Source: Acidobacteriaceae bacterium
GTDB taxonomy: Bacteria; Acidobacteriota; Terriglobia; Terriglobales; Acidobacteriaceae
NCBI GenBank assembly: GCA_025356095.1
Contig: JANXUR010000031.1
Location: forward strand, 1 to 55,032
Length of the DNA: 55,032 nt
Reading direction: 5' to 3'
Shown here: positions 1 to 55,032 of the stretch, one piece after another
How the letters are laid out: every line of letters begins with the position of its first letter
Position numbering within the stretch: position 1 is the stretch's first letter
Notes under the pieces: generated by a model
Seen by the model: only the letters and a program-made list of their open reading frames with translations
Databases searched by the model: none
Told to the model about the DNA's origin: nothing
Made by a program: the position numbers and the translations under genes

Positions 1-2
1 AA

Positions 3-242
3 AGAAGTGCTTGGAGACCAGAATGGAACAATTCAGACGTTGAACTCTTGGAACTCGAGCCTCTACTGGAAAGCTCGGCAAACCTCTTTAACTCGTGGCG
101 GTATGTGTTTGAAGTCAATATACCGGACGCAGATGAGCATCAAATTCACGTGCTTGAATGGGCGCTTCTCATCTCTGCGTGTCGTGCAATAGCGGATACG
201 ATCAAGGCAACTCGCCCAGCGCGGCCAGCCGATTTAGTCTAG
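3..242 (+). CDS. C-terminal part of an unknown protein (cut by window edge)
   Basis: The frame is open from the first base of the window to a TAG at 240-242, giving about 79 residues with no start inside. The segment is acidic and helical in character, with a conserved-looking stretch YVFEVNIPDADEHQIHVLEW, and ends in a short basic/proline tail. It converges on selD with only 16 bases between the two stop codons and no clear terminator. I do not recognise the family. It could still be a chance frame, but the composition is protein-like. Confidence 0.45.
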   Translation, partial: RSAWRPEWNNSDVELLELEPLLESSANLFNSWRYVFEVNIPDADEHQIHVLEWALLISACRAIADTIKATRPARPADLV

Positions 243-258
243 GTGGATTCACTGCCAA

Positions 259-1347
259 TCAGGCAACCACAATGCCTAATTTGGCGGAATCAGAGGTTGA
301 TCCGACCTGGGAAGCCTTTGACCCGAGGGCAGACAATGCTGTTTTCATCCCCTCCGCATCCTCTTCCCCCACGGCGATCAGCAGGCCGCCGGCGGTTTGC
401 GGGTCGAAGAGCAGGGTAGCGAGTTCGGACGCGGGGTCCACCCCTTCATATTCCACGATGCACTCGGCGAAGGCGCGGTTGGAGTGGAGTCCGGCGGGGA
501 CGAAGCCGCGCTGTACACACTCGATGGCGCCGGGCAGCAGCGGAATCCTGTCGGCATAAATCCGCGCACCCACGCCACTGCCCAGTACCATTTCGCGCAG
601 GTGGCCGATGAGGCCAAAGCCAGTGACGTCGGTGAGGGCATGCACCGCCCACGGCCGCGTGGAGCCATCGGGCAGCACCCGGCCGCGCCGAATCACCTCT
701 GCCGCCGCCTTGTTCAGTGTGGTCATGGAAGCGATGGCGGCATCCGTCCACTCCGGCTGCGCCTCGCCGCGCTTAATCGCCGTTGCGATGACGCCGGTGC
801 CGAGGGCTTTGGTGAGCAGCAGGCGGTCGCCGGGTTGTGCGCCACTGTTGGTGTAGATGCGACTAGGGTCGCTGATATCAATCACTCCAGTCACGGCGTA
901 GCCAAACTTCACTTCGTCGTCGCGCACGCTGTGGCCGCCGATGACGCTGCATCCGGCTTCGATCATCTTGGAAAGCCCACCGGCGAGAATACGTTCGAGG
1001 ATGGCGAGGTCGGCCTTTTCGGGGAAGCAAACCATTGCGAGCGCGGTGCGAGGCTCGCCGCCCATGGCGTACACATCGCTCAGCGAGTTGGTAGCGGCGA
1101 TCTGGCCGAAGGTGTAGGGGTCGTCGACGACAGGGGTGAAGAAGTCCACAGTCTGAACCAGGGCGAGCGAATCCGTCAGCCGGTAGACCCCGGCGTCGTC
1201 CGCCGTGTCAAAACCAACTAAAACATTTGGGTCATGTTGCCGGGCTAATTTCCCAAGCACCTGGTCCAGCGCCGCTGGACTAAGCTTGGAAGCTCAACCC
1301 GCCGCCTTGGCGTACTCTGTCAGCCGAATTTTTGCAGCATCGGGCAT
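259..1347 (-). CDS. selD: Selenide, water dikinase containing selenocysteine (in-frame TGA)
   Basis: SelD makes selenophosphate from selenide and ATP, the selenium donor for selenocysteine and seleno-tRNA synthesis. The uninterrupted frame starts only at 1260, but reading upstream through a TGA at 1294-1296 to an ATG at 1347 restores the missing SelD N-terminus: RLTEYAKAAG, then the TGA codon, then ASKLSP. This matches the family pattern in which the catalytic Cys or Sec (Cys17 in E. coli) precedes a conserved Lys (here Lys21). The product is 362 residues, with Sec at 18. Downstream are the typical AIRS-type motifs FDTADDAGVY, TVDFFTPVVDDPY, TNSLSDVYAMGG, GGHS and TDVTGFGLIGH. The gene ends in a second TGA, used as stop. 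A SECIS-like hairpin follows the Sec codon. A conventional caller would start it at the GTG at 1260 and lose the active site. Confidence 0.93.
1253..1289 (-). promoter_or_regulatory. bSECIS-like hairpin of selD
   Basis: Just downstream of the in-frame TGA (minus strand) the mRNA can fold into a lower stem CCAAGC/GCUUGG, an internal loop, and an upper 7-bp stem GUCCAGC/GCUGGAC closed by the apical triloop GGC. The loop begins 20 nt after the UGA and starts with G. Both features fit the known bacterial SECIS rules, which require a small apical loop with an early G about 16-37 nt after UGA for SelB binding. Confidence 0.8.
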
Positions 1348-1353
1348 AAGTTG

Positions 1354-1359
1354 ATTGTA
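1354..1359 (-). promoter_or_regulatory. Putative -10 box, leaderless selD
   Basis: TACAAT lies on the minus strand with exactly 6 nt between it and the ATG at 1347, and no Shine-Dalgarno sequence is visible. Transcription would start at or next to the A of ATG. No good -35 is seen. Confidence 0.4.
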
Positions 1360-1456
1360 AGGCAACAGGCCGGGTGGGTGCGGGCGCGGGGAACCACCGC
1401 CTGCACCACAGAGGCACAGAGTACGGGAGTGCCCCCGAGGACGACACAGTTTGGCT

Positions 1457-1480
1457 CTGAAACTTGAAACCGGAAACCGC
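1457..1480. repeat. GAAAC-rich short repeat, copy 1
   Basis: A 24-bp run of GAAAC(C/T)-type units (CTGAAAC, TTGAAAC, CGGAAAC) directly abuts the 3' end of the DUF2393 gene. A similar sequence abuts the 3' end of accD at 24524-24554. Function unknown. Confidence 0.45.
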
Positions 1481-1482
1481 GC

Positions 1483-1977
1483 CTACTTGGCGGTGACGCT
1501 CATGGCGCGGATTTGCGGGTAGCTTTGTGCCCACTCGACAGAAATGTGTTCGAAGGTGAGGCGAAAGGATTTGGCATCGCCAGGACCGAGCGGCGTCTTT
1601 TCCAGATCTACAATGTCGTCATACAGGTTACTGGCCTTAAGCACGTGCAGGGGCAGAATGTCGCGTTGGCACATCTGCTTCTGACTGTCGAAGAAGGTAG
1701 CTTCTACGGTCGCCGCAGTTACAGTTTGCGAGCCGGTGTTGGCGATGGTGCCGTCTACGTAAGTAACTGAAGTGCCCGCAAAGTTATCAGCGGTACTCAT
1801 CTTAATGTCGCTGATCTTGAGACTGGCTGCGTAAGAATCGGGCGCAGTAGTAGGTCGAGGCGAGCTGCGCACAAAGTACAGCACCGCGACCAGCACAACC
1901 AGCGAGGTCACGGCAATCACCACGCCCAGATTCAGCTTGCGCTTTTCTTGCACCGGATTAGTATCGAGCAATGCCAT
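1483..1977 (-). CDS. Membrane-anchored DUF2393-like protein
   Basis: This 164-residue protein has a short charged N-terminus, one transmembrane helix at about residues 17-36 (GVVIAVTSLVVLVAVLYFV) and an extracytoplasmic beta-rich domain with the pattern DGTIANTGSQTV...VEATFFDS...LTFEHIS. That pattern is typical of DUF2393/FxLYD-type domains found in Acidobacteriota. The molecular function is unknown. It starts 3 nt after the pmbA stop, so translation is probably coupled. It is the third gene of the tldD-pmbA cluster, which suggests but does not prove a role linked to protease or peptide handling at the envelope. Confidence 0.75.
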   Translation of the reverse strand: MALLDTNPVQEKRKLNLGVVIAVTSLVVLVAVLYFVRSSPRPTTAPDSYAASLKISDIKMSTADNFAGTSVTYVDGTIANTGSQTVTAATVEATFFDSQKQMCQRDILPLHVLKASNLYDDIVDLEKTPLGPGDAKSFRLTFEHISVEWAQSYPQIRAMSVTAK

Positions 1978-1980
1978 TCG

Positions 1981-3357
1981 TTACTCACCCGCCACGGTCA
2001 AGCCATCTATGCGCAACGTGGGCGCCGCCACGCTGCCCCGGAATTCAAGATCGTTGGCGATTTCAGAGATGTGAAAGAACATATCTTTTAAGTTGCCCGC
2101 CACCGTGATCTCTTCCACCGGAAAGGTCAGCTCGCCATTGCGAATCCACAAGCCACTTACTCCCCGCGAGTAGTCGCCGGTGACTAAGTTGACGCCTTGG
2201 CCGAGAAACTCTGTGACGTATAGCCCGTCGGGGATGTCTGCAATAATCTGCTGCGGAGTCTTGACCCCGGCTTGCAGAAAAAAGTTCCCCACACCAATAC
2301 CCGGCGTACCGGCTAACCCGCGTGAGGCGTTTGCGGTGGTCGTCATGTTAAGCTTTTTCGCAGTGTAAGTATTCAGTAAGTAGTTCGTGAGTATGCCGCG
2401 CTCAATAATCGCTTTGCGGCGCGATGGAACACCTTCGCCATCAAACGGGCTGCTGCCGAAGCCGCCGACAATGGTGCCGTCGTCAATCACAGTAACATTT
2501 TCCGCAGCGATCTTTTCACCCAGTTTGCCTGCCAAGAACGACGCGCCTCGATAGACCGAGTCGCCATTTACACCTTCATAGATGTGGCCGAGAATCGAAC
2601 TGGAAACCATGGGGTCAAACACTACCGGCACCTGCGCGGTTTTTACCCGACGCGCGCCCAGTCGGCGCACCGTGCGCTCGGCAGCGATGCGGCCTACTTT
2701 TTCCGGCGACTCTAGACCCGCCAGGCTGCGCGAAACCGCATACCAGTAATCGCGCTGCATGGCGCCGTCGTCCGTCATGGCGATGGGCACCGCAGCAACG
2801 GAACACGATGAACGGCGATACTCGCCGACAAAGCCGAGCGAGTTAGCCAGTACCTTGCGGCCCGTACCCGCGTCGAATGAGCCGCCATCGGAGTTCTTGA
2901 TGCGTACATCGAAATCAAGCGCGGCTTTTTCGGCGCGGCGTGCGTAGGCAATGCGGTCGGCACTCGGCAGCGAGTAAACATCGTCACTATATAAGTCAAG
3001 ATCGCCGGGCAGGGAGCCGAGCAGCGAGGCCTCTGGCAAGCCGCCGAACGGATCTTCCGAAGTAATCTTCGATAGCGCGAGCGCGGACTCCACTAGCGTG
3101 CGAATGCCTTCGGCGGAAAAGTCGCTGGTGTGGGTGGAAGCGGCGCGCTGGCCGAAGAACACGCGTACGCCAAGGGCACGTGAGCCCGCTTCTTTCAAGG
3201 TTTCCACTTCGCCCATGCGCACGACGGTGGAGAACTCATCACCTTCTTTGGCCACGCATTCGGCGGCAGTGGCTCCGCCCTGCATGGCGCGCTTCACGAT
3301 ATCAGCGGTAAGTTGCTTCAGGTCAGTAGTAGTTGCGTTCTCAGTTGCGGTCGGCAT
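1981..3357 (-). CDS. pmbA: TldE/PmbA-type metalloprotease subunit
   Basis: A 458-residue member of the TldD/PmbA family. In characterised members PmbA (TldE) forms a heterodimer with TldD that degrades unfolded peptides and matures peptides such as microcins. The family-specific segments are visible: GVRVFFGQRAASTHTSD near residue 65, VPVVFDPMVSSSILGHIYEGVNGD in the centre, and GIGVGNFFLQAG and GVSGLWIRNGEL near the end. It lacks the HExxxH zinc motif of its partner, as expected for the non-catalytic subunit. It lies downstream of tldD with a 114-bp gap containing short CCCCAAGTAC repeats. The start is ATG, without a clear ribosome-binding site. Confidence 0.93.
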   Translation of the reverse strand: MPTATENATTTDLKQLTADIVKRAMQGGATAAECVAKEGDEFSTVVRMGEVETLKEAGSRALGVRVFFGQRAASTHTSDFSAEGIRTLVESALALSKITSEDPFGGLPEASLLGSLPGDLDLYSDDVYSLPSADRIAYARRAEKAALDFDVRIKNSDGGSFDAGTGRKVLANSLGFVGEYRRSSCSVAAVPIAMTDDGAMQRDYWYAVSRSLAGLESPEKVGRIAAERTVRRLGARRVKTAQVPVVFDPMVSSSILGHIYEGVNGDSVYRGASFLAGKLGEKIAAENVTVIDDGTIVGGFGSSPFDGEGVPSRRKAIIERGILTNYLLNTYTAKKLNMTTTANASRGLAGTPGIGVGNFFLQAGVKTPQQIIADIPDGLYVTEFLGQGVNLVTGDYSRGVSGLWIRNGELTFPVEEITVAGNLKDMFFHISEIANDLEFRGSVAAPTLRIDGLTVAGE

Positions 3358-3471
3358 AATTGGCTTATTCGAACAATTCTAACCACAGAATACAAAGAGG
3401 AAACCCCAGGGCAAACCCAACTACCCCAAGTACCCCAAGTACCTTTGGAACAGTGAAGGTACCTCGATAAC

Positions 3472-4980
3472 TTACTGCATCAGCGGTGGTGCTTCACGCT
3501 TGGCAGTGCCCCCAACGGTCAGGCGATCTATCTTCACCGTTGGAATGCCCACGCCCACGGGCACGGCTTGCCCATCTTTACCGCAGGTGCCAATACCTTC
3601 GTCAAGCTTCAGGTCGTGGCCTACCATGCTTACCCGGGTCAGTACGTCTGGCCCATTGCCGATGAGGGTTGCGCCGCGCACAGGTGCTGTAATCTTACCG
3701 TCTTCAATCAAGTACGCTTCCGAGGCAGAAAAAACGAATTTGCCGTTAGTGATATCTACTTGGCCGCCGCCGAAATTGACGGCATATAAGCCATTCTTCA
3801 CGGAACGAATAATATCGTGCGGGTCATCCTGCCCCGCCAACATGTAAGTGTTGGTCATACGCGGCATGGGGATATGTTCGTAACTCTCGCGACGACCATT
3901 GCCTGTGTTATGGATGCCCATCAACTTAGAGGATAGCTTGTCGCTCAAATAATTCTTCAATATGCCATTTTCAATCAGCACGGTGTTCTGCGGGGTGTTG
4001 CCTTCGTCATCCACATTGAGCGAACCGCGACGCCACGGCATGGTACCGTTATCTACGATGGTGCACTTATCGCTGGCCACGCGCTTGCCCATCAGTCCGG
4101 CAAATGCGGAGGTCTGTTTGCGATTAAAGTCGGCTTCAAGGCCATGGCCTACGGCCTCATGCAGTAGTACGCCGGGCCACCCGGGGCCGAGTACTACTTC
4201 CATATCTCCCGCCGGAGCTTCGCGGGCATCAAGTTGCAGAATAGCTTGCCGCGCGGCATCGTTCGCAAAGTGCTCTGGACTGGCGTCTGTACTGAAGTAA
4301 TCGAGCGCCACGCGTCCGCCGCCACCTGCCGAACCGCGCGCGGAAATGCCAGCTTCAGTTTTTGCGATGCAGTTTACATTCAAGCGCGCCAAGGGTTGAG
4401 AATCTTCTGCCAACGCGCCATCGGAACCGACTACCAAAATGTTGCGCTGCTCATCGGCGAAGCCCACGCGGACTTCCACAATGCGCGGATCATAGGCACG
4501 CGCGGCCTTGTCGGCGCGCATGAGTAAATCCACTTTGGCAAGAATATCGGCATTCACCGAAGGCAGCGTGACCGGATACAAGCTGCGCGCAGGCTTCTGC
4601 TGAAAAGCTGCGGAAGTCTGTTTGGCTGGAGCGCTGGCAATCAGCGCCGCCGTCCGCGCCGCATGCAAAATGCGCTCGGGCGAAAGGTCATCGGTATACG
4701 CGTAGCCGGTGCGTTCGCCAGAAATTACACGCACCCCGCACCCGGCCGAGATGCCCTGCGAGGCCGACTTCACCAGCGACTCATCCACGCTCAAGGAGGT
4801 AGACGAAAGGTACTCAAAGTAAAGGTCGGCGTAGTCGCCACCTGCAGAAAGCGCAGCGGAAAGATACTTTTCCAGATCCGCCTCGGCGAAGCCATAGCGG
4901 TGAAAGAAGAAGCGCGAATTTGGGATGTTCAATGTTGTGGCCACAGGATTTAGATGCGCCGGGCCCGGCAAAAGCGGCAA
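3472..4980 (-). CDS. tldD: TldD metalloprotease, catalytic subunit
   Basis: The catalytic partner of PmbA. The zinc-binding motif HEAVGHGLE sits in the middle of the protein, preceded by VVLGPGWPGVLLHEAVGHG and followed by DNGTMPWRRGSLNVDDEG. The N-terminal GGDYADLYFE and GCGVRVISGERTGYAY match the family. The longest frame (502 residues) begins with TTG at 4980, with an AGAGGAG sequence about 11 nt upstream. Alternatives are GTG at 4944 or TTG at 4932, so the first 10-20 residues are uncertain. It is the first gene of the minus-strand cluster tldD-pmbA-DUF2393 and is divergent from the kinase gene. Confidence 0.94.
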   Translation of the reverse strand: MPLLPGPAHLNPVATTLNIPNSRFFFHRYGFAEADLEKYLSAALSAGGDYADLYFEYLSSTSLSVDESLVKSASQGISAGCGVRVISGERTGYAYTDDLSPERILHAARTAALIASAPAKQTSAAFQQKPARSLYPVTLPSVNADILAKVDLLMRADKAARAYDPRIVEVRVGFADEQRNILVVGSDGALAEDSQPLARLNVNCIAKTEAGISARGSAGGGGRVALDYFSTDASPEHFANDAARQAILQLDAREAPAGDMEVVLGPGWPGVLLHEAVGHGLEADFNRKQTSAFAGLMGKRVASDKCTIVDNGTMPWRRGSLNVDDEGNTPQNTVLIENGILKNYLSDKLSSKLMGIHNTGNGRRESYEHIPMPRMTNTYMLAGQDDPHDIIRSVKNGLYAVNFGGGQVDITNGKFVFSASEAYLIEDGKITAPVRGATLIGNGPDVLTRVSMVGHDLKLDEGIGTCGKDGQAVPVGVGIPTVKIDRLTVGGTAKREAPPLMQ

Positions 4981-5085
4981 GCTGGCGCGTTCTCCTCTAC
5001 ATCCATTATTTCACGGCCTGATGGGTGGCGCACGGGGAGTCACTTTGGCTGCGGAAAGGAAGTTACGGGCAGGCGGGGCTGGCGC

Positions 5086-5112
5086 TTGCGCGAACGCTGC
5101 GTCATGTAGAAT
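5086..5112 (+). promoter_or_regulatory. Putative promoter of the kinase gene
   Basis: TTGCGC, a 15-bp spacer and TAGAAT at 5107-5112 lie in the 177-bp divergent gap, 45 bp before the kinase start. The spacer is short, so the -35 assignment is weak; the -10 is the better part. Confidence 0.35.
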
Positions 5113-5157
5113 CTAGGCCAAGCTAGGGCTGCCGCGCCCCGAGCCATCCGCACATCT

Positions 5158-7587
5158 ATGATCGGTCAATCCATCTCGCGCTACCACATCGTCGAAAAGC
5201 TGGGTGGCGGAGGCATGGGCGTCGTCTACAAGGCGGAAGACACTTCGCTGGGCCGCTTTGTGGCCCTGAAGTTTTTGCCAGACGATGTTGCCGCCGACCC
5301 CATGGCGCTGGAGCGCTTTCGTCGTGAGGCGCGGGCAGCATCCGCGTTGAACCATCCCAACATCTGCATCATCTATGAAATTGGCGAGCCCGCGCCCGAG
5401 GATGCGAGCGAAGGCCAGAGCCGGCGCTTTATCGCCATGGAGTTTCTGGACGGCGTGACGCTGAAGCATCGCATCGGCGACCAGCCGATGGAGATGGACG
5501 ACCTGCTGACGCTGGCGATTGACATCGCCGACGCGCTCGACGCGGCGCACGCGGAAAACATCATCCATCGCGACATCAAGCCAGCGAACCTCTTCGTCAC
5601 CAAGCGCGGCCACGCCAAGGTGCTCGACTTTGGCCTAGCCAAAGTAACACCAGCGACCCAGAGTTCGGGCAACACGGCGACGGCCGCGACGGCGAATCGG
5701 GACCAGCATGTGACCGATCCGGGTTCCACCCTTGGCACCGTCGCGTATATGTCACCGGAGCAGGTGCGCGGCAAGGAGCTTGACCGCCGCAGCGACTTGT
5801 TCAGCTTTGGCGTGGTGCTGTATGAAATGGCCACGGGCGCGCTCCCATTTCCCGGGGAGACTAGCGGCGTGGTGTTTGACGCCATCCTGAACCGCGCGCC
5901 CATCACCCCCGTGCGGCTCAATCCTCACGTGCCCGCAGAGCTGGAACGAATCATCGGCAAGTCACTGGAAAAGGACCGCGCGCTGCGTTACCAAAGCGCC
6001 GCGGAGATGCGCGCCGATCTACAACGCCTGAAGCGGGATATGGACTCCGGTCAAACATTGGCCTCACGGCCGGTCACTGCCGCTCGGGCAGCCGCACCGC
6101 CCAAGTGGGCCCTGGCAGCGGCCGCAACGTTGCTGGTGGCGCTCGTGGCGGGCGGATATTTTTATTGGCGGGGCAAGGCTGCCAGTTCGGCCATCGAATC
6201 CATCGCCGTGATGCCGTTTGCCAGCGACGCCAGCTCCGCGGACAACACCTATGTGAGCGACGGCCTCACCGAGTCGCTGATGTCGAGCCTGACCCGGGTG
6301 CCGGACCTGAAGGTCAAGTCGCGCAGCTCGGTGTTCCGCTACAAGGGCAAGGAGATTGACGTCCAAAAGGTGGGTAGCGATCTTACGGTGGACGCGCTGC
6401 TCACCGGCCGCGTGGCGCAGCATGGCGACAACCTTGAAGTAAGCGCCGAGCTGACCAACGTTCACGACAACACCGAGATATGGGGCGAGCATTATCAACG
6501 CAAAGCCAGCGAGGTTCTTGCGCTGCAAGAGCAGATTGCGGGTGACATCGCCAGCAAACTGCGGTCAAAGCTTAGTGGCAGCGAAAAGCAGCAGGTGGCG
6601 AAGCAGGGCACGCAGAATCCTGAGGCCTACGCGCTCTACGTGAAGGGGCGCTACGTTTGGGGCAGGCGCAACCTAGCAGAGCTGGGAAAGGCGGTTCAAT
6701 ACTTCCAGCAGGCCATTGAACAGGACCCCACCTACGCGCTGGCCTACTCTGGATTGGCGGACACTTACCTTGCGCAGGGCGGATTGGGGCCAGCATTGAC
6801 GAACGATGTGCTGCCGAAGGCGGCGGCTGCTGCGGAAAAGGCGATTGAGCTTGACCCGTCGCTGGCCCGTCCGCACGCCACACTTGGCGCTTACAAAGCG
6901 GACTTTCTCTATGACTTTGTGGGCGGCGAGGCCGAGTTGCGCCGGGCCATTGCGCTTGACCCGGGTGACGCCACCGCCCGTCAGTGGCTGGCGCAGATTT
7001 TCACTGGCATACCCAGCCGCGCGCAGGAAGCTATCGAGGAAGCCACTCGCGCCCGCCAGTTGGATCCGCTCGCAGTCGCCATCGGCTGGGCGGAGGCGCA
7101 CGCTTATAGCCACGCGCGGCAGTATGACAAAGCGGAAGCCCTCTTCACCAGACTGGTCGCCGACAACCCGGACTCCTCCAATGCGCATAGCGAATTCGCG
7201 GAGGCGTTGTGGAGGCATCACAAGTATCCGCAGGCGATTCAGGAGTTCAAGGAGTTTGCCGCAGTGACGGCGGACAAGGACGGGGCGGAGTTCGCGGCAG
7301 TGTTGGACGCAGGGTTCCACTCCGGCGGTTGGCCGGAGGCGATGCGGCGGGGCATTCCGGTGACGGTTGCGCAATACAACCGAAAGTCGAACTACGTCTC
7401 AGCCTATAGAATCGCAAGGATGTACGCAGACCTGGGCGACAAGGATCATGCCTTGCAGTGGCTCAACACAGGCTATCAGGATCATAACCTCGCCATTCAC
7501 TACCTTTTAGTGGATCTTTCGTTCAACTTTCTGCGCACCGACCCGCGATACGTGGCGCTGGTGAAAAAAATGGGCCTGCCACAATAG
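5158..7587 (+). CDS. Transmembrane Ser/Thr protein kinase with TolB-like and TPR domains
   Basis: An 809-residue Hanks-type kinase. The catalytic domain (about 8-290) is complete: glycine loop GGGGMGVVY (16-24), Lys38 in VALKFLP, catalytic HRDIKPAN with Asp139, DFG with Asp157, and the [13 protein letters not shown] activation segment. A single transmembrane helix (about 317-335) follows. The extracytoplasmic part begins with a TolB-N/FlgO-like domain ([10 protein letters not shown]... [14 protein letters not shown]... LLTGRV) and continues with several TPRs to the C-terminus. This architecture is common in Acidobacteriota, where it is thought to link envelope or stress signals to phosphorylation; the ligand here is unknown. 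An intrinsic terminator overlaps the stop codon, so it is probably transcribed alone. Confidence 0.93.
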
Positions 7588-7602
7588 CGCGGCAGGCTTT
7601 TT
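7574..7602 (+). terminator. Rho-independent terminator of the kinase gene
   Basis: A perfect 7-bp stem GCCTGCC/GGCAGGC around a 10-nt loop is followed by TTTTT. The stop codon TAG lies in the loop, so the terminator overlaps the coding end. Confidence 0.85.
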
Positions 7603-7608
7603 CGCATC

Positions 7609-7644
7609 GTTGAGAGATTGAGCGTTGAGAGATTGAGCGTTGAG
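7609..7644. repeat. 15-bp tandem repeat, 2.4 copies
   Basis: GTTGAGAGATTGAGC occurs at 7609-7623 and 7624-7638, with a partial third copy to 7644, just after the kinase terminator. This is one of many short tandem duplications in this window. Confidence 0.85.
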
Positions 7645-7755
7645 CCGTCCTCTTGGCTGCGCCTGGTTGGCTGCTCCCTCTTGCCTCCCCTCTCTTGCCT
7701 CCCCCAATGTTCATCCGTCACAGACGCGGCAGTGGGTCGCGCACATAGTGGTGAG

Positions 7756-9285
7756 ATGGGCGTTGAGGTGCTGGCCCGCGATCTGCGGCTGTTTCTGGCG
7801 GCGTCACCCGACGCGGCGGTGCTGGAGGATGGCGTATTACTGTTTCATCTGCGCCACGCCAAATATTCGGTGAGTGAAGAACACGGCCGCTGCCTGCTGC
7901 ACATTTGGTCAGAAGAGCGCAACACCGTGCGTCGCGTAGTGGAAGCCGAGTTGCGCGGCACTATTCTGCGGCTCGCCGTGATGAAGATGGGCCAGTCGCG
8001 GCCCTCGCGCGTGGAGATTTGCTCCCGCAACGACCGACGCCCGCCGCAAGCACGGCAAACCGAGCGGCGCTTGTATCGCGAGCGCCTGCGCAAAGTGCTG
8101 GGCCGCGAATTCGCCGACTATACACTCACCGACCTGCGCATTGCGTCGGACCTGGAAAAATCCTTCGGCCCCGTTCACGCGCGCGGATTGCTGCAGCGCG
8201 GCAGCAGCGCATGGGCGGTGCTGGGCGTGAATGCGCTCGAATCCCAGGGCGCGGTGGATGCCGCGCTCACCTTCGGCATCCTGTGGCTTGACTGCTGCCG
8301 TCAAAAGTCGGCTCGAACGGTGGTGCAGGGGCTCAAGCTGATTCTGCCGCGCGGTACCACCGACCGCACCCGTGAACGCATGATGCATCTACATCACGAA
8401 GCAGCGAAGTTCGAGCTATACGATCTGGGCGAACGCGACGACGGCTTGCGCGAGCTGGACTGGCACGACTGCGGTAACCTGCAAACGCGGCTCGTGGCGT
8501 GCATTCCTGCAGAGGTGCTCGCCGACCGACTGGCCGAGGCCATCGTTCAGGTACGCAGCGTGCTGAGCGAAACCGAAGTCATTCCGCTTTCCACCACCGA
8601 AGCGGCCTTCCGCTGCCACGGACTCACCTTCGCGCGCGCACGCTGGTCTGTGGGCGCGGCCAATGACTTTCGCGGCGCGGCAGAGATTGTTTTTGGCATG
8701 GGCGCGGAAGAGACCGTACTCGGGGAGCACAATCGCGCGCAATTCGTCACTCTGCTGCATAGCATCGCCGAGGTCCGGCACAGCGAAGGCCCACGCACAC
8801 ATCCTTACTTTCGTGCCGCCAGCGAGCGCTGGCTGGAGTCGCTAATCTCTCGCGACGTCAGCCTGTTGGATGAACGGCTCGACCCGCGCTTCGTCTATTC
8901 GCAGATGCCAGCCTTCGCTGCCGCCGACCGCGCCATGCTCGACGTACTCACCATGACGCGCGAGTCGCGGCTTGCCGTGATCGAACTGAAAGCCGACGAT
9001 GACCTTCACCTGCCCCTGCAAGGTCTCGACTACTGGGCGCGCGTGCAATGGCACAACCAGCGCGGCGAGTTCACCCGCCTGGGTTACTTTGCCGGGCGCG
9101 AACTTTCGCCGCTGCCTCCGCTGCTGTTCATGGCCGCGCCCGCGTTGCACGTGCATCCCGCAACCGACACAATCCTGCGATATTTCTCTCCGAAAATTGA
9201 GTGGTTACTGCTGGGCATAGACGAGCGCTGGCGCGATGGCGTACGAGTAGTCTTTCGCAAGCGGAGTGCGAAAGCCGCAGCGTAA
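7756..9285 (+). CDS. Uncharacterised protein with C-terminal RecB/Cas4-like nuclease motifs
   Basis: The frame opens at 7618, but the first 46 codons cover the tandem repeat and read as low-quality sequence. ATG at 7756 (MGVEVLARDLRLF) is the preferred start, giving 509 residues. The first 350 residues match no family I know. The C-terminal domain has the ordered signature of PD-(D/E)XK nucleases: Asp396 (MLDVL), then Glu410-Leu-Lys412 (VIELK) and a Gln422-GLD-Tyr426 (QxxxY) motif as in the RecB/Cas4 group. It ends with a beta-rich tail and a basic C-terminus. No partner gene is adjacent on this strand. The spacing fits an active nuclease, but activity and target are unknown. Confidence 0.7.
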   Translation: MGVEVLARDLRLFLAASPDAAVLEDGVLLFHLRHAKYSVSEEHGRCLLHIWSEERNTVRRVVEAELRGTILRLAVMKMGQSRPSRVEICSRNDRRPPQARQTERRLYRERLRKVLGREFADYTLTDLRIASDLEKSFGPVHARGLLQRGSSAWAVLGVNALESQGAVDAALTFGILWLDCCRQKSARTVVQGLKLILPRGTTDRTRERMMHLHHEAAKFELYDLGERDDGLRELDWHDCGNLQTRLVACIPAEVLADRLAEAIVQVRSVLSETEVIPLSTTEAAFRCHGLTFARARWSVGAANDFRGAAEIVFGMGAEETVLGEHNRAQFVTLLHSIAEVRHSEGPRTHPYFRAASERWLESLISRDVSLLDERLDPRFVYSQMPAFAAADRAMLDVLTMTRESRLAVIELKADDDLHLPLQGLDYWARVQWHNQRGEFTRLGYFAGRELSPLPPLLFMAAPALHVHPATDTILRYFSPKIEWLLLGIDERWRDGVRVVFRKRSAKAAA

Positions 9286-9322
9286 GTGGGCGGCGGCAAT
9301 GCCTTGGCGGATTCGCACCACA

Positions 9323-10711
9323 TTACAAGGGCTGGATTGGCTCAGGCGCAGAAGGCGTATCCACGGGATGAATCGTTTCACTGGCTTCGCCGCGAAACAC
9401 GCGCCCCAAGCCGCGCACGATGCGGCGCATGGGTAGTTCGCTTTTTTCATTTTTCCCGTCCGCGAAAAAGACTTCACCCACGCGCGAGCCACGGTAGAAC
9501 CAACGCCGCAGCAACGCCAGATGCTCCATGGTTTCTATGGCAGTCGCCGGGCCGAGCGGTGAAGCTTGCACCAGGCACTGCTCTACGCGAGCTTCCAGCG
9601 AGCGCGGTTGCGCCGCACCCCGCCCCGAACCCCGCGCTGCACCCCGTGCTGGCTTCACCGCCGCCGCCAGCTTCACCGGTAGACCGTCAGCGCCAATCTC
9701 CGGCTTCACAATCCCCAGTGCCTCGACTTCTGATTCCAGTTGAATGGCAAAGTGAATCGGCCCGCGAATTCGTCCAGACTCAATCGCAAATAGCGCCACG
9801 CAGCCTTCTTTTGCCGAGCGCTGAATTATGAGCCCATTCAGTTGATCAATGTGCCGCACAATCTCTGCCAGTGGGCCGGCCACGGCCTTCAACTTTTCCA
9901 TGCGCGCGTGAATCGCCGAAGCTTTCTCAAAGTCGAGATCAGCGGAGGCCGCATCGCGCACGGCCTCCCACTCGCGCAACAACGACCGCCCGCCGCTGGC
10001 AAAGTAGGCCTGCACTCGCGCTGCCTCTGCCGAGTACGCCGCATCGGTGCAGCCTTGGTAGCAGGGTGCCAGACACATCTTCATCTCGGAATAAATGCAG
10101 CCGGGGAAGGCGGGGTCGGGGTCAAGCTCTTCTACGCAGCGGCGCAGCAAAAAAAAGTCGAGTGAATCGTTCAAGAATGCTTCTGCCGCGCTGCGTGAAT
10201 AAAACGGCCCGTAGTACCGCGACCTGCCCTGCGAACTTTCCTGGGAGCCACCTCGCGCCCCGTCACCAATCCGCCCCAGCCGCGTGGTCACCGATGCCCG
10301 GGGATACGCATTGCCCAAGTGCAGTTTAATCAGCGGCGCAGGCCGCAGCCGCAACCGTCGCTCGTAGCTTTTGGCAAACTCGCGCCGCAGCACTTGGTAC
10401 AGCAGAAAGCTGGTCTCAAACTCTGACCCCACCAGCGAGAACTCCACCGAAGCAGCAACGCCCCGCAAGCTCAGCTTGCGCGAACCAAATTCCGGCTCGC
10501 CCAGCAGCCGCTGTAGGCGCTGGCGCAGATTGGCCGTTTTAGAAACATAGGGCTCGGCACCTGCGGGGGGCGTTCCTGTGACTCCAACACTGCCAGCCGC
10601 AAGGGGGCGCAGCACAAATACCGCCGCCGCCGCCGGAATCGCGCGGAAAAATAGCTCATCATGCTGCGGTGCGAAGATGAGTCTGCGGTCAAGAAGGCTG
10701 GCGTGTGTCAC
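9323..10711 (-). CDS. UvrC-like protein (degenerate GIY-YIG, UVR motif, no RNase H half)
   Basis: About 462 residues resembling the N-terminal half of excinuclease subunit UvrC. A GIY-YIG-like domain is at the start, but the signature is degraded (AVF instead of GVY/GIY; YVSKTANLRQRL instead of YVGKAKNLRxR). The UvrC-specific segment YYGPFYSRSAAEAFLND follows, then a Cys-rich stretch (RRCVEELDPD... CLAPCYQGC) and the UVR motif DLDFEKASAIHARMEKLKAV. The C-terminal endonuclease and helix-hairpin-helix parts of UvrC are absent. The start is taken as GTG 10711 because TACAAT lies 6 nt upstream; TTG at 10717 is the alternative. It sits 57 nt behind the DnaC-like gene, so they are probably co-transcribed. 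Confidence 0.78.
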   Translation of the reverse strand: MTHASLLDRRLIFAPQHDELFFRAIPAAAAVFVLRPLAAGSVGVTGTPPAGAEPYVSKTANLRQRLQRLLGEPEFGSRKLSLRGVAASVEFSLVGSEFETSFLLYQVLRREFAKSYERRLRLRPAPLIKLHLGNAYPRASVTTRLGRIGDGARGGSQESSQGRSRYYGPFYSRSAAEAFLNDSLDFFLLRRCVEELDPDPAFPGCIYSEMKMCLAPCYQGCTDAAYSAEAARVQAYFASGGRSLLREWEAVRDAASADLDFEKASAIHARMEKLKAVAGPLAEIVRHIDQLNGLIIQRSAKEGCVALFAIESGRIRGPIHFAIQLESEVEALGIVKPEIGADGLPVKLAAAVKPARGAARGSGRGAAQPRSLEARVEQCLVQASPLGPATAIETMEHLALLRRWFYRGSRVGEVFFADGKNEKSELPMRRIVRGLGRVFRGEASETIHPVDTPSAPEPIQPL

Positions 10712-10717
10712 CGGCAA

Positions 10718-10723
10718 ATTGTA
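10718..10723 (-). promoter_or_regulatory. Putative -10 box, leaderless UvrC-like gene
   Basis: TACAAT on the minus strand with 6 nt to the GTG at 10711. A possible TTGCCA lies 19 bp further upstream (10743-10748). It would allow transcription independent of the upstream DnaC-like gene. Confidence 0.4.
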
Positions 10724-10768
10724 CCGCCCCGACGCAGATTTATGGCAAGCACCAAGGCCACCACGCTT

Positions 10769-11530
10769 CTACCGAAAGCTGGCATTCCTATATTTTTCGC
10801 GGAAGTCGGACCCATCCAGCCGCAGGGTGCGGCACATTTCGTGCAATCGTGAAAGCATACGGTCACCAATGCGGTCGCCCAGAGTTTCCTTGCGGGCGGC
10901 GCCCTGCACTCCCCCATCGCTGCCCGCCAGTTTGTCGTCGTAGTTGGTAGTGATGATCGTGGTGCGGTTGTCGTTGTAACGGGTATTTAGGATGAGGCTG
11001 ACGGTATCCCACACCCACTCGCTGGGCTTGACCGCACCCAGTTCGTCCAGCACCAGCACTTCGGTTTCAAACACCGGACGCAGCACCTCCAGCTCCGTTG
11101 CTTGCACCGATGCGTTATAGGAGTTTTGAATCTCCTTGAGCAGCTCGCGATAATCGTAAAAAAGGCAGCCGATGGCTTTGTTGCGCATCAGTTCCTGCAT
11201 GGTGCCAACTGCAATGTGCGTTTTACCCACGCCGATGGGGCCGGTAAGCAACAGCCCCGTTTTCTCAACCGGATATTCTGCCACAAAAGCCTTCGCGCTC
11301 AGCAGCGCACGACCCACCGCAGGATGTGCACCGTCATGGTCAGTGAAGAATTCCGTGAGCTCACAATGCTCATACCGTTTTGGAATGCGCGCCTGCTTGA
11401 GCAGACGCTCCGGGCGGGATTTCAGTTGGCAGTCGCAGCGAGTGACCCGTTCAATGCCATCCACCCGAACCGGCTTCCAGCCCGAGCCATGGCAGAGCGG
11501 ACAAATAGTAGGGGTGGTAGACACGGTCAC
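10769..11530 (-). CDS. DnaC/IstB-like AAA+ ATPase with N-terminal zinc ribbon
   Basis: This protein has an N-terminal zinc-ribbon-like CPLCHGSGW...CDCQ motif and an AAA+ core with Walker A GPIGVGKT and Walker B VLVLDELG. The rest matches DnaC/DnaI helicase-loader-type ATPases (FYDYRELLKEIQ, TTIITTNY, GDRIGDRMLSRLHEMC). GTG at 11530 gives 253 residues and keeps the zinc motif; TATTCT lies 7 nt upstream. The frame is open further to 11575. It precedes the UvrC-like gene. It is probably the helicase loader of this chromosome, though a transposon-type IstB cannot be excluded; no transposase is nearby. Confidence 0.85.
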   Translation of the reverse strand: MTVSTTPTICPLCHGSGWKPVRVDGIERVTRCDCQLKSRPERLLKQARIPKRYEHCELTEFFTDHDGAHPAVGRALLSAKAFVAEYPVEKTGLLLTGPIGVGKTHIAVGTMQELMRNKAIGCLFYDYRELLKEIQNSYNASVQATELEVLRPVFETEVLVLDELGAVKPSEWVWDTVSLILNTRYNDNRTTIITTNYDDKLAGSDGGVQGAARKETLGDRIGDRMLSRLHEMCRTLRLDGSDFREKYRNASFR

Positions 11531-11715
11531 AAACCTAAGAATACCCTTTGACGGCGCCGGATGCACGGCCCGCACGCAGGTAGTGGGCAGGTAGTGGGCG
11601 CATTGACGTGCTTTCCAGCCACCTTCTAGAATGGAGCTTCGCGGATTTCATCGCGCCATTCCTTGCCAAGTCGTTGCCAAGTTGTTGATTTGTAAGGAAT
11701 CTGTCTCAGGAGACT

Positions 11716-12201
11716 ATGCCGCTTTACGAGTTCCACTGCAAGCAGTGTGGCAATCGCTTCGAGCGCATCATGCAATTTTCTGACGCGCATCCCACGGTGT
11801 GCGAAAAGTGCGGCGGCGAGATTGAACAGTTGATCTCCGCTCCCGCCGTGCAATTCAAGGGTACAGGCTTCTACCACACGGACTACAAAGTCGGAAAGCC
11901 GCTTTCCACGCCGCTTTCCAAACCACCCAAGGAAGCCAAGCCCAGTGGTTCGGGCGATAGCGGAAGCTCTTCTCAAGGTAACTCCGAGAGTAAGTCCGAG
12001 TCCGCCTCTGCCTCTGCCAGTGACTCCTCGTCATCAGGCGGGTCGGGGTCGCCGGATTCTAGGTCGTCTGATTCTAGGTCGTCTGATTCTCGATCGTCTG
12101 ATTCTCGATCGTCGGGCGGCGCCGGTTCGTCCTCGGCGTCTGCTTCGTCAAGCGGCGAGCCTAAGTCTGCCTCCAAGCCTGCTTCCAAGAGCGATAGCTA
12201 A
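11716..12201 (+). CDS. FmdB-family zinc ribbon protein with Ser/Asp-rich tail
   Basis: The N-terminal 45 residues form the FmdB regulatory zinc ribbon, MPLYEFHCKQCG with Cys8, Cys11, Cys29 and Cys32. Residues 60-161 are an intrinsically disordered tail of Ser, Asp, Gly, Ala and Lys, including four DSRSS units made by a 15-bp tandem repeat. Family members are often small proteins near amidases or metabolic genes, and their role is unclear. CAGGAG lies just upstream of the ATG, and TAGAAT near 11626 could be the -10. The small membrane protein gene follows after 9 nt. Confidence 0.85.
   Translation: MPLYEFHCKQCGNRFERIMQFSDAHPTVCEKCGGEIEQLISAPAVQFKGTGFYHTDYKVGKPLSTPLSKPPKEAKPSGSGDSGSSSQGNSESKSESASASASDSSSSGGSGSPDSRSSDSRSSDSRSSDSRSSGGAGSSSASASSSGEPKSASKPASKSDS
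12055..12114. repeat. 15-bp in-frame tandem repeat, 4 copies
   Basis: GATTCTMGRTCGTCT is repeated four times within the tail of the FmdB-like gene and encodes DSRSS x4. Copies 1-2 and 3-4 are pairwise alike (AGG versus CGA), which indicates stepwise duplication. Confidence 0.9.
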
Positions 12202-12210
12202 ATCGCAGAC

Positions 12211-12678
12211 TTGAAACCCCCATCAAAAACCGAGCCGGGATCACCCGGCTCTCTGCGTTGGCAGCGGCCCGAGCGGCCTCTGCTAGTGTTGGTGCTGGCA
12301 TTGCTCAGCTCCACCAGCGGACTCTACCTGCTGGTAATCGCAGGACTGCGACTGCACAACTCCAACGCTGTCTCGCTCATGTCGGGCGCAGATCTGTTGG
12401 GTGAAATGGTGTTGCGCGGGCCGATCGTCTTCCTCATCGCAGCGGCGTTGTTTCTACTAAACGCAGTGGGGCTGTGGAAGTTGATGGACTGGGCGCGTCT
12501 GCTCTGCATGGCTTTGGCTGCAATCAGCGCGGCTCTGGTGTTGCCGCGCGCGGCCGCTGCGCTCGCGGGCGGGAATCCGCTGAGTATTCTCGTGGCGTCT
12601 CTGGCGGTGATTCTGCGCATAGCCGTCGTCTTCTACCTGACGCAGCCCGGTACCAAACAGGCGTTCGCGCAAAACTAA
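12211..12678 (+). CDS. Small integral membrane protein of unknown function
   Basis: The frame encodes up to 155 residues with four likely transmembrane helices: LLVLVLALLSSTSGLYLLVI, IVFLIAAALFLLNAVGLW, LLCMALAAISAALVL and LSILVASLAVILRIAVVFYL. The only upstream start is a TTG 9 nt after the FmdB-like stop. Internal GTG codons near 12289 are alternatives, and a strong hairpin at 12232-12251 makes a later start plausible. No family is recognised. It is probably co-transcribed with the FmdB-like gene. Confidence 0.6.
   Translation: MKPPSKTEPGSPGSLRWQRPERPLLVLVLALLSSTSGLYLLVIAGLRLHNSNAVSLMSGADLLGEMVLRGPIVFLIAAALFLLNAVGLWKLMDWARLLCMALAAISAALVLPRAAAALAGGNPLSILVASLAVILRIAVVFYLTQPGTKQAFAQN
12232..12251. 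terminator. Strong hairpin after the FmdB-like gene
   Basis: A perfect 8-bp stem GAGCCGGG/CCCGGCTC with loop ATCA lies 30 nt after the FmdB-like stop. No T-run follows, so it may slow or protect the mRNA rather than terminate it. Confidence 0.4.
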
Positions 12679-12827
12679 ACAGCGCTGGATGAGCCGACTT
12701 GCACCTCCACCAGCGACTGCCCACCCTTCAGAGGGCGCAGCATTACCCAGCTCCCCGCAACCCCTGCGAATAGCGACGCCGCCATGGTGCCGATCTTTGC
12801 TACGGTCCTCGCAGACTTGGCAGCTAT
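12675..12827 (-). pseudogene. Possible remnant of NhaA Na+/H+ antiporter C-terminus
   Basis: About 50 codons on the minus strand read ARTVAKIGTMAASLFAGVAG followed by SWVMLRP. This resembles the last helix of NhaA antiporters (E. coli: AKLGILVGSISSAVIGYSWLRV). The rest of an antiporter is absent; the VOC gene occupies the upstream sequence on the other strand. The match is short, so it could be chance. Confidence 0.35.
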
Positions 12828-12930
12828 CCTATCGCAACCCGGACGGTCGGGCCGGAACTTATCCGCCCTATGCCCCAACAATCCGCGATGAAATTTTCTA
12901 CAGTTAGCAATCTGCGGTGCTCGTTCCCTT

Positions 12931-12936
12931 TATAAT
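12931..12936 (+). promoter_or_regulatory. -10 box, probably leaderless VOC gene
   Basis: A consensus TATAAT with 7 nt to the ATG at 12944 and no Shine-Dalgarno sequence, so the transcript would begin at the start codon. Confidence 0.5.
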
Positions 12937-12943
12937 TCGGCAC

Positions 12944-13735
12944 ATGGCACATATTGAAAAACACGCTCCCGGAGTTTTCTGCTGGGCCGAGCTGGCCACC
13001 ACCGATCAGGACGCCGCCAAACTTTTTTACTCGGAATTGTTCGGGTGGAAGATTTTCGATTCGCCGATGGGCCCGGGCGATTTTTACACCATGTTCAGCT
13101 TGGAAGGCCAGAACACAAGTGCCGCCTGTACGCTGCGGCCCGAGTTGAAAGCGATGGGCGTCCCGCCGCATTGGATGCTCTACATCAATGTGGCCAACGT
13201 GGATGAAGCTGCCGCCAAGGTCACCGCTGCCGGCGGCCTTCTGCGCAGCGGCCCTTTTGACGTAATGACTTATGGCCGCATGGCCGTGGCAGCCGATTCC
13301 ACGGGCGCGACTTTTTGCATTTGGGAAGATCGCGACCACACTGGCATCGGCATAACGGGCGTTCACGGGACGCTTTGCTGGGCTGATTTAATGACCCGCG
13401 ACGTGCCCAAAGCTAGCCAGTTCTACACCGATGTGTTTGGGTGGAGCTATCTGGTGGATGAAACCACCCCCGGCCATCACGGCTATCTGCACATCAAGAA
13501 TGGCGAGACATTGATTGGCGGAATGCCCCCCAGCGAGCACATGCCGCCCGGTGTGCCCGCCCACTGGATGCTCTACTTTCAGGCGACAGACTGCGCTGCT
13601 TCTACGGAAAAGGCTGTGGCGCTCGGTGCCAAGGTACACATGGGCCCTATGGTCATCGAAAAGGTGGGGACGATAACGATCCTCGACGACCCCCAAGGCG
13701 CGGGCTTTGCCCTCTTCACCCCGCAGCCGAGGTAA
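12944..13735 (+). CDS. VOC (glyoxalase/bleomycin-resistance fold) protein, two domains
   Basis: 263 residues containing two tandem VOC modules. Both open with the same pattern (FCWAELATTDQDAAKLFYSE and LCWADLMTRDVPKASQFYTD), followed by LFGW/VFGW and PPHWMLYINV or PAHWMLYFQA, and end in STGATFCIWE or PQGAGFALFTP. This is typical of the YdfO-like glyoxalase-type group. The reaction is unknown. The frame opens at 12917, but ATG 12944 is chosen because TATAAT sits 7 nt upstream. The thioesterase gene follows after 59 bp with its own -10 box. Confidence 0.9.
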   Translation: MAHIEKHAPGVFCWAELATTDQDAAKLFYSELFGWKIFDSPMGPGDFYTMFSLEGQNTSAACTLRPELKAMGVPPHWMLYINVANVDEAAAKVTAAGGLLRSGPFDVMTYGRMAVAADSTGATFCIWEDRDHTGIGITGVHGTLCWADLMTRDVPKASQFYTDVFGWSYLVDETTPGHHGYLHIKNGETLIGGMPPSEHMPPGVPAHWMLYFQATDCAASTEKAVALGAKVHMGPMVIEKVGTITILDDPQGAGFALFTPQPR

Positions 13736-13782
13736 GCTGGATGGAAGCAGGCTTGAGCGGCGACTTTGGGTGCCACACAATC

Positions 13783-13788
13783 TAGAAT
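13783..13788 (+). promoter_or_regulatory. Putative -10 box, leaderless thioesterase gene
   Basis: TAGAAT with exactly 6 nt to ATG 13795 and no Shine-Dalgarno sequence in between. Confidence 0.4.
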
Positions 13789-13794
13789 GAATTC

Positions 13795-14256
13795 ATGAAG
13801 CTCCACTCGCCACTCGATCCTGACTTCCTCTCGCGCGTCCGCGAAAATTTTGCCAAGCAGCAGGTGATGAACCTGCTGGAGGCTCGCCTGATTCACCTTG
13901 CTCCCGGTGAGTGCGCGATTGCATTGCCCTATCGCGAGAATCTGACGCAGCAACATGGCTACTTTCACGCAGGCATCACCGCCACCATCGCGGACTCGGC
14001 TGGCGGCTACGCCGCCTTCACGCTCTTTCCCCCCCGCAGCAATGTGCTCAGCGTTGAGTTCAAGATCAACCTGATTGCTCCGGCGAATGGAGAAATGATC
14101 ACCGCCCACGCCCGCGTGGTAAAGCACGGCCGCACCCTCACTGTGGTTGAGTTCGATGTGTTCGTGCTCCGCGACGGCGAAGAACATCGCTGTGCGATAG
14201 GCCTGCAAACCGTGATGTGTGTGCCGGAGAAAGAAAAGGCGGTAGTGGTGCAGTAG
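13795..14256 (+). CDS. PaaI-like hotdog-fold thioesterase
   Basis: 153 residues with the hotdog thioesterase pattern: YRENLTQQHGYFHAGITATIADSAGGYAA (the HG..HAG..AD.A.G core), then VEFKINLIAPANGEMITAHA and GRTLTVVEFDVFV. Members hydrolyse acyl-CoA thioesters, for example aryl or medium-chain acyl-CoA; the substrate here cannot be read from sequence. It lies downstream of the VOC gene and was probably transcribed without a leader. The accessory patch at 14.3-15.6 kb begins after it. Confidence 0.9.
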   Translation: MKLHSPLDPDFLSRVRENFAKQQVMNLLEARLIHLAPGECAIALPYRENLTQQHGYFHAGITATIADSAGGYAAFTLFPPRSNVLSVEFKINLIAPANGEMITAHARVVKHGRTLTVVEFDVFVLRDGEEHRCAIGLQTVMCVPEKEKAVVVQ

Positions 14257-14314
14257 GCGTCGTGGAAGTGCGGAGTTGCGCAGTGGAATCGTGGTGAGGC
14301 AAATATTCTACCTC

Positions 14315-14332
14315 GGTAGACTTTAGTCTACC
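14315..14332. promoter_or_regulatory. Perfect 18-bp palindrome, operator-like
   Basis: GGTAGACTTTAGTCTACC is a perfect inverted repeat (8-bp arms, TT centre) in the intergenic region after the thioesterase gene. It has the size and symmetry of a dimeric repressor site, like those of BlaI/CopY-type regulators, but no regulator gene is adjacent and no T-run follows. The rest of 14257-14467 holds no gene I can support. Confidence 0.4.
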
Positions 14333-14467
14333 ATTCTGGAAGACATGATTGATCCAACGATCCTATTGCACCGTATTAAGGGGTAACGCTTAAATAAGTA
14401 AGTTGTTTACAATCAGCGGCTTAATGTCAACTTTGTGTTGCCATGCGGGGTGCTTCTTAAATGAAAA

Positions 14468-14690
14468 TCACGCCCAGAACGGCAAATATCGGGCAAACTT
14501 TCGTGACGCTCTCGTCGTCTGATCCGGCTTGATGCGACCTTGGTCTAGTGCGGCCTTGATGACCTGTGAAGCGATGGCGCTCTTGCTTACGGGCAAACGG
14601 AACCGCTCTCGCAGCGACCCATTCGTCATGCCACCTTGATTTGTTACCCAGCGGAGAGTTGCGCGGCGATTCCAGTTACGATCTCGATGA
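14468..14690 (-). pseudogene. C-terminal remnant of an AlbA_2/Schlafen-type ATP-binding protein
   Basis: On the minus strand, about 70 codons end at a TGA at 14468. They read ATLRWVTNQGGMTNGSLRER, then FRLPVSKSAIASQVIKAALD, and finish with ARYLPFWA. This matches the distinctive C-terminal helix-turn-helix-like end of AlbA_2-domain (RecG-like/Schlafen) ATP-binding proteins, which typically close with RYVPFWA. The frame is closed by a TAG near 14735, and the large N-terminal part is missing. The unknown 281-residue gene ends just upstream. An 11-bp inverted repeat (GTTGTTTACAA at 14402-14412 and its complement at 14749-14759) brackets the remnant. Confidence 0.65.
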
Positions 14691-14720
14691 CGACTGTGGG
14701 GTCTTCTCTTGTAGCGGAAT

Positions 14721-15566
14721 TTATGGCCACACTATGGACGGTTTCGGCTTGTAAACAACGCCAGGCGGACCAATCTTGAAATTACTGATCAACTGCGCTC
14801 GTAGTGTTTCTTTTCTTGACTGGGATTCGTCTCTCATTTGCCGTAAGCCGTCATCAAGCTTGAGTCGCGAATCAAAATCCCAATAAAACGTGCCCTCCAT
14901 CGTGAAACATGTTAGCAACATGCTAAAAAGCTCTTTGGTCCATAGATCCCTATCAATACTTCCCGTGAATCGGACCGAGAAACTGTGCCGCGTCCCGTCA
15001 GAAGTGGAGGACAATCGATTAGTCATCGCGGCGAGATTAGCGTGCGAACCCAACTCTGACCAACGCTTCCAGAGTTTAAACAATTCGCCAAGCCCGTGGA
15101 ACAGCTTCTGTTCCTTGTAATGCCAAAACTCCGAATCGTACTTCTCGCGCGCATTCGCATCCTGATCCCTCTTGATCCAAATCTCTTGCAGCTCAGGATG
15201 CAAGGCGAGACGATGTGCGTGCGCAACAAACTCGACCGCATCCCGAAGAATCGATCTCGACTCCGCCATGCAGTCCCCGAAAGCAAGTTCGATGCCGACT
15301 CGGATCTTGGCGTCCGCATTAATATAAAGGGCAAGTGGCAGGCGCAAAGCGGCGTCAAGGTTCTGCTCGAGATCGCTGAACTCCCGCATGAAGATTCCGT
15401 CGAGGCGTTGATAAAGATCCCAAGCCTGAGGGAAATTGGTGATGCCTGCAATAAAATTAATTCGCCTTGCGCGATAGTACTCCCGATATTCGAGCGGGAT
15501 TAACGATAACTCCAATGATCCAAACAGCTCCGTTTCGGTTGGACTTATTGGTATGATGTGTGTCAT
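14721..15566 (-). CDS. Unknown mainly helical protein in an accessory patch
   Basis: 281 residues from the ATG at 15566, with AGGGGGAAG just upstream; a GTG at 15569 is also possible. The protein is rich in charged and aromatic residues, with long helical stretches (FMREFSDLEQNLDAALRLPL; ESRSILRDAVEFVAHAHRLA). A motif LFKLWKRWSELGSHANL is reminiscent of HEPN/DUF5677-like proteins, but I cannot assign a family. Codon use is less GC-biased than in neighbours. It begins only 7 nt after the thrS stop, so it may be read through from thrS, yet it looks acquired: a broken AlbA_2-type gene lies directly downstream. Confidence 0.7.
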   Translation of the reverse strand: MTHIIPISPTETELFGSLELSLIPLEYREYYRARRINFIAGITNFPQAWDLYQRLDGIFMREFSDLEQNLDAALRLPLALYINADAKIRVGIELAFGDCMAESRSILRDAVEFVAHAHRLALHPELQEIWIKRDQDANAREKYDSEFWHYKEQKLFHGLGELFKLWKRWSELGSHANLAAMTNRLSSTSDGTRHSFSVRFTGSIDRDLWTKELFSMLLTCFTMEGTFYWDFDSRLKLDDGLRQMRDESQSRKETLRAQLISNFKIGPPGVVYKPKPSIVWP

Positions 15567-15575
15567 CACTTCCCC

Positions 15576-17543
15576 CTACTCCGTAACCTTCTCCGCGATC
15601 TCGCGCTTCACCTTGGCCACAAACTCTGCCACGCTCATGTCGGTGGTTTTGTCTTTGCCCCGGGTGCGGATGTTTACTGTGCCCGCTTCGGCTTCTTTGT
15701 CTCCCACCACCAGTTGATACGGCACTTTTTGCATGGCGTGTTCGCGGATCTTGCCATTCATCTTTTCGTTACGGGCGTCTACTTCTACCCGCACACCGGC
15801 AGTCTTCAGGTCGGCGGCTACTTTGTTCGCATAGTCCGCGTGGCGTTCGGCGATTGGAATCATCACCACCTGCACCGGTGCGAGCCACACCGGAAAGGCG
15901 CCGGCGTAGTGTTCGATGAGTACGCCAAAGAAGCGCTCGATGCTGCCAAACAGGGCACGATGCACCATCACTGGCTGGTGGCGGGCACCGTCTTCCCCTA
16001 CGTACTCCAGCTTGAAGCGTTCGGGCAACGTAAAGTCAAACTGCACGGTAGAAAGCTGCCATACACGGCCAATCGCGTCCTTCAGCTTTACGTCAATCTT
16101 GGGTCCATAAAACGCCGCCTCACCGGGGATGAGGGTGTGCGAAATGTTCAGCCGCGCCAAGGCATTTTCCAGCGAGTGGGTGGCCAGCGCCCATTGCTCG
16201 TCGCTACCCAAATACTTCTCGCGATCGTTTGAGTCCCACGTGGAAAGCTCGACCGTGAATTCTTTGAATCCGAAGGCGTTGAGCACGGCCTGCGCGAATT
16301 CGACACAGGCTACCACTTCGTCTTCAATCTGCTGCGGTGTGCAAAAGATGTGGGCATCATCCTGCGTAAAGCCGCGGACACGCGTCAGCCCGTGCATGGT
16401 GCCGCTCAACTCATAGCGATACACCGTGCCGAGCTCGCCATAGCGCACTGGCAGGTCACGATAGCTCTTGGGCGAGTTGGCGTAAATCAGGATGTGGCCG
16501 GGACAGTTCATCGGCTTCAGCCGGTATTCGGCGTCATCCAGTTCCATCACGTCGAACATATTTTGCGCGTAGTGGCCTTCGTGGCCGCTGGTTTGCCACA
16601 GCGAGCGACGCATTGCGTGCGGAGTGTAGACCAGCGAGTAGCCGCGCTTCAAATACTCGTCCCGCATCCAGTCTTCCATCGTCTTGCGGATGATGCCGCC
16701 CTTGGGATGCCAGAAGATGAGGCCGGGGCCAGCAATCTCCTGAATAGAAAACAGGTCAAGCTGCTGGCCGAGCAGGCGATGGTCGCGCTTCTTGGCTTCT
16801 TCCAGCCGCGCGAAGTAAGCGTCCATATCCTTCTTCGTGTAGAACGACGTGCCATAGATGCGCTGCAACTGCTGGTTGTTCTTGTCGCCCAGCCAGTAAG
16901 CTCCCGCCACGCTCAGCAGCTTGAATGCTTTCACCCGACCGGTCGCAGGAATGTGCGGCCCGCGGCAAAAATCCACAAATTTACCGGTGCGGTAAATCGA
17001 AATCGGCTCACCGGGCTGGGTGAACTGTTCAATGAAGTGGCACTTCATAAAGTCGCCATCCGCCTTGAAGCGGGCAAGCCACTCCTCGCGCGGCAGGTGC
17101 TCGCTGGCGTAGGGAATGTTCTGTTCCACCAACTGCTGCATCTTCTTTTCCAGCTTTTCCAAGTCTTCTGGAGTGAACGGCGTTTCGCGATAGAAATCGT
17201 AAAAAAAACCATTCTCGGTGGCAGGGCCATGACCCAGCTTGGTCTCGGGAAACAGCTCCAGCACAGCGGCCGCCAGCAAGTGCGCGGACGAATGGTGGAA
17301 GACCTCGAGCGCTTCTGGATCTTTTTCCGTCAGAATGCGCAGCGGCGTGTCGCTGGTCAGCGGCAGGGTCAGGTCAATCAGGCGGTCACTCGCCTTGGCG
17401 ACCAGTGCGGCATCGGCTAGGCGCGGGCTGATGGAACGAGCCACATCCAGCGCGGTAGTGCCAGCGGCGACGGAACGTGCGCTGCCATCGGGAAGAGTGA
17501 TCTGAATCATTTGTGGCGAATCTGACATAGGCGAATCTGACAT
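15576..17543 (-). CDS. thrS: Threonyl-tRNA synthetase
   Basis: 655 residues with all ThrRS parts: TGS domain (ITLPDGSARSVAAGTTALDVA), editing domain with HHSSAHLL and a later HxxxC-type CHFIEQF, and class II catalytic core (KPMNCPGHILIY, RYGELGTVYRYELSGTMHGLTRVRGFTQDDAHIFC, VMVHRALFGSIERFFGVLIEHYAG). The C-terminal anticodon-binding domain is also present. The N-terminus MSDSPMSDSPQM arises from a 15-bp tandem duplication that includes the start codon; the ancestral start is probably the third Met (MIQITLPDG). The unknown accessory gene follows within 10 nt. Confidence 0.97.
   Translation of the reverse strand: MSDSPMSDSPQMIQITLPDGSARSVAAGTTALDVARSISPRLADAALVAKASDRLIDLTLPLTSDTPLRILTEKDPEALEVFHHSSAHLLAAAVLELFPETKLGHGPATENGFFYDFYRETPFTPEDLEKLEKKMQQLVEQNIPYASEHLPREEWLARFKADGDFMKCHFIEQFTQPGEPISIYRTGKFVDFCRGPHIPATGRVKAFKLLSVAGAYWLGDKNNQQLQRIYGTSFYTKKDMDAYFARLEEAKKRDHRLLGQQLDLFSIQEIAGPGLIFWHPKGGIIRKTMEDWMRDEYLKRGYSLVYTPHAMRRSLWQTSGHEGHYAQNMFDVMELDDAEYRLKPMNCPGHILIYANSPKSYRDLPVRYGELGTVYRYELSGTMHGLTRVRGFTQDDAHIFCTPQQIEDEVVACVEFAQAVLNAFGFKEFTVELSTWDSNDREKYLGSDEQWALATHSLENALARLNISHTLIPGEAAFYGPKIDVKLKDAIGRVWQLSTVQFDFTLPERFKLEYVGEDGARHQPVMVHRALFGSIERFFGVLIEHYAGAFPVWLAPVQVVMIPIAERHADYANKVAADLKTAGVRVEVDARNEKMNGKIREHAMQKVPYQLVVGDKEAEAGTVNIRTRGKDKTTDMSVAEFVAKVKREIAEKVTE
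17515..17543. repeat. 15-bp duplication containing the thrS start codon
   Basis: ATGTCAGATTCGCCT (minus strand) occurs twice in tandem, the second copy losing one base pair of the unit, so thrS has two identical in-frame ATG starts 15 nt apart. Confidence 0.85.
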
Positions 17544-17639
17544 AACGGTGAGCCTTTTCTAACGGAATCCACTATTTGCCATGCTTTACAACGAATTGCG
17601 GGATGATTTTGAGTCTAACGGAGGGGTGCGGAGTGCAGC

Positions 17640-17683
17640 AAACGGCCGCCCGATCTCCCTTGGGGAATTTCGGGCGGCCGTTT
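17640..17683. terminator. Large hairpin between the Asp-box gene and thrS
   Basis: A perfect 14-bp stem (AAACGGCCGCCCGA with its complement) encloses a 16-nt loop. It follows the stop of the secreted Asp-box gene and lies about 100 nt upstream of thrS. It is probably the terminator of the former, although the T-run is short on both strands (TTT/TTTT). A role as thrS leader element cannot be excluded; I do not see T-box motifs. The flanking 17700-17780 contains short degenerate repeats (CACGAGCACTT, TACCATCA). Confidence 0.65.
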
Positions 17684-17788
17684 TGCCTACAAGCTATCGC
17701 TGACGATCAATTACTACCATCATTCACGAGCACTTCACGAGCACTTACCATCACTGCCCATCACCTACCATCATTGCCCGTCTGCGGC

Positions 17789-19306
17789 TTAGTCCTTGGC
17801 CAACCCATACTTGGGGTGACTGGAATGCGGATGCTTCACCGGCTTATCGTTCTTCGACGAATACACCGGAGCATTCGGGTCATCCTGTACGCCGCTCGCG
17901 GTAGTGTACATCGCTTCGTCGTAAACACTACCCACATTGGCGTTGGCTGCGGCAAACACGCCGTGTGCATTACCCTCGGCGTAGGCCCCGGAGAGGAAGT
18001 CGGCGGCCATGTTGCCCTGCGTCGTGCTGGGTAGCCAGGTGACCGTCATGGGCCCGGCAATCTGCTTGCCGCGCGTCCATGTGGCTCCGCCCGAGGTGGA
18101 GTTCACATATCCCACATACAACTTGCAGGTGGTCGCTTTGCAGTTGGTAGAAGAATAGTAGTAGTAGGTGAGGTTCAGCTTCGCAGTAGCACCAGACGTG
18201 CCGGGAGCAATCGCCAACCCTGGAGTGAAGTGATCTACCGCGCTGCTCTGTGGGTCAACCGGAATGCGGCTCACCGCACTCCAGGTGACGCCATCGGTGG
18301 ACGTACTCATCACCAGATCATTCTTCAGGCAGCCAGAGCTAAAGCGGCAATCCTGCCAAACCACATACACCTTGCCGGCAGAATCCGTCGCTGCCGCAAT
18401 CAACGGCAGAGCGCGAATGCCACCCGCAGGTGCGTGATCCGAAATGAACGAAACCGTCACCGTCTTGGTCCAACTGGCGCCACCGTTGGTGGAGGTATAG
18501 GCCAATACGTTGGTGCGGAAGGCGTCGCCCGTAGGGACAATCACCGTGCCGTTGGGCTGCACCAGCGGCACCGCGCCATTGCCCGCCGCAGAGTTCGCCG
18601 TCTTCAGCGCCGCCCCCCAAGTCGCGCCTCCATCGGAGGATGTGCTCATGTAGATGGTGTCACTCTGGTCGAAGTTGTCCCACTCGGCATAACAGTTGCC
18701 ATAGAAAGGACTAGTAGCAGTGTTGTCGCAAGTAATCCAATCCTTGTCAAAATACTGGGTGGTGGTGGCTACCACTGCTGGGTTAGCCCAAGTGATGCCA
18801 TCGGTGGAGGAGCTGACCAGCACGGCCGCGCCGCGCACACCACCCGCTTCCAGAATCGGCAACGTCGCAACCAGCCACTTCTTGTGCTTGGCATCATAGG
18901 TCACCGAGGGATCGCTAGCCCGATCGTAGGTGCCGCTGCCCTCCAGCTTGGTGATGCCCGGAAGGTTGCCAAAAGTCCAAGTGCTGCCACCATCTTTCGA
19001 CGTGGAAAAACCGATGTCTGAAGCTCCGCCGTCGGTAAACCGGCCAATCTGGAAAGCGGTAACAATGGTTAAGCCATTCGAGAAAGTGGAGGGTTCCACT
19101 TCTGTAGCGTGAGCACTGGTGGTGTTGTGAAAGGTGTCTGTGCTCAGCTTGGTGGTAGGCAGCTGTGCATTCAAGGAAAGCTGTGTGAGCAGGACGGCAA
19201 AAACCACGAATACGGAAAAGGTTGCGAGCTTGGTTGTGAGCTTTTTTGTGAGCTTGGCGGCACGGTTGGCGGCGCGCTGGCCAGGTACGGGTGAGAGCTG
19301 AGTCAT
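17789..19306 (-). CDS. Secreted Asp-box (BNR/sialidase-like) beta-propeller protein
   Basis: 505 residues from the ATG at 19306, chosen because GGAGGA lies 4 nt upstream; the longer frame start at 19321 has no such site. A basic N-terminus and a hydrophobic helix (FSVFVVFAVLLTQL) make a signal peptide or anchor. The body contains at least six Asp-box motifs (SKDGGSTW, STDGITW, SSDGGATW, STNGGASW, STDGVTW, STSGGATW), diagnostic of sialidase-type propellers. The Arg triad of true sialidases is not evident, so enzymatic function is uncertain. The gene is divergent from the sigma-factor cassette. Confidence 0.8.
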   Translation of the reverse strand: MTQLSPVPGQRAANRAAKLTKKLTTKLATFSVFVVFAVLLTQLSLNAQLPTTKLSTDTFHNTTSAHATEVEPSTFSNGLTIVTAFQIGRFTDGGASDIGFSTSKDGGSTWTFGNLPGITKLEGSGTYDRASDPSVTYDAKHKKWLVATLPILEAGGVRGAAVLVSSSTDGITWANPAVVATTTQYFDKDWITCDNTATSPFYGNCYAEWDNFDQSDTIYMSTSSDGGATWGAALKTANSAAGNGAVPLVQPNGTVIVPTGDAFRTNVLAYTSTNGGASWTKTVTVSFISDHAPAGGIRALPLIAAATDSAGKVYVVWQDCRFSSGCLKNDLVMSTSTDGVTWSAVSRIPVDPQSSAVDHFTPGLAIAPGTSGATAKLNLTYYYYSSTNCKATTCKLYVGYVNSTSGGATWTRGKQIAGPMTVTWLPSTTQGNMAADFLSGAYAEGNAHGVFAAANANVGSVYDEAMYTTASGVQDDPNAPVYSSKNDKPVKHPHSSHPKYGLAKD

Positions 19307-19578
19307 GACTTCCTCCGGCATATTGGAACTTGGGATGAAACCCGCCTGAGGCTACCGGACGGGGTAAGCAAAGCAGGGCGCCCGAACCGCAAGCGAATCG
19401 TACTACCGCTCATAGTAATCGAGAATGGAGCCTACCGACCCGGCAAGGCCTTGTCAAGGACTCAATTCAGTGGCTCAATTCATTGGCCCAGTCAGCACTT
19501 GGGCCGTACCTTTGGCCTGTGCAAAGTTTTTGCATCATCCCGCCCCGCACCTGCGTATTACTGAATAGAGCAGAAATC

Positions 19579-20157
19579 ATGACGCCCGCCCTTGCCAACT
19601 TCGCCAAGCCGTTGCCGCTCTCAGCCGCTGCTGACCGTGCTGGGCTGGAGTTTTCTGGCCTGCTTCGCCAGCATCAGGCGATGGTATTCAGCATTGCGCT
19701 ACGCTTTTTGCGCGACCGCAGCGCAGCCGAAGATTTGGCGCAGGAAGTTTTCCTGCAACTGCACCATACACTTGATTCGCTGGCCAGCGCAGAACACGTT
19801 ACCTTCTGGCTGCGGCGCGTCACCAGCCATCGTTGCCTCGACGCCGTGCGCCGCAAGCGGCCTGAAACGGTGCCGCTGGAAGATTCGCCCGAGCCTGCCG
19901 CTCCGGCACGCGAACGCGATGGAATGCTCGAAGCGCGGCTGTGGCAGGCCATCGGTTCGCTACCCGCCGCTCCGCGCATGATCGTGGTTCTGCACTATCA
20001 AGAAGAGTTGACTGCGGAAGAGATCGCACAGACGCTGACCATGCCCGCTGCCACGGTTCGCAGCCATCTTCGGCGATCGTTGCTGCTGCTCCGGGAAAAG
20101 CTCACGCGTATGACCGAATCGAAATTGAAGCAAGAAAGCACGGGAGGTTCACAGTGA
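19579..20157 (+). CDS. ECF-type RNA polymerase sigma factor
   Basis: 192 residues from the ATG at 19579; the frame extends upstream to 19483 without protein-like sequence. Sigma region 2 is visible as MVFSIALRFLRDRSAAEDLAQEVFLQLHH, with WLRRVTSHRCLDAVRRK (2.4) after it. Region 4 is LPAAPRMIVVLHYQEELTAEEIA...VRSHLRRSLLLLREKL. It directs transcription of a regulon that probably includes its own operon. Its stop overlaps the start of the next gene (GTGA), which fits a cognate anti-sigma factor. Confidence 0.93.
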   Translation: MTPALANFAKPLPLSAAADRAGLEFSGLLRQHQAMVFSIALRFLRDRSAAEDLAQEVFLQLHHTLDSLASAEHVTFWLRRVTSHRCLDAVRRKRPETVPLEDSPEPAAPARERDGMLEARLWQAIGSLPAAPRMIVVLHYQEELTAEEIAQTLTMPAATVRSHLRRSLLLLREKLTRMTESKLKQESTGGSQ

Positions 20158-20567
20158 ATCCCGAGTTGCCCCAGCAAGAGTTGCGGAGAAACGAAATGAC
20201 TGCGCCTGAAATTGCTGACATTTCCCTGGACGCACTGCTGCGTCGTACCCTGCAGCGCGAAGACGCCCCAGCGGGCTTTGCCGAGCGGGTGCTGGCGGAA
20301 GCAACGCGGCGCCAAGCAGGGGCCTCATCTGCCTCCGCCTCCGCACGCAGGCGTACTTTCGCCATGCCCGGCTTGCGCTTTGCTGCGGCGGCGGCAGTGT
20401 TGGTTGCCGCATCGGTTGGCGTGCGCTACCACGCCGAGCAGCAAGAGCGTGCCCAGGGCGAAGCCGCGCGCAACAAAGTAATGCTCGCTCTGCGCATCAC
20501 CAGCAACAAGCTGCATCAGGTGCAAATGCACGTGAGCCAAATGTCAACAGACGACAGCACCAACTAG
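20154..20567 (+). CDS. Single-pass membrane protein, putative anti-sigma factor
   Basis: 137 residues from a GTG at 20154 that overlaps the sigma stop codon; a longer frame to 19941 only shadows the sigma gene. The N-terminal half is cytoplasmic and helical (ISLDALLRRTLQREDAPAGFAERVLAEA). One transmembrane helix (LRFAAAAAVLVAASVGVRYH) follows, then a short extracytoplasmic helix (ARNKVMLALRITSNKLHQVQMHVSQM). The layout and position fit an anti-sigma factor, although the classical zinc motif of ZAS proteins is absent. It is followed by two secreted DUF4252-type proteins. Confidence 0.8.
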   Translation: MNPELPQQELRRNEMTAPEIADISLDALLRRTLQREDAPAGFAERVLAEATRRQAGASSASASARRRTFAMPGLRFAAAAAVLVAASVGVRYHAEQQERAQGEAARNKVMLALRITSNKLHQVQMHVSQMSTDDSTN

Positions 20568-20646
20568 AGATTTACCATTCGCCTTTTCCCACCAAGTTTT
20601 TCGGATTTCTGCTTTTGCACTTGTTTGGCACCACGGAGGAAACACT

Positions 20647-21207
20647 ATGTTCCACAAGTTGCCCCTAAAGATCGCCACCGCCGTTCTCGCCGCCACCAGC
20701 ATCGCTCTACCCGCTGGCGCGCAAGACATCAAGTTCCCCGTCAGCCTGGAAAATCTGGCCGCTAAAGCCAAAGAAACTGTGGACGTAACTCTCGATGGCC
20801 CCATGCTCAAGTGGGCCTCTAAGTTCATGGATAAAGACAAGGAAGATGACGCTGAAGCTAAACGCATTATTCAAAACCTGAAGGGGATTTACGTTCGCAG
20901 TTACGAGTTTGAAAAAGAAGGGGAATACTCACTGAGCGTCGTGGAAGAGATCCGCAGCCAGTTACAGGGCCCGGTGTGGCAGCACATGGTCGGAGTCCGC
21001 AGCAAGAAGGAGGGTGACAATGCTGACGTCTACGTGAAGATGGAAAATGGCCAAGTCAACGGACTGGTCGTCATCGCCGCCGACCCGCACGAGCTCACCA
21101 TCGTCAACCTCGTCGGCCTGATTGACCCCGACCAGATCTCCGGCCTGAGCGGCGAGTTCGGCATTCCCAAAATGACGGGCAAACCGCACGCGCAGAAGGG
21201 GAAGTAG
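20647..21207 (+). CDS. Secreted DUF4252 protein
   Basis: 186 residues with a signal peptide (ALPAGAQ cleavage region), the LENLAAKAKETVDVTLDGPML start of the mature DUF4252 domain, and typical later blocks: GIYVRSYEFEKEGEYSL, VGVRSKKEGDNADVYVKMEN and GLVVIAADPHELTIVNLVGLIDPDQI. GGAGGA precedes the ATG by 6 nt. The function is unknown. The family commonly follows sigma/anti-sigma pairs in Acidobacteriota and Bacteroidota, which suggests an output or sensing role in an envelope response. Confidence 0.85.
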   Translation: MFHKLPLKIATAVLAATSIALPAGAQDIKFPVSLENLAAKAKETVDVTLDGPMLKWASKFMDKDKEDDAEAKRIIQNLKGIYVRSYEFEKEGEYSLSVVEEIRSQLQGPVWQHMVGVRSKKEGDNADVYVKMENGQVNGLVVIAADPHELTIVNLVGLIDPDQISGLSGEFGIPKMTGKPHAQKGK

Positions 21208-21209
21208 CC

Positions 21210-21797
21210 ATGGCGAAATCCGCAGCCCGCCGCTCCCCTGCAACAATCGCTCGCGTGGCAAGCTTTCTGGTGATTGCAGCGCTCTTGGTCGCCAGCGTCA
21301 CCACCAGCGCCTTCGCCAACCACCACGACTTCAACGGCCTGGTGCATGACATTGAAAAGCAGTATGGTGTGCACCACACCCGCATTCCCATGCTCGGCAT
21401 GGTGATGTTTTTTGCCAAGCCCAAGGGCGTGCATACGCTGAAGCTGGCAACCTTTGAAGACTTCCACCCCAAGCACGAAGTCTTCGGGCCAGACGTGCAG
21501 CACATGATCAGCGAACACTTTGGCCCGGAGTGGAAGCCGTTTGTGCGCACTTGGTCACGAGATGGGGAAGCGTCGTTCGTCTATGCCAACTCGACCAGCG
21601 ACAAGGTGGAATTGCTGGTGGTAGCGCTCGATAAGGATGACGCCACGGTAGTGCAACTAAACGTGGATCCCGATCAAATGGATGAATGGCTCGACAAGCT
21701 GGAGCACATCACTGGCAACGTGGTGCCTAACGACGAGGGTAGCAAGAAGGCGAGCGAAGCGTCACACCACCCGGCTGCTCCGAACGAAACCAAGTAG
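21210..21797 (+). CDS. Secreted DUF4252-related protein
   Basis: 195 residues that start 2 nt after the preceding stop, so translation is coupled. A signal peptide (ASFLVIAALLVASVTTSAFA) precedes a domain with the same order of elements as DUF4252 (LKLATFEDFHP, VRTWSRDGEASFVYANSTSD, VELLVVALDKDDATVVQLNVDP). Its N-terminal part is diverged and His-rich, and a disordered tail rich in Lys, Ser and Pro closes it. It is probably a paralogue of the previous gene and the last of the sigma cassette; a strong terminator follows. Confidence 0.8.
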   Translation: MAKSAARRSPATIARVASFLVIAALLVASVTTSAFANHHDFNGLVHDIEKQYGVHHTRIPMLGMVMFFAKPKGVHTLKLATFEDFHPKHEVFGPDVQHMISEHFGPEWKPFVRTWSRDGEASFVYANSTSDKVELLVVALDKDDATVVQLNVDPDQMDEWLDKLEHITGNVVPNDEGSKKASEASHHPAAPNETK

Positions 21798-21833
21798 GCG
21801 GCCGTTTTCAAAAATCTCAGTCGCATTTCGGGT

Positions 21834-21869
21834 ACCCATGTCTCGAGCTGTTCGAGACATGGGTTTTTT
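21834..21869 (+). terminator. Rho-independent terminator of the sigma cassette
   Basis: A perfect 13-bp stem (ACCCATGTCTCGA and its complement) with a 5-nt loop GCTGT, followed by six T. Confidence 0.92.
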
Positions 21870-21884
21870 CGTCAGGAAGTCGCT

Positions 21885-22775
21885 TTACCGCGGATCCGGC
21901 GTTTCAGCCCGCGAGTAATACAAGTCTTCCAGCGCGGCCTTTACCTTGGCTGCCACTACCTGCAGGTCGCGCGTGGTGTAGCCCTTGGTGGAAATCGGCT
22001 CACCAATCAGCACCTCCAGCGGGCGGCTCTGGATGTGGAAGGTGTTCATCGGCAACATTTCAAACAACCCAATCAGTGCCACTGGCACAATATCCGCCTG
22101 TGCGGCGATCGCCATAAAGAACGCGCCGTCGTAGAAGGGTTTGATCTGCCCCGTCGCGGTGCGGCCACCTTCGGGGAAGATTACCACTGGCATGCCGTCT
22201 TTTAGTGTCTTCACGGCAATGCGCACGCTGCTGACGCTGGGTTTGTCAGGATTAATCTCTAGTTGCCCACTGCGCCGCAGGTGCCAACCCAGAAAGGGAT
22301 AGCGGAAGATCTCCGTTTTGGCCAGAATGCGAAACTGAAACGGCAGGTTCGCGTACACCACCGGAATATCGAGGGCCGAAGAATGATTCACCGCGTAAAG
22401 GTTGCCCTTGGTGGTGTCCACGCGCTCCCAGCCATGCACCGTCACGGGCGAAACAATCGTCTTTATGATCAGCCACGACCAGGTGCGTGCCATGAAGTGC
22501 TGCATCCGGCTATCGCGGTCGAAGAACGAGAGCGTCAGCGACACAATCGCACAAACGATGGTGTAGCTCCAGATCAGCGGATCGTAAATAAAATATGAGC
22601 GCAGACGGCTGAGCCAATGCCATCTTCCCCAATATTTTTCGGAGCTATTTTTCACCACAGGAACGCCAGCCGCCGCCAAGGCGGAGGAAGGCGTGGTCGC
22701 AGACTCCGCGACACTTTCCACCTCGCTTTCCACCGGTGTGGAAAAGGTATTCAATGTTGGCACAGGCTGGAGCAC
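21885..22775 (-). CDS. plsC: 1-acyl-sn-glycerol-3-phosphate acyltransferase (PlsC family)
   Basis: 296 residues. The acyltransferase core is clear: NHSSALD (HX4D catalytic motif), the KTEIFRYPFLGWHL block, FPEGGR and VPVALIGLFEML. Two hydrophobic segments precede it (PLIWSYTIVCAIVSLTLSF and neighbours), so the enzyme is membrane-associated and makes phosphatidic acid in phospholipid synthesis. The first 40 residues are low-complexity (VESEVESVAES) and the GTG start at 22775 is uncertain. It overlaps nothing and lies 37 nt after the folC stop on the same strand. Confidence 0.9.
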   Translation of the reverse strand: MLQPVPTLNTFSTPVESEVESVAESATTPSSALAAAGVPVVKNSSEKYWGRWHWLSRLRSYFIYDPLIWSYTIVCAIVSLTLSFFDRDSRMQHFMARTWSWLIIKTIVSPVTVHGWERVDTTKGNLYAVNHSSALDIPVVYANLPFQFRILAKTEIFRYPFLGWHLRRSGQLEINPDKPSVSSVRIAVKTLKDGMPVVIFPEGGRTATGQIKPFYDGAFFMAIAAQADIVPVALIGLFEMLPMNTFHIQSRPLEVLIGEPISTKGYTTRDLQVVAAKVKAALEDLYYSRAETPDPR

Positions 22776-22812
22776 CTAAGCGATTCTTGAAGGGGCGTTA
22801 CCTTGCCGCAGG

Positions 22813-24378
22813 TCAAAGTCGAACCCGCAGCGCTCGCAATGCCTCTCCAACAATGTAAATGGAACCGCTGACCACCACCAAGCGCGGAGGGCTGGAAGGC
22901 TCCATCACGGCGTGAAGCGCCTCTTTTATGCTGTGAACCGCTTCCACGCGGTCGGCGAGCCGGCCGGATGCGGTGCGAATCTCGTCGCCCGTGGCCGCGC
23001 GCGGGTTGTTCGCCGTGGCCGTCAAAATACGATCCGCCACCGGAAAGATCACCTCCGCCATCTCGCCAATCGCTTTGTCGCGCATCGCGCCGAAAATGAG
23101 CGTGAACGGCTGGTCTTCAAAGCGCTCAGAGAGCGCCGACCGCAACGCCCACGCGCCTGCCGGATTGTGCGCCACGTCGAATAAGAAGTCGGGGCGAAGG
23201 TGGGCGGGGACGTTCGCCAGTTCGGGGAAGTCGGCTGTAGCGGAATCCGTCGCAGTGAAGAGCGCATCATCAAGAGACGCGCCGCGCACCAATTGGAAGC
23301 GTCCGGGCCACTGCGTCTCTCGCACACCTTGTTCCACCTGCGCCGGAGCGACGGGAAAACCCAGTCGCGTGAGCTCATCTGCCGCCGCCAGCGCCAGCGC
23401 CACATTGCGCAATTGATGCCGCCCAATCAGCGGGGTCTCCACCAGCAACTCAGTGCCTTGCCATTGCAGCGGATAGCGATAGGTGTTCGTGTGGGGAGGA
23501 CGGTCGCCTCGCTGGTCCCGGTCGCCGTTCGGCGAAAAGCTTTGCCGGTCCCACACCTGCGCCGCATTCGGCGACACGGGCGGCACAAACTGCACCGCGC
23601 TCACCCCCCGCGCCTGATGCTCCATAATCGTTTTGCCAATTACGTCATTCGCCTCGGAAAGCTGCGGCAGCGTCACCACCACGCCGCCCTCGCGAATAAT
23701 GCCGCACTTCTCGCGCGCAATTTCGCCAATGGTATTGCCCAGCCACTGTTGATGGTCGAGCGCGATATCGGCAAGGATGCTAATCAGCGGCCCCGCCACG
23801 TTGGTTGCGTCGAGCCGCCCGCCCAGGCCGACTTCCAGCACGGCGATGTCAATTGGCTTGGCACCCTCGGTAGCGGACGCAAAGTGCACAAACGCAATCG
23901 CCGTCATCATTTCAAAAAAACTGGGATGCCACGGCAGCACACCCTCCGCCACCAATCTTTCAGCGACGTCATCCACCTTGGCATGAGCAGCCGCAAAAGC
24001 GTCGTCGCTGATCGTGCCGCTTATCGTGGCGCCGATCGTGTCGCTAACCGTGCCGCTAACCGTGCCGCTGCTGGCTGCATTCGCTTCGCTGCCGGGTTTC
24101 GCGAGAATGCGAATGCGCTCATTCAGCCGCACCAGATGCGGCGAAGTGTACAGCCCGGTGCGATATCCAGCGGCGCAAAGAATCGAAGCCAGCGTAGCGG
24201 CCGTTGAGCCTTTGCCATTCGTCCCGGCAATCAGCACCGCCGGAAACGTGGCCTGCGGATCGCCCAACGCGGAAAGCAACAGCCGCATATGTGCGAGATC
24301 AAATTTGTTGGAGGGCGTGCCGGCCAGCTCATGACCCAGCGCGCTCATCGAGGAAACTGCGGAATCGTATGAAGTCAT
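22813..24378 (-). CDS. folC: Bifunctional dihydrofolate/folylpolyglutamate synthase
   Basis: 521 residues, about 90 longer than the usual FolC. The ATP loop GTNGKGST, TSPHLVRLNERIRI, FFEMMTAIAF, VLEVGLGGRLDATN, REKCGIIREG, HQLRNVALALAA and FDVAHNPAGA are all present, so both the ligase core and the C-terminal domain are intact. The extra length comes from two insertions. One is a Gly/Ser/Thr-rich stretch after RIRILAKPG built from five 12-bp repeats; the other is a polar loop (about GDRDQRGDRPPHTN). It adds Glu to folates in the cytoplasm. Confidence 0.95.
   Translation of the reverse strand: MTSYDSAVSSMSALGHELAGTPSNKFDLAHMRLLLSALGDPQATFPAVLIAGTNGKGSTAATLASILCAAGYRTGLYTSPHLVRLNERIRILAKPGSEANAASSGTVSGTVSDTIGATISGTISDDAFAAAHAKVDDVAERLVAEGVLPWHPSFFEMMTAIAFVHFASATEGAKPIDIAVLEVGLGGRLDATNVAGPLISILADIALDHQQWLGNTIGEIAREKCGIIREGGVVVTLPQLSEANDVIGKTIMEHQARGVSAVQFVPPVSPNAAQVWDRQSFSPNGDRDQRGDRPPHTNTYRYPLQWQGTELLVETPLIGRHQLRNVALALAAADELTRLGFPVAPAQVEQGVRETQWPGRFQLVRGASLDDALFTATDSATADFPELANVPAHLRPDFLFDVAHNPAGAWALRSALSERFEDQPFTLIFGAMRDKAIGEMAEVIFPVADRILTATANNPRAATGDEIRTASGRLADRVEAVHSIKEALHAVMEPSSPPRLVVVSGSIYIVGEALRALRVRL
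24010..24069. repeat. 12-bp in-frame tandem repeat, 5 copies, inside folC
   Basis: The minus-strand unit AGCGGCACGRTY occurs five times with few changes and encodes [S/G]-x-T-[V/I] five times (SGTVSGTVSDTIGATISGTI). It lies in a surface linker of FolC. Confidence 0.88.
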
Positions 24379-24523
24379 TTGGGAGGTGGTGCTTTGATGA
24401 TTCTAGACGCGCTCTCGCCTCATCTTCCACAGGTTCCACAACCACATTAAAAATGGTATGAACTGCAAAACATTGGGATGAGACGCCGCCTTGCAGTTGG
24501 AAGCAATTTGGGATGCTCGCGGC

Positions 24524-24554
24524 CTGAAACTGGAAACTTGAAGCCCGAAACCGC
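24524..24554. repeat. GAAAC-rich short repeat, copy 2
   Basis: CTGAAAC, TGGAAAC, TTGAAGC and CCGAAAC units adjoin the accD 3' end, similar to 1457-1480. The rest of 24379-24523 holds no gene I can support. Confidence 0.45.
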
Positions 24555-24555
24555 T

Positions 24556-25419
24556 TTACGCCACCGCCATAAAGTCCAGCGCGCGCGCGATGTAGCTTTT
24601 CATCTGCTTGCGATGCACCACCGCGTCGAGCATCCCATGCTGCACCAGAAATTCACTGCGCTGAAAGCCTTCCGGCAGCTTCTGACGAATCGTCTGCTCA
24701 ATCACGCGGGGGCCGGCAAAACCGATCAGCGCGTCCGGCTCGGCAATGTTCAGGTCACCCAGCATCGCGAATGACGCAGTAATGCCGCCAGTCGTCGGGT
24801 CAGTGAGCACAGAAATATAAGGCACGCCGGCATCGTCCAGCCGCGCCAGCGCGCTTGAGATTTTTGCCAACTGCATCAGGCTAATCACGCCTTCCATCAT
24901 GCGCGCGCCGCCTGACGCCGAAATAATAATCAGCGGTTGCCGCAACTCTTCAGCTCGTTCCACGGCGCGGGTAATCACTTCGCCCACCACCGAACCCATG
25001 CTGCCGCCGATGAATCCATACTCCATCGCACTGACGATCACCGGGCGGCCATTCAGCTTGCCGCGTGCGTTGATCACTGCGTCGCGCAGCCCAGTATCTT
25101 CCTGTGCCTTCTTCAGCCGGCCAGCATACGACTTCAAGTCCACAAACTTCAGCGGATCGGTTGAACTCAGGTTGGCGTCGTCAATTTCGTATTGGCCTTC
25201 ATCCAGCAGTTGCGCCAACCGGGTGCGCGCGTCTATCCGGAAGTGGCGGTCGCATTTGGTGCAAACGTTGAAGTTATCTTCCAGCTCCTTTTTCCAAAGG
25301 ATCTGGCGGCAACGGTCACACTTCACCCACAGGCCCTCAGTGCGAACCTTCTTCCCGCTGCCCTCAGCCGACGCGTCTGCCGGCTCCAGGCCGGGTGATT
25401 CTCGTTTAAACCAACTCAT
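24556..25419 (-). CDS. accD: Acetyl-CoA carboxylase carboxyltransferase subunit beta
   Basis: 287 residues. The N-terminal zinc ribbon has CDRC (34-37) and CTKC (53-56); the crotonase-fold core shows SAMEYGFIGGSMGSVVGE, SASGGARMMEG, DPTTGGITASFAMLGD and GFAGPRVIEQTI. It is the carboxyltransferase half that, with AccA, transfers carboxyl from biotin to acetyl-CoA to give malonyl-CoA for fatty-acid synthesis. accA is not in the window. It lies upstream of folC, an arrangement also seen in other bacteria (accD-folC). Confidence 0.97.
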   Translation of the reverse strand: MSWFKRESPGLEPADASAEGSGKKVRTEGLWVKCDRCRQILWKKELEDNFNVCTKCDRHFRIDARTRLAQLLDEGQYEIDDANLSSTDPLKFVDLKSYAGRLKKAQEDTGLRDAVINARGKLNGRPVIVSAMEYGFIGGSMGSVVGEVITRAVERAEELRQPLIIISASGGARMMEGVISLMQLAKISSALARLDDAGVPYISVLTDPTTGGITASFAMLGDLNIAEPDALIGFAGPRVIEQTIRQKLPEGFQRSEFLVQHGMLDAVVHRKQMKSYIARALDFMAVA

Positions 25420-25513
25420 AGAAATTTTCCCGGCTGTCAGCGGTTAGCTTTCCGCGGTAGCTTTCCGCCGTCAGCGCTTGATGGTACGCGCCAACCGCTG
25501 GCGGCTGACCCAT

Positions 25514-25561
25514 GCCTCTAATACTCGCTGCCCCTAATACTCGCTGCCTCTAATACTCAAT
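25514..25561. repeat. 16-bp tandem repeat carrying the cobO stop codon
   Basis: GCCTCTAATACTCGCT is repeated three times; the third copy encodes the last codons and stop of cobO (IEY-stop on the minus strand). The duplications lie just downstream of the stop. Confidence 0.85.
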
Positions 25562-26110
25562 GCCCCGCTGCGCCATCACGCCTTTTTCATAGGCGTGCTT
25601 CACTTGTTTCATCTCAGTGACCGTATCGGCCAGTTCCACGATTGTCGGATGCGCGCTGCGTCCCGTCAAGATCACGTGCACCTGCTCCGGCTTGCGCCGC
25701 AGCACTTCAGCCACTTTTTCCGGGTCGAGCATCCCATAGCTCATCGCGTAATTGATCTCGTCGAGAATCACCAAATCCCACTCGCCCGAAAGAATGGCAG
25801 CCGCACTTTCGGCCCACGCCTCTTCCACCATACGAATGTCCTCCGGATCAGTTTCCGCCCCGCCGACCTTCACAAAGCCACGGCCCAGTTGCTTGATAAC
25901 GAAGTTGCCGCCAAAGGATTGCACCGCGTCCAGCTCGCCGTAGTGCCACGAACCCTTCAGGAATTGCAGCATCAGCACCTTCATGCCGCAGCCCACCGCG
26001 CGCAGGCCCGTGCCCATCGCCGCCGTGGTTTTGCCCTTGCCCGGGCCGGTGTTCACAATAATCAGACCGCGCCGAAGTTCACTCATAAAGTCGTCAAAAG
26101 GCCGATCCAA
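25550..26110 (-). CDS. cobO: Cob(I)yrinic acid a,c-diamide adenosyltransferase
   Basis: 186 residues of the CobO/BtuR/CobA type: P-loop NTGPGKGKTTAAMG, LQFLKGSWHYGEL, WDLVILDEINYAMSYGML and VILTGRSAHPTIVELAD, with the GVMAQRGIEY end typical of the family. It adenosylates cobalamin or its precursors using ATP. No other cobalamin gene is adjacent, so it may serve salvage. The ATG at 26086 (MSELRRGLI) is an alternative start. Confidence 0.95.
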   Translation of the reverse strand: MDRPFDDFMSELRRGLIIVNTGPGKGKTTAAMGTGLRAVGCGMKVLMLQFLKGSWHYGELDAVQSFGGNFVIKQLGRGFVKVGGAETDPEDIRMVEEAWAESAAAILSGEWDLVILDEINYAMSYGMLDPEKVAEVLRRKPEQVHVILTGRSAHPTIVELADTVTEMKQVKHAYEKGVMAQRGIEY

Positions 26111-26184
26111 TGCTGGTCCAAGGCTGATCAGGGATACCTCTTATTCTATCGGGTGCGCGCGCTGGAAGCGAATGCGCGCGGAGG

Positions 26185-26628
26185 TTAGTGCCCGCTGTGG
26201 TAGGGATGCCCCTTCAGGATGGTGAATCCGCGGTACACCTGTTCCAGCAGCACCACCCGCGCCAGCTCGTGCGGCAGCGTCATCTTGCCCAGTGACAGCA
26301 CCAAGGATGCCTTTTGCAGGGTCTCCCCTCCAAGGCCGTTCGCAGCACCGATGGCAAACAAAAGTGGCTGCGGATTGGTGTTCTGATGCCGTTCCATGAA
26401 CTGCGCCAACTCTTCGGAGCTCAACTGTATCCCGCTGCGGTCGAGCGCGACCAGAGATGACGCAGGCTGGCTCGCGGTGCGGGGCAGCAGTTTCAGCAGC
26501 GCCTCTTCGCCGTTCAGCGAGAGCGCATCTACATCAGCATATTGCTTGATGCGCTTCAGGTACTCCGCAGTAAGCGACTGCACGGCCACATCTTTCGTGC
26601 GACCAATCCAGGCAATACGAACTTTCAC
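26185..26628 (-). CDS. rlmH: 23S rRNA (pseudouridine1915-N3)-methyltransferase
   Basis: 147 residues of the SPOUT methyltransferase RlmH: VALDRSGIQLSSEELAQFM, FAIGAANGLG (SAM-binding knot), LSLGKMTLPHELARVVLLEQVYRGFTILKGHPYHSGH at the end. It methylates pseudouridine 1915 of 23S rRNA on the 70S ribosome. The start is GTG. It follows rsfS and nadD on the same strand, a common grouping of ribosome-maturation genes. Confidence 0.96.
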   Translation of the reverse strand: MKVRIAWIGRTKDVAVQSLTAEYLKRIKQYADVDALSLNGEEALLKLLPRTASQPASSLVALDRSGIQLSSEELAQFMERHQNTNPQPLLFAIGAANGLGGETLQKASLVLSLGKMTLPHELARVVLLEQVYRGFTILKGHPYHSGH

Positions 26629-26697
26629 TCGGAGAATCCAGAATGCTCATTCTGCTGCGCCGCACCCAAGCTGCTGGCCCAGAAGAAATTAGAGTAA

Positions 26698-26732
26698 GAA
26701 GCCGCCCACGGGGTGAGCGGCTTCTCTTTTTT
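26698..26732 (+). terminator. Hairpin with T-run on the plus strand between rsfS and rlmH
   Basis: An 8-bp stem GAAGCCGC/GCGGCTTC with an 11-nt loop, followed by TCTTTTTT, is oriented as a plus-strand terminator. Both neighbours are on the minus strand, where the hairpin is followed only by TTACTC. It may act weakly for rsfS or end an antisense transcript. Confidence 0.6.
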
Positions 26733-26838
26733 GCTGCAACCTATTGCGCTCAGTTATGACCTGCTGGCGCCCTTGATTGTATTCCTCCCCAGCAGTTTGG
26801 GGCGTTCTTGGTGTTACGCCTGAAAACACTGGCTAACG

Positions 26839-27405
26839 CTATGCTTTTTTCGCCCTTGGCTTGGCTGGCTTCTTCGCCACCGCTAGCTTCGTTTTGCCTG
26901 CCTTCGTTGCCACTTTCTTTACCGCAGCCTTGGCTGACTTTGCCACCTTCGCTGCAACTTTCGGAGCAGCCTTTGCCACCGATTTGGCCTTCGCCGGAGC
27001 ATTCGCTGCCTGCGCTCGCACCTTGAGCCTGGGTTTCGCAGCCGCCATCACCTCTTCTACCGTCATCCGTTGCGCCGACTTCCACAAGCGCTCCAGGTCG
27101 TAGTACCGCCGCGCCCGGTCGCTGAATACGCAGACCACAAAATCCACGTAGTCCAGCATGATCCATTCGGCTTGGTTATAGCCTTCGGTGTGGTTGGCGC
27201 GGTTGCCCGCATTCTTCAGGTTTTCTTCCACTGCGTCGGCAATCGCCTGCACTTGCCGGGGATTGCTGCCACTCGCCAGCAGAATGTAGTCCGTAAACGC
27301 CCCGGCAGAAAGGTCCATCTGTAATACACACGCATCAAGTGCTTTCTTTTCGTCGAAAGCCTTGAGCGCCGGAAGGATCTGTTTGAGTGTTTGAGTTTTC
27401 GTCAT
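26839..27405 (-). CDS. rsfS: Ribosomal silencing factor RsfS with histone-H1-like tail
   Basis: 188 residues from the ATG at 27405 (MTKTQTLKQILP); the longer frame to 27468 adds non-family sequence. Residues 1-115 are RsfS (LDACVLQMDLSAGAFTDYILLASG, EGYNQAEWIMLDYVDFVVCVFSDRARRYYDLERLW), which binds L14 and blocks subunit joining. About 65 further residues are almost only Ala, Lys, Val and Pro (AKSAKAAVKKVATKAGK...PAKPRAKKA), resembling bacterial histone-H1-like or nucleic-acid-binding tails. Normal RsfS ends near 110-120 residues, so the tail is an addition. Confidence 0.93.
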   Translation of the reverse strand: MTKTQTLKQILPALKAFDEKKALDACVLQMDLSAGAFTDYILLASGSNPRQVQAIADAVEENLKNAGNRANHTEGYNQAEWIMLDYVDFVVCVFSDRARRYYDLERLWKSAQRMTVEEVMAAAKPRLKVRAQAANAPAKAKSVAKAAPKVAAKVAKSAKAAVKKVATKAGKTKLAVAKKPAKPRAKKA

Positions 27406-27542
27406 GAATTCAGTTGCGAACGCCTTTGTATTTCCGCTATCTACTATTGTAACCACTGCCGGAGCCACACCGGGAATGGGTTTACCGCCATACTTGCCAA
27501 GTTAGTCGCGTGCATTGCCATCGGTTGGGTCAACCCTCCTGT

Positions 27543-28262
27543 TTAGCGTGCTTTGTTGCAGTCTAAGTAGAGTCCGGTCTTGCGAATGTAGCTCGCCACC
27601 GAAGGGTCAAGCCACCGTCCCAGTGGTTTACCCTGAGCGGCGGCCGCGCGTACTTCGGTGGATGAAACCTTGTGGTGCAAGCTTTCTAATAGGTGAATCG
27701 TTGCTCCCCGCAACATCAGCGACCCGCGGGCGGGCTCTTTGGCAAATGGCTTGGTCACGTGATCGGCCAGTTGCAACGATGCGGGCAACGCCCGCGCCAC
27801 ATCCCGCAGCGAAAAGCCCGGACGACTCGCCACGATAAACTCGCAGCAATCCAGCAACTCTTCGGGCTCGCGCCACTTGCCAATCTCAAGAAATGCGTCA
27901 ATGCCAATCAGAAAGAACAGCTTGTCGGCTGGCTTCTTGCCGCCCATCACTCGCCGTACCGTATCAATTGAGTAGTTCGCCTGCGCATCGTCCGCCGCCG
28001 CGCGACCCAACAGCGAAGGCGGGGCTTCTAGCAGTGAGGGTACAAACGCTTTTTCTTCTTTCGTCGTCCCCGCTGTGGCCAGCGCAACCATCGCGTAACG
28101 GTGCACAAACGGCGTCAGCGGACGCTTTTGCTTGTGAGGCGGTAGATGCGAAGGGATGAAATGCACCGCATGCAGCCGGAAGCGCTCCCGCGCCGCATGG
28201 GCCAGCGCAAGGTGGCCGCGGTGAATCGGATCGAAGGTGCCGCCAAACAGGGCAATATTCAT
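27543..28262 (-). CDS. nadD: Nicotinate-nucleotide adenylyltransferase
   Basis: 239 residues from the ATG at 28262 (MNIALFGGTFDPIHRGHL); the frame begins at 28295 but the extra 11 residues are not family-like. The nucleotidyltransferase signature GGTFDPIHRGHL, FIPSHLPPHKQ, FFLIGIDAFLEIGKW and the late VSSTEVR (ISSTxIR-type) motif are present. It makes deamido-NAD from NaMN and ATP. It lies between obgE and rsfS, the usual nadD-rsfS pairing. Confidence 0.96.
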   Translation of the reverse strand: MNIALFGGTFDPIHRGHLALAHAARERFRLHAVHFIPSHLPPHKQKRPLTPFVHRYAMVALATAGTTKEEKAFVPSLLEAPPSLLGRAAADDAQANYSIDTVRRVMGGKKPADKLFFLIGIDAFLEIGKWREPEELLDCCEFIVASRPGFSLRDVARALPASLQLADHVTKPFAKEPARGSLMLRGATIHLLESLHHKVSSTEVRAAAAQGKPLGRWLDPSVASYIRKTGLYLDCNKAR

Positions 28263-28399
28263 GCCGGGGCTGCCATCGTCAATCTCCTGACGCAAGTGTC
28301 GCCGCGAAATTCAGTTTTGGCAAGCATTTGTTATGACAGTCCGGTGAAAATCCCCAGAAAGCGTACCCGTAAAGTGACGGCCTGCCCGGCCCGTCGGTC

Positions 28400-29476
28400 C
28401 TAGCGCTTGCTTTGCCCCATCGGCGTAAACGGCACTTCGTCCTGACCCGCCAACTTCTCCGCCGCGCGATTTTCATCCACCGCATCGGCCAGCGCGAACT
28501 TCAGCGCCTCAATGCCTTCGCCGCTTACGGCTGAAATCTCAAACAGTGGAAGCTTGCGCCGCTTGGCTAAGGCCCGCAGCTTCTTCAGCTTCTCGGGATT
28601 CGCCGCATCCACCTTGGTCGCTACCATCAGCACCGGCCGGTCTTCCAGATGCGCGTCACCATAATTCTTCAACTCACTGCTGATCACCTTCACGTCCTTG
28701 GTCACGTCGTCGCGCCCGCTGGAGTCCGAAACATCCACCAGATGCGCCAGCACCCGGGTTCGCTCAATGTGCCGCAAGAACTGGATACCAAGCCCTGCAC
28801 CTTCATGCGCACCTTCAATCAGCCCGGGGATATCCGCCACTACATAGCTGCGGGCATCAGGCTCTTGCCCCACCACAGCTACGCCCAGGTTCGGCTGCAA
28901 GGTGGTAAAAGGATAGTTCGCAATCTTCGGCTTGGCGGCGGAGATGCGCGAAATCAACGTGGACTTGCCCACATTCGGGAAGCCAATCAAACCCACATCG
29001 GCGAGCAGCTTCAGCTCTAGCCGCAGGTTGCGCTCTTCGCCTTCGCGGCCCATTTCAAACTCTCGCGGAGCCTGATGGGTCGAAGTGGCGAAACGCGCGT
29101 TGCCGCGTCCGCCTCGTCCACCTTTGGCGATAATCAGCTTTTCATCAGGCCGGGTAAAGTCATGCACCTGCTCCCCGGTGTCTTCATCGAAAACGACCGT
29201 GCCCACCGGCACTCTGAGGATGACGTCAACCCCCTCTTTGCCCTTCTTGTTCGAGCCTTCTCCGTGGCGTCCGCGTTGCGCCTTGTATTCTGGATTGAAC
29301 CGGAAATGCACCAGCGTGTTGTGGCGCTCGCTGGCGATCATAATCACGTCGCCACCATCGCCGCCGTCGCCGCCAGAGGGCCCGCCAAAGGGGACGAACT
29401 TCTCCCGCCGGAAGGCCATGCATCCGTTGCCGCCGTTGCCAGCGCTTACGCGAATTTTTGCCAAATCAATGAACAT
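28400..29476 (-). CDS. obgE: Obg-family GTPase
   Basis: 358 residues from the ATG at 29476 ([16 protein letters not shown]); the frame continues upstream but only through repeated intergenic sequence. The glycine-rich Obg fold ([25 protein letters not shown]) precedes the GTPase domain with [29 protein letters not shown] in place of NKxD, and the ISAVSGEG loop. It acts in 50S assembly and stress control. There is no long C-terminal extension. It stands downstream of rplU-rpmA, the widely conserved order. Confidence 0.97.
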
Positions 29477-29581
29477 GAAAACGGCTGACTGCTGCTTAGG
29501 ACTGATTGCTGATGACTGCTTGCTGATGACTGCTAGGGCACTACTTTGAGGAGCGTTTCGCTGCCGACCTAGCCTCCCGCT

Positions 29582-29615
29582 ACAAAAACAACGCCCCGTC
29601 CGGGCAGGACGAGGC
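29582..29615 (-). terminator. Rho-independent terminator after rpmA
   Basis: On the minus strand a 9-bp stem GCCTCGTCC/GGACGGGGC (one G-T pair) with loop TGCCC is followed by GTTGTTTTTG. It lies between rpmA and obgE and would reduce read-through into obgE. Confidence 0.75.
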
Positions 29616-29696
29616 TGCTGCTGCGGAAATGATTGTAAGCGCATCGCGCATTGCGGCTGAGAATGTCAGCCTGCAACGCGATGCGAAACCCAAAAG

Positions 29697-29987
29697 CTAA
29701 TTCGCGGCGACCGCTTCCCCGGCCAACTCCACGGCCAACGGCGTTACCGAAACAAACTTGCCCAATTGCCCGCGATCGCGGAACACCAAGTGTCCCGTAA
29801 TCTTGGCAAACAAGGTGTCGTCCTTGCCCCGGCCTACATTCACGCCGGGCTTTAGCTTGGTGCCGCGCTGCCGCACGATGATGGTTCCACCCGGCACCAG
29901 CTGCCCGCCGAATGCCTTGATTCCCAGCCGCTGCGCGTTTGAATCGCGCCCGTTGCGGGAAGTTCCTTGTCCTTTTTTATGTGCCAT
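29697..29987 (-). CDS. rpmA: 50S ribosomal protein L27
   Basis: 96 residues beginning [20 protein letters not shown] and containing [19 protein letters not shown] and [18 protein letters not shown], the complete bL27 pattern. The mature N-terminal tail reaches the peptidyl-transferase centre. No Firmicutes-type cleavable leader is present. It follows rplU after 81 bp. Confidence 0.97.
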
Positions 29988-30068
29988 AACTCAACCCTCG
30001 ACCTGCTGAAATCAAATCTTCCTTGCCCATTTTGAACTGGCAGTCGCTGTGACTGCCGCGAGCCGCCG

Positions 30069-30557
30069 CTACTGCTTGGCGGCGCGCGCTACCGCACGAG
30101 TCAACGTGCGCAATGCCTTCTTTTTAGCAGCATGGCCGGTCGGAGCCGCCTTTACTGCCTGATGCCGCTTGGTCTTCTGGTCCAGCTCGGTGCCTGTCTC
30201 TTCCAGTTTGGCCTTCTTGGCCGCCACTGCCGGAGCCTTTACCGTATTGCCGCCGAAGCCAATCTCTGTGATGCGCAGTGCCGTAAACGGCTGCCGATGT
30301 CCGCGCAGGCGCTTGTACTGCTTGGTCCGCTTGTAATGGAAGACGATAATCTTCTTGCCGCGGCCCTCTTCTACAATCTCACCCACCACACGGGCATCTT
30401 CGCCCGCTTTGGAGATCACGCCGTCACCAGAGGAAACTGCCAGTACTTCGCAGGCCACTTCCTGCACACCCTCTTCGGTCTCTACCTTCTCGACCTGAAT
30501 CACATCCCCGGCCGCCACCCGGTACTGCTTACCACCAGCGCGGATCACCGCGTACAT
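30069..30557 (-). CDS. rplU: 50S ribosomal protein L21 with Lys/Ala-rich C-terminal extension
   Basis: 162 residues from the ATG at 30557 (MYAVIRAGGKQYRVAAGD). GGAGG lies 8 nt upstream, which excludes the upstream start at 30572. Residues 1-103 are bL21 (KIIVFHYKRTKQYKRLRGHRQPFTALRI). The last 60 residues form a basic Ala/Lys-rich tail not found in the E. coli protein (103 residues). A consensus promoter sits about 230 bp upstream. Confidence 0.96.
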   Translation of the reverse strand: MYAVIRAGGKQYRVAAGDVIQVEKVETEEGVQEVACEVLAVSSGDGVISKAGEDARVVGEIVEEGRGKKIIVFHYKRTKQYKRLRGHRQPFTALRITEIGFGGNTVKAPAVAAKKAKLEETGTELDQKTKRHQAVKAAPTGHAAKKKALRTLTRAVARAAKQ

Positions 30558-30786
30558 AGATCGTGCCTCCAAAAAGATTCGCCACCCCGGCTCCTACTCT
30601 GCTGCCATGCCGAAACTACGGCAAAAACTCGCCCGCCGGGGCTCAACTGCCTGCGTTCGCTATGCTGCTTGCTGTTCGATCGCGCTTTGCTTCTGTCGCG
30701 TCCCGCTTAAATCAGCCAGAGGGAACGATAAAGACTAGGGCGCACACCACCCCAGAACGGGGCAGGATGTACAGGCAAACCTCTTA

Positions 30787-30816
30787 ATTGTAGCGGGCGG
30801 GGGGGACGCGCGTCAA
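30787..30816 (-). promoter_or_regulatory. Promoter of the rplU-rpmA-obgE unit
   Basis: On the minus strand TTGACG (30811-30816), an 18-bp GC-rich spacer and TACAAT (30787-30792). Transcription would begin near 30780 and leave a leader of about 220 nt before rplU. No further gene is seen in 30558-30933; 30840-30880 holds two copies of CAACTTGACCCGCC. Confidence 0.7.
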
Positions 30817-30933
30817 ACCAAGCCGTTCCATTTGACCGCCCAAGCAACTTGACCCGCCCAACTTGACCCGCCCAACCAACCCACCCTACACTTCTCCCGC
30901 GCTGCATTTTCCTGTTTTCCCCGAGGTCCCTGA

Positions 30934-32388
30934 ATGAAAGGTTTTCACCGTCTGCTTCCCTCGCTCTGTGCCCTTGGACTGTTCACCGCCAGCGGCCTCG
31001 CTCAAGCGCCTCCGCCAGCCTACGATGTCGTGATCTCGGGCGGTCGCGTGATGGACCCCGAAACCGGTCTCGATGCCGTTCGCAACCTCGGCATCAGCCA
31101 CGGGCGCGTGGTGCGCATCAGCATCGAACCTCTCAACGGAAAACGCACCCTCGACGCCTCCGGCCTCGTAGTAGCCCCGGGATTCATTGACCTGCATCAG
31201 CATGGGCAGGAGCTCACTTCGCAGCGCGTCAAGGCCATGGATGGCGTGACTACCGCACTCGAGATGGAGATTGGCGTTCCCGACCTCGCCCCGTTCCTCG
31301 CCGAAAAGCAGGGCAAGTCGCTAATCCACTATGGCTCCACCGCCAGCCATGTCGCCGCGCGAGCCTTGGCTTTCGGCACCCCAACCCAGGAATTGACTCC
31401 CACCGCCGGCCAGGCCACAGACGACCATGCCACTCCGGCGCAGATTGCCGCCATGCGCGAACGGCTGGCGCATGAAATTTCACTCGGCGCACTCGGCGTC
31501 GGCATGGGAATCCAGTATGTGCCGGGCGCGACCCGTTATGAGGTTATAGAAATGTTCCGCGAGGCGGCCTCGCACGGATTGCCCGTCTTTACCCACGTGC
31601 GCAGCTTCGGGAGGGTAGAACCCGGCTCCAGCATCGAGTCCATCGGCGAGGTAATCAGCGCGGCCGCCATCTCGGGTGCCTCCCTCCACATCGTCCACAT
31701 GAACAGCAGTTGCGCCAAAGATGGGCTGGAATGCCTGAGCATGATTGCTGGGGCGCGCGCCCGCGGCCTCGACGTCACCACCGAGGCCTATCCCTACGCC
31801 GCTGGCATGACGGGCATCACTTCGGCCCTGTTCAACCCCGGCTGGAAAGAGAAGCTGGGCGTGGACTATGACGCGATCCAGCTCCCCGGCACCGGCGAGC
31901 GACTCACCGAGACCCGCTTCAACGAACTGCACAAGGGCGCGCCGCAAGAGGTGCTGCTATGGGGCAACACCGAGGAGATGGTGGACCAGGAGATTCCAAA
32001 CCCACTGGTGATGATTGCCAGCGATGGAGGACCGGGGCACCCGCGCAACGCCGGAACTTATTGTCGTGTGCTCGCGCGCTACGTGCGCGAGCGCGGCAAC
32101 ATCACGCTCATGGACGCGATCCGCAAGATGAGCCTTATGCCTGCCCAACGGCTGGAGAAAGCTACCCCCGATGCGCGCCGCAAAGGCCGCCTGCAAGAGG
32201 GTGCCGATGCCGACATTGTAGTTTTCGACCCTAAAACTGTCAGCGACCGTTCCAGCTATCAGAAGCCCATGGAACCCAGCGTTGGCATGAAGTATGTGCT
32301 GGTCGGCGGTACTCTCGTAGTGGACGAAGGCAAACTGGTGGAAGGTGTGTTCCCCGGCCAGGCTCTATTGGGCAAGGGCAAGCAGTAA
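30934..32388 (+). CDS. Secreted D-aminoacylase-like amidohydrolase
   Basis: 484 residues with a signal peptide (about 1-24, ending SGLAQA). The amidohydrolase pattern follows: YDVVISGGRVMDPETGL, GLVVAPGFIDLHQHGQ with the HxH metal ligands, FTHVRS, HIVHMNSS, TEAYPYAAGMTG, IASDGG and a C-terminal GRLQEGADADIVVFDP. This is the N-acyl-D-amino-acid deacylase/dihydroorotase-like group; the exact substrate is unknown, but a periplasmic peptide or acyl-amino-acid role is likely. GAGG precedes the ATG. Confidence 0.88.
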   Translation: MKGFHRLLPSLCALGLFTASGLAQAPPPAYDVVISGGRVMDPETGLDAVRNLGISHGRVVRISIEPLNGKRTLDASGLVVAPGFIDLHQHGQELTSQRVKAMDGVTTALEMEIGVPDLAPFLAEKQGKSLIHYGSTASHVAARALAFGTPTQELTPTAGQATDDHATPAQIAAMRERLAHEISLGALGVGMGIQYVPGATRYEVIEMFREAASHGLPVFTHVRSFGRVEPGSSIESIGEVISAAAISGASLHIVHMNSSCAKDGLECLSMIAGARARGLDVTTEAYPYAAGMTGITSALFNPGWKEKLGVDYDAIQLPGTGERLTETRFNELHKGAPQEVLLWGNTEEMVDQEIPNPLVMIASDGGPGHPRNAGTYCRVLARYVRERGNITLMDAIRKMSLMPAQRLEKATPDARRKGRLQEGADADIVVFDPKTVSDRSSYQKPMEPSVGMKYVLVGGTLVVDEGKLVEGVFPGQALLGKGKQ

Positions 32389-32499
32389 GATGGTGGGGCC
32401 CATCCTGATCCCGCAACTGACGTGGCATGCAACGTGGCATGAGGATGGGGCAGCAAAACTCAAATAGAACGGCAACTCCGCAAGCAGAATGAGGAACCA

Positions 32500-33090
32500 A
32501 TGCGCAAGTTAAACAAGTCAAACAAGTCAAACAAGTTAAATATGAAGTGGCTGGCAGCGGCGCTGGCATTGGGGTTTTGTCTGGTAACGCTAGCCTGCAA
32601 CCCCACTCCTGCTGATACTAGCGCGGCCGATGCCGCAGCGTTGCAGAAGGCCGATGAAGCTTGGTCAGCCTCCGCGCAAACCAAGTCCATTGACACTTGG
32701 ATGTCGTACTACACCGCCGATGCGGTGCTGCTGCCCGGGAATGTACCCTCGGCCACAACCCCAGCCGACATTCGCAAAAATATTGAACCGCTGTTGGCGC
32801 TGCCCGGCCTGACCATCGGCTGGAAGGCAACCAAGGTCGAGGTGGCAAAGTCTGGCGAACTCGGCTACCTCTATGGCACCTACCAGATGAGCTGGGACGA
32901 CGGTAAAGGTGGCAAGGCCAGCGAAAACGGCAAGATGACTGAGGTCTGGCGCAAGCAGGCCGATGGCAGTTGGAAGTGCGTGGTAGATTCGTTCAGCTCA
33001 GATGCCCCGCCCCCGCCAGTAACTCCCGCAGCTCCGGCCAAAAAGCCGATGACGAAGCCGATGACGAAGCCGATGAAAACGAAGATGTAG
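32500..33090 (+). CDS. Lipoprotein with SnoaL/DUF4440-like domain
   Basis: 196 residues. GAGGAA 5 nt before the ATG at 32500 supports this start over the internal ATG at 32542. A signal peptide ends in a lipobox, LVTLAC, so the protein is lipid-anchored. The domain (ALQKADEAWSASAQTKSIDTWMSYYTADAVLLPG, ADIRKNIEPLL, EVWRKQADGSWKCVVDSFSSD) matches the DUF4440/SnoaL NTF2-like fold, of unknown function. The tail repeats MTKP. The first 12 residues after Met come from a 9-bp tandem repeat. Confidence 0.85.
   Translation: MRKLNKSNKSNKLNMKWLAAALALGFCLVTLACNPTPADTSAADAAALQKADEAWSASAQTKSIDTWMSYYTADAVLLPGNVPSATTPADIRKNIEPLLALPGLTIGWKATKVEVAKSGELGYLYGTYQMSWDDGKGGKASENGKMTEVWRKQADGSWKCVVDSFSSDAPPPPVTPAAPAKKPMTKPMTKPMKTKM
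32505..32540. repeat. 9-bp tandem repeat, 4 copies, at the lipoprotein N-terminus
   Basis: CAAGTYAAA is repeated four times in frame (KLNKSNKSNKLN on translation), extending the positively charged n-region of the signal peptide. Confidence 0.85.
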
Positions 33091-33131
33091 CTGTAAATCG
33101 GCGATCCAAGCAACTCTCCCCACTAGGGGTG

Positions 33132-33164
33132 CCCCGTCCAAGCTCCGCTTGGGCGGGGTTTTTT
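33132..33164 (+). terminator. Rho-independent terminator of the lipoprotein gene
   Basis: A 12-bp stem CCCCGTCCAAGC/GCTTGGGCGGGG (one G-T pair) with loop TCC, followed by six T. Confidence 0.9.
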
Positions 33165-33216
33165 ACGCGAAATCACTAGACGGGCGAGATGCCCGCCCCC
33201 CTAAGGGCAGTCCCCC

Positions 33217-34749
33217 CTATGCCAGCGCGTACAAATACTCCACAAACGATGCCACCGCGCCATCCATGCCTTCCACTTTGGGGTTGGTCGAATCAATCAG
33301 GTAATACTCATTGGGCGCGTGGGCACCGGTGCCATGTCCTAGGCCAAAGTGGCCTGCGGGCAGGTTCAGAGGCGCGGAGGTGAATACCCATCCCGGCCAG
33401 GATCCCGCTGAGCGCGGCCATAGCAGCGGACTCAATCCGCGCTGTTTGTAGACCGCCACCTGCGCCTGAATCAGTTTGCTGCTCGCATCCGTCTGCGTCG
33501 GGTCATAGCCACCACTCATGTTCACTTCGATGTCGCCGAAGCCGTGCTTCGCCAGATGCGCCTTCAGCAGATCCAGCGTCCCCAGCGCGGTCATGTCTGG
33601 CACCAACCGCATATCAATTTTGGCCACCGCGCGATGCGGCAGCACCGTCTTGCCGCCGGGCCCGGTATAGCCCGCCACTAACCCTTCAATATTAATGGTG
33701 GGCTGCGACTCCAGCCGGATCAGCGAATCCAGCCAGTTGGCGTCTTTTGCCCAGTGTTGCACCCCCAGCTGCTTTTTGGCGAGCGCCTCGCTCCCCGGGA
33801 TTGCGGCCACGGCCTCCAGCATCTTGCGCTGCTCCTCACTCAGCGGCTTGGCTTTGTCGAAAAACCCTGCCACGGCAGGCGTGTGACCATCGGCCATCAC
33901 TAGCGTATTCAGTGCCTGCACCAGGTGCCATGTCGGACTATCTACCTGCGCTTCCAGGCTGGAGTGCACGTCATGCGAGGGACCGCGTCCCCACTTTTCT
34001 CCCGTAGAAACCAGCTCTAGCTCCACGACCCCTTTTGCGCCCAGCGTAATCTCTGCGCTGCCATCCGCCCCCTGCGAAGCGTAGGGCATAAAGACGCCGA
34101 TACACTTGCCAAGCTCGGCCATGACTTTGGGATGGCGCACGACTTCGGCAAAGTGCGGCGAGCCAATCTCTTCTTCGCCCTCACACACCAGCACTAGGTT
34201 CACCGGCAGCTTTTTGCCCGAGGCTTTGAAGGCATGCAATGCGCCGAGAAATGCCGTCTCCGGCCCCTTCTGGTTCACCGCGCCTCGACCCACACAGACT
34301 TTGCCCAAACCGTCTTTTTCAACAATGCGGCCTTCGAGCGGTGGGGAGGACCACTCTTCGGGCACAAACTGCTTCACGTCATACATAAAGTAGATGCCGA
34401 CCGTGGTCGCCGCACCCGAATCCAGCAATCCAAACACGCCCGGCTTACCGGTGGTGGGGATAATCTCCACGCCAGTAAAGCCAGCCTCCCGTGCCAGTTG
34501 CGCCATATACTCCGGCCCCTGCGGGTAGTTACGGTTCTCCGCCGCAATGGAGGGCAGCGCAATCCACTCCTGCAGGCGCTTCACATTGGCCGCGTGCTGC
34601 TTAGGAATCTCACCCAACACCGACGCCCTATCGCCAGTTTCCATGGCAAACGCATTCGCCATACCGGGCATTGCTGCCACTGCCGCTGTTGCCAGTGCTG
34701 CTTGCACAAACTCTCGTCGGTTCACCCCAAAATCATTCGCGTCAGTCAT
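33217..34749 (-). CDS. Exported M20-family peptidase-like protein with altered metal site
   Basis: 510 residues. A twin-arginine-like signal is present (NRREFVQAALATAAVAAM). The M20 fold is recognisable: SIAAENRNYP, GRGAVNQKG, CEGEEEIGSPHF, the dimerisation-domain DVHSSLEAQVDSPTWHLVQAL, and a C-terminal HGTGAHAPNEYYLI. However, the usual first ligand motif GHYDVQ reads FMYDVK (Met122 instead of His) and the bridging Asp of RGxxDDKG is Asn159 followed by Gln. Catalysis by the standard two-zinc mechanism is doubtful. AGGAG precedes the ATG. Confidence 0.85.
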   Translation of the reverse strand: MTDANDFGVNRREFVQAALATAAVAAMPGMANAFAMETGDRASVLGEIPKQHAANVKRLQEWIALPSIAAENRNYPQGPEYMAQLAREAGFTGVEIIPTTGKPGVFGLLDSGAATTVGIYFMYDVKQFVPEEWSSPPLEGRIVEKDGLGKVCVGRGAVNQKGPETAFLGALHAFKASGKKLPVNLVLVCEGEEEIGSPHFAEVVRHPKVMAELGKCIGVFMPYASQGADGSAEITLGAKGVVELELVSTGEKWGRGPSHDVHSSLEAQVDSPTWHLVQALNTLVMADGHTPAVAGFFDKAKPLSEEQRKMLEAVAAIPGSEALAKKQLGVQHWAKDANWLDSLIRLESQPTINIEGLVAGYTGPGGKTVLPHRAVAKIDMRLVPDMTALGTLDLLKAHLAKHGFGDIEVNMSGGYDPTQTDASSKLIQAQVAVYKQRGLSPLLWPRSAGSWPGWVFTSAPLNLPAGHFGLGHGTGAHAPNEYYLIDSTNPKVEGMDGAVASFVEYLYALA

Positions 34750-34813
34750 GTTGTTCTCCTATGAGTTCTCGAACAAATTTTTGCGTTGTGCTCCATGCTA
34801 TTCCACCTACGGT

Positions 34814-35032
34814 TTAACTATCCTTGCTGTAGAGCAGTTGGCGCATGGCTTGCCTGCGCGCTTCATTCACCGCGCTGGAATTCTCCCGATCCAGCGAGGC
34901 TATGCCCTCTTGGCGGGCCGCGTTTTCGGCCTCGGCGCTACACTCCGGGCATTGGTTGGCGAAGCCCGGTTTGCCCGGCTTCAGTTCAAACTCTTCTTCG
35001 CAGACTACACAAATTTTGATGGGGAATGCCAT
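34814..35032 (-). CDS. Small zinc-ribbon protein
   Basis: 72 residues: CVVC near the start and CPEC about 16 residues later form a zinc ribbon (KICVVCEEEFELKPGKPG...NQCPEC), followed by a charged helix. GGAG precedes the ATG. This resembles small conserved zinc-ribbon proteins of unknown function in Acidobacteriota. It lies between the TSUP permease and the M20 gene on the same strand. Confidence 0.75.
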   Translation of the reverse strand: MAFPIKICVVCEEEFELKPGKPGFANQCPECSAEAENAARQEGIASLDRENSSAVNEARRQAMRQLLYSKDS

Positions 35033-35172
35033 AAGCGTTCTCTCCCTTCCTCGAGCTGCCCTCCGGCAGCACCTACGTTCATTTCAAGTCTTTCGGTACT
35101 TGTTCCGCAAAATCAACCTCAATCATAAGATGCACCACCGGCGGCTCAAGAACCCGTCGCCGAGCAAAGCAG

Positions 35173-35940
35173 TTACGCGTATGCCCTCCAGAAAAAATAA
35201 ATGGTCATGCTTATGCCGATGATGCTCACAAACCTGCGCACCAGCACGGGCGGCAGCTTCTGTGCATAATGCGCCCCCAGCCAGCCTCCACAGACCGCAC
35301 CCGCCATCATCCACAAACCTTCACGCCAGATGATGGCTCCCTTCAGCAAAAACAGTGCCGTGGCCACGCCGTTGATGGCTGCCCCCAACACCGTCTTGAT
35401 CGCGTTCATGTCATGGATATCGTCGAGCCCGAGCATGGCCAGCATCGCCAGATTCATAATGCCCAGCCCGCCGCCAAAGTATCCCCCGTAAATAGAAACA
35501 AACAGCTCGAAGAGCGTAGCCCCGGCAATTGCAATGAGCGTGGCATCACGATGAAACGCGTTCGAGCGCTTGCCAATCACCTTTCCGCCAAACAAAAACA
35601 GAAGCATCGCCGAGAGCAGCAGCCACGGCAAAATATTGAGGAAGAGCGCGGCGGGCGTTCGCAATAGCAGAATGCCCCCCACCAGCCCCCCCGCAAAACT
35701 GGCAACCAACAGCGGGCCAAAGATGCGCCAGGGAGTGCTGAGCCGCTGCAAGTAGGAGCCGCCACTGGCAGTGATTCCCATGAACAGTGCCATGGTTTGC
35801 GTGGCATTCGCGGCGATAGGATTCACACCAGCAAACATCAGCGCCGGCAGCGCCACAAAACCGCCGCCGCCCGCCACCGAGTTAATGGCCGCGCCCAGCG
35901 CTCCTGCGAAAAATAGAAAGATGCCCGTTGAGAGGTTCAA
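35173..35940 (-). CDS. TSUP (TauE/SafE) family permease
   Basis: 255 residues, about eight hydrophobic helices, with the family signature GAAINSVAGGGGFVALPALMFAGVNPIAANATQT at the start and SIYGGYFGGGLGIMNLAMLAMLGLDDIHDMNAIK in the middle. TSUP proteins move sulfite, sulfoacetate or similar organic anions; the substrate is unknown here. The frame begins at a TTG (35940), and the exact start is uncertain. It follows the SemiSWEET gene by 39 nt. Confidence 0.88.
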   Translation of the reverse strand: MNLSTGIFLFFAGALGAAINSVAGGGGFVALPALMFAGVNPIAANATQTMALFMGITASGGSYLQRLSTPWRIFGPLLVASFAGGLVGGILLLRTPAALFLNILPWLLLSAMLLFLFGGKVIGKRSNAFHRDATLIAIAGATLFELFVSIYGGYFGGGLGIMNLAMLAMLGLDDIHDMNAIKTVLGAAINGVATALFLLKGAIIWREGLWMMAGAVCGGWLGAHYAQKLPPVLVRRFVSIIGISMTIYFFWRAYA

Positions 35941-35979
35941 ACTATAGGTGTATCACAGGCGAAAGCAGCAGACTACGTG

Positions 35980-36237
35980 CTACCGGGTGAAGGTCAGCTT
36001 CATCGCCACCAGCGCCAGCGCCAACACCAGCGTCACCGCGTTGGCCACCACCACCGGCGTGGCTCCAATCGCAAGTCCATACACCAGCCAGAGCAACACG
36101 CCAAGCGAGAACGTCAACAGCATGGCCAGCGACAGGTCTTGCGCCGTGCGCGACTTCCACGTCTTCCACACCTGTGGCACAAACGAGACCGTGCTGAGCG
36201 TTGCAGCGGCATACCCGATGATGGGAGTAAGAGACAC
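35980..36237 (-). CDS. SemiSWEET-type sugar transporter
   Basis: 85 residues with three transmembrane helices and the PQ-loop motif FVPQVWKTWK in the first, followed by SLAMLLTFSLGVLLWLVYGL. This is the half-size SWEET that dimerises to carry sugars down their gradient. The start is GTG, with TAGAAT 6 nt upstream. Confidence 0.9.
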   Translation of the reverse strand: MSLTPIIGYAAATLSTVSFVPQVWKTWKSRTAQDLSLAMLLTFSLGVLLWLVYGLAIGATPVVVANAVTLVLALALVAMKLTFTR

Positions 36238-36243
36238 GCCACT

Positions 36244-36249
36244 ATTCTA
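36244..36249 (-). promoter_or_regulatory. Putative -10 box, leaderless SemiSWEET gene
   Basis: TAGAAT on the minus strand with 6 nt to the GTG at 36237; no Shine-Dalgarno sequence. Confidence 0.4.
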
Positions 36250-36337
36250 ACGAATTCGCCCCCGCATCAACGGCCAGCCCACCCGCTTTTTGCAGTAGGG
36301 GTTCAGTTGCGGATGATGGTGAGACTCGAGGATTGCC

Positions 36338-37477
36338 ATGCAAGTAACGCGTCTGGTGCTCAAGAACTGGCGGAACTTCAAGACAGTGGACGTCGCCCTC
36401 GGCTCGCGCGTCTTTATCGCCGGGCCCAACGCTTCGGGAAAATCCAATCTGCTCGACGTCTTCGCCTTTCTGCGGGATGTTGCCAAGCCCGGAGGTGGAC
36501 TGCAAAAGGCTGTGGAAGAGCGCGGCGGAGTATCCGAACTACGTTGTCTAGCGGCTCGGCGCTACCCGGATATCGAAATCGAGCTGGAACTCGTGGAAAA
36601 CAAGACTTCTTGGACCTATGCTCTAGGCATCAAGCAGGAGGCGAGGGGACATAGGCAGCCGATCGTTGCGTACGAACGGGTTCAGAAGGACGGCACCATA
36701 CTCTTGAAGCGCCCTGACGTCGAGGATAGTTCTGACTCCCTCCGCCTGACTCAGACTCATTTGGAACAGATCATTGCTAACTCCAGCTTTCGTGAGCTCG
36801 CTAAATTCTTCGAGGCAGTCAGCTACCTGCACCTTGTGCCGCAGCTGCTCCGCCATCCTGGTGCCTTCTCCGGTCCCGGCATGCCGGGAGATCCTTTTGG
36901 TCGCGGATTCTTAGACAGGGTATCGCGAACCGTCGGGCGGACACGTAAAGCCCGCTTAGCAAAAATACAAGAGGCGCTTCGCGTTGCCGTCCCTCAATTG
37001 AAAAAATTGGAAGACGTGAAAGACGATACTGGTGTTCCACATCTAGAAGCGGTCTATCAGCACTGGCGTCCGCAGGGGGCGAAGCAGCGCGAAGACCAGT
37101 TCTCCGACGGTACGCTGAGGTTGATAGGGCTCCTCTGGTCAGTCCTCGATGGCGACTCATTGCTGCTCCTCGAGGAACCCGAGCTTTCACTGAACGCCGG
37201 GATTGTTCGCAAGCTGCCCGCTTTGATGTACCGATTACAGCGTCAACGCCAGCGCCAGATTCTTGTTAGTACCCACAGTCCCGATCTTCTCTCGGATCAT
37301 GGTATCGGTGCCGAAGAAGTGCTCTTGCTCACCCCTGGCGATCAAGGAACCACAGTGCAAGTAGCCTCCGCCATAGCGGAAGTTAAGGACCTTCTTGACG
37401 GTGGCCTGAGCGTAGGCGATGCAGTACTGCCTCGCACTGACCCTCAAACCCTGTCCCAGCTTGACCTCTTCCAATGA
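36338..37477 (+). CDS. ABC/SMC-type AAA ATPase of a two-gene defence-like cassette
   Basis: 379 residues of the AAA_21/OLD-like ATPase group: N-terminal LKNWRNFKTVDVALG, Walker A GPNASGKS (29-36), signature-like FSDGTLRLIGLLW (255-267), Walker B LLLLEEPE with Glu279-Glu280, and an H-loop STHSPDLL with His313. The central part is poorly conserved. The stop overlaps the start of the TOPRIM-like gene (ATGA), so the two are made together. Such ATPases energise or gate a nuclease partner. The pair lies between the SemiSWEET gene and gyrA and has more A/T-rich codons than its neighbours. Confidence 0.88.
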   Translation: MQVTRLVLKNWRNFKTVDVALGSRVFIAGPNASGKSNLLDVFAFLRDVAKPGGGLQKAVEERGGVSELRCLAARRYPDIEIELELVENKTSWTYALGIKQEARGHRQPIVAYERVQKDGTILLKRPDVEDSSDSLRLTQTHLEQIIANSSFRELAKFFEAVSYLHLVPQLLRHPGAFSGPGMPGDPFGRGFLDRVSRTVGRTRKARLAKIQEALRVAVPQLKKLEDVKDDTGVPHLEAVYQHWRPQGAKQREDQFSDGTLRLIGLLWSVLDGDSLLLLEEPELSLNAGIVRKLPALMYRLQRQRQRQILVSTHSPDLLSDHGIGAEEVLLLTPGDQGTTVQVASAIAEVKDLLDGGLSVGDAVLPRTDPQTLSQLDLFQ

Positions 37478-38085
37478 GCCAGACCGTTCCACTCAACCTC
37501 GTGGTGGAGGATGAACTGACGGAACAGGTGATACGCAGAGTCCTAGCGGACTTTCCCCATTTCCATACACAGGTAGTGTATAGCCGCGGCGGATTCGGGT
37601 ACATTCGCAAGAATATCGGCGGGTTCAACCTTGCTGCGAAAGCTGTCCCGTACCTCGTCCTGACAGACTTGGATGCAAACCCTTACCCTCCCGCATTGAT
37701 TCAGGAGTGGTTGCCGCAAGGACTGAAGCCAAATTTGATTTTCCGTGTAGCCGTTCGACAAGTCGAAGCCTGGCTATTGGCCGACAAATTCCGGCTGGCT
37801 GACTTTCTACGCGTTGATAATCGGCTAATCCCGAGCACCGTCGAGGACTTGCAGAACCCCAAATTAACTTTGATCAATATCGCGAGAAAATCACGAAACC
37901 GCGACGTGCGCAAAGATATTTGCCCACGCGATCAAAGCACCAGCAAGATCGGCCCCAACTACAACGGACGCTTGTCACACTTCGTTGCGTCTAGTTGGAA
38001 CCCGTCCGACGCAGGCAACCATGCAAATAGCCTAAACGGCCTCCTCAGGCGGTTGCGGGACTTCCAACCATCTTGGACATCTTAG
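37474..38085 (+). CDS. DUF4276-like protein with TOPRIM-type acidic motif
   Basis: 203 residues. The first strand and helix read LNLVVEDELTEQVIRRVL, with Glu12 at the TOPRIM glutamate position, and the DxD motif appears as LVLTDLDANPYP (Asp65, Asp67). FRVAVRQVEAWLLAD is characteristic of DUF4276 proteins. TOPRIM nucleases cut nucleic acid with these residues, as in OLD proteins, where ATPase and TOPRIM are fused. Here they are separate genes with a 4-bp overlap. It ends 8 bp from the gyrA stop, convergently. Confidence 0.85.
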   Translation: MSQTVPLNLVVEDELTEQVIRRVLADFPHFHTQVVYSRGGFGYIRKNIGGFNLAAKAVPYLVLTDLDANPYPPALIQEWLPQGLKPNLIFRVAVRQVEAWLLADKFRLADFLRVDNRLIPSTVEDLQNPKLTLINIARKSRNRDVRKDICPRDQSTSKIGPNYNGRLSHFVASSWNPSDAGNHANSLNGLLRRLRDFQPSWTS

Positions 38086-38093
38086 GCACACCT

Positions 38094-40736
<2,643 letters not shown>

Positions 40737-40809
40737 GAAGAAAACAGACTCGCGGATGGCCTATAAGCTCTTGGTTTTACAGGAACTTAGCAGCACAGAT
40801 TTATATCTG

Positions 40810-40837
40810 ATTATAGCACATTGACGAGCCTGAAACA
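40810..40837 (-). promoter_or_regulatory. gyrA promoter (extended -10)
   Basis: On the minus strand TGCTATAAT (TATAAT at 40810-40815) with TGTTTC 16 bp upstream. It lies about 75 bp before gyrA and shares the 13-mer TGTGCTATAATCA with the gyrB promoter. Confidence 0.75.
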
Positions 40838-40864
40838 GGGGTGGAAATTAGACCCAAATCGGCA

Positions 40865-40890
40865 CAAAAAAGCGCCCAATTTTGGGCGCT
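40865..40890 (-). terminator. Rho-independent terminator upstream of gyrA
   Basis: On the minus strand AGCGCCCAA/TTGGGCGCT (9 bp, 2-nt loop) is followed by TTTTTT. It ends the preceding secreted-protein gene just before the gyrA promoter. Confidence 0.9.
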
Positions 40891-40934
40891 GGAACTAGGC
40901 TAAAACTACTGGAATATCAGGGTCAGCACCAGCC

Positions 40935-41705
40935 CTACTGCGGCGGCAGTTTCGGTAACTGAAAGTCCAGCCCGCGCTCGTCATTCGCTTTAACCGTGGC
41001 TGGCACGTTCAACTCCGCCAGCGCCACTTTGCGCGGCTTGGTCGGAGTAGACAAATCAAACAGCGTGTCGCCTACGATGGCGTAGTTGCTTACTTCTGAT
41101 TGATGCCCATCGGCAAACACCAGAACGCTGGCAGGTTGCGGCCCCGGAGCTGCTGCCTGCGGGAGGGGCCCTGCTTCAGCCTCGATCTCGCTCGCGCGCT
41201 TTTTGTGGAGTCGAGCTTCTTCATCGGCAATCTCATCCCGCAGCAGGGCTTCGTATTGCCGCAGCGCCCGCACCTCAGTACGCGAATAGCGCGGAGCCTC
41301 GGTAACTGGCACAATTGCGCCGCTTTCATCCACTTGCACGCCGCTCGGGGTGTAGCCGAGGTACGGCTCAGAGATCGAAGGATACCCCGGCACGTAATAA
41401 ACCGGGTAGCCAAAGGGATAGCCCGCAGCCGCGCCATTCCCGCGACGAATTCGGCGATCGTCGTCAAAGGCGCCAAACGCGCGGCCGCCCGCTGGCTGCC
41501 CGAAACCAGGAGAGGTGACGCTGGGCGCAAAGCCGCGCGGCCCGCGCACGCCGCCAAAATTGTAGGAACTCACCGAGGCAGGGACGCCCTGCGCGGCTGC
41601 GTAGGGTGCGCAGGGAACGAACAACACCGCCGCCAGCACAACCGACAGCACCAAACCAGCCAATGCTGCCGGAACCAGCGCCTTCGGGTTGGCCTTATGC
41701 TTCAC
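40935..41705 (-). CDS. Secreted protein of unknown function
   Basis: 256 residues with a signal peptide (VPAALAGLVLSVVLAAVLFV...YAAAQG), a Gly/Pro/Tyr-rich low-complexity middle (GYPFGYPVYYVPGYPSISEP) and a helical EVRALRQYEALLRDEIADEEARLHKKRASEIE segment. The conserved-looking C-terminal domain contains ASVLVFADGHQSEVSNYAIVG, DTLFDLS and RKVALAELNVPATVKANDERG. No family name is known to me, although similar C-terminal domains occur in Acidobacteriota. It has its own terminator. Confidence 0.7.
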   Translation of the reverse strand: MKHKANPKALVPAALAGLVLSVVLAAVLFVPCAPYAAAQGVPASVSSYNFGGVRGPRGFAPSVTSPGFGQPAGGRAFGAFDDDRRIRRGNGAAAGYPFGYPVYYVPGYPSISEPYLGYTPSGVQVDESGAIVPVTEAPRYSRTEVRALRQYEALLRDEIADEEARLHKKRASEIEAEAGPLPQAAAPGPQPASVLVFADGHQSEVSNYAIVGDTLFDLSTPTKPRKVALAELNVPATVKANDERGLDFQLPKLPPQ

Positions 41706-41813
41706 AGCCCTAGCATACTCCCAATTTACTTCGACGCACGAGCGGAGAATTACGTTATCCGGCTGGCGCGATTTTTCTGGAATTACTTAACGGCAGGCGA
41801 TGAAACGATGCAA

Positions 41814-42986
41814 CTAGGTAACAGCCACTTGCAGTCGCAATGATTCCGCCCATGCCGATACGATGACAATCCCAAGGGCTGCAAGCCACCACCAACGCAC
41901 CTTCGTCTCCGCCAAATCAGCCGTCACGCCGCCAATCATCTGGCAGAGAAAAGGCAGGGCAGCGCCTAGCAAAAAGTCATTACGTCCGCAGCCTAGAAGT
42001 TGCCCGGACAACAAGAGTACCGCCGCAGCAACCAAGGGGCCTACATTCCCGAAGTAGCGCGCACGCTTCCAGACCAGCACTATCCCTGCGGCGATGGGGG
42101 TAAGCATCACCAGTGCCGGACCGAATACATAGATCTGCTCCTGCAGCGCTGACGCGGCCGCATGGCCATGCAAAGGGTTGTCCATCCTCAGCGTTTGCCA
42201 AAGAGCGCTTGCGCTGAAGGCGTGTCCAGCCCAAAGCGCGAATAGTGCCACCACCACCGCCGCGGCCAGAATGGCCGCAGCAGCCTTGCGCCGCACCGGT
42301 GCCAGATACCAAATGACGCAGAGCACCAATGGCAGCAGCACCACGTAACGATACCCACCGCACGCGGCCAGCACCATTGAGATCGCCAGCAGCAGGATGC
42401 GCCGCGCGTTCCACAAGACTACCGGACGCGGCGCATACAAAGTGTGTGCCACCGCGACGCTGCAAAAGACCGCGCCGTAAGCGCCCCAAGCGGGTGCAAA
42501 CGATGACGCAAAAGGCAGACCCTCTCCGCCCATGAAAGGTACGAGCGGCGATGAGCAATATAGCGCCAGCGCTACCAATCCGCCGAGCGAGCCGTAAAGT
42601 CTCCGCGAAACGTACCAAAGGGATAAGCCCAGGCTCAGGGGAAATACGGCGGAAAGGCTCGCCGCCAGCCACACGCGTCCCGTGGAGCCGAGAGCGTCCT
42701 GCAGCGTGGCAGGCAACACACTCGCCGGGTCGGCCATAATGCGCAGCAGGATTGGCTGGCCCTTGGGAGCAGCGATGGCCCACTCCCGCAACTGCTCTGG
42801 TGCGAGTGACTGTAACGTCACGCTCATGCACTGCCCTGCAAGCATCAACAGCATAGCGGCCGCCGCTGCATTGGCGCGATGTTTTCGCCATTTTCGCCAC
42901 AAGATGCGCCAGCCCCAGCCGCTGGAGGCAGATGCCGCAGGCAATTGAGATATGGCATCCTCGCGCAATTTGCTCCCCATTGTCAC
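41814..42986 (-). CDS. Polytopic membrane protein of unknown function
   Basis: 390 residues with about nine transmembrane helices. Pieces such as GSLGGLVALALYCSSPLVPFMGGEGLPFASSFAP, followed by an Ala/Val-rich bundle, resemble glycosyltransferase-39-like or PMT-like integral proteins, but the catalytic DE motif is not seen. The start ATG at 42986 lies 25 bp from the divergent CPBP gene start. Confidence 0.65.
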   Translation of the reverse strand: MTMGSKLREDAISQLPAASASSGWGWRILWRKWRKHRANAAAAAMLLMLAGQCMSVTLQSLAPEQLREWAIAAPKGQPILLRIMADPASVLPATLQDALGSTGRVWLAASLSAVFPLSLGLSLWYVSRRLYGSLGGLVALALYCSSPLVPFMGGEGLPFASSFAPAWGAYGAVFCSVAVAHTLYAPRPVVLWNARRILLLAISMVLAACGGYRYVVLLPLVLCVIWYLAPVRRKAAAAILAAAVVVALFALWAGHAFSASALWQTLRMDNPLHGHAAASALQEQIYVFGPALVMLTPIAAGIVLVWKRARYFGNVGPLVAAAVLLLSGQLLGCGRNDFLLGAALPFLCQMIGGVTADLAETKVRWWWLAALGIVIVSAWAESLRLQVAVT

Positions 42987-43011
42987 TCTGGTGTTTTACC
43001 ATGTTGCAGCC

Positions 43012-44067
43012 ATGTCAGATCAGCCGCCACACTCCGGAACTCCCGACGCCGCCACCCCAGCCACGCCCCCACCAGCATTGACTCCGCCACCCACTGACCC
43101 GGGCAGCTTGCTTCTGCTGCACGGCGAACTTCGCTCCGACTGGCGACTGCTGTTCTATATTCTGCTGCTGCTGCCCACCACCTGGCTCTTGAATGTCGGC
43201 GGCCACGCCGTGCTGCATCCGCCAAAAATCTGGGGCGAGCTGATTGGGCGCATCGTCTTCTTTCTGGTCGCCCTGCTGCCCGCCCTTTTGATGAACTTGT
43301 TCGAGCGGCGTCCGTTTGCCAGCTACGGCTTGCCACTTCGCTCAGCCTTTGGACGCAACTTCTGGGTCGGTGCGCTGTGGGGCTTGGCTTCACTCAGTCT
43401 GCTTTTGGGCGTGATGGCCGCTGCCGGCGCTTTCCACATCAGCGCCCTGGCTCTACAGGGTGCACACATCTGGAAGTGGGCCGCCTTCTGGGGCGTCGTC
43501 TTCCTGTTTGTTGGCTTTTCCGAGGAGTTTCTCTTTCGCGGCTACTCGCTCTACACCCTGACGCAGGGCATCGGCTTTTGGCCCAGCGCGGGCATCTTTT
43601 CGCTGCTGTTCGGTGCCGTGCATATCAGGAACGGCGGCGAATCGTGGATGGGTGCCGCTGCTGCCGGCTTGATTGGTTTCTTCTTTTGCCTCACCCTCCG
43701 CCGCACCGGCAACCTGTGGTGGGCGGTCGGCTTCCACGCTGCGTGGGATTGGGCGGAGTCTTTTCTTTTCTCGGTTCCCGACAGCGGAACCATGGTGCAG
43801 GGTCACCTCGTCAACTCCACCTTTCAAGGCCCCGCCTGGCTCACCGGAGGCAGCGTCGGCCCCGAAGGCAGCCTGCTCGTCTTTGCGCTCATCGCCGCCG
43901 TGATGTGGCTGTTCGCCCGCATGTATCCCGCGATCAAGTATGGGGAAGCAGAAGCTCTGGCGCCGACCGCGTCACTGGTTCCCGCAGCAAGACCGGAATT
44001 CACTGCAACGGAGGGCATCGCTGCCCCCGCCGCGCCCGTCCCGGTTTCACCCGATAACCAGCTTTGA
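43012..44067 (+). CDS. CPBP-family intramembrane metalloprotease
   Basis: 351 residues from the ATG at 43012 (MSDQPPHSG); the frame opens at 42952, overlapping the divergent gene. A Pro-rich N-terminus is followed by about eight transmembrane helices and the three CPBP/Abi motifs: SEEFLFRGY (EExxxR), SLLFGAVHIRNGG and VGFHAAWDW. These residues form the active site in Rce1/MroQ-type proteases. The substrate is unknown. Confidence 0.88.
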   Translation: MSDQPPHSGTPDAATPATPPPALTPPPTDPGSLLLLHGELRSDWRLLFYILLLLPTTWLLNVGGHAVLHPPKIWGELIGRIVFFLVALLPALLMNLFERRPFASYGLPLRSAFGRNFWVGALWGLASLSLLLGVMAAAGAFHISALALQGAHIWKWAAFWGVVFLFVGFSEEFLFRGYSLYTLTQGIGFWPSAGIFSLLFGAVHIRNGGESWMGAAAAGLIGFFFCLTLRRTGNLWWAVGFHAAWDWAESFLFSVPDSGTMVQGHLVNSTFQGPAWLTGGSVGPEGSLLVFALIAAVMWLFARMYPAIKYGEAEALAPTASLVPAARPEFTATEGIAAPAAPVPVSPDNQL

Positions 44068-44116
44068 CGTATTCTGCGGTCGGTACGCCGCTCCCAGGGT
44101 GGCGGTGCCGAGCGTG

Positions 44117-46885
<2,769 letters not shown>

Positions 46886-46967
46886 CTATGCCTTCGCCTG
46901 CACCACTCCAATCAGCAGCTCAACTGATTGAAAAATTATCCATTTAGGGCAATTCCGCTAGTCTTGA

Positions 46968-46973
46968 TTATAG
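46968..46973 (-). promoter_or_regulatory. gyrB promoter (extended -10)
   Basis: On the minus strand TGCTATAAT, embedded in the 13-mer TGTGCTATAATCA that also occurs at gyrA. No clear -35; the TGN extension may compensate. About 150 bp before the gyrB start. Confidence 0.7.
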
Positions 46974-47016
46974 CACAGGCAGGACGCAAAACGGGGTAAG
47001 AAAAGGGTCTCTTTTT

Positions 47017-47114
47017 GGCACTGTACCGTCGGCTTTCGGCGGAGCCACATCGGCTTTTGGCAGTGCACCATCGGCTTTTGGCGGAGCCACGTCGGCTTTC
47101 GGCAGGGCAACGTC
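47017..47114. repeat. 21-bp tandem repeat, 4.7 copies
   Basis: Units begin at 47017, 47038, 47059, 47080 and 47101 with pattern GGCNNNGCNNCNTCGGCTTTY. Odd and even units alternate (GCAGTGCACC versus GCGGAGCCAC). On the minus strand they would encode the heptad [L/P]PKAD[V/G]A. No credible gene covers the region. Confidence 0.88.
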
Positions 47115-47210
47115 CCGCATCCCGGCTTCAACTGCGGAGCTATCGCTGCTCCACTTATGGAGAACGGAATCGTCTGGAGCCGGAAGCCCAATATTTGCGC
47201 CGGGGTTGAG

Positions 47211-47230
47211 GCAGGGCTGGAAAGCCCTGC
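47211..47230. repeat. REP-like hairpin
   Basis: GCAGGGCT/AGCCCTGC, 8 bp with loop GGAA, lies about 40 nt after the mscL stop and is followed by CTCCACCC. No T-run. It may be a dispersed palindrome or an mRNA end of mscL. Confidence 0.45.
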
Positions 47231-47269
47231 TCCACCCACAACGCTCGCAGGTAAGGCGACACTCGCTCG

Positions 47270-47659
47270 CTAAACCGCCTGTGTGCAATGGCCGCAGCGA
47301 GTGGCAGCGATAGGGATATCCATCTTGCACTGAGGACAGGCCTTGGTGACGGGAGCCGCCGCAGCTTCGGGATCCTTCATCCGCGCGGCAGCCGCGTTCA
47401 TCGGCACCACCACAAAGAAGTAAATCGCAGCCACAACCATCAGAAAGGCCGCGATGGCATTGGCAAAGTTGCCAATGCCAAATGCCCCCTGATTGAATGC
47501 GCTGAAGTCAGGCTTGCCAGCGAGAGCGGCGATGAGCGGGGTCAGCAGGTCTTTGGTGAGTGACTCCACCACTTTGCCAAACGCACCTCCGATGACGACA
47601 CCCACTGCCAAATCCACAACATTGCCGCGCATGATGAAATCACGAAATCCCTTGAGCAC
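47270..47659 (-). CDS. mscL: Large-conductance mechanosensitive channel with C-terminal zinc ribbon
   Basis: 129 residues. [44 protein letters not shown] and [23 protein letters not shown] are the two-helix MscL core, an emergency release valve for osmotic downshock. The C-terminal cytoplasmic helix is followed by CPQC (108-111) and CGHC (122-125), a zinc-ribbon end absent from E. coli MscL. GGAGG lies 6 nt upstream of the GTG start. Confidence 0.95.
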
Positions 47660-47957
47660 GTAAATCCTCCGGTTGGTTCAGGCTGTGTGCCAAAGTTCGC
47701 AAGCACAGGCCCACCTTCAGGCGAGCAAGAAAAGTGGCCACGCATTGGTGGCCGAACTGTAACCGTTCACGCCCTTACGGTCAACCCCAAAAGTACAGGA
47801 GCCGGAATCTGACCGTCCGGTGGAGCCGCCGCGCATAGAAGTTAAGTACCGCTGTGGGAGCTTGCTACAGCGCACTGAGCGGAAGACGGGCCCGGCGAAC
47901 GTGGCATTCCCTGCTGCCCTCTACGTCCCTTTGAGCACTCGTTGCCGCGCTGATTTT

Positions 47958-47990
47958 GGCATTTCGCATGAAGACGGCCCACGAAATGCC
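47958..47990 (+). other. Inverted repeat in the leader of the porin operon
   Basis: GGCATTTCG and its perfect complement CGAAATGCC flank a 15-nt loop, 83 bp upstream of the porin start. It could be a leader hairpin or an operator. I see no gene in 47660-48072 and no known riboswitch pattern. Confidence 0.45.
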
Positions 47991-48072
47991 GAACTGGTTA
48001 GGGAGGCTGCCCGTTTGCCGCACACTGCTGCGGGCTGTCTCTATCTTCAAGTGCTACGCGTGAGGCGCATCC

Positions 48073-49386
48073 ATGAGTCATCGAAATTGTTGGGCAGGTA
48101 CCGCACTCTTCGCAATCTTGTTAGCGGGCGCGGGTCATTCGGCTTCGGCGCAGTCCGCAGCAGATGCAAAAGTGGACCTGCAGAGTGCCTGTGCCCAGAA
48201 TGCACAGAGTGCAGCCTGTGTCAGCGCGTTACTGGAGCGCATCCAGCAACTGGAACAGCGCCTGCATGACGTGGAAAACAAGCAGGCTGCGGCTCCTGTG
48301 GCTGCAGGGGCTGCTGCCCCAACCGCTGTTGCATCCGAGCCTGCCATGGCCGATGCCATGCCCGGCATGGGCGAATCCCTCGGCATCCCCAAAATGGAGA
48401 TTCGCGGCTTTGGCCATGTCAACTTTTCCACCATAGACCACCAATCCAGCGTGATTGGCACCAGCAGCCCCAACCTGGCTACCAGCACCTTCACCTTGGG
48501 CAACCTCGATCTGTTCATCACTTCTAAACTTTCAGACAAGTTCACCTTCTTGTCAGAAGTAAACTTCGAATCTGGTCTGAACAACACCATCGGGGTAGAT
48601 CTGGAGCGCCTCATGGTCACCTACGACCACAGCGACGCCTTCAAACTAAGCATTGGACGCTTCCACTCCGGCATCGGCTACTACAACACCGCCTTCCACC
48701 ATAGCGCGTGGTTGCAGACCACGCTCGGCCGGCCTCGCCTGTTCGAGTTTGAGGATTCTGGCGGCATCCTTCCAGTGCACAACGTCGGCCTAAGCGCCAC
48801 TGGCCTGCTGCCTTCCGGCAAGTGGGGACTGCACTATATCGCCGAGTTCGGCAATGGCCAGACCTCGCACAACACCATTGATCAAACCGTCCAGAACGTG
48901 ATTGACGAAAACAACGGCAAGTCTACCAACTTGGCCTTCTACTTGAAGCCGCAGTTTCTCTCTGGCTTTCAGACCGGCTTTTCCTGGTATCACGATCAGC
49001 TCACTCCCACCGGTCTCGACAAGCTGAAAGAAGACATCTTCGCCGTGCACGCGGTCTATGTGACGACGAACTTTGAGTTCCTTAATGAAGGGATTCTGTT
49101 GCAGCGGCATGATGAAGTTACGGGCACCGACTATCACACTCCCGCCTTCTACACCCAGATTTCGCGCCAGTGGGGTAAGTATCGCCCCTACTTCCGTTAC
49201 CAGTACATCAATGCGCCCAACCACGAGCCCGTCATCGGCGACGTCAAACTCTACGCTGGGCCTTCCGCGGGGTTGCGCTGGGATGCCAGCACCTTCCTTG
49301 CCTTCAAGATGCAGTATGACCGCATCTCGCGCCGTGCCCAGCCCGCCACCAACGGTCTTGGCCTGCAAGTTTCATTCACCTTCTAG
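48073..49386 (+). CDS. Outer-membrane porin-like beta-barrel protein
   Basis: 437 residues. A signal peptide ends near SASAQS. A short segment with two Cys and a coiled coil (LLERIQQLEQRLHDVENKQ) follows, then an Ala-rich linker and, from about 115, a beta-barrel with alternating aromatic strands (MEIRGFGHVNFSTIDH ... FKMQYDRISRR ... LGLQVSFTF). The C-terminal Phe is typical of outer-membrane proteins. The porin type (OprP/Opr-like) is plausible but the substrate is unknown. It opens a three-gene operon with a periplasmic binding protein and a chemoreceptor. Confidence 0.82.
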   Translation: MSHRNCWAGTALFAILLAGAGHSASAQSAADAKVDLQSACAQNAQSAACVSALLERIQQLEQRLHDVENKQAAAPVAAGAAAPTAVASEPAMADAMPGMGESLGIPKMEIRGFGHVNFSTIDHQSSVIGTSSPNLATSTFTLGNLDLFITSKLSDKFTFLSEVNFESGLNNTIGVDLERLMVTYDHSDAFKLSIGRFHSGIGYYNTAFHHSAWLQTTLGRPRLFEFEDSGGILPVHNVGLSATGLLPSGKWGLHYIAEFGNGQTSHNTIDQTVQNVIDENNGKSTNLAFYLKPQFLSGFQTGFSWYHDQLTPTGLDKLKEDIFAVHAVYVTTNFEFLNEGILLQRHDEVTGTDYHTPAFYTQISRQWGKYRPYFRYQYINAPNHEPVIGDVKLYAGPSAGLRWDASTFLAFKMQYDRISRRAQPATNGLGLQVSFTF

Positions 49387-49397
49387 GGAGCCCAGAC

Positions 49398-49853
49398 ATG
49401 AACCGAATTCTACGCATCTTCGCCTCTGTTCTTATACTGGTGCTCTTCGCGATGGTCTGGCCAAGTCCGGCCAGCGCCGCCGATCCTAACGACGTGGCGA
49501 TCATCGCCAACAAGTCCAACCCCTCCGATTCCATCACCGTCGAGGAATCCCGCAAGATATTTCTTGGCGACCGCAGCACCTGGGCCAACGGCAAGAAGGT
49601 AGTGGTGGTGATGCGAACAGCAGGCACCCCCGAACGTAACGCCGTGCTCAAGACGGTTTACAAAATGAACGATGGCGACTACAGCAAATATTTTTTGCAG
49701 GCGGCATTTACCGGAAAAATACAGGCCCCACCCAAAGAAGTCGCCTCTGCAGCAGACATGGTTCACTACGTGGCCCAGATTCCCGGTGCCGTGGGCTATG
49801 TACGGGCCGGCGAAGTGGATGCCTCAGTGAAAGTTGTGCTGACGATTCACTAG
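49398..49853 (+). CDS. Small periplasmic phosphate-binding-protein-like (PstS-type) domain
   Basis: 151 residues with a signal peptide (LVLFAMVWPSPASA) and a single compact domain: VAIIANKSNPSDSITVEESRKIFLGDRSTWANGK, VVVVMRTAGTPERNAVLK, YSKYFLQAAFTG and VHYVAQIPGAVGYV. This is the pattern of short proteins related to the phosphate-ABC substrate-binding fold, about half the size of true PstS. It starts 11 nt after the porin stop. No transporter permease is nearby, so it may act as a ligand-binding adaptor for the next gene. Confidence 0.82.
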   Translation: MNRILRIFASVLILVLFAMVWPSPASAADPNDVAIIANKSNPSDSITVEESRKIFLGDRSTWANGKKVVVVMRTAGTPERNAVLKTVYKMNDGDYSKYFLQAAFTGKIQAPPKEVASAADMVHYVAQIPGAVGYVRAGEVDASVKVVLTIH

Positions 49854-49892
49854 TTGCAATGGTTTCACCCCACAACAAGTTGAGGAGTCATA

Positions 49893-51602
49893 ATGCATTG
49901 GACGATTAAGCAAAAGCTCTACGGACTGGGCGGGCTGGGCCTGCTGTTTACCGCAGCGATTGGTATTTTCGGCTATCGCGACATTGCCACGGTTGCCAAA
50001 GGCATTGCTAGCGTCGCCGAAACCAGCGCCGCTATGAAGTCGCATCTGGAGGCGGGTATGTTTCTTGATTTGACCCGCGCGGATGTTTCCAAAGTCTTTA
50101 CTGCCGATGGCGAGCATCGTGACAACGCGGTAAGCGAACTGCAGCAGCACGTCGCCCTGCTGAAAGAGCGGGCAGGCTTAATTCATACCACCCACCTCAA
50201 CTCCGATGCCCAGAAGGCGCTGGAGCACGAGAGCGACTCGTTAAGCAAGTATTTGGCTGAGCTGGATTCTCTGGTCGCTGCGCGCGACAACCCTAGCGCC
50301 GCCGTAAACCAGTTTGGCACCTTCCTGCAAACCTATCAGGATCTGCGTGGCGAAATGGACGCCATGGCTGACACTCTGCAAGCCGAGGTTAAGCAAACCA
50401 GCGACCGCAGTAACGCCGTGGTTTACCACTCCAAACTGGCCATCGCGGGCGTGTGCTTCGCTTCCTCTGCGATTCTAATCTTCTTCGCCATCACCATCAT
50501 CCGGGCCATCAACCGTCCACTGGCCGCTGTCGTGCTACGTTTGCAGGCTTTGGCGCAAGGTGACCTCACTCAGCGGGTGGATGCCACACGCCGTGACGAA
50601 ATCGGTGAACTCGGCCACTGGTTCAACCAGTCTGCCGAGAACCTCAACCGCGTCATCCTGCAAGTACGTCAGGCAGCAGACGAAGTGCTCGCAGCCGCCG
50701 GGGAAATGTCCTCCGGGGCGCGCGAACAGGCCTCAGGTGCCGAGCTCCAGCGCTCCCAAGCCGATGAAGTCACCCACGCCATGGGAGAGATGTCGTCGCG
50801 CGTCACAGTCGTCACCGAGCACGCCCGCCAAGCCTCTGACGCCGCCGTGCGCACCGCCGATACGGCCCGCCGCGGAGGCGAGGTGGTCAAATCCGCCTCT
50901 GACAGCATTCACGCCATCTCCACTGCAGTGCAGCAAACCAGCGCCACCATCAAAGAGCTGGGCCAAAGCTCACGGCAGATTGGCGAAATTGTTGGCGTGA
51001 TTGACGAAATCGCAGAGCAAGCCAACCTGCTGGCCCTGAACGCCGCCATTGAAGCAGCCCGCGCTGGCGAACATGGCCGCGGCTTCGCTGTGGTCGCGGA
51101 CGAAGTCCACAAGCTCGCCGAGCGCACTTCCCACGCCACCAGTGAGATCGCCCGCACCATCACCACCGTGCAAAAGGAAACCGAAAAAGCTGTGCGCGCT
51201 GCCGAAACCGCCTTGCAGCAAGTGGGCCAAGGTGTGGAAGCTACCAGCCGCGCCAGCGTATCGCTAAAAGACATCATCCAGATGGCCGATGAAGTTCAGG
51301 AGAAAATCAATCAGATTGTCGGTGCCTCAGAAGAGCAGTCTGGCGTCGCCATGCAAGCCAGCAGCAACGTCGACCAGATAGCCCACATCAGCCGCTCTTC
51401 CGCCGAAGGCTCCGTTAAGGTTGCCGAGCGCTGCGACCACCTTACCCTGCTGGCGCAAAACCTCGAAGAACTCATCACCCAGTTTGTGGTGGCTGAGGGC
51501 GACGAGTCCGCGCCGCCGCATCCCGAAGCCCAAGACTATGACCGTGCGCCAACAGAAGGCTCCGGCATGCAACCCAGGAAGGCTGCCGCCGCTTCAGCCT
51601 GA
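49893..51602 (+). CDS. Methyl-accepting chemotaxis protein
   Basis: 569 residues: N-terminal transmembrane helix (about 9-27), a periplasmic four-helix-bundle-like sensor (about 30-185), a second transmembrane helix ([24 protein letters not shown]), HAMP ([22 protein letters not shown]), and a signalling domain with the hairpin tip [20 protein letters not shown] followed by [23 protein letters not shown]. Methylation-type Gln/Glu pairs are present. The C-terminal Pro/Glu-rich tail lacks an obvious CheR-binding pentapeptide. It is the last gene of the porin operon; no che genes are in the window. Confidence 0.95.
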
Positions 51603-51630
51603 AGGGTGTTGAGCGCACTGGGAGAAAATA

Positions 51631-51665
51631 AAAGCGGCCACGCGGAGTCTCCGCGTGGCCGCTTT
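51631..51665. terminator. Bidirectional terminator between the MCP and dnaN genes
   Basis: A perfect 16-bp stem (AAAGCGGCCACGCGGA and complement) with loop GTC; TTT on the plus strand, and an A-rich 5' flank (AAAATAAAA) giving T's on the minus strand. It serves both converging genes. Confidence 0.88.
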
Positions 51666-51695
51666 CTGTTGCCGGATGCAAACACCTAGTTCGCC

Positions 51696-52811
51696 TCAGA
51701 TACGCATGGGCATAACGATATACCGGTAGTTATATTCCTCGCCTTCGGCAGGACGCATCTGGCCCGCACTCTGCGAATCCTTGAAGTCCATGCGGATGCT
51801 GCCCGCACCACTCACCTTCAAGAAGTCCAGCAGGTAGACCGAATTGAAGCCAACCGTCATCGCATCGCCCTCGTACACGGTGTCAATCGCGTCTTCCGAT
51901 TCGCCCATTTCGGCGGAATTCGCAGAAACCCGCAACTCGTTCTTATCCAGCTTCATGCGCACTGCGCGGGAACGCTCGTCCGCAAACTGAGCTACCCGCA
52001 GCAGCGCCCCATTCAGTTCCTCGCCATGCACCACAATGGTTTTGTTGTTGTCTTTAGGTAGAACCGCTTCGTAGTTGGGGAATTGGCCAGTCAACTGCCG
52101 AGACGTAAGCACCCGCTCACCCACCCGGAAGAACAGCGTGGATTCGTCTTTGGCGAATTCGATGAATTCCACATCGTCACTATCCAGCAGTGCGCGCAGT
52201 TCCACCATCGCCTTGCGAGGCACAAGCGTCTTCAGTTCGCCGGTGATGCCTTCAAACTTCACATTGCTGTTTTCAATATGCGCCAGACGATGGCCATCGG
52301 TTGCCACCATGATCATGCTCTCCGGCTTCATCACCATCAGCGCGCCGTTCAGCGTATAGCGCGATTCTTCGTTGGAGATCGCGAAGATGGTCTTCGCAAT
52401 CAATGTGGCCAACATCTTCGCCGGAATCTTTATCACGCCCGCCGCAGGAAACACCGGCAACGTGGGATAGTTCGAGCGCGACATGCCCACCATCTTGGTG
52501 TTGGACCGCCCCGAGCGAATCTGCACCCAGTGGTTATCCAGCAGCTTGATGGAGATGTCGCCATCGGGCAGCAAACGCACGTAGTCGTACAGTTTGCGCG
52601 CTGGGATGGTGCAAGAACCTTCCTTCTTCACCTTCGCAGCACAGGCCGTCCTCAGCCCCAAATCGAGATCGGTCGCCGTAATGGATAATTTGTCATCCGC
52701 AGCCTCAAACAAAAAGTTTGAGAGGATGGGGATGGTTGCCTTGCGCTCAACTACACCCTGCGTCAAGGTCAGTTCCTTGAGCAGTTCAAACTTGCTTACG
52801 GTAATCTCCAT
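51696..52811 (-). CDS. dnaN: DNA polymerase III beta subunit (sliding clamp)
   Basis: 371 residues from the ATG at 52811 (MEITVSKFELLKELTLTQG), which matches the family N-terminus; the frame extends to 52859. VVERKATIPILSNFLFEA, SRSNYPTLPVFP, VATDGHRLAH and GQFPNYEAVLPKDN are the clamp motifs, and YNYRYIVMPMRI is the C-terminal end with the partner-binding pocket. A ring dimer tethers polymerase to DNA. It lies downstream of dnaA on the same strand, the classical dnaA-dnaN order. Confidence 0.96.
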   Translation of the reverse strand: MEITVSKFELLKELTLTQGVVERKATIPILSNFLFEAADDKLSITATDLDLGLRTACAAKVKKEGSCTIPARKLYDYVRLLPDGDISIKLLDNHWVQIRSGRSNTKMVGMSRSNYPTLPVFPAAGVIKIPAKMLATLIAKTIFAISNEESRYTLNGALMVMKPESMIMVATDGHRLAHIENSNVKFEGITGELKTLVPRKAMVELRALLDSDDVEFIEFAKDESTLFFRVGERVLTSRQLTGQFPNYEAVLPKDNNKTIVVHGEELNGALLRVAQFADERSRAVRMKLDKNELRVSANSAEMGESEDAIDTVYEGDAMTVGFNSVYLLDFLKVSGAGSIRMDFKDSQSAGQMRPAEGEEYNYRYIVMPMRI

Positions 52812-52879
52812 GGTCGTTCCCGCCCCTGAGTCCACCGAAGTTGCCATTTCTGCTGGCATAGGCCACCCGCTTCGAGGAT

Positions 52880-53100
52880 TCTCTACTTCTTATATAACAA
52901 ATTAAAATTACTCTAAACCAGTAGTAACAGAAGGACTTGCGGAAATGTGGAAAACTCATTCCCAGTCCTGCACTGGAGCGGCTTTTTAGGCCCTTCCCGC
53001 TGTGGATGTTCTACGCTCTCCCGCTGCGCTACCGATGGAAAAGTTTTGCAACCGCTCGCCGCTTCCCCAGCCTTCCACACTTTCCACCACAACTTCCACA
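52880..53100. other. Candidate oriC region between dnaA and dnaN
   Basis: The gap of about 410 bp contains a nearly pure A+T stretch at 52888-52918 (a possible unwinding element) next to DnaA-box-like motifs: TGTGGAAAA (52946-52954), TGTGGATGT (53001-53009), CCTTCCACA (53071-53079) and ACTTCCACA (53092-53100), against the consensus TTATCCACA or TTTTCCACA. A dnaN promoter may use TATATA within the AT stretch. The dnaA-oriC-dnaN order is known from other bacteria. No other gene is seen here. Confidence 0.55.
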
Positions 53101-53241
53101 GATTTCAGTGGCGAAATTCACAACTGATCCTACGCTTCTCCGCGCCACAAAAGCAGTGCTTTTGCCGGTGCCCCGTCAAGTGACCACTCTTGCGTCAGGG
53201 CTTTGCAAAGACGAAAAGGAAGGGTCATAAACGGGCAACAG

Positions 53242-53261
53242 AAAAGGCCCCCGCAGGGGCC
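53242..53261 (-). terminator. Rho-independent terminator of dnaA
   Basis: On the minus strand GGCCCC/GGGGCC with loop TGCG, followed by TTTT, 14 bp after the dnaA stop. Confidence 0.8.
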
Positions 53262-53275
53262 CATCTCTTAAATAC

Positions 53276-54649
53276 CTAAACGCCCAACATCTCGGAAAGT
53301 TTGTTGAGCAACCGGTTCAAGTCTTTATCACCCTTGCGCTGCTCATTAATCTTGTTGATCGAGTGCAGCACCGTGGTGTGGTGCTTGCCGCCAAACTGCC
53401 GCCCAATTTCTGGCAGGGACGCTTCGGTCAACTGCTTGGCCAGGTACATGGCAATCTGCCTAGGATACACAATAGCGCGCGAGTTATTCTTCTGCTTGAT
53501 CTCCATCGGGCGCAGGCCAAACTGTTCGCCTACCGCCTTCTGGATGGATTCAATCGTCACTTTGCGCGACTGGGAGTCAATGAAATTCTTCAGCACCTGC
53601 TGGGCATAGTGCAGCGTAATTTGTGTACCAATCAGCGACGAATGCGCCACCAAGCGAATCAACGCGCCTTCCAACTCGCGCACATTCGACCGGATGTTGG
53701 ACGCCATGTACAGTGCCACATCCGTAGGCAGAACCACGCGCTCCAGTTCAGCCTTCTTTTGCAGGATGGCAACCTTGGTCTCCAGATCGGGCGGCTGAAT
53801 ATCAGCAATCAAGCCCCACTCAAAGCGGCTGCGCAGGCGATCTTCAATCTCAGCCAGCTCTTTGGGAGGACGGTCACTGGCAATCACGATCTGCTTGATG
53901 GATTCGTGCAGCGCATTGAACGTATGGAAGAACTCTTCCTGCGTCCGCTCTTTTTGCGCCAAAAATTGGATGTCGTCCACCAGCAGCACGTCCACGTTGC
54001 GGAACTTGTCGCGGAAGCTGGTCATCTTGTCGTAGCGCAACGAGTTGATCATCTCGTTGGTAAACTTTTCGCTCGAAAGATAGAGAATGGAAAGCTGCGG
54101 GTTCCGCCGCTTGATCTCGTGCCCAATGGCTTGCATCAGATGGGTCTTGCCCATGCCGGTGCCGCCGTAGAGAAACAAGGGGTTGTAGGCGCGCGAAGGC
54201 CGCTCAGCTACTGCCAGTGACGCGGCGTGGGCAAACTGATTGCCACTGCCAATCACAAAGGCGTCAAAAGTGTACTTGGGGTTAAGCTGCGCCGCTCCAT
54301 CCCAGTCAAAGCGCGCCTGCGCCACCGGCGCGGCCGCCGGAATCGCGCCCAGCCCCCCATCGTGGCGAATCGGGGTGTGCGCTGGATCATCTTCTGGCGT
54401 CACAAAGCGTACGTCGTTGAAGTCCATCCCCAGCACATCAATAGCTTCCAGAATCAGGTCAGAGTAGCGGTCGCCGATCACCCGGAACTCTGGTGTGGGT
54501 ACGCGGATCACCAGCGTGCCATCGTCGTCGTGGCTATAGCGCGTGGGCTTCAGCCAGGTCTCATACGAGTGGCGGTTTACTTTGCGCTCAAGCGCATCAA
54601 GAATCAGCACCCAAGGGTTGGGATTCGGAGTGATAGTAGAAACGGACAT
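53276..54649 (-). CDS. dnaA: Chromosomal replication initiator DnaA
   Basis: 457 residues with all four domains: N-terminal DALERKVNRHSYETWLKPT, a short linker, AAA+ core with GGTGMGKTHLMQAIGHE (Walker A), VDVLLVDDIQFLAQKERTQEEFFHTFN (Walker B) and RLRSRFEWGL, and C-terminal DNA-binding domain with the signature GRQFGGKHHTTVLHSINKI. It binds DnaA boxes and opens oriC. It is first in the dnaA-dnaN pair. Confidence 0.98.
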   Translation of the reverse strand: MSVSTITPNPNPWVLILDALERKVNRHSYETWLKPTRYSHDDDGTLVIRVPTPEFRVIGDRYSDLILEAIDVLGMDFNDVRFVTPEDDPAHTPIRHDGGLGAIPAAAPVAQARFDWDGAAQLNPKYTFDAFVIGSGNQFAHAASLAVAERPSRAYNPLFLYGGTGMGKTHLMQAIGHEIKRRNPQLSILYLSSEKFTNEMINSLRYDKMTSFRDKFRNVDVLLVDDIQFLAQKERTQEEFFHTFNALHESIKQIVIASDRPPKELAEIEDRLRSRFEWGLIADIQPPDLETKVAILQKKAELERVVLPTDVALYMASNIRSNVRELEGALIRLVAHSSLIGTQITLHYAQQVLKNFIDSQSRKVTIESIQKAVGEQFGLRPMEIKQKNNSRAIVYPRQIAMYLAKQLTEASLPEIGRQFGGKHHTTVLHSINKINEQRKGDKDLNRLLNKLSEMLGV

Positions 54650-54874
54650 TTTTCTGTTTTGCCTTGGGGGCGCGCTGGGCTGGGCAGCGGGCCCGAGCTA
54701 ATTATGAATTGCATCGGAGGTGCTGGTGTCCTCCGCAGGACTTCCAAAACAGTGCCGGACTTTTGCTGTGCCGCAGCGTTCCGAAGAACGCTTCCGAGGT
54801 GGTCCGCCCACTGCAAATGATCATCTGCAACGATGATTAAGCTGTCCGGCATACTAGCATGATTTGAAGCGCGA

Positions 54875-54883
54875 TGTGGAAAA
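54875..54883. promoter_or_regulatory. DnaA-box-like site upstream of dnaA
   Basis: TGTGGAAAA (TTTTCCACA on the minus strand), identical to the motif at 52946. It lies about 230 bp before dnaA, where it could mediate autoregulation. In the remaining 54650-55032 I see no gene; rpmH, often found here, is not recognisable. Confidence 0.5.
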
Positions 54884-55032
54884 CTTTCTGGAAGAATTTT
54901 TGGCATTGCACCATAGGTGCGACTTTGCATCGAGCGCGGTGCAGAATGCAGTCAACTCGACCCATCTGCGGCGAGAATATAAGACGTAGCGAGGCAGCCA
55001 ACGGAGAACAACGGCTCTAGCGGTACACCACT

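What the first reader, a model, noticed from the sequence alone, without database searches (positions are those of the whole stretch)
36338..38085. Two-gene ATPase + TOPRIM-like (DUF4276) cassette: candidate defence system
An SMC/AAA_21-type ATPase with all motifs overlaps by 4 bp a small protein with TOPRIM residues Glu12 and Asp65-x-Asp67. This is the split version of OLD-family ATPase-nuclease proteins, many of which are anti-phage. It is inserted between SemiSWEET and gyrA, with codon use unlike its neighbours. The target and trigger are not known.
Basis: partly seen in the sequence, partly recalled or inferred. Interest (0 to 1): 0.66.

Follow-up and report, generated by a model that had tools for sequence, protein, structure and literature searches.

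The report
Split OLD-like ATPase and nuclease pair
Two tightly coupled genes encode an ATPase and a small nuclease-like protein that together look like a bacterial anti-phage defence unit; the family is already catalogued as a candidate (HEC-01), and what is added here is its predicted active site, its place inside restriction-modification gene clusters elsewhere, and its repeated location beside the essential gene gyrA.

Summary
Gene A (36338-37477, 379 aa) is an SMC/Rad50/PtuA-type ABC ATPase with its motifs intact. Gene B (37474-38085, 203 aa) overlaps it by 4 bp. B's predicted structure matches TOPRIM nucleases of OLD proteins and AriB of PARIS best. Its invariant E12, D65, E98 and K130 plausibly correspond to the two-metal site of OLD nucleases. 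A precedes B in 100 of 106 fetched loci, some fetched twice; in the other six B is at or near a contig end. The pair is patchy (15 of 398 family genomes), scattered over many phyla, sometimes broken, and in six loci lies between a methyltransferase and a ResIII-type gene. So it is not housekeeping at this locus, and a split OLD-like defence module is the best reading. It is not a new kind: PADLOC lists both proteins as HEC-01A/B. Less expected is position: in four genera B ends 1-290 bp from the 3' end of gyrA although the other flank differs, and other lineages keep it beside other housekeeping genes. Defence activity, trigger and substrate are untested.

The parts
36338..37477 (+). Gene A: ABC ATPase (HEC-01A; SMC/Rad50/PtuA-like head), 379 aa
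   Evidence: (PADLOC HEC-01A PDLC04180 E 2.5e-161); motif residues in 96 relatives
37474..38085 (+). Gene B: TOPRIM-fold putative two-metal nuclease (HEC-01B, DUF4276-like), 203 aa, overlapping A by 4 bp
   Evidence: HEC-01B PDLC04194 E 5.4e-60; pLDDT 89.9; best structure matches OLD TOPRIM and AriB
36422..36445 (+). Walker A of A (GPNASGKS, G29-S36)
   Evidence: Sequence; G29, N31, G34, K35, S36 each 96/96
37172..37183 (+). Walker B / catalytic glutamate region of A (E279 E280 P281 E282)
   Evidence: Sequence; E279, E280, P281 96/96
37507..37509 (+). B residue E12: TOPRIM glutamate, by alignment offset equivalent to BpOLD E400 / AriB E26
   Evidence: 96/96; aligned ranges; roles from passages of PMC6755086 and PMC12409363
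37666..37674 (+). B residues D65-L66-D67: TOPRIM DxD
   Evidence: D65 96/96, D67 92/96
37765..37767 (+). B residue E98: candidate metal-B ligand (BpOLD E508-like)
   Evidence: 96/96; equivalence inferred from order and secondary structure, not from superposed coordinates
37861..37863 (+). B residue K130: candidate catalytic lysine (BpOLD K562-like)
   Evidence: 96/96; equivalence inferred
38094..40736 (-). gyrA, convergent neighbour whose 3' end lies 8 bp from the end of B; not part of the system but the shared flank in four genera
   Evidence: Pfam DNA_topoisoIV and DNA_gyraseA_C
35980..36237 (-). SemiSWEET-type gene, the flank on the A side, not shared by the other gyrA-side carriers
   Evidence: Pfam PQ-loop and MtN3_slv

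Best explanation
A two-gene, ATPase-gated nuclease module that works like a split OLD protein, as PARIS AriA-AriB does. Shown by sequence or prediction: two coupled genes; an ABC-ATPase fold in A; a TOPRIM fold with an invariant acidic/lysine set in B; patchy, widely scattered distribution; restriction-modification neighbours in several phyla. Inferred: A dimerises on ATP, holds B inactive in a complex, senses a product of phage or plasmid invasion, and lets B act. B then uses two metal ions (E12, D65, D67 for metal A; E98 and perhaps E17 for metal B; K130 as catalytic lysine) to cut nucleic acid, either invading DNA (as OLD/GajA) or host tRNA (as AriB), stopping infection directly or by growth arrest. 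In the window's lineage the cassette sits at the 3' end of gyrA, most simply by one old insertion followed by many losses.
For: PADLOC HEC-01A E 2.5e-161 and HEC-01B E 5.4e-60. B model pLDDT 89.9; VIA-align's first rows are BpOLD TOPRIM 6nk8 Z 8.8 (rmsd 3.9, 164 aligned), AriB 8ux9 Z 8.5 (3.9, 158), 2p62 Z 8.4 (4.0, 166), XcOLD 6njv Z 7.9 (4.3, 161), AriB 8v46 Z 7.4 (4.3, 161); the first row outside OLD/AriB/2p62 is Z 6.6. Foldseek's first row is AriB too (E 0.022). A model pLDDT 88.3: SMC and Rad50 heads and PtuA of Septu at Z about 20-21. Invariant residues in 96 pairs. Pairing 77/80 and 23/26. Patchy: 7/150, 15/398, 29/399 genomes, overlapping sets that each include the window's own genome. 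326 confirmed relatives, 80 kept, from many phyla and archaea. Seven loci with a related methyltransferase gene upstream, six of them with a related ResIII/endonuclease gene downstream. 121 near ORFs hit 120 PADLOC families, 121 distal ORFs 5.
Against: No defence assay for this pair in anything I saw. No relative in phage records, plasmids or, by one motif scan, viral contigs, unlike many mobile defence systems. Several lineages keep the pair beside housekeeping genes (gyrA; pyrG; gatB or leuD), which would also suit a cellular role. D67 is N or E in 4 of 96. Foldseek alone gave no match at E <= 0.001 for B, and Z near 8 is by the tool's own note a level that unrelated folds can reach. No credible sequence match of B to a solved protein. 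The distal control also held two mad3 matches, and of 10 large hand-picked neighbours only 1 matched PADLOC at 1e-50. An archaeal OLD-family ATPase is reported to act in the cell cycle, not defence (PMC12796447, start of abstract in the listing).
Confidence: 0.7

Rival explanations
1. A cellular maintenance module: the ATPase and TOPRIM protein act in chromosome processing, repair or RNA turnover, and some lineages keep them next to housekeeping genes; defence is not their job.
For: Place next to gyrA in four genera, before pyrG in five Planctomycetota loci and near gatB or leuD in four loci of family f8; no phage or plasmid relatives found; an archaeal OLD ATPase with a cell-cycle role (PMC12796447, listing).
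Against: Only 15 of 398 family genomes carry it. Within genus g28, G092 has it at gyrA, G268 has it on an 8.8-kb contig without gyrA, and G027 has gyrA without it and no match at all. Broken copies exist. Methyltransferase-pair-ResIII order in several phyla.
Confidence: 0.17
2. A toxin-antitoxin-like pair in which the ATPase restrains a toxic TOPRIM nuclease and which mainly stabilises its own locus (addiction) rather than fighting phages.
For: Two tightly coupled genes, one nuclease-like, found together; PDB entry 8v45 names AriA an antitoxin; repeated place next to essential genes in some lineages.
Against: L044 and L045 have a stop in A but an open B frame, which a strong addiction pair would make costly; restriction-modification neighbours.
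Confidence: 0.1

Closest known systems
HEC-01 (HEC-01A/HEC-01B), candidate system in PADLOC-DB 2.0.0
   Same: Both proteins match nearly full length (A 1-377 to model 1-380 of 382; B 1-201 to model 1-201 of 204) with E 2.5e-161 and 5.4e-60; two adjacent genes
   Different: Nothing found that sets it apart; the gyrA side is a feature of this lineage
PARIS (AriA ATPase + AriB TOPRIM, proposed class 4 OLD; review PMC10568477, section read)
   Same: ABC ATPase and TOPRIM nuclease on separate genes; AriB is the second-ranked structural match of B (Z 8.5, tied with BpOLD and 2p62); E12 falls on AriB E26 by alignment offset
   Different: A's best models are HEC-01A, with an AriA model at E 5.1e-33; B has no sequence match to AriB and is about 100 residues shorter than the AriB chain (203 against 306)
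OLD nucleases (class 1/2, incl. GajA of Gabija)
   Same: ATPase + TOPRIM; B's top structural matches include OLD C-terminal regions; candidate equivalents of E400, D455, D457, E508, K562
   Different: Two genes instead of one; neighbours in the window are SemiSWEET and gyrA, no helicase gene beside the pair
Septu (PtuA ATPase + PtuB)
   Same: PtuA is among the best structural matches of A (8eea Z 20.8, rmsd 3.7, 295 aligned)
   Different: The partner here is TOPRIM-like; PtuB is an HNH protein (recalled)

Membership tests
HEC-01 (PADLOC candidate) | HEC-01A-like ATPase and HEC-01B-like partner in adjacent genes | tested here: met
   E 2.5e-161 and 5.4e-60; 4-bp overlap. PADLOC's own system rule was not run.
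HEC-01 (PADLOC candidate) | Embedded in or near other defence genes (implied by the name 'Hma-embedded candidate') | tested here: inconclusive
   Not seen in the window (neighbours SemiSWEET, gyrA); seen in relatives: related methyltransferase upstream in 7 loci, ResIII/endonuclease-type gene downstream in 6
OLD family (ATPase-TOPRIM nuclease) | ABC ATPase with Walker A, signature, Walker B, H-loop | tested here: met
OLD family (ATPase-TOPRIM nuclease) | TOPRIM domain with Glu and DxD | tested here: met
   Predicted fold with OLD/AriB as best matches; E12, D65 96/96, D67 92/96. Prediction, not an experimental structure.
OLD family (ATPase-TOPRIM nuclease) | ATPase and TOPRIM in one polypeptide (classes 1-3) | tested here: not met
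   Two ORFs with separate starts
OLD family (ATPase-TOPRIM nuclease) | Metal-dependent nuclease activity | not testable with these tools
   Needs purified protein
PARIS | AriA and AriB homologues by sequence | tested here: not met
   B's 8 PADLOC matches are all HEC-01B; no solved AriB chain found by sequence; A matches an AriA model far below HEC-01A
PARIS | Triggered by Ocr-like anti-restriction proteins, cuts tRNA | not testable with these tools
   Needs experiments
Gabija | GajA fused ATPase-TOPRIM plus GajB helicase | tested here: not met
   Unfused; neighbours are SemiSWEET and gyrA
DUF4276 (PF14103) | Score above Pfam gathering cut-off | tested here: not met
   18.4 bits against 30.2; other B proteins match up to E 6.2e-9

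The most novel reading that the evidence does not exclude
The gyrA-linked branch of HEC-01 is kept beside gyrA because it is functionally tied to DNA gyrase: for example it watches gyrase or DNA supercoiling, which phages can disturb, and releases its TOPRIM nuclease when gyrase is inhibited. Linkage to essential genes (gyrA, pyrG, gatB) would then mark a guard-type defence that ties its presence to what it guards.
Probability: 0.05. Interest if true: 0.75.

Novelty: new member of a known kind. Interest (0 to 1): 0.38.

Why it matters
HEC-01 is a catalogued candidate for which I found no described mechanism in the papers I could search. The work here gives it a concrete, testable active site (E12, D65, D67, E98, K130 in the small partner; K35, E280 in the ATPase), places it structurally with split OLD nucleases such as PARIS, and shows two kinds of genomic home: inside methyltransferase-ResIII clusters, and beside housekeeping genes. 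That makes mutants and hosts easy to choose. If the gyrA linkage proved functional it would suggest what the system senses.

Tried and rejected
Housekeeping gene at a conserved locus: rejected by 15 of 398 family genomes and by the lack of A/B in 28 of the 30 gyrA loci returned from 60 genomes (the two with it are the window and G017).

A third conserved gene: clustering of 705 greedy flank ORFs gave no gene shared by most loci. The largest cluster (12 loci) looks like response regulators by eye, at varying distance and strand. The 588-606 aa ORF after B in five Planctomycetota loci is CTP synthase in the three I scanned (L156, L164, L178).

One clean vertical history at gyrA: the A+B tree puts the window, G017 and G092 in one clade (100/99) and G108 with G413, a genome of another family whose pair has no gyrA in its 19.9-kb stretch (96/79); holding the four gyrA-side rows together is not rejected (p-AU 0.324). 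On the gyrA tree of 32 rows the same four are scattered, at least 3 changes are forced and they are no more clustered than shuffled labels (500 of 500 shuffles as low). One old insertion with losses, repeated insertion, or transfer together with gyrA sequence all remain open. The 41 rows were picked by hand from 96.

Mobile element: the only direct repeats that flank the cassette from outside are short (13 nt at 92%, with one copy inside B), I saw no integrase among the ORFs beside it, no plasmid or phage relatives, and none in viral contigs (one motif, 19 candidate stretches, none confirmed). Promoter/terminator scan gave nothing above shuffles.

DNA or tRNA as substrate could not be decided. 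MADS (a mad3 model matches A at E 1.7e-19): the 8 of 809 papers listed were not about it.

Papers. 'DUF4276': 0 papers. 'HEC-01': 15 papers; I opened one, PMC12724379 (one passage), which lists HEC-01 among systems annotated in Desulfovibrio piger without any mechanism; the other 14 titles look unrelated. 'Hma-embedded': 1 paper, passages read. 'guilt-by-embedding', HEC-05/06 and PADLOC-DB: 33 papers, 30 listed, find-passages sought in four (two of these, PMC9252829 and PMC11834463, hold no 'HEC'). The preprint that defines HEC systems and Krishnan et al. 2020 on ABC ATPases are not held (for the latter); I know of them from reference lists and recall.

Families absent from the structure list, such as RloB/AbiLii, are not excluded; they came to mind from recall.

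Rows dropped: of 107 pair loci (window included) 11 were left out of the 96 used for residue counts and trees because A or B was broken, cut or missing. The 96 still hold near-identical pairs (the same contig from two collections, four Dolichospermum-type copies), so counts overstate independence. 13 loci that I judged duplicates, near-copies or cut were left out of the neighbour counts. PADLOC neighbour scan: 121 of 260 ORFs within 2.5 kb; control 121 of 180 ORFs at least 5.5 kb away in the same loci. ORFs were greedy; only 25 of the 120 families were shown and one protein can match many models, so the number of distinct defence proteins is not known. A follow-up of 10 large hand-picked neighbours at E <= 1e-50 found a match in 1, a methyltransferase.
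Full report
What is there. Two ORFs on the + strand lie between a SemiSWEET-type gene (35980-36237, minus) and gyrA (38094-40736, minus): A 36338-37477 (379 aa) and B 37474-38085 (203 aa), sharing ATGA. Pfam confirms the flanks: DNA_topoisoIV 534.5 bits and DNA_gyraseA_C for gyrA, PQ-loop and MtN3_slv for the other, then TauE. A matches Pfam AAA_21 with 128.6 bits. B matches DUF4276 only below the curated cut-off (18.4 against 30.2 bits); 26 of 27 aligned B proteins match the same family at E <= 0.01, at best E 6.2e-9. The codon use of A and B ranks 4th and 6th least typical among 42 greedy ORFs of the window, and the cassette is 55.4% G+C against 58.4% for the window. The own genome holds one B and one A; its only other match to A is weak (E 2.4e-5, 29% identity, query 252-353).

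What family. PADLOC-DB 2.0.0 has models for both: HEC-01A (E 2.5e-161) and HEC-01B (E 5.4e-60), nearly full length. Further matches of A: another HEC-01A model 2.8e-45, an AriA model 5.1e-33, mad3 1.7e-19, GajA 2.9e-14. So the pair is a catalogued candidate. A 2026 paper on archaeal defence says that several Hma-embedded candidates, including HEC-06, have shown antiviral activity (passage of PMC12988326). A 2024 paper calls HEC-05 and HEC-06 GmrSD-like and explains Hma as helicase, methylase, ATPase (passage of PMC11411939). A 2025 paper lists HEC-01 among the systems annotated in Desulfovibrio piger (passage of PMC12724379). I found no statement on how HEC-01 works; the 14 other papers found with 'HEC-01' have unrelated-looking titles, and the source preprint is not held. 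Split TOPRIM-OLD pairs as a kind are known: a 2026 paper says that they were described by Aravind and colleagues before PARIS and Gabija were named (passage of PMC12839542), and a review counts PARIS as a proposed class 4 of OLD proteins (PMC10568477, section read).

Fold of B. AlphaFold2 on 27 aligned relatives gave pLDDT 89.9, pTM 0.86, with alternating strands and helices (E5-11 H14-24 E30-36 H40-54 E60-66 H72-79 E88-94) followed by a helical part. The second-look aligner puts OLD and PARIS structures first: BpOLD 6nk8 Z 8.8, rmsd 3.9, 164 aligned; AriB 8ux9 Z 8.5, 3.9, 158; 2p62 (Pyrococcus PH0156) Z 8.4, 4.0, 166; XcOLD 6njv, 6njx and 6njw Z 7.9-7.6; AriB 8v46 Z 7.4; the first row outside this set is Z 6.6. 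T. scotoductus OLD 6p74 (6.2) and retron Eco2 protein 9i2f (5.8) are listed too, among unrelated rows. The tool warns that best values of 7 to 8 are common without true kinship; what carries weight is that the top seven rows are nearly all of one kind. Foldseek's first row is AriB, at E 0.022, with nothing at E <= 0.001. Sequence searches of solved structures gave nothing credible for B.

Active site. Among 96 B proteins E12, D65, E98, W100, K130, G160 and W175 never vary; D67 is D in 92, N in 2, E in 2; E17 is E in 84. The structural alignments start with model residue 5 on BpOLD 393 and residue 3 on AriB 17, so without early gaps E12 falls on BpOLD E400 and AriB E26. In BpOLD E400 and D455 are ligands of metal A with D457 near by, E508 coordinates metal B with E404 and T506 holding its waters, and K562 is a catalytic lysine; single metal-ligand mutants had no visible effect there, triple mutants lost activity on linear DNA (passages of PMC6755086). 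The AriB E26A mutant does not cut tRNA, and AriB is described as a two-metal ribonuclease (passages of PMC12409363). By order and secondary structure E98 (helix 97-103) and K130 (helix 129-138) are the likely counterparts of E508 and K562; that is an inference, as coordinates could not be superposed.

Fold of A. pLDDT 88.3; best matches are SMC and Rad50 heads and PtuA of Septu (Z 21.4 to 18.8 in the 50 entries shown; Foldseek best E 1.9e-13, Rad50). Walker A, signature S256/G258 and E279/E280 are 96 of 96; D257 94, H313 95.

Pairing. A stands directly before B in 23 of 26 and 77 of 80; in the other 6, B is at or near a contig end. The 4-bp overlap is the commonest spacing: 10 of 23 and 29 of 75 measured.

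Distribution. 7 of 150 family genomes by single protein; 15 of 398 by profile, 12 strong (E < 1e-50) and 3 weak; 29 of 399 in the class, 18 strong and 11 weak. The sets overlap and include the window's genome. A scan of genome contigs confirmed 326 relatives, of which the best 80 were kept: by record title Acidobacteria, Planctomycetota, Cyanobacteria, Bacteroidetes, Nitrospirae, Deltaproteobacteria, Elusimicrobia, Dehalococcoidia, and archaea such as Methanosarcinales and Methanophagales. None found in viral contigs, phages or plasmids. Two loci of the window's family share contig lengths with contigs titled Acidobacteriaceae and Acidobacteria (L089/L183, L088/L152), so that family is probably Acidobacteriaceae or close to it. 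Broken copies exist: L044 and L045 share one in-frame stop in A; in L089 A is split over two frames and B has a stop.

Defence context. Of 121 near neighbours (of 260 within 2.5 kb), matches at E <= 1e-20 covered 120 PADLOC families, led by type III and II methyltransferases (up to 3 proteins per model), type I specificity subunits (2) and mad5 (2). 121 distal ORFs (of 180) of the same loci covered 5: mad3 (2 proteins) and four of metabolic type (1 each). Clustering of neighbours showed that in L140, L142, L181, L185, L186, L192 and L215 the pair follows a related gene on the same strand, and in the first six a second related gene follows it. Checked upstream members are DNA methylases: L140 and L186 (N6_N4_Mtase 1.5e-31, 1.1e-31), L186 and L192 (PADLOC MTase_III 3.7e-140, 7.8e-157), L142 (MTase_III 4.5e-113). 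Checked downstream members match ResIII (L140, L186, L192; 3.6e-9 to 6.2e-9) or an endonuclease domain (L142, 1e-6). In L192 both gaps are 8 bp; in L181 and L186 the methyltransferase side reads in pieces, and in L185 it is cut by the contig end. By title the carriers are Nitrospinota, KSB1, Planctomycetia, Nitrospirae (two), Bacteroidia and Syntrophaceae. This is the strongest genomic evidence for defence.

Housekeeping neighbours. In the window, G017, G092 and G108 (four genera) B ends 8, 12, 1 and 290 bp from the gyrA end, convergent with it, while the genes on the A side differ in each. These are 4 of the 12 strong carriers of the family; the other 8 show no gyrA in the stretches held, some of them short. 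Among 32 gyrA 3' flanks of up to about 1.5 kb, A and B are the only ORFs (at least 90 aa, greedy) shared by two or more genomes at E <= 1e-5. The 15 strong carriers of the class outside this family are not beside gyrA, though in L101 a gyrA-like C-terminus lies about 9.4 kb away; none of the 80 named contigs shows gyrA in the stretch held, many of them short. In Planctomycetota the pair lies 0-70 bp before a CTP synthase gene in five loci, and in four of them a cytidylyltransferase (kdsB-like) gene lies upstream, directly in three, with another ORF between in L169. In family f8 it lies near gatB (L101, L103, L104) and near leuD- and leuC-like genes (L100, L103, L104). The A+B tree supports the window, G017 and G092 as one clade (100/99) and the four gyrA-side rows plus G413 as a group (94/96); a single clade of the four is not rejected (p-AU 0.324). 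The gyrA tree scatters the same four. I read this as one old insertion next to gyrA with many losses, but repeated insertion or transfer with gyrA sequence is not excluded.

Mechanism. By analogy with PARIS and OLD: the ATPase senses and gates, the TOPRIM nuclease cuts. The ATPase fold, TOPRIM fold and conserved sites rest on sequence and prediction; gating, trigger, substrate and anti-phage effect are inferred. Whether the target is DNA or tRNA cannot be told from sequence.

Verdict. Real, read correctly in essence by the first stage, and a member of a known candidate family rather than a new kind of system. The added points are the TOPRIM/two-metal assignment of the small partner, its home inside methyltransferase-ResIII clusters, and its repeated place next to gyrA.

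Noticed in passing
L044 1-2402 and L045 7962-9890: Two genera (g19, g11) share a nearly identical pair (99.0-99.8% by ORF pieces) with the same in-frame stop in A: recent transfer of an already broken copy, or contamination of one assembly.
   Followed up: partly
L040 9437-10042: The gyrA-side relative G017 has TDLN instead of TDLD in B (D67N) with E12, D65, E98 and K130 intact; three other relatives (L171, L174, L191) also differ at this position.
   Followed up: partly
L156, L164, L169, L178, L212: In Planctomycetota the pair sits on the same strand 0-70 bp before CTP synthase, with a kdsB-like gene upstream in four of the five loci.
   Followed up: partly
L106-L135, L041, L042: gyrA 3' flanks: The stretch downstream of gyrA is almost unconserved in this family: no ORF but A and B recurs among 32 flanks of up to about 1.5 kb.
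   Followed up: yes
PDB 2p62 (PH0156): An uncharacterised Pyrococcus protein is the third-ranked structural match of B (Z 8.4); it may be a TOPRIM relative of unknown role.
   Followed up: no
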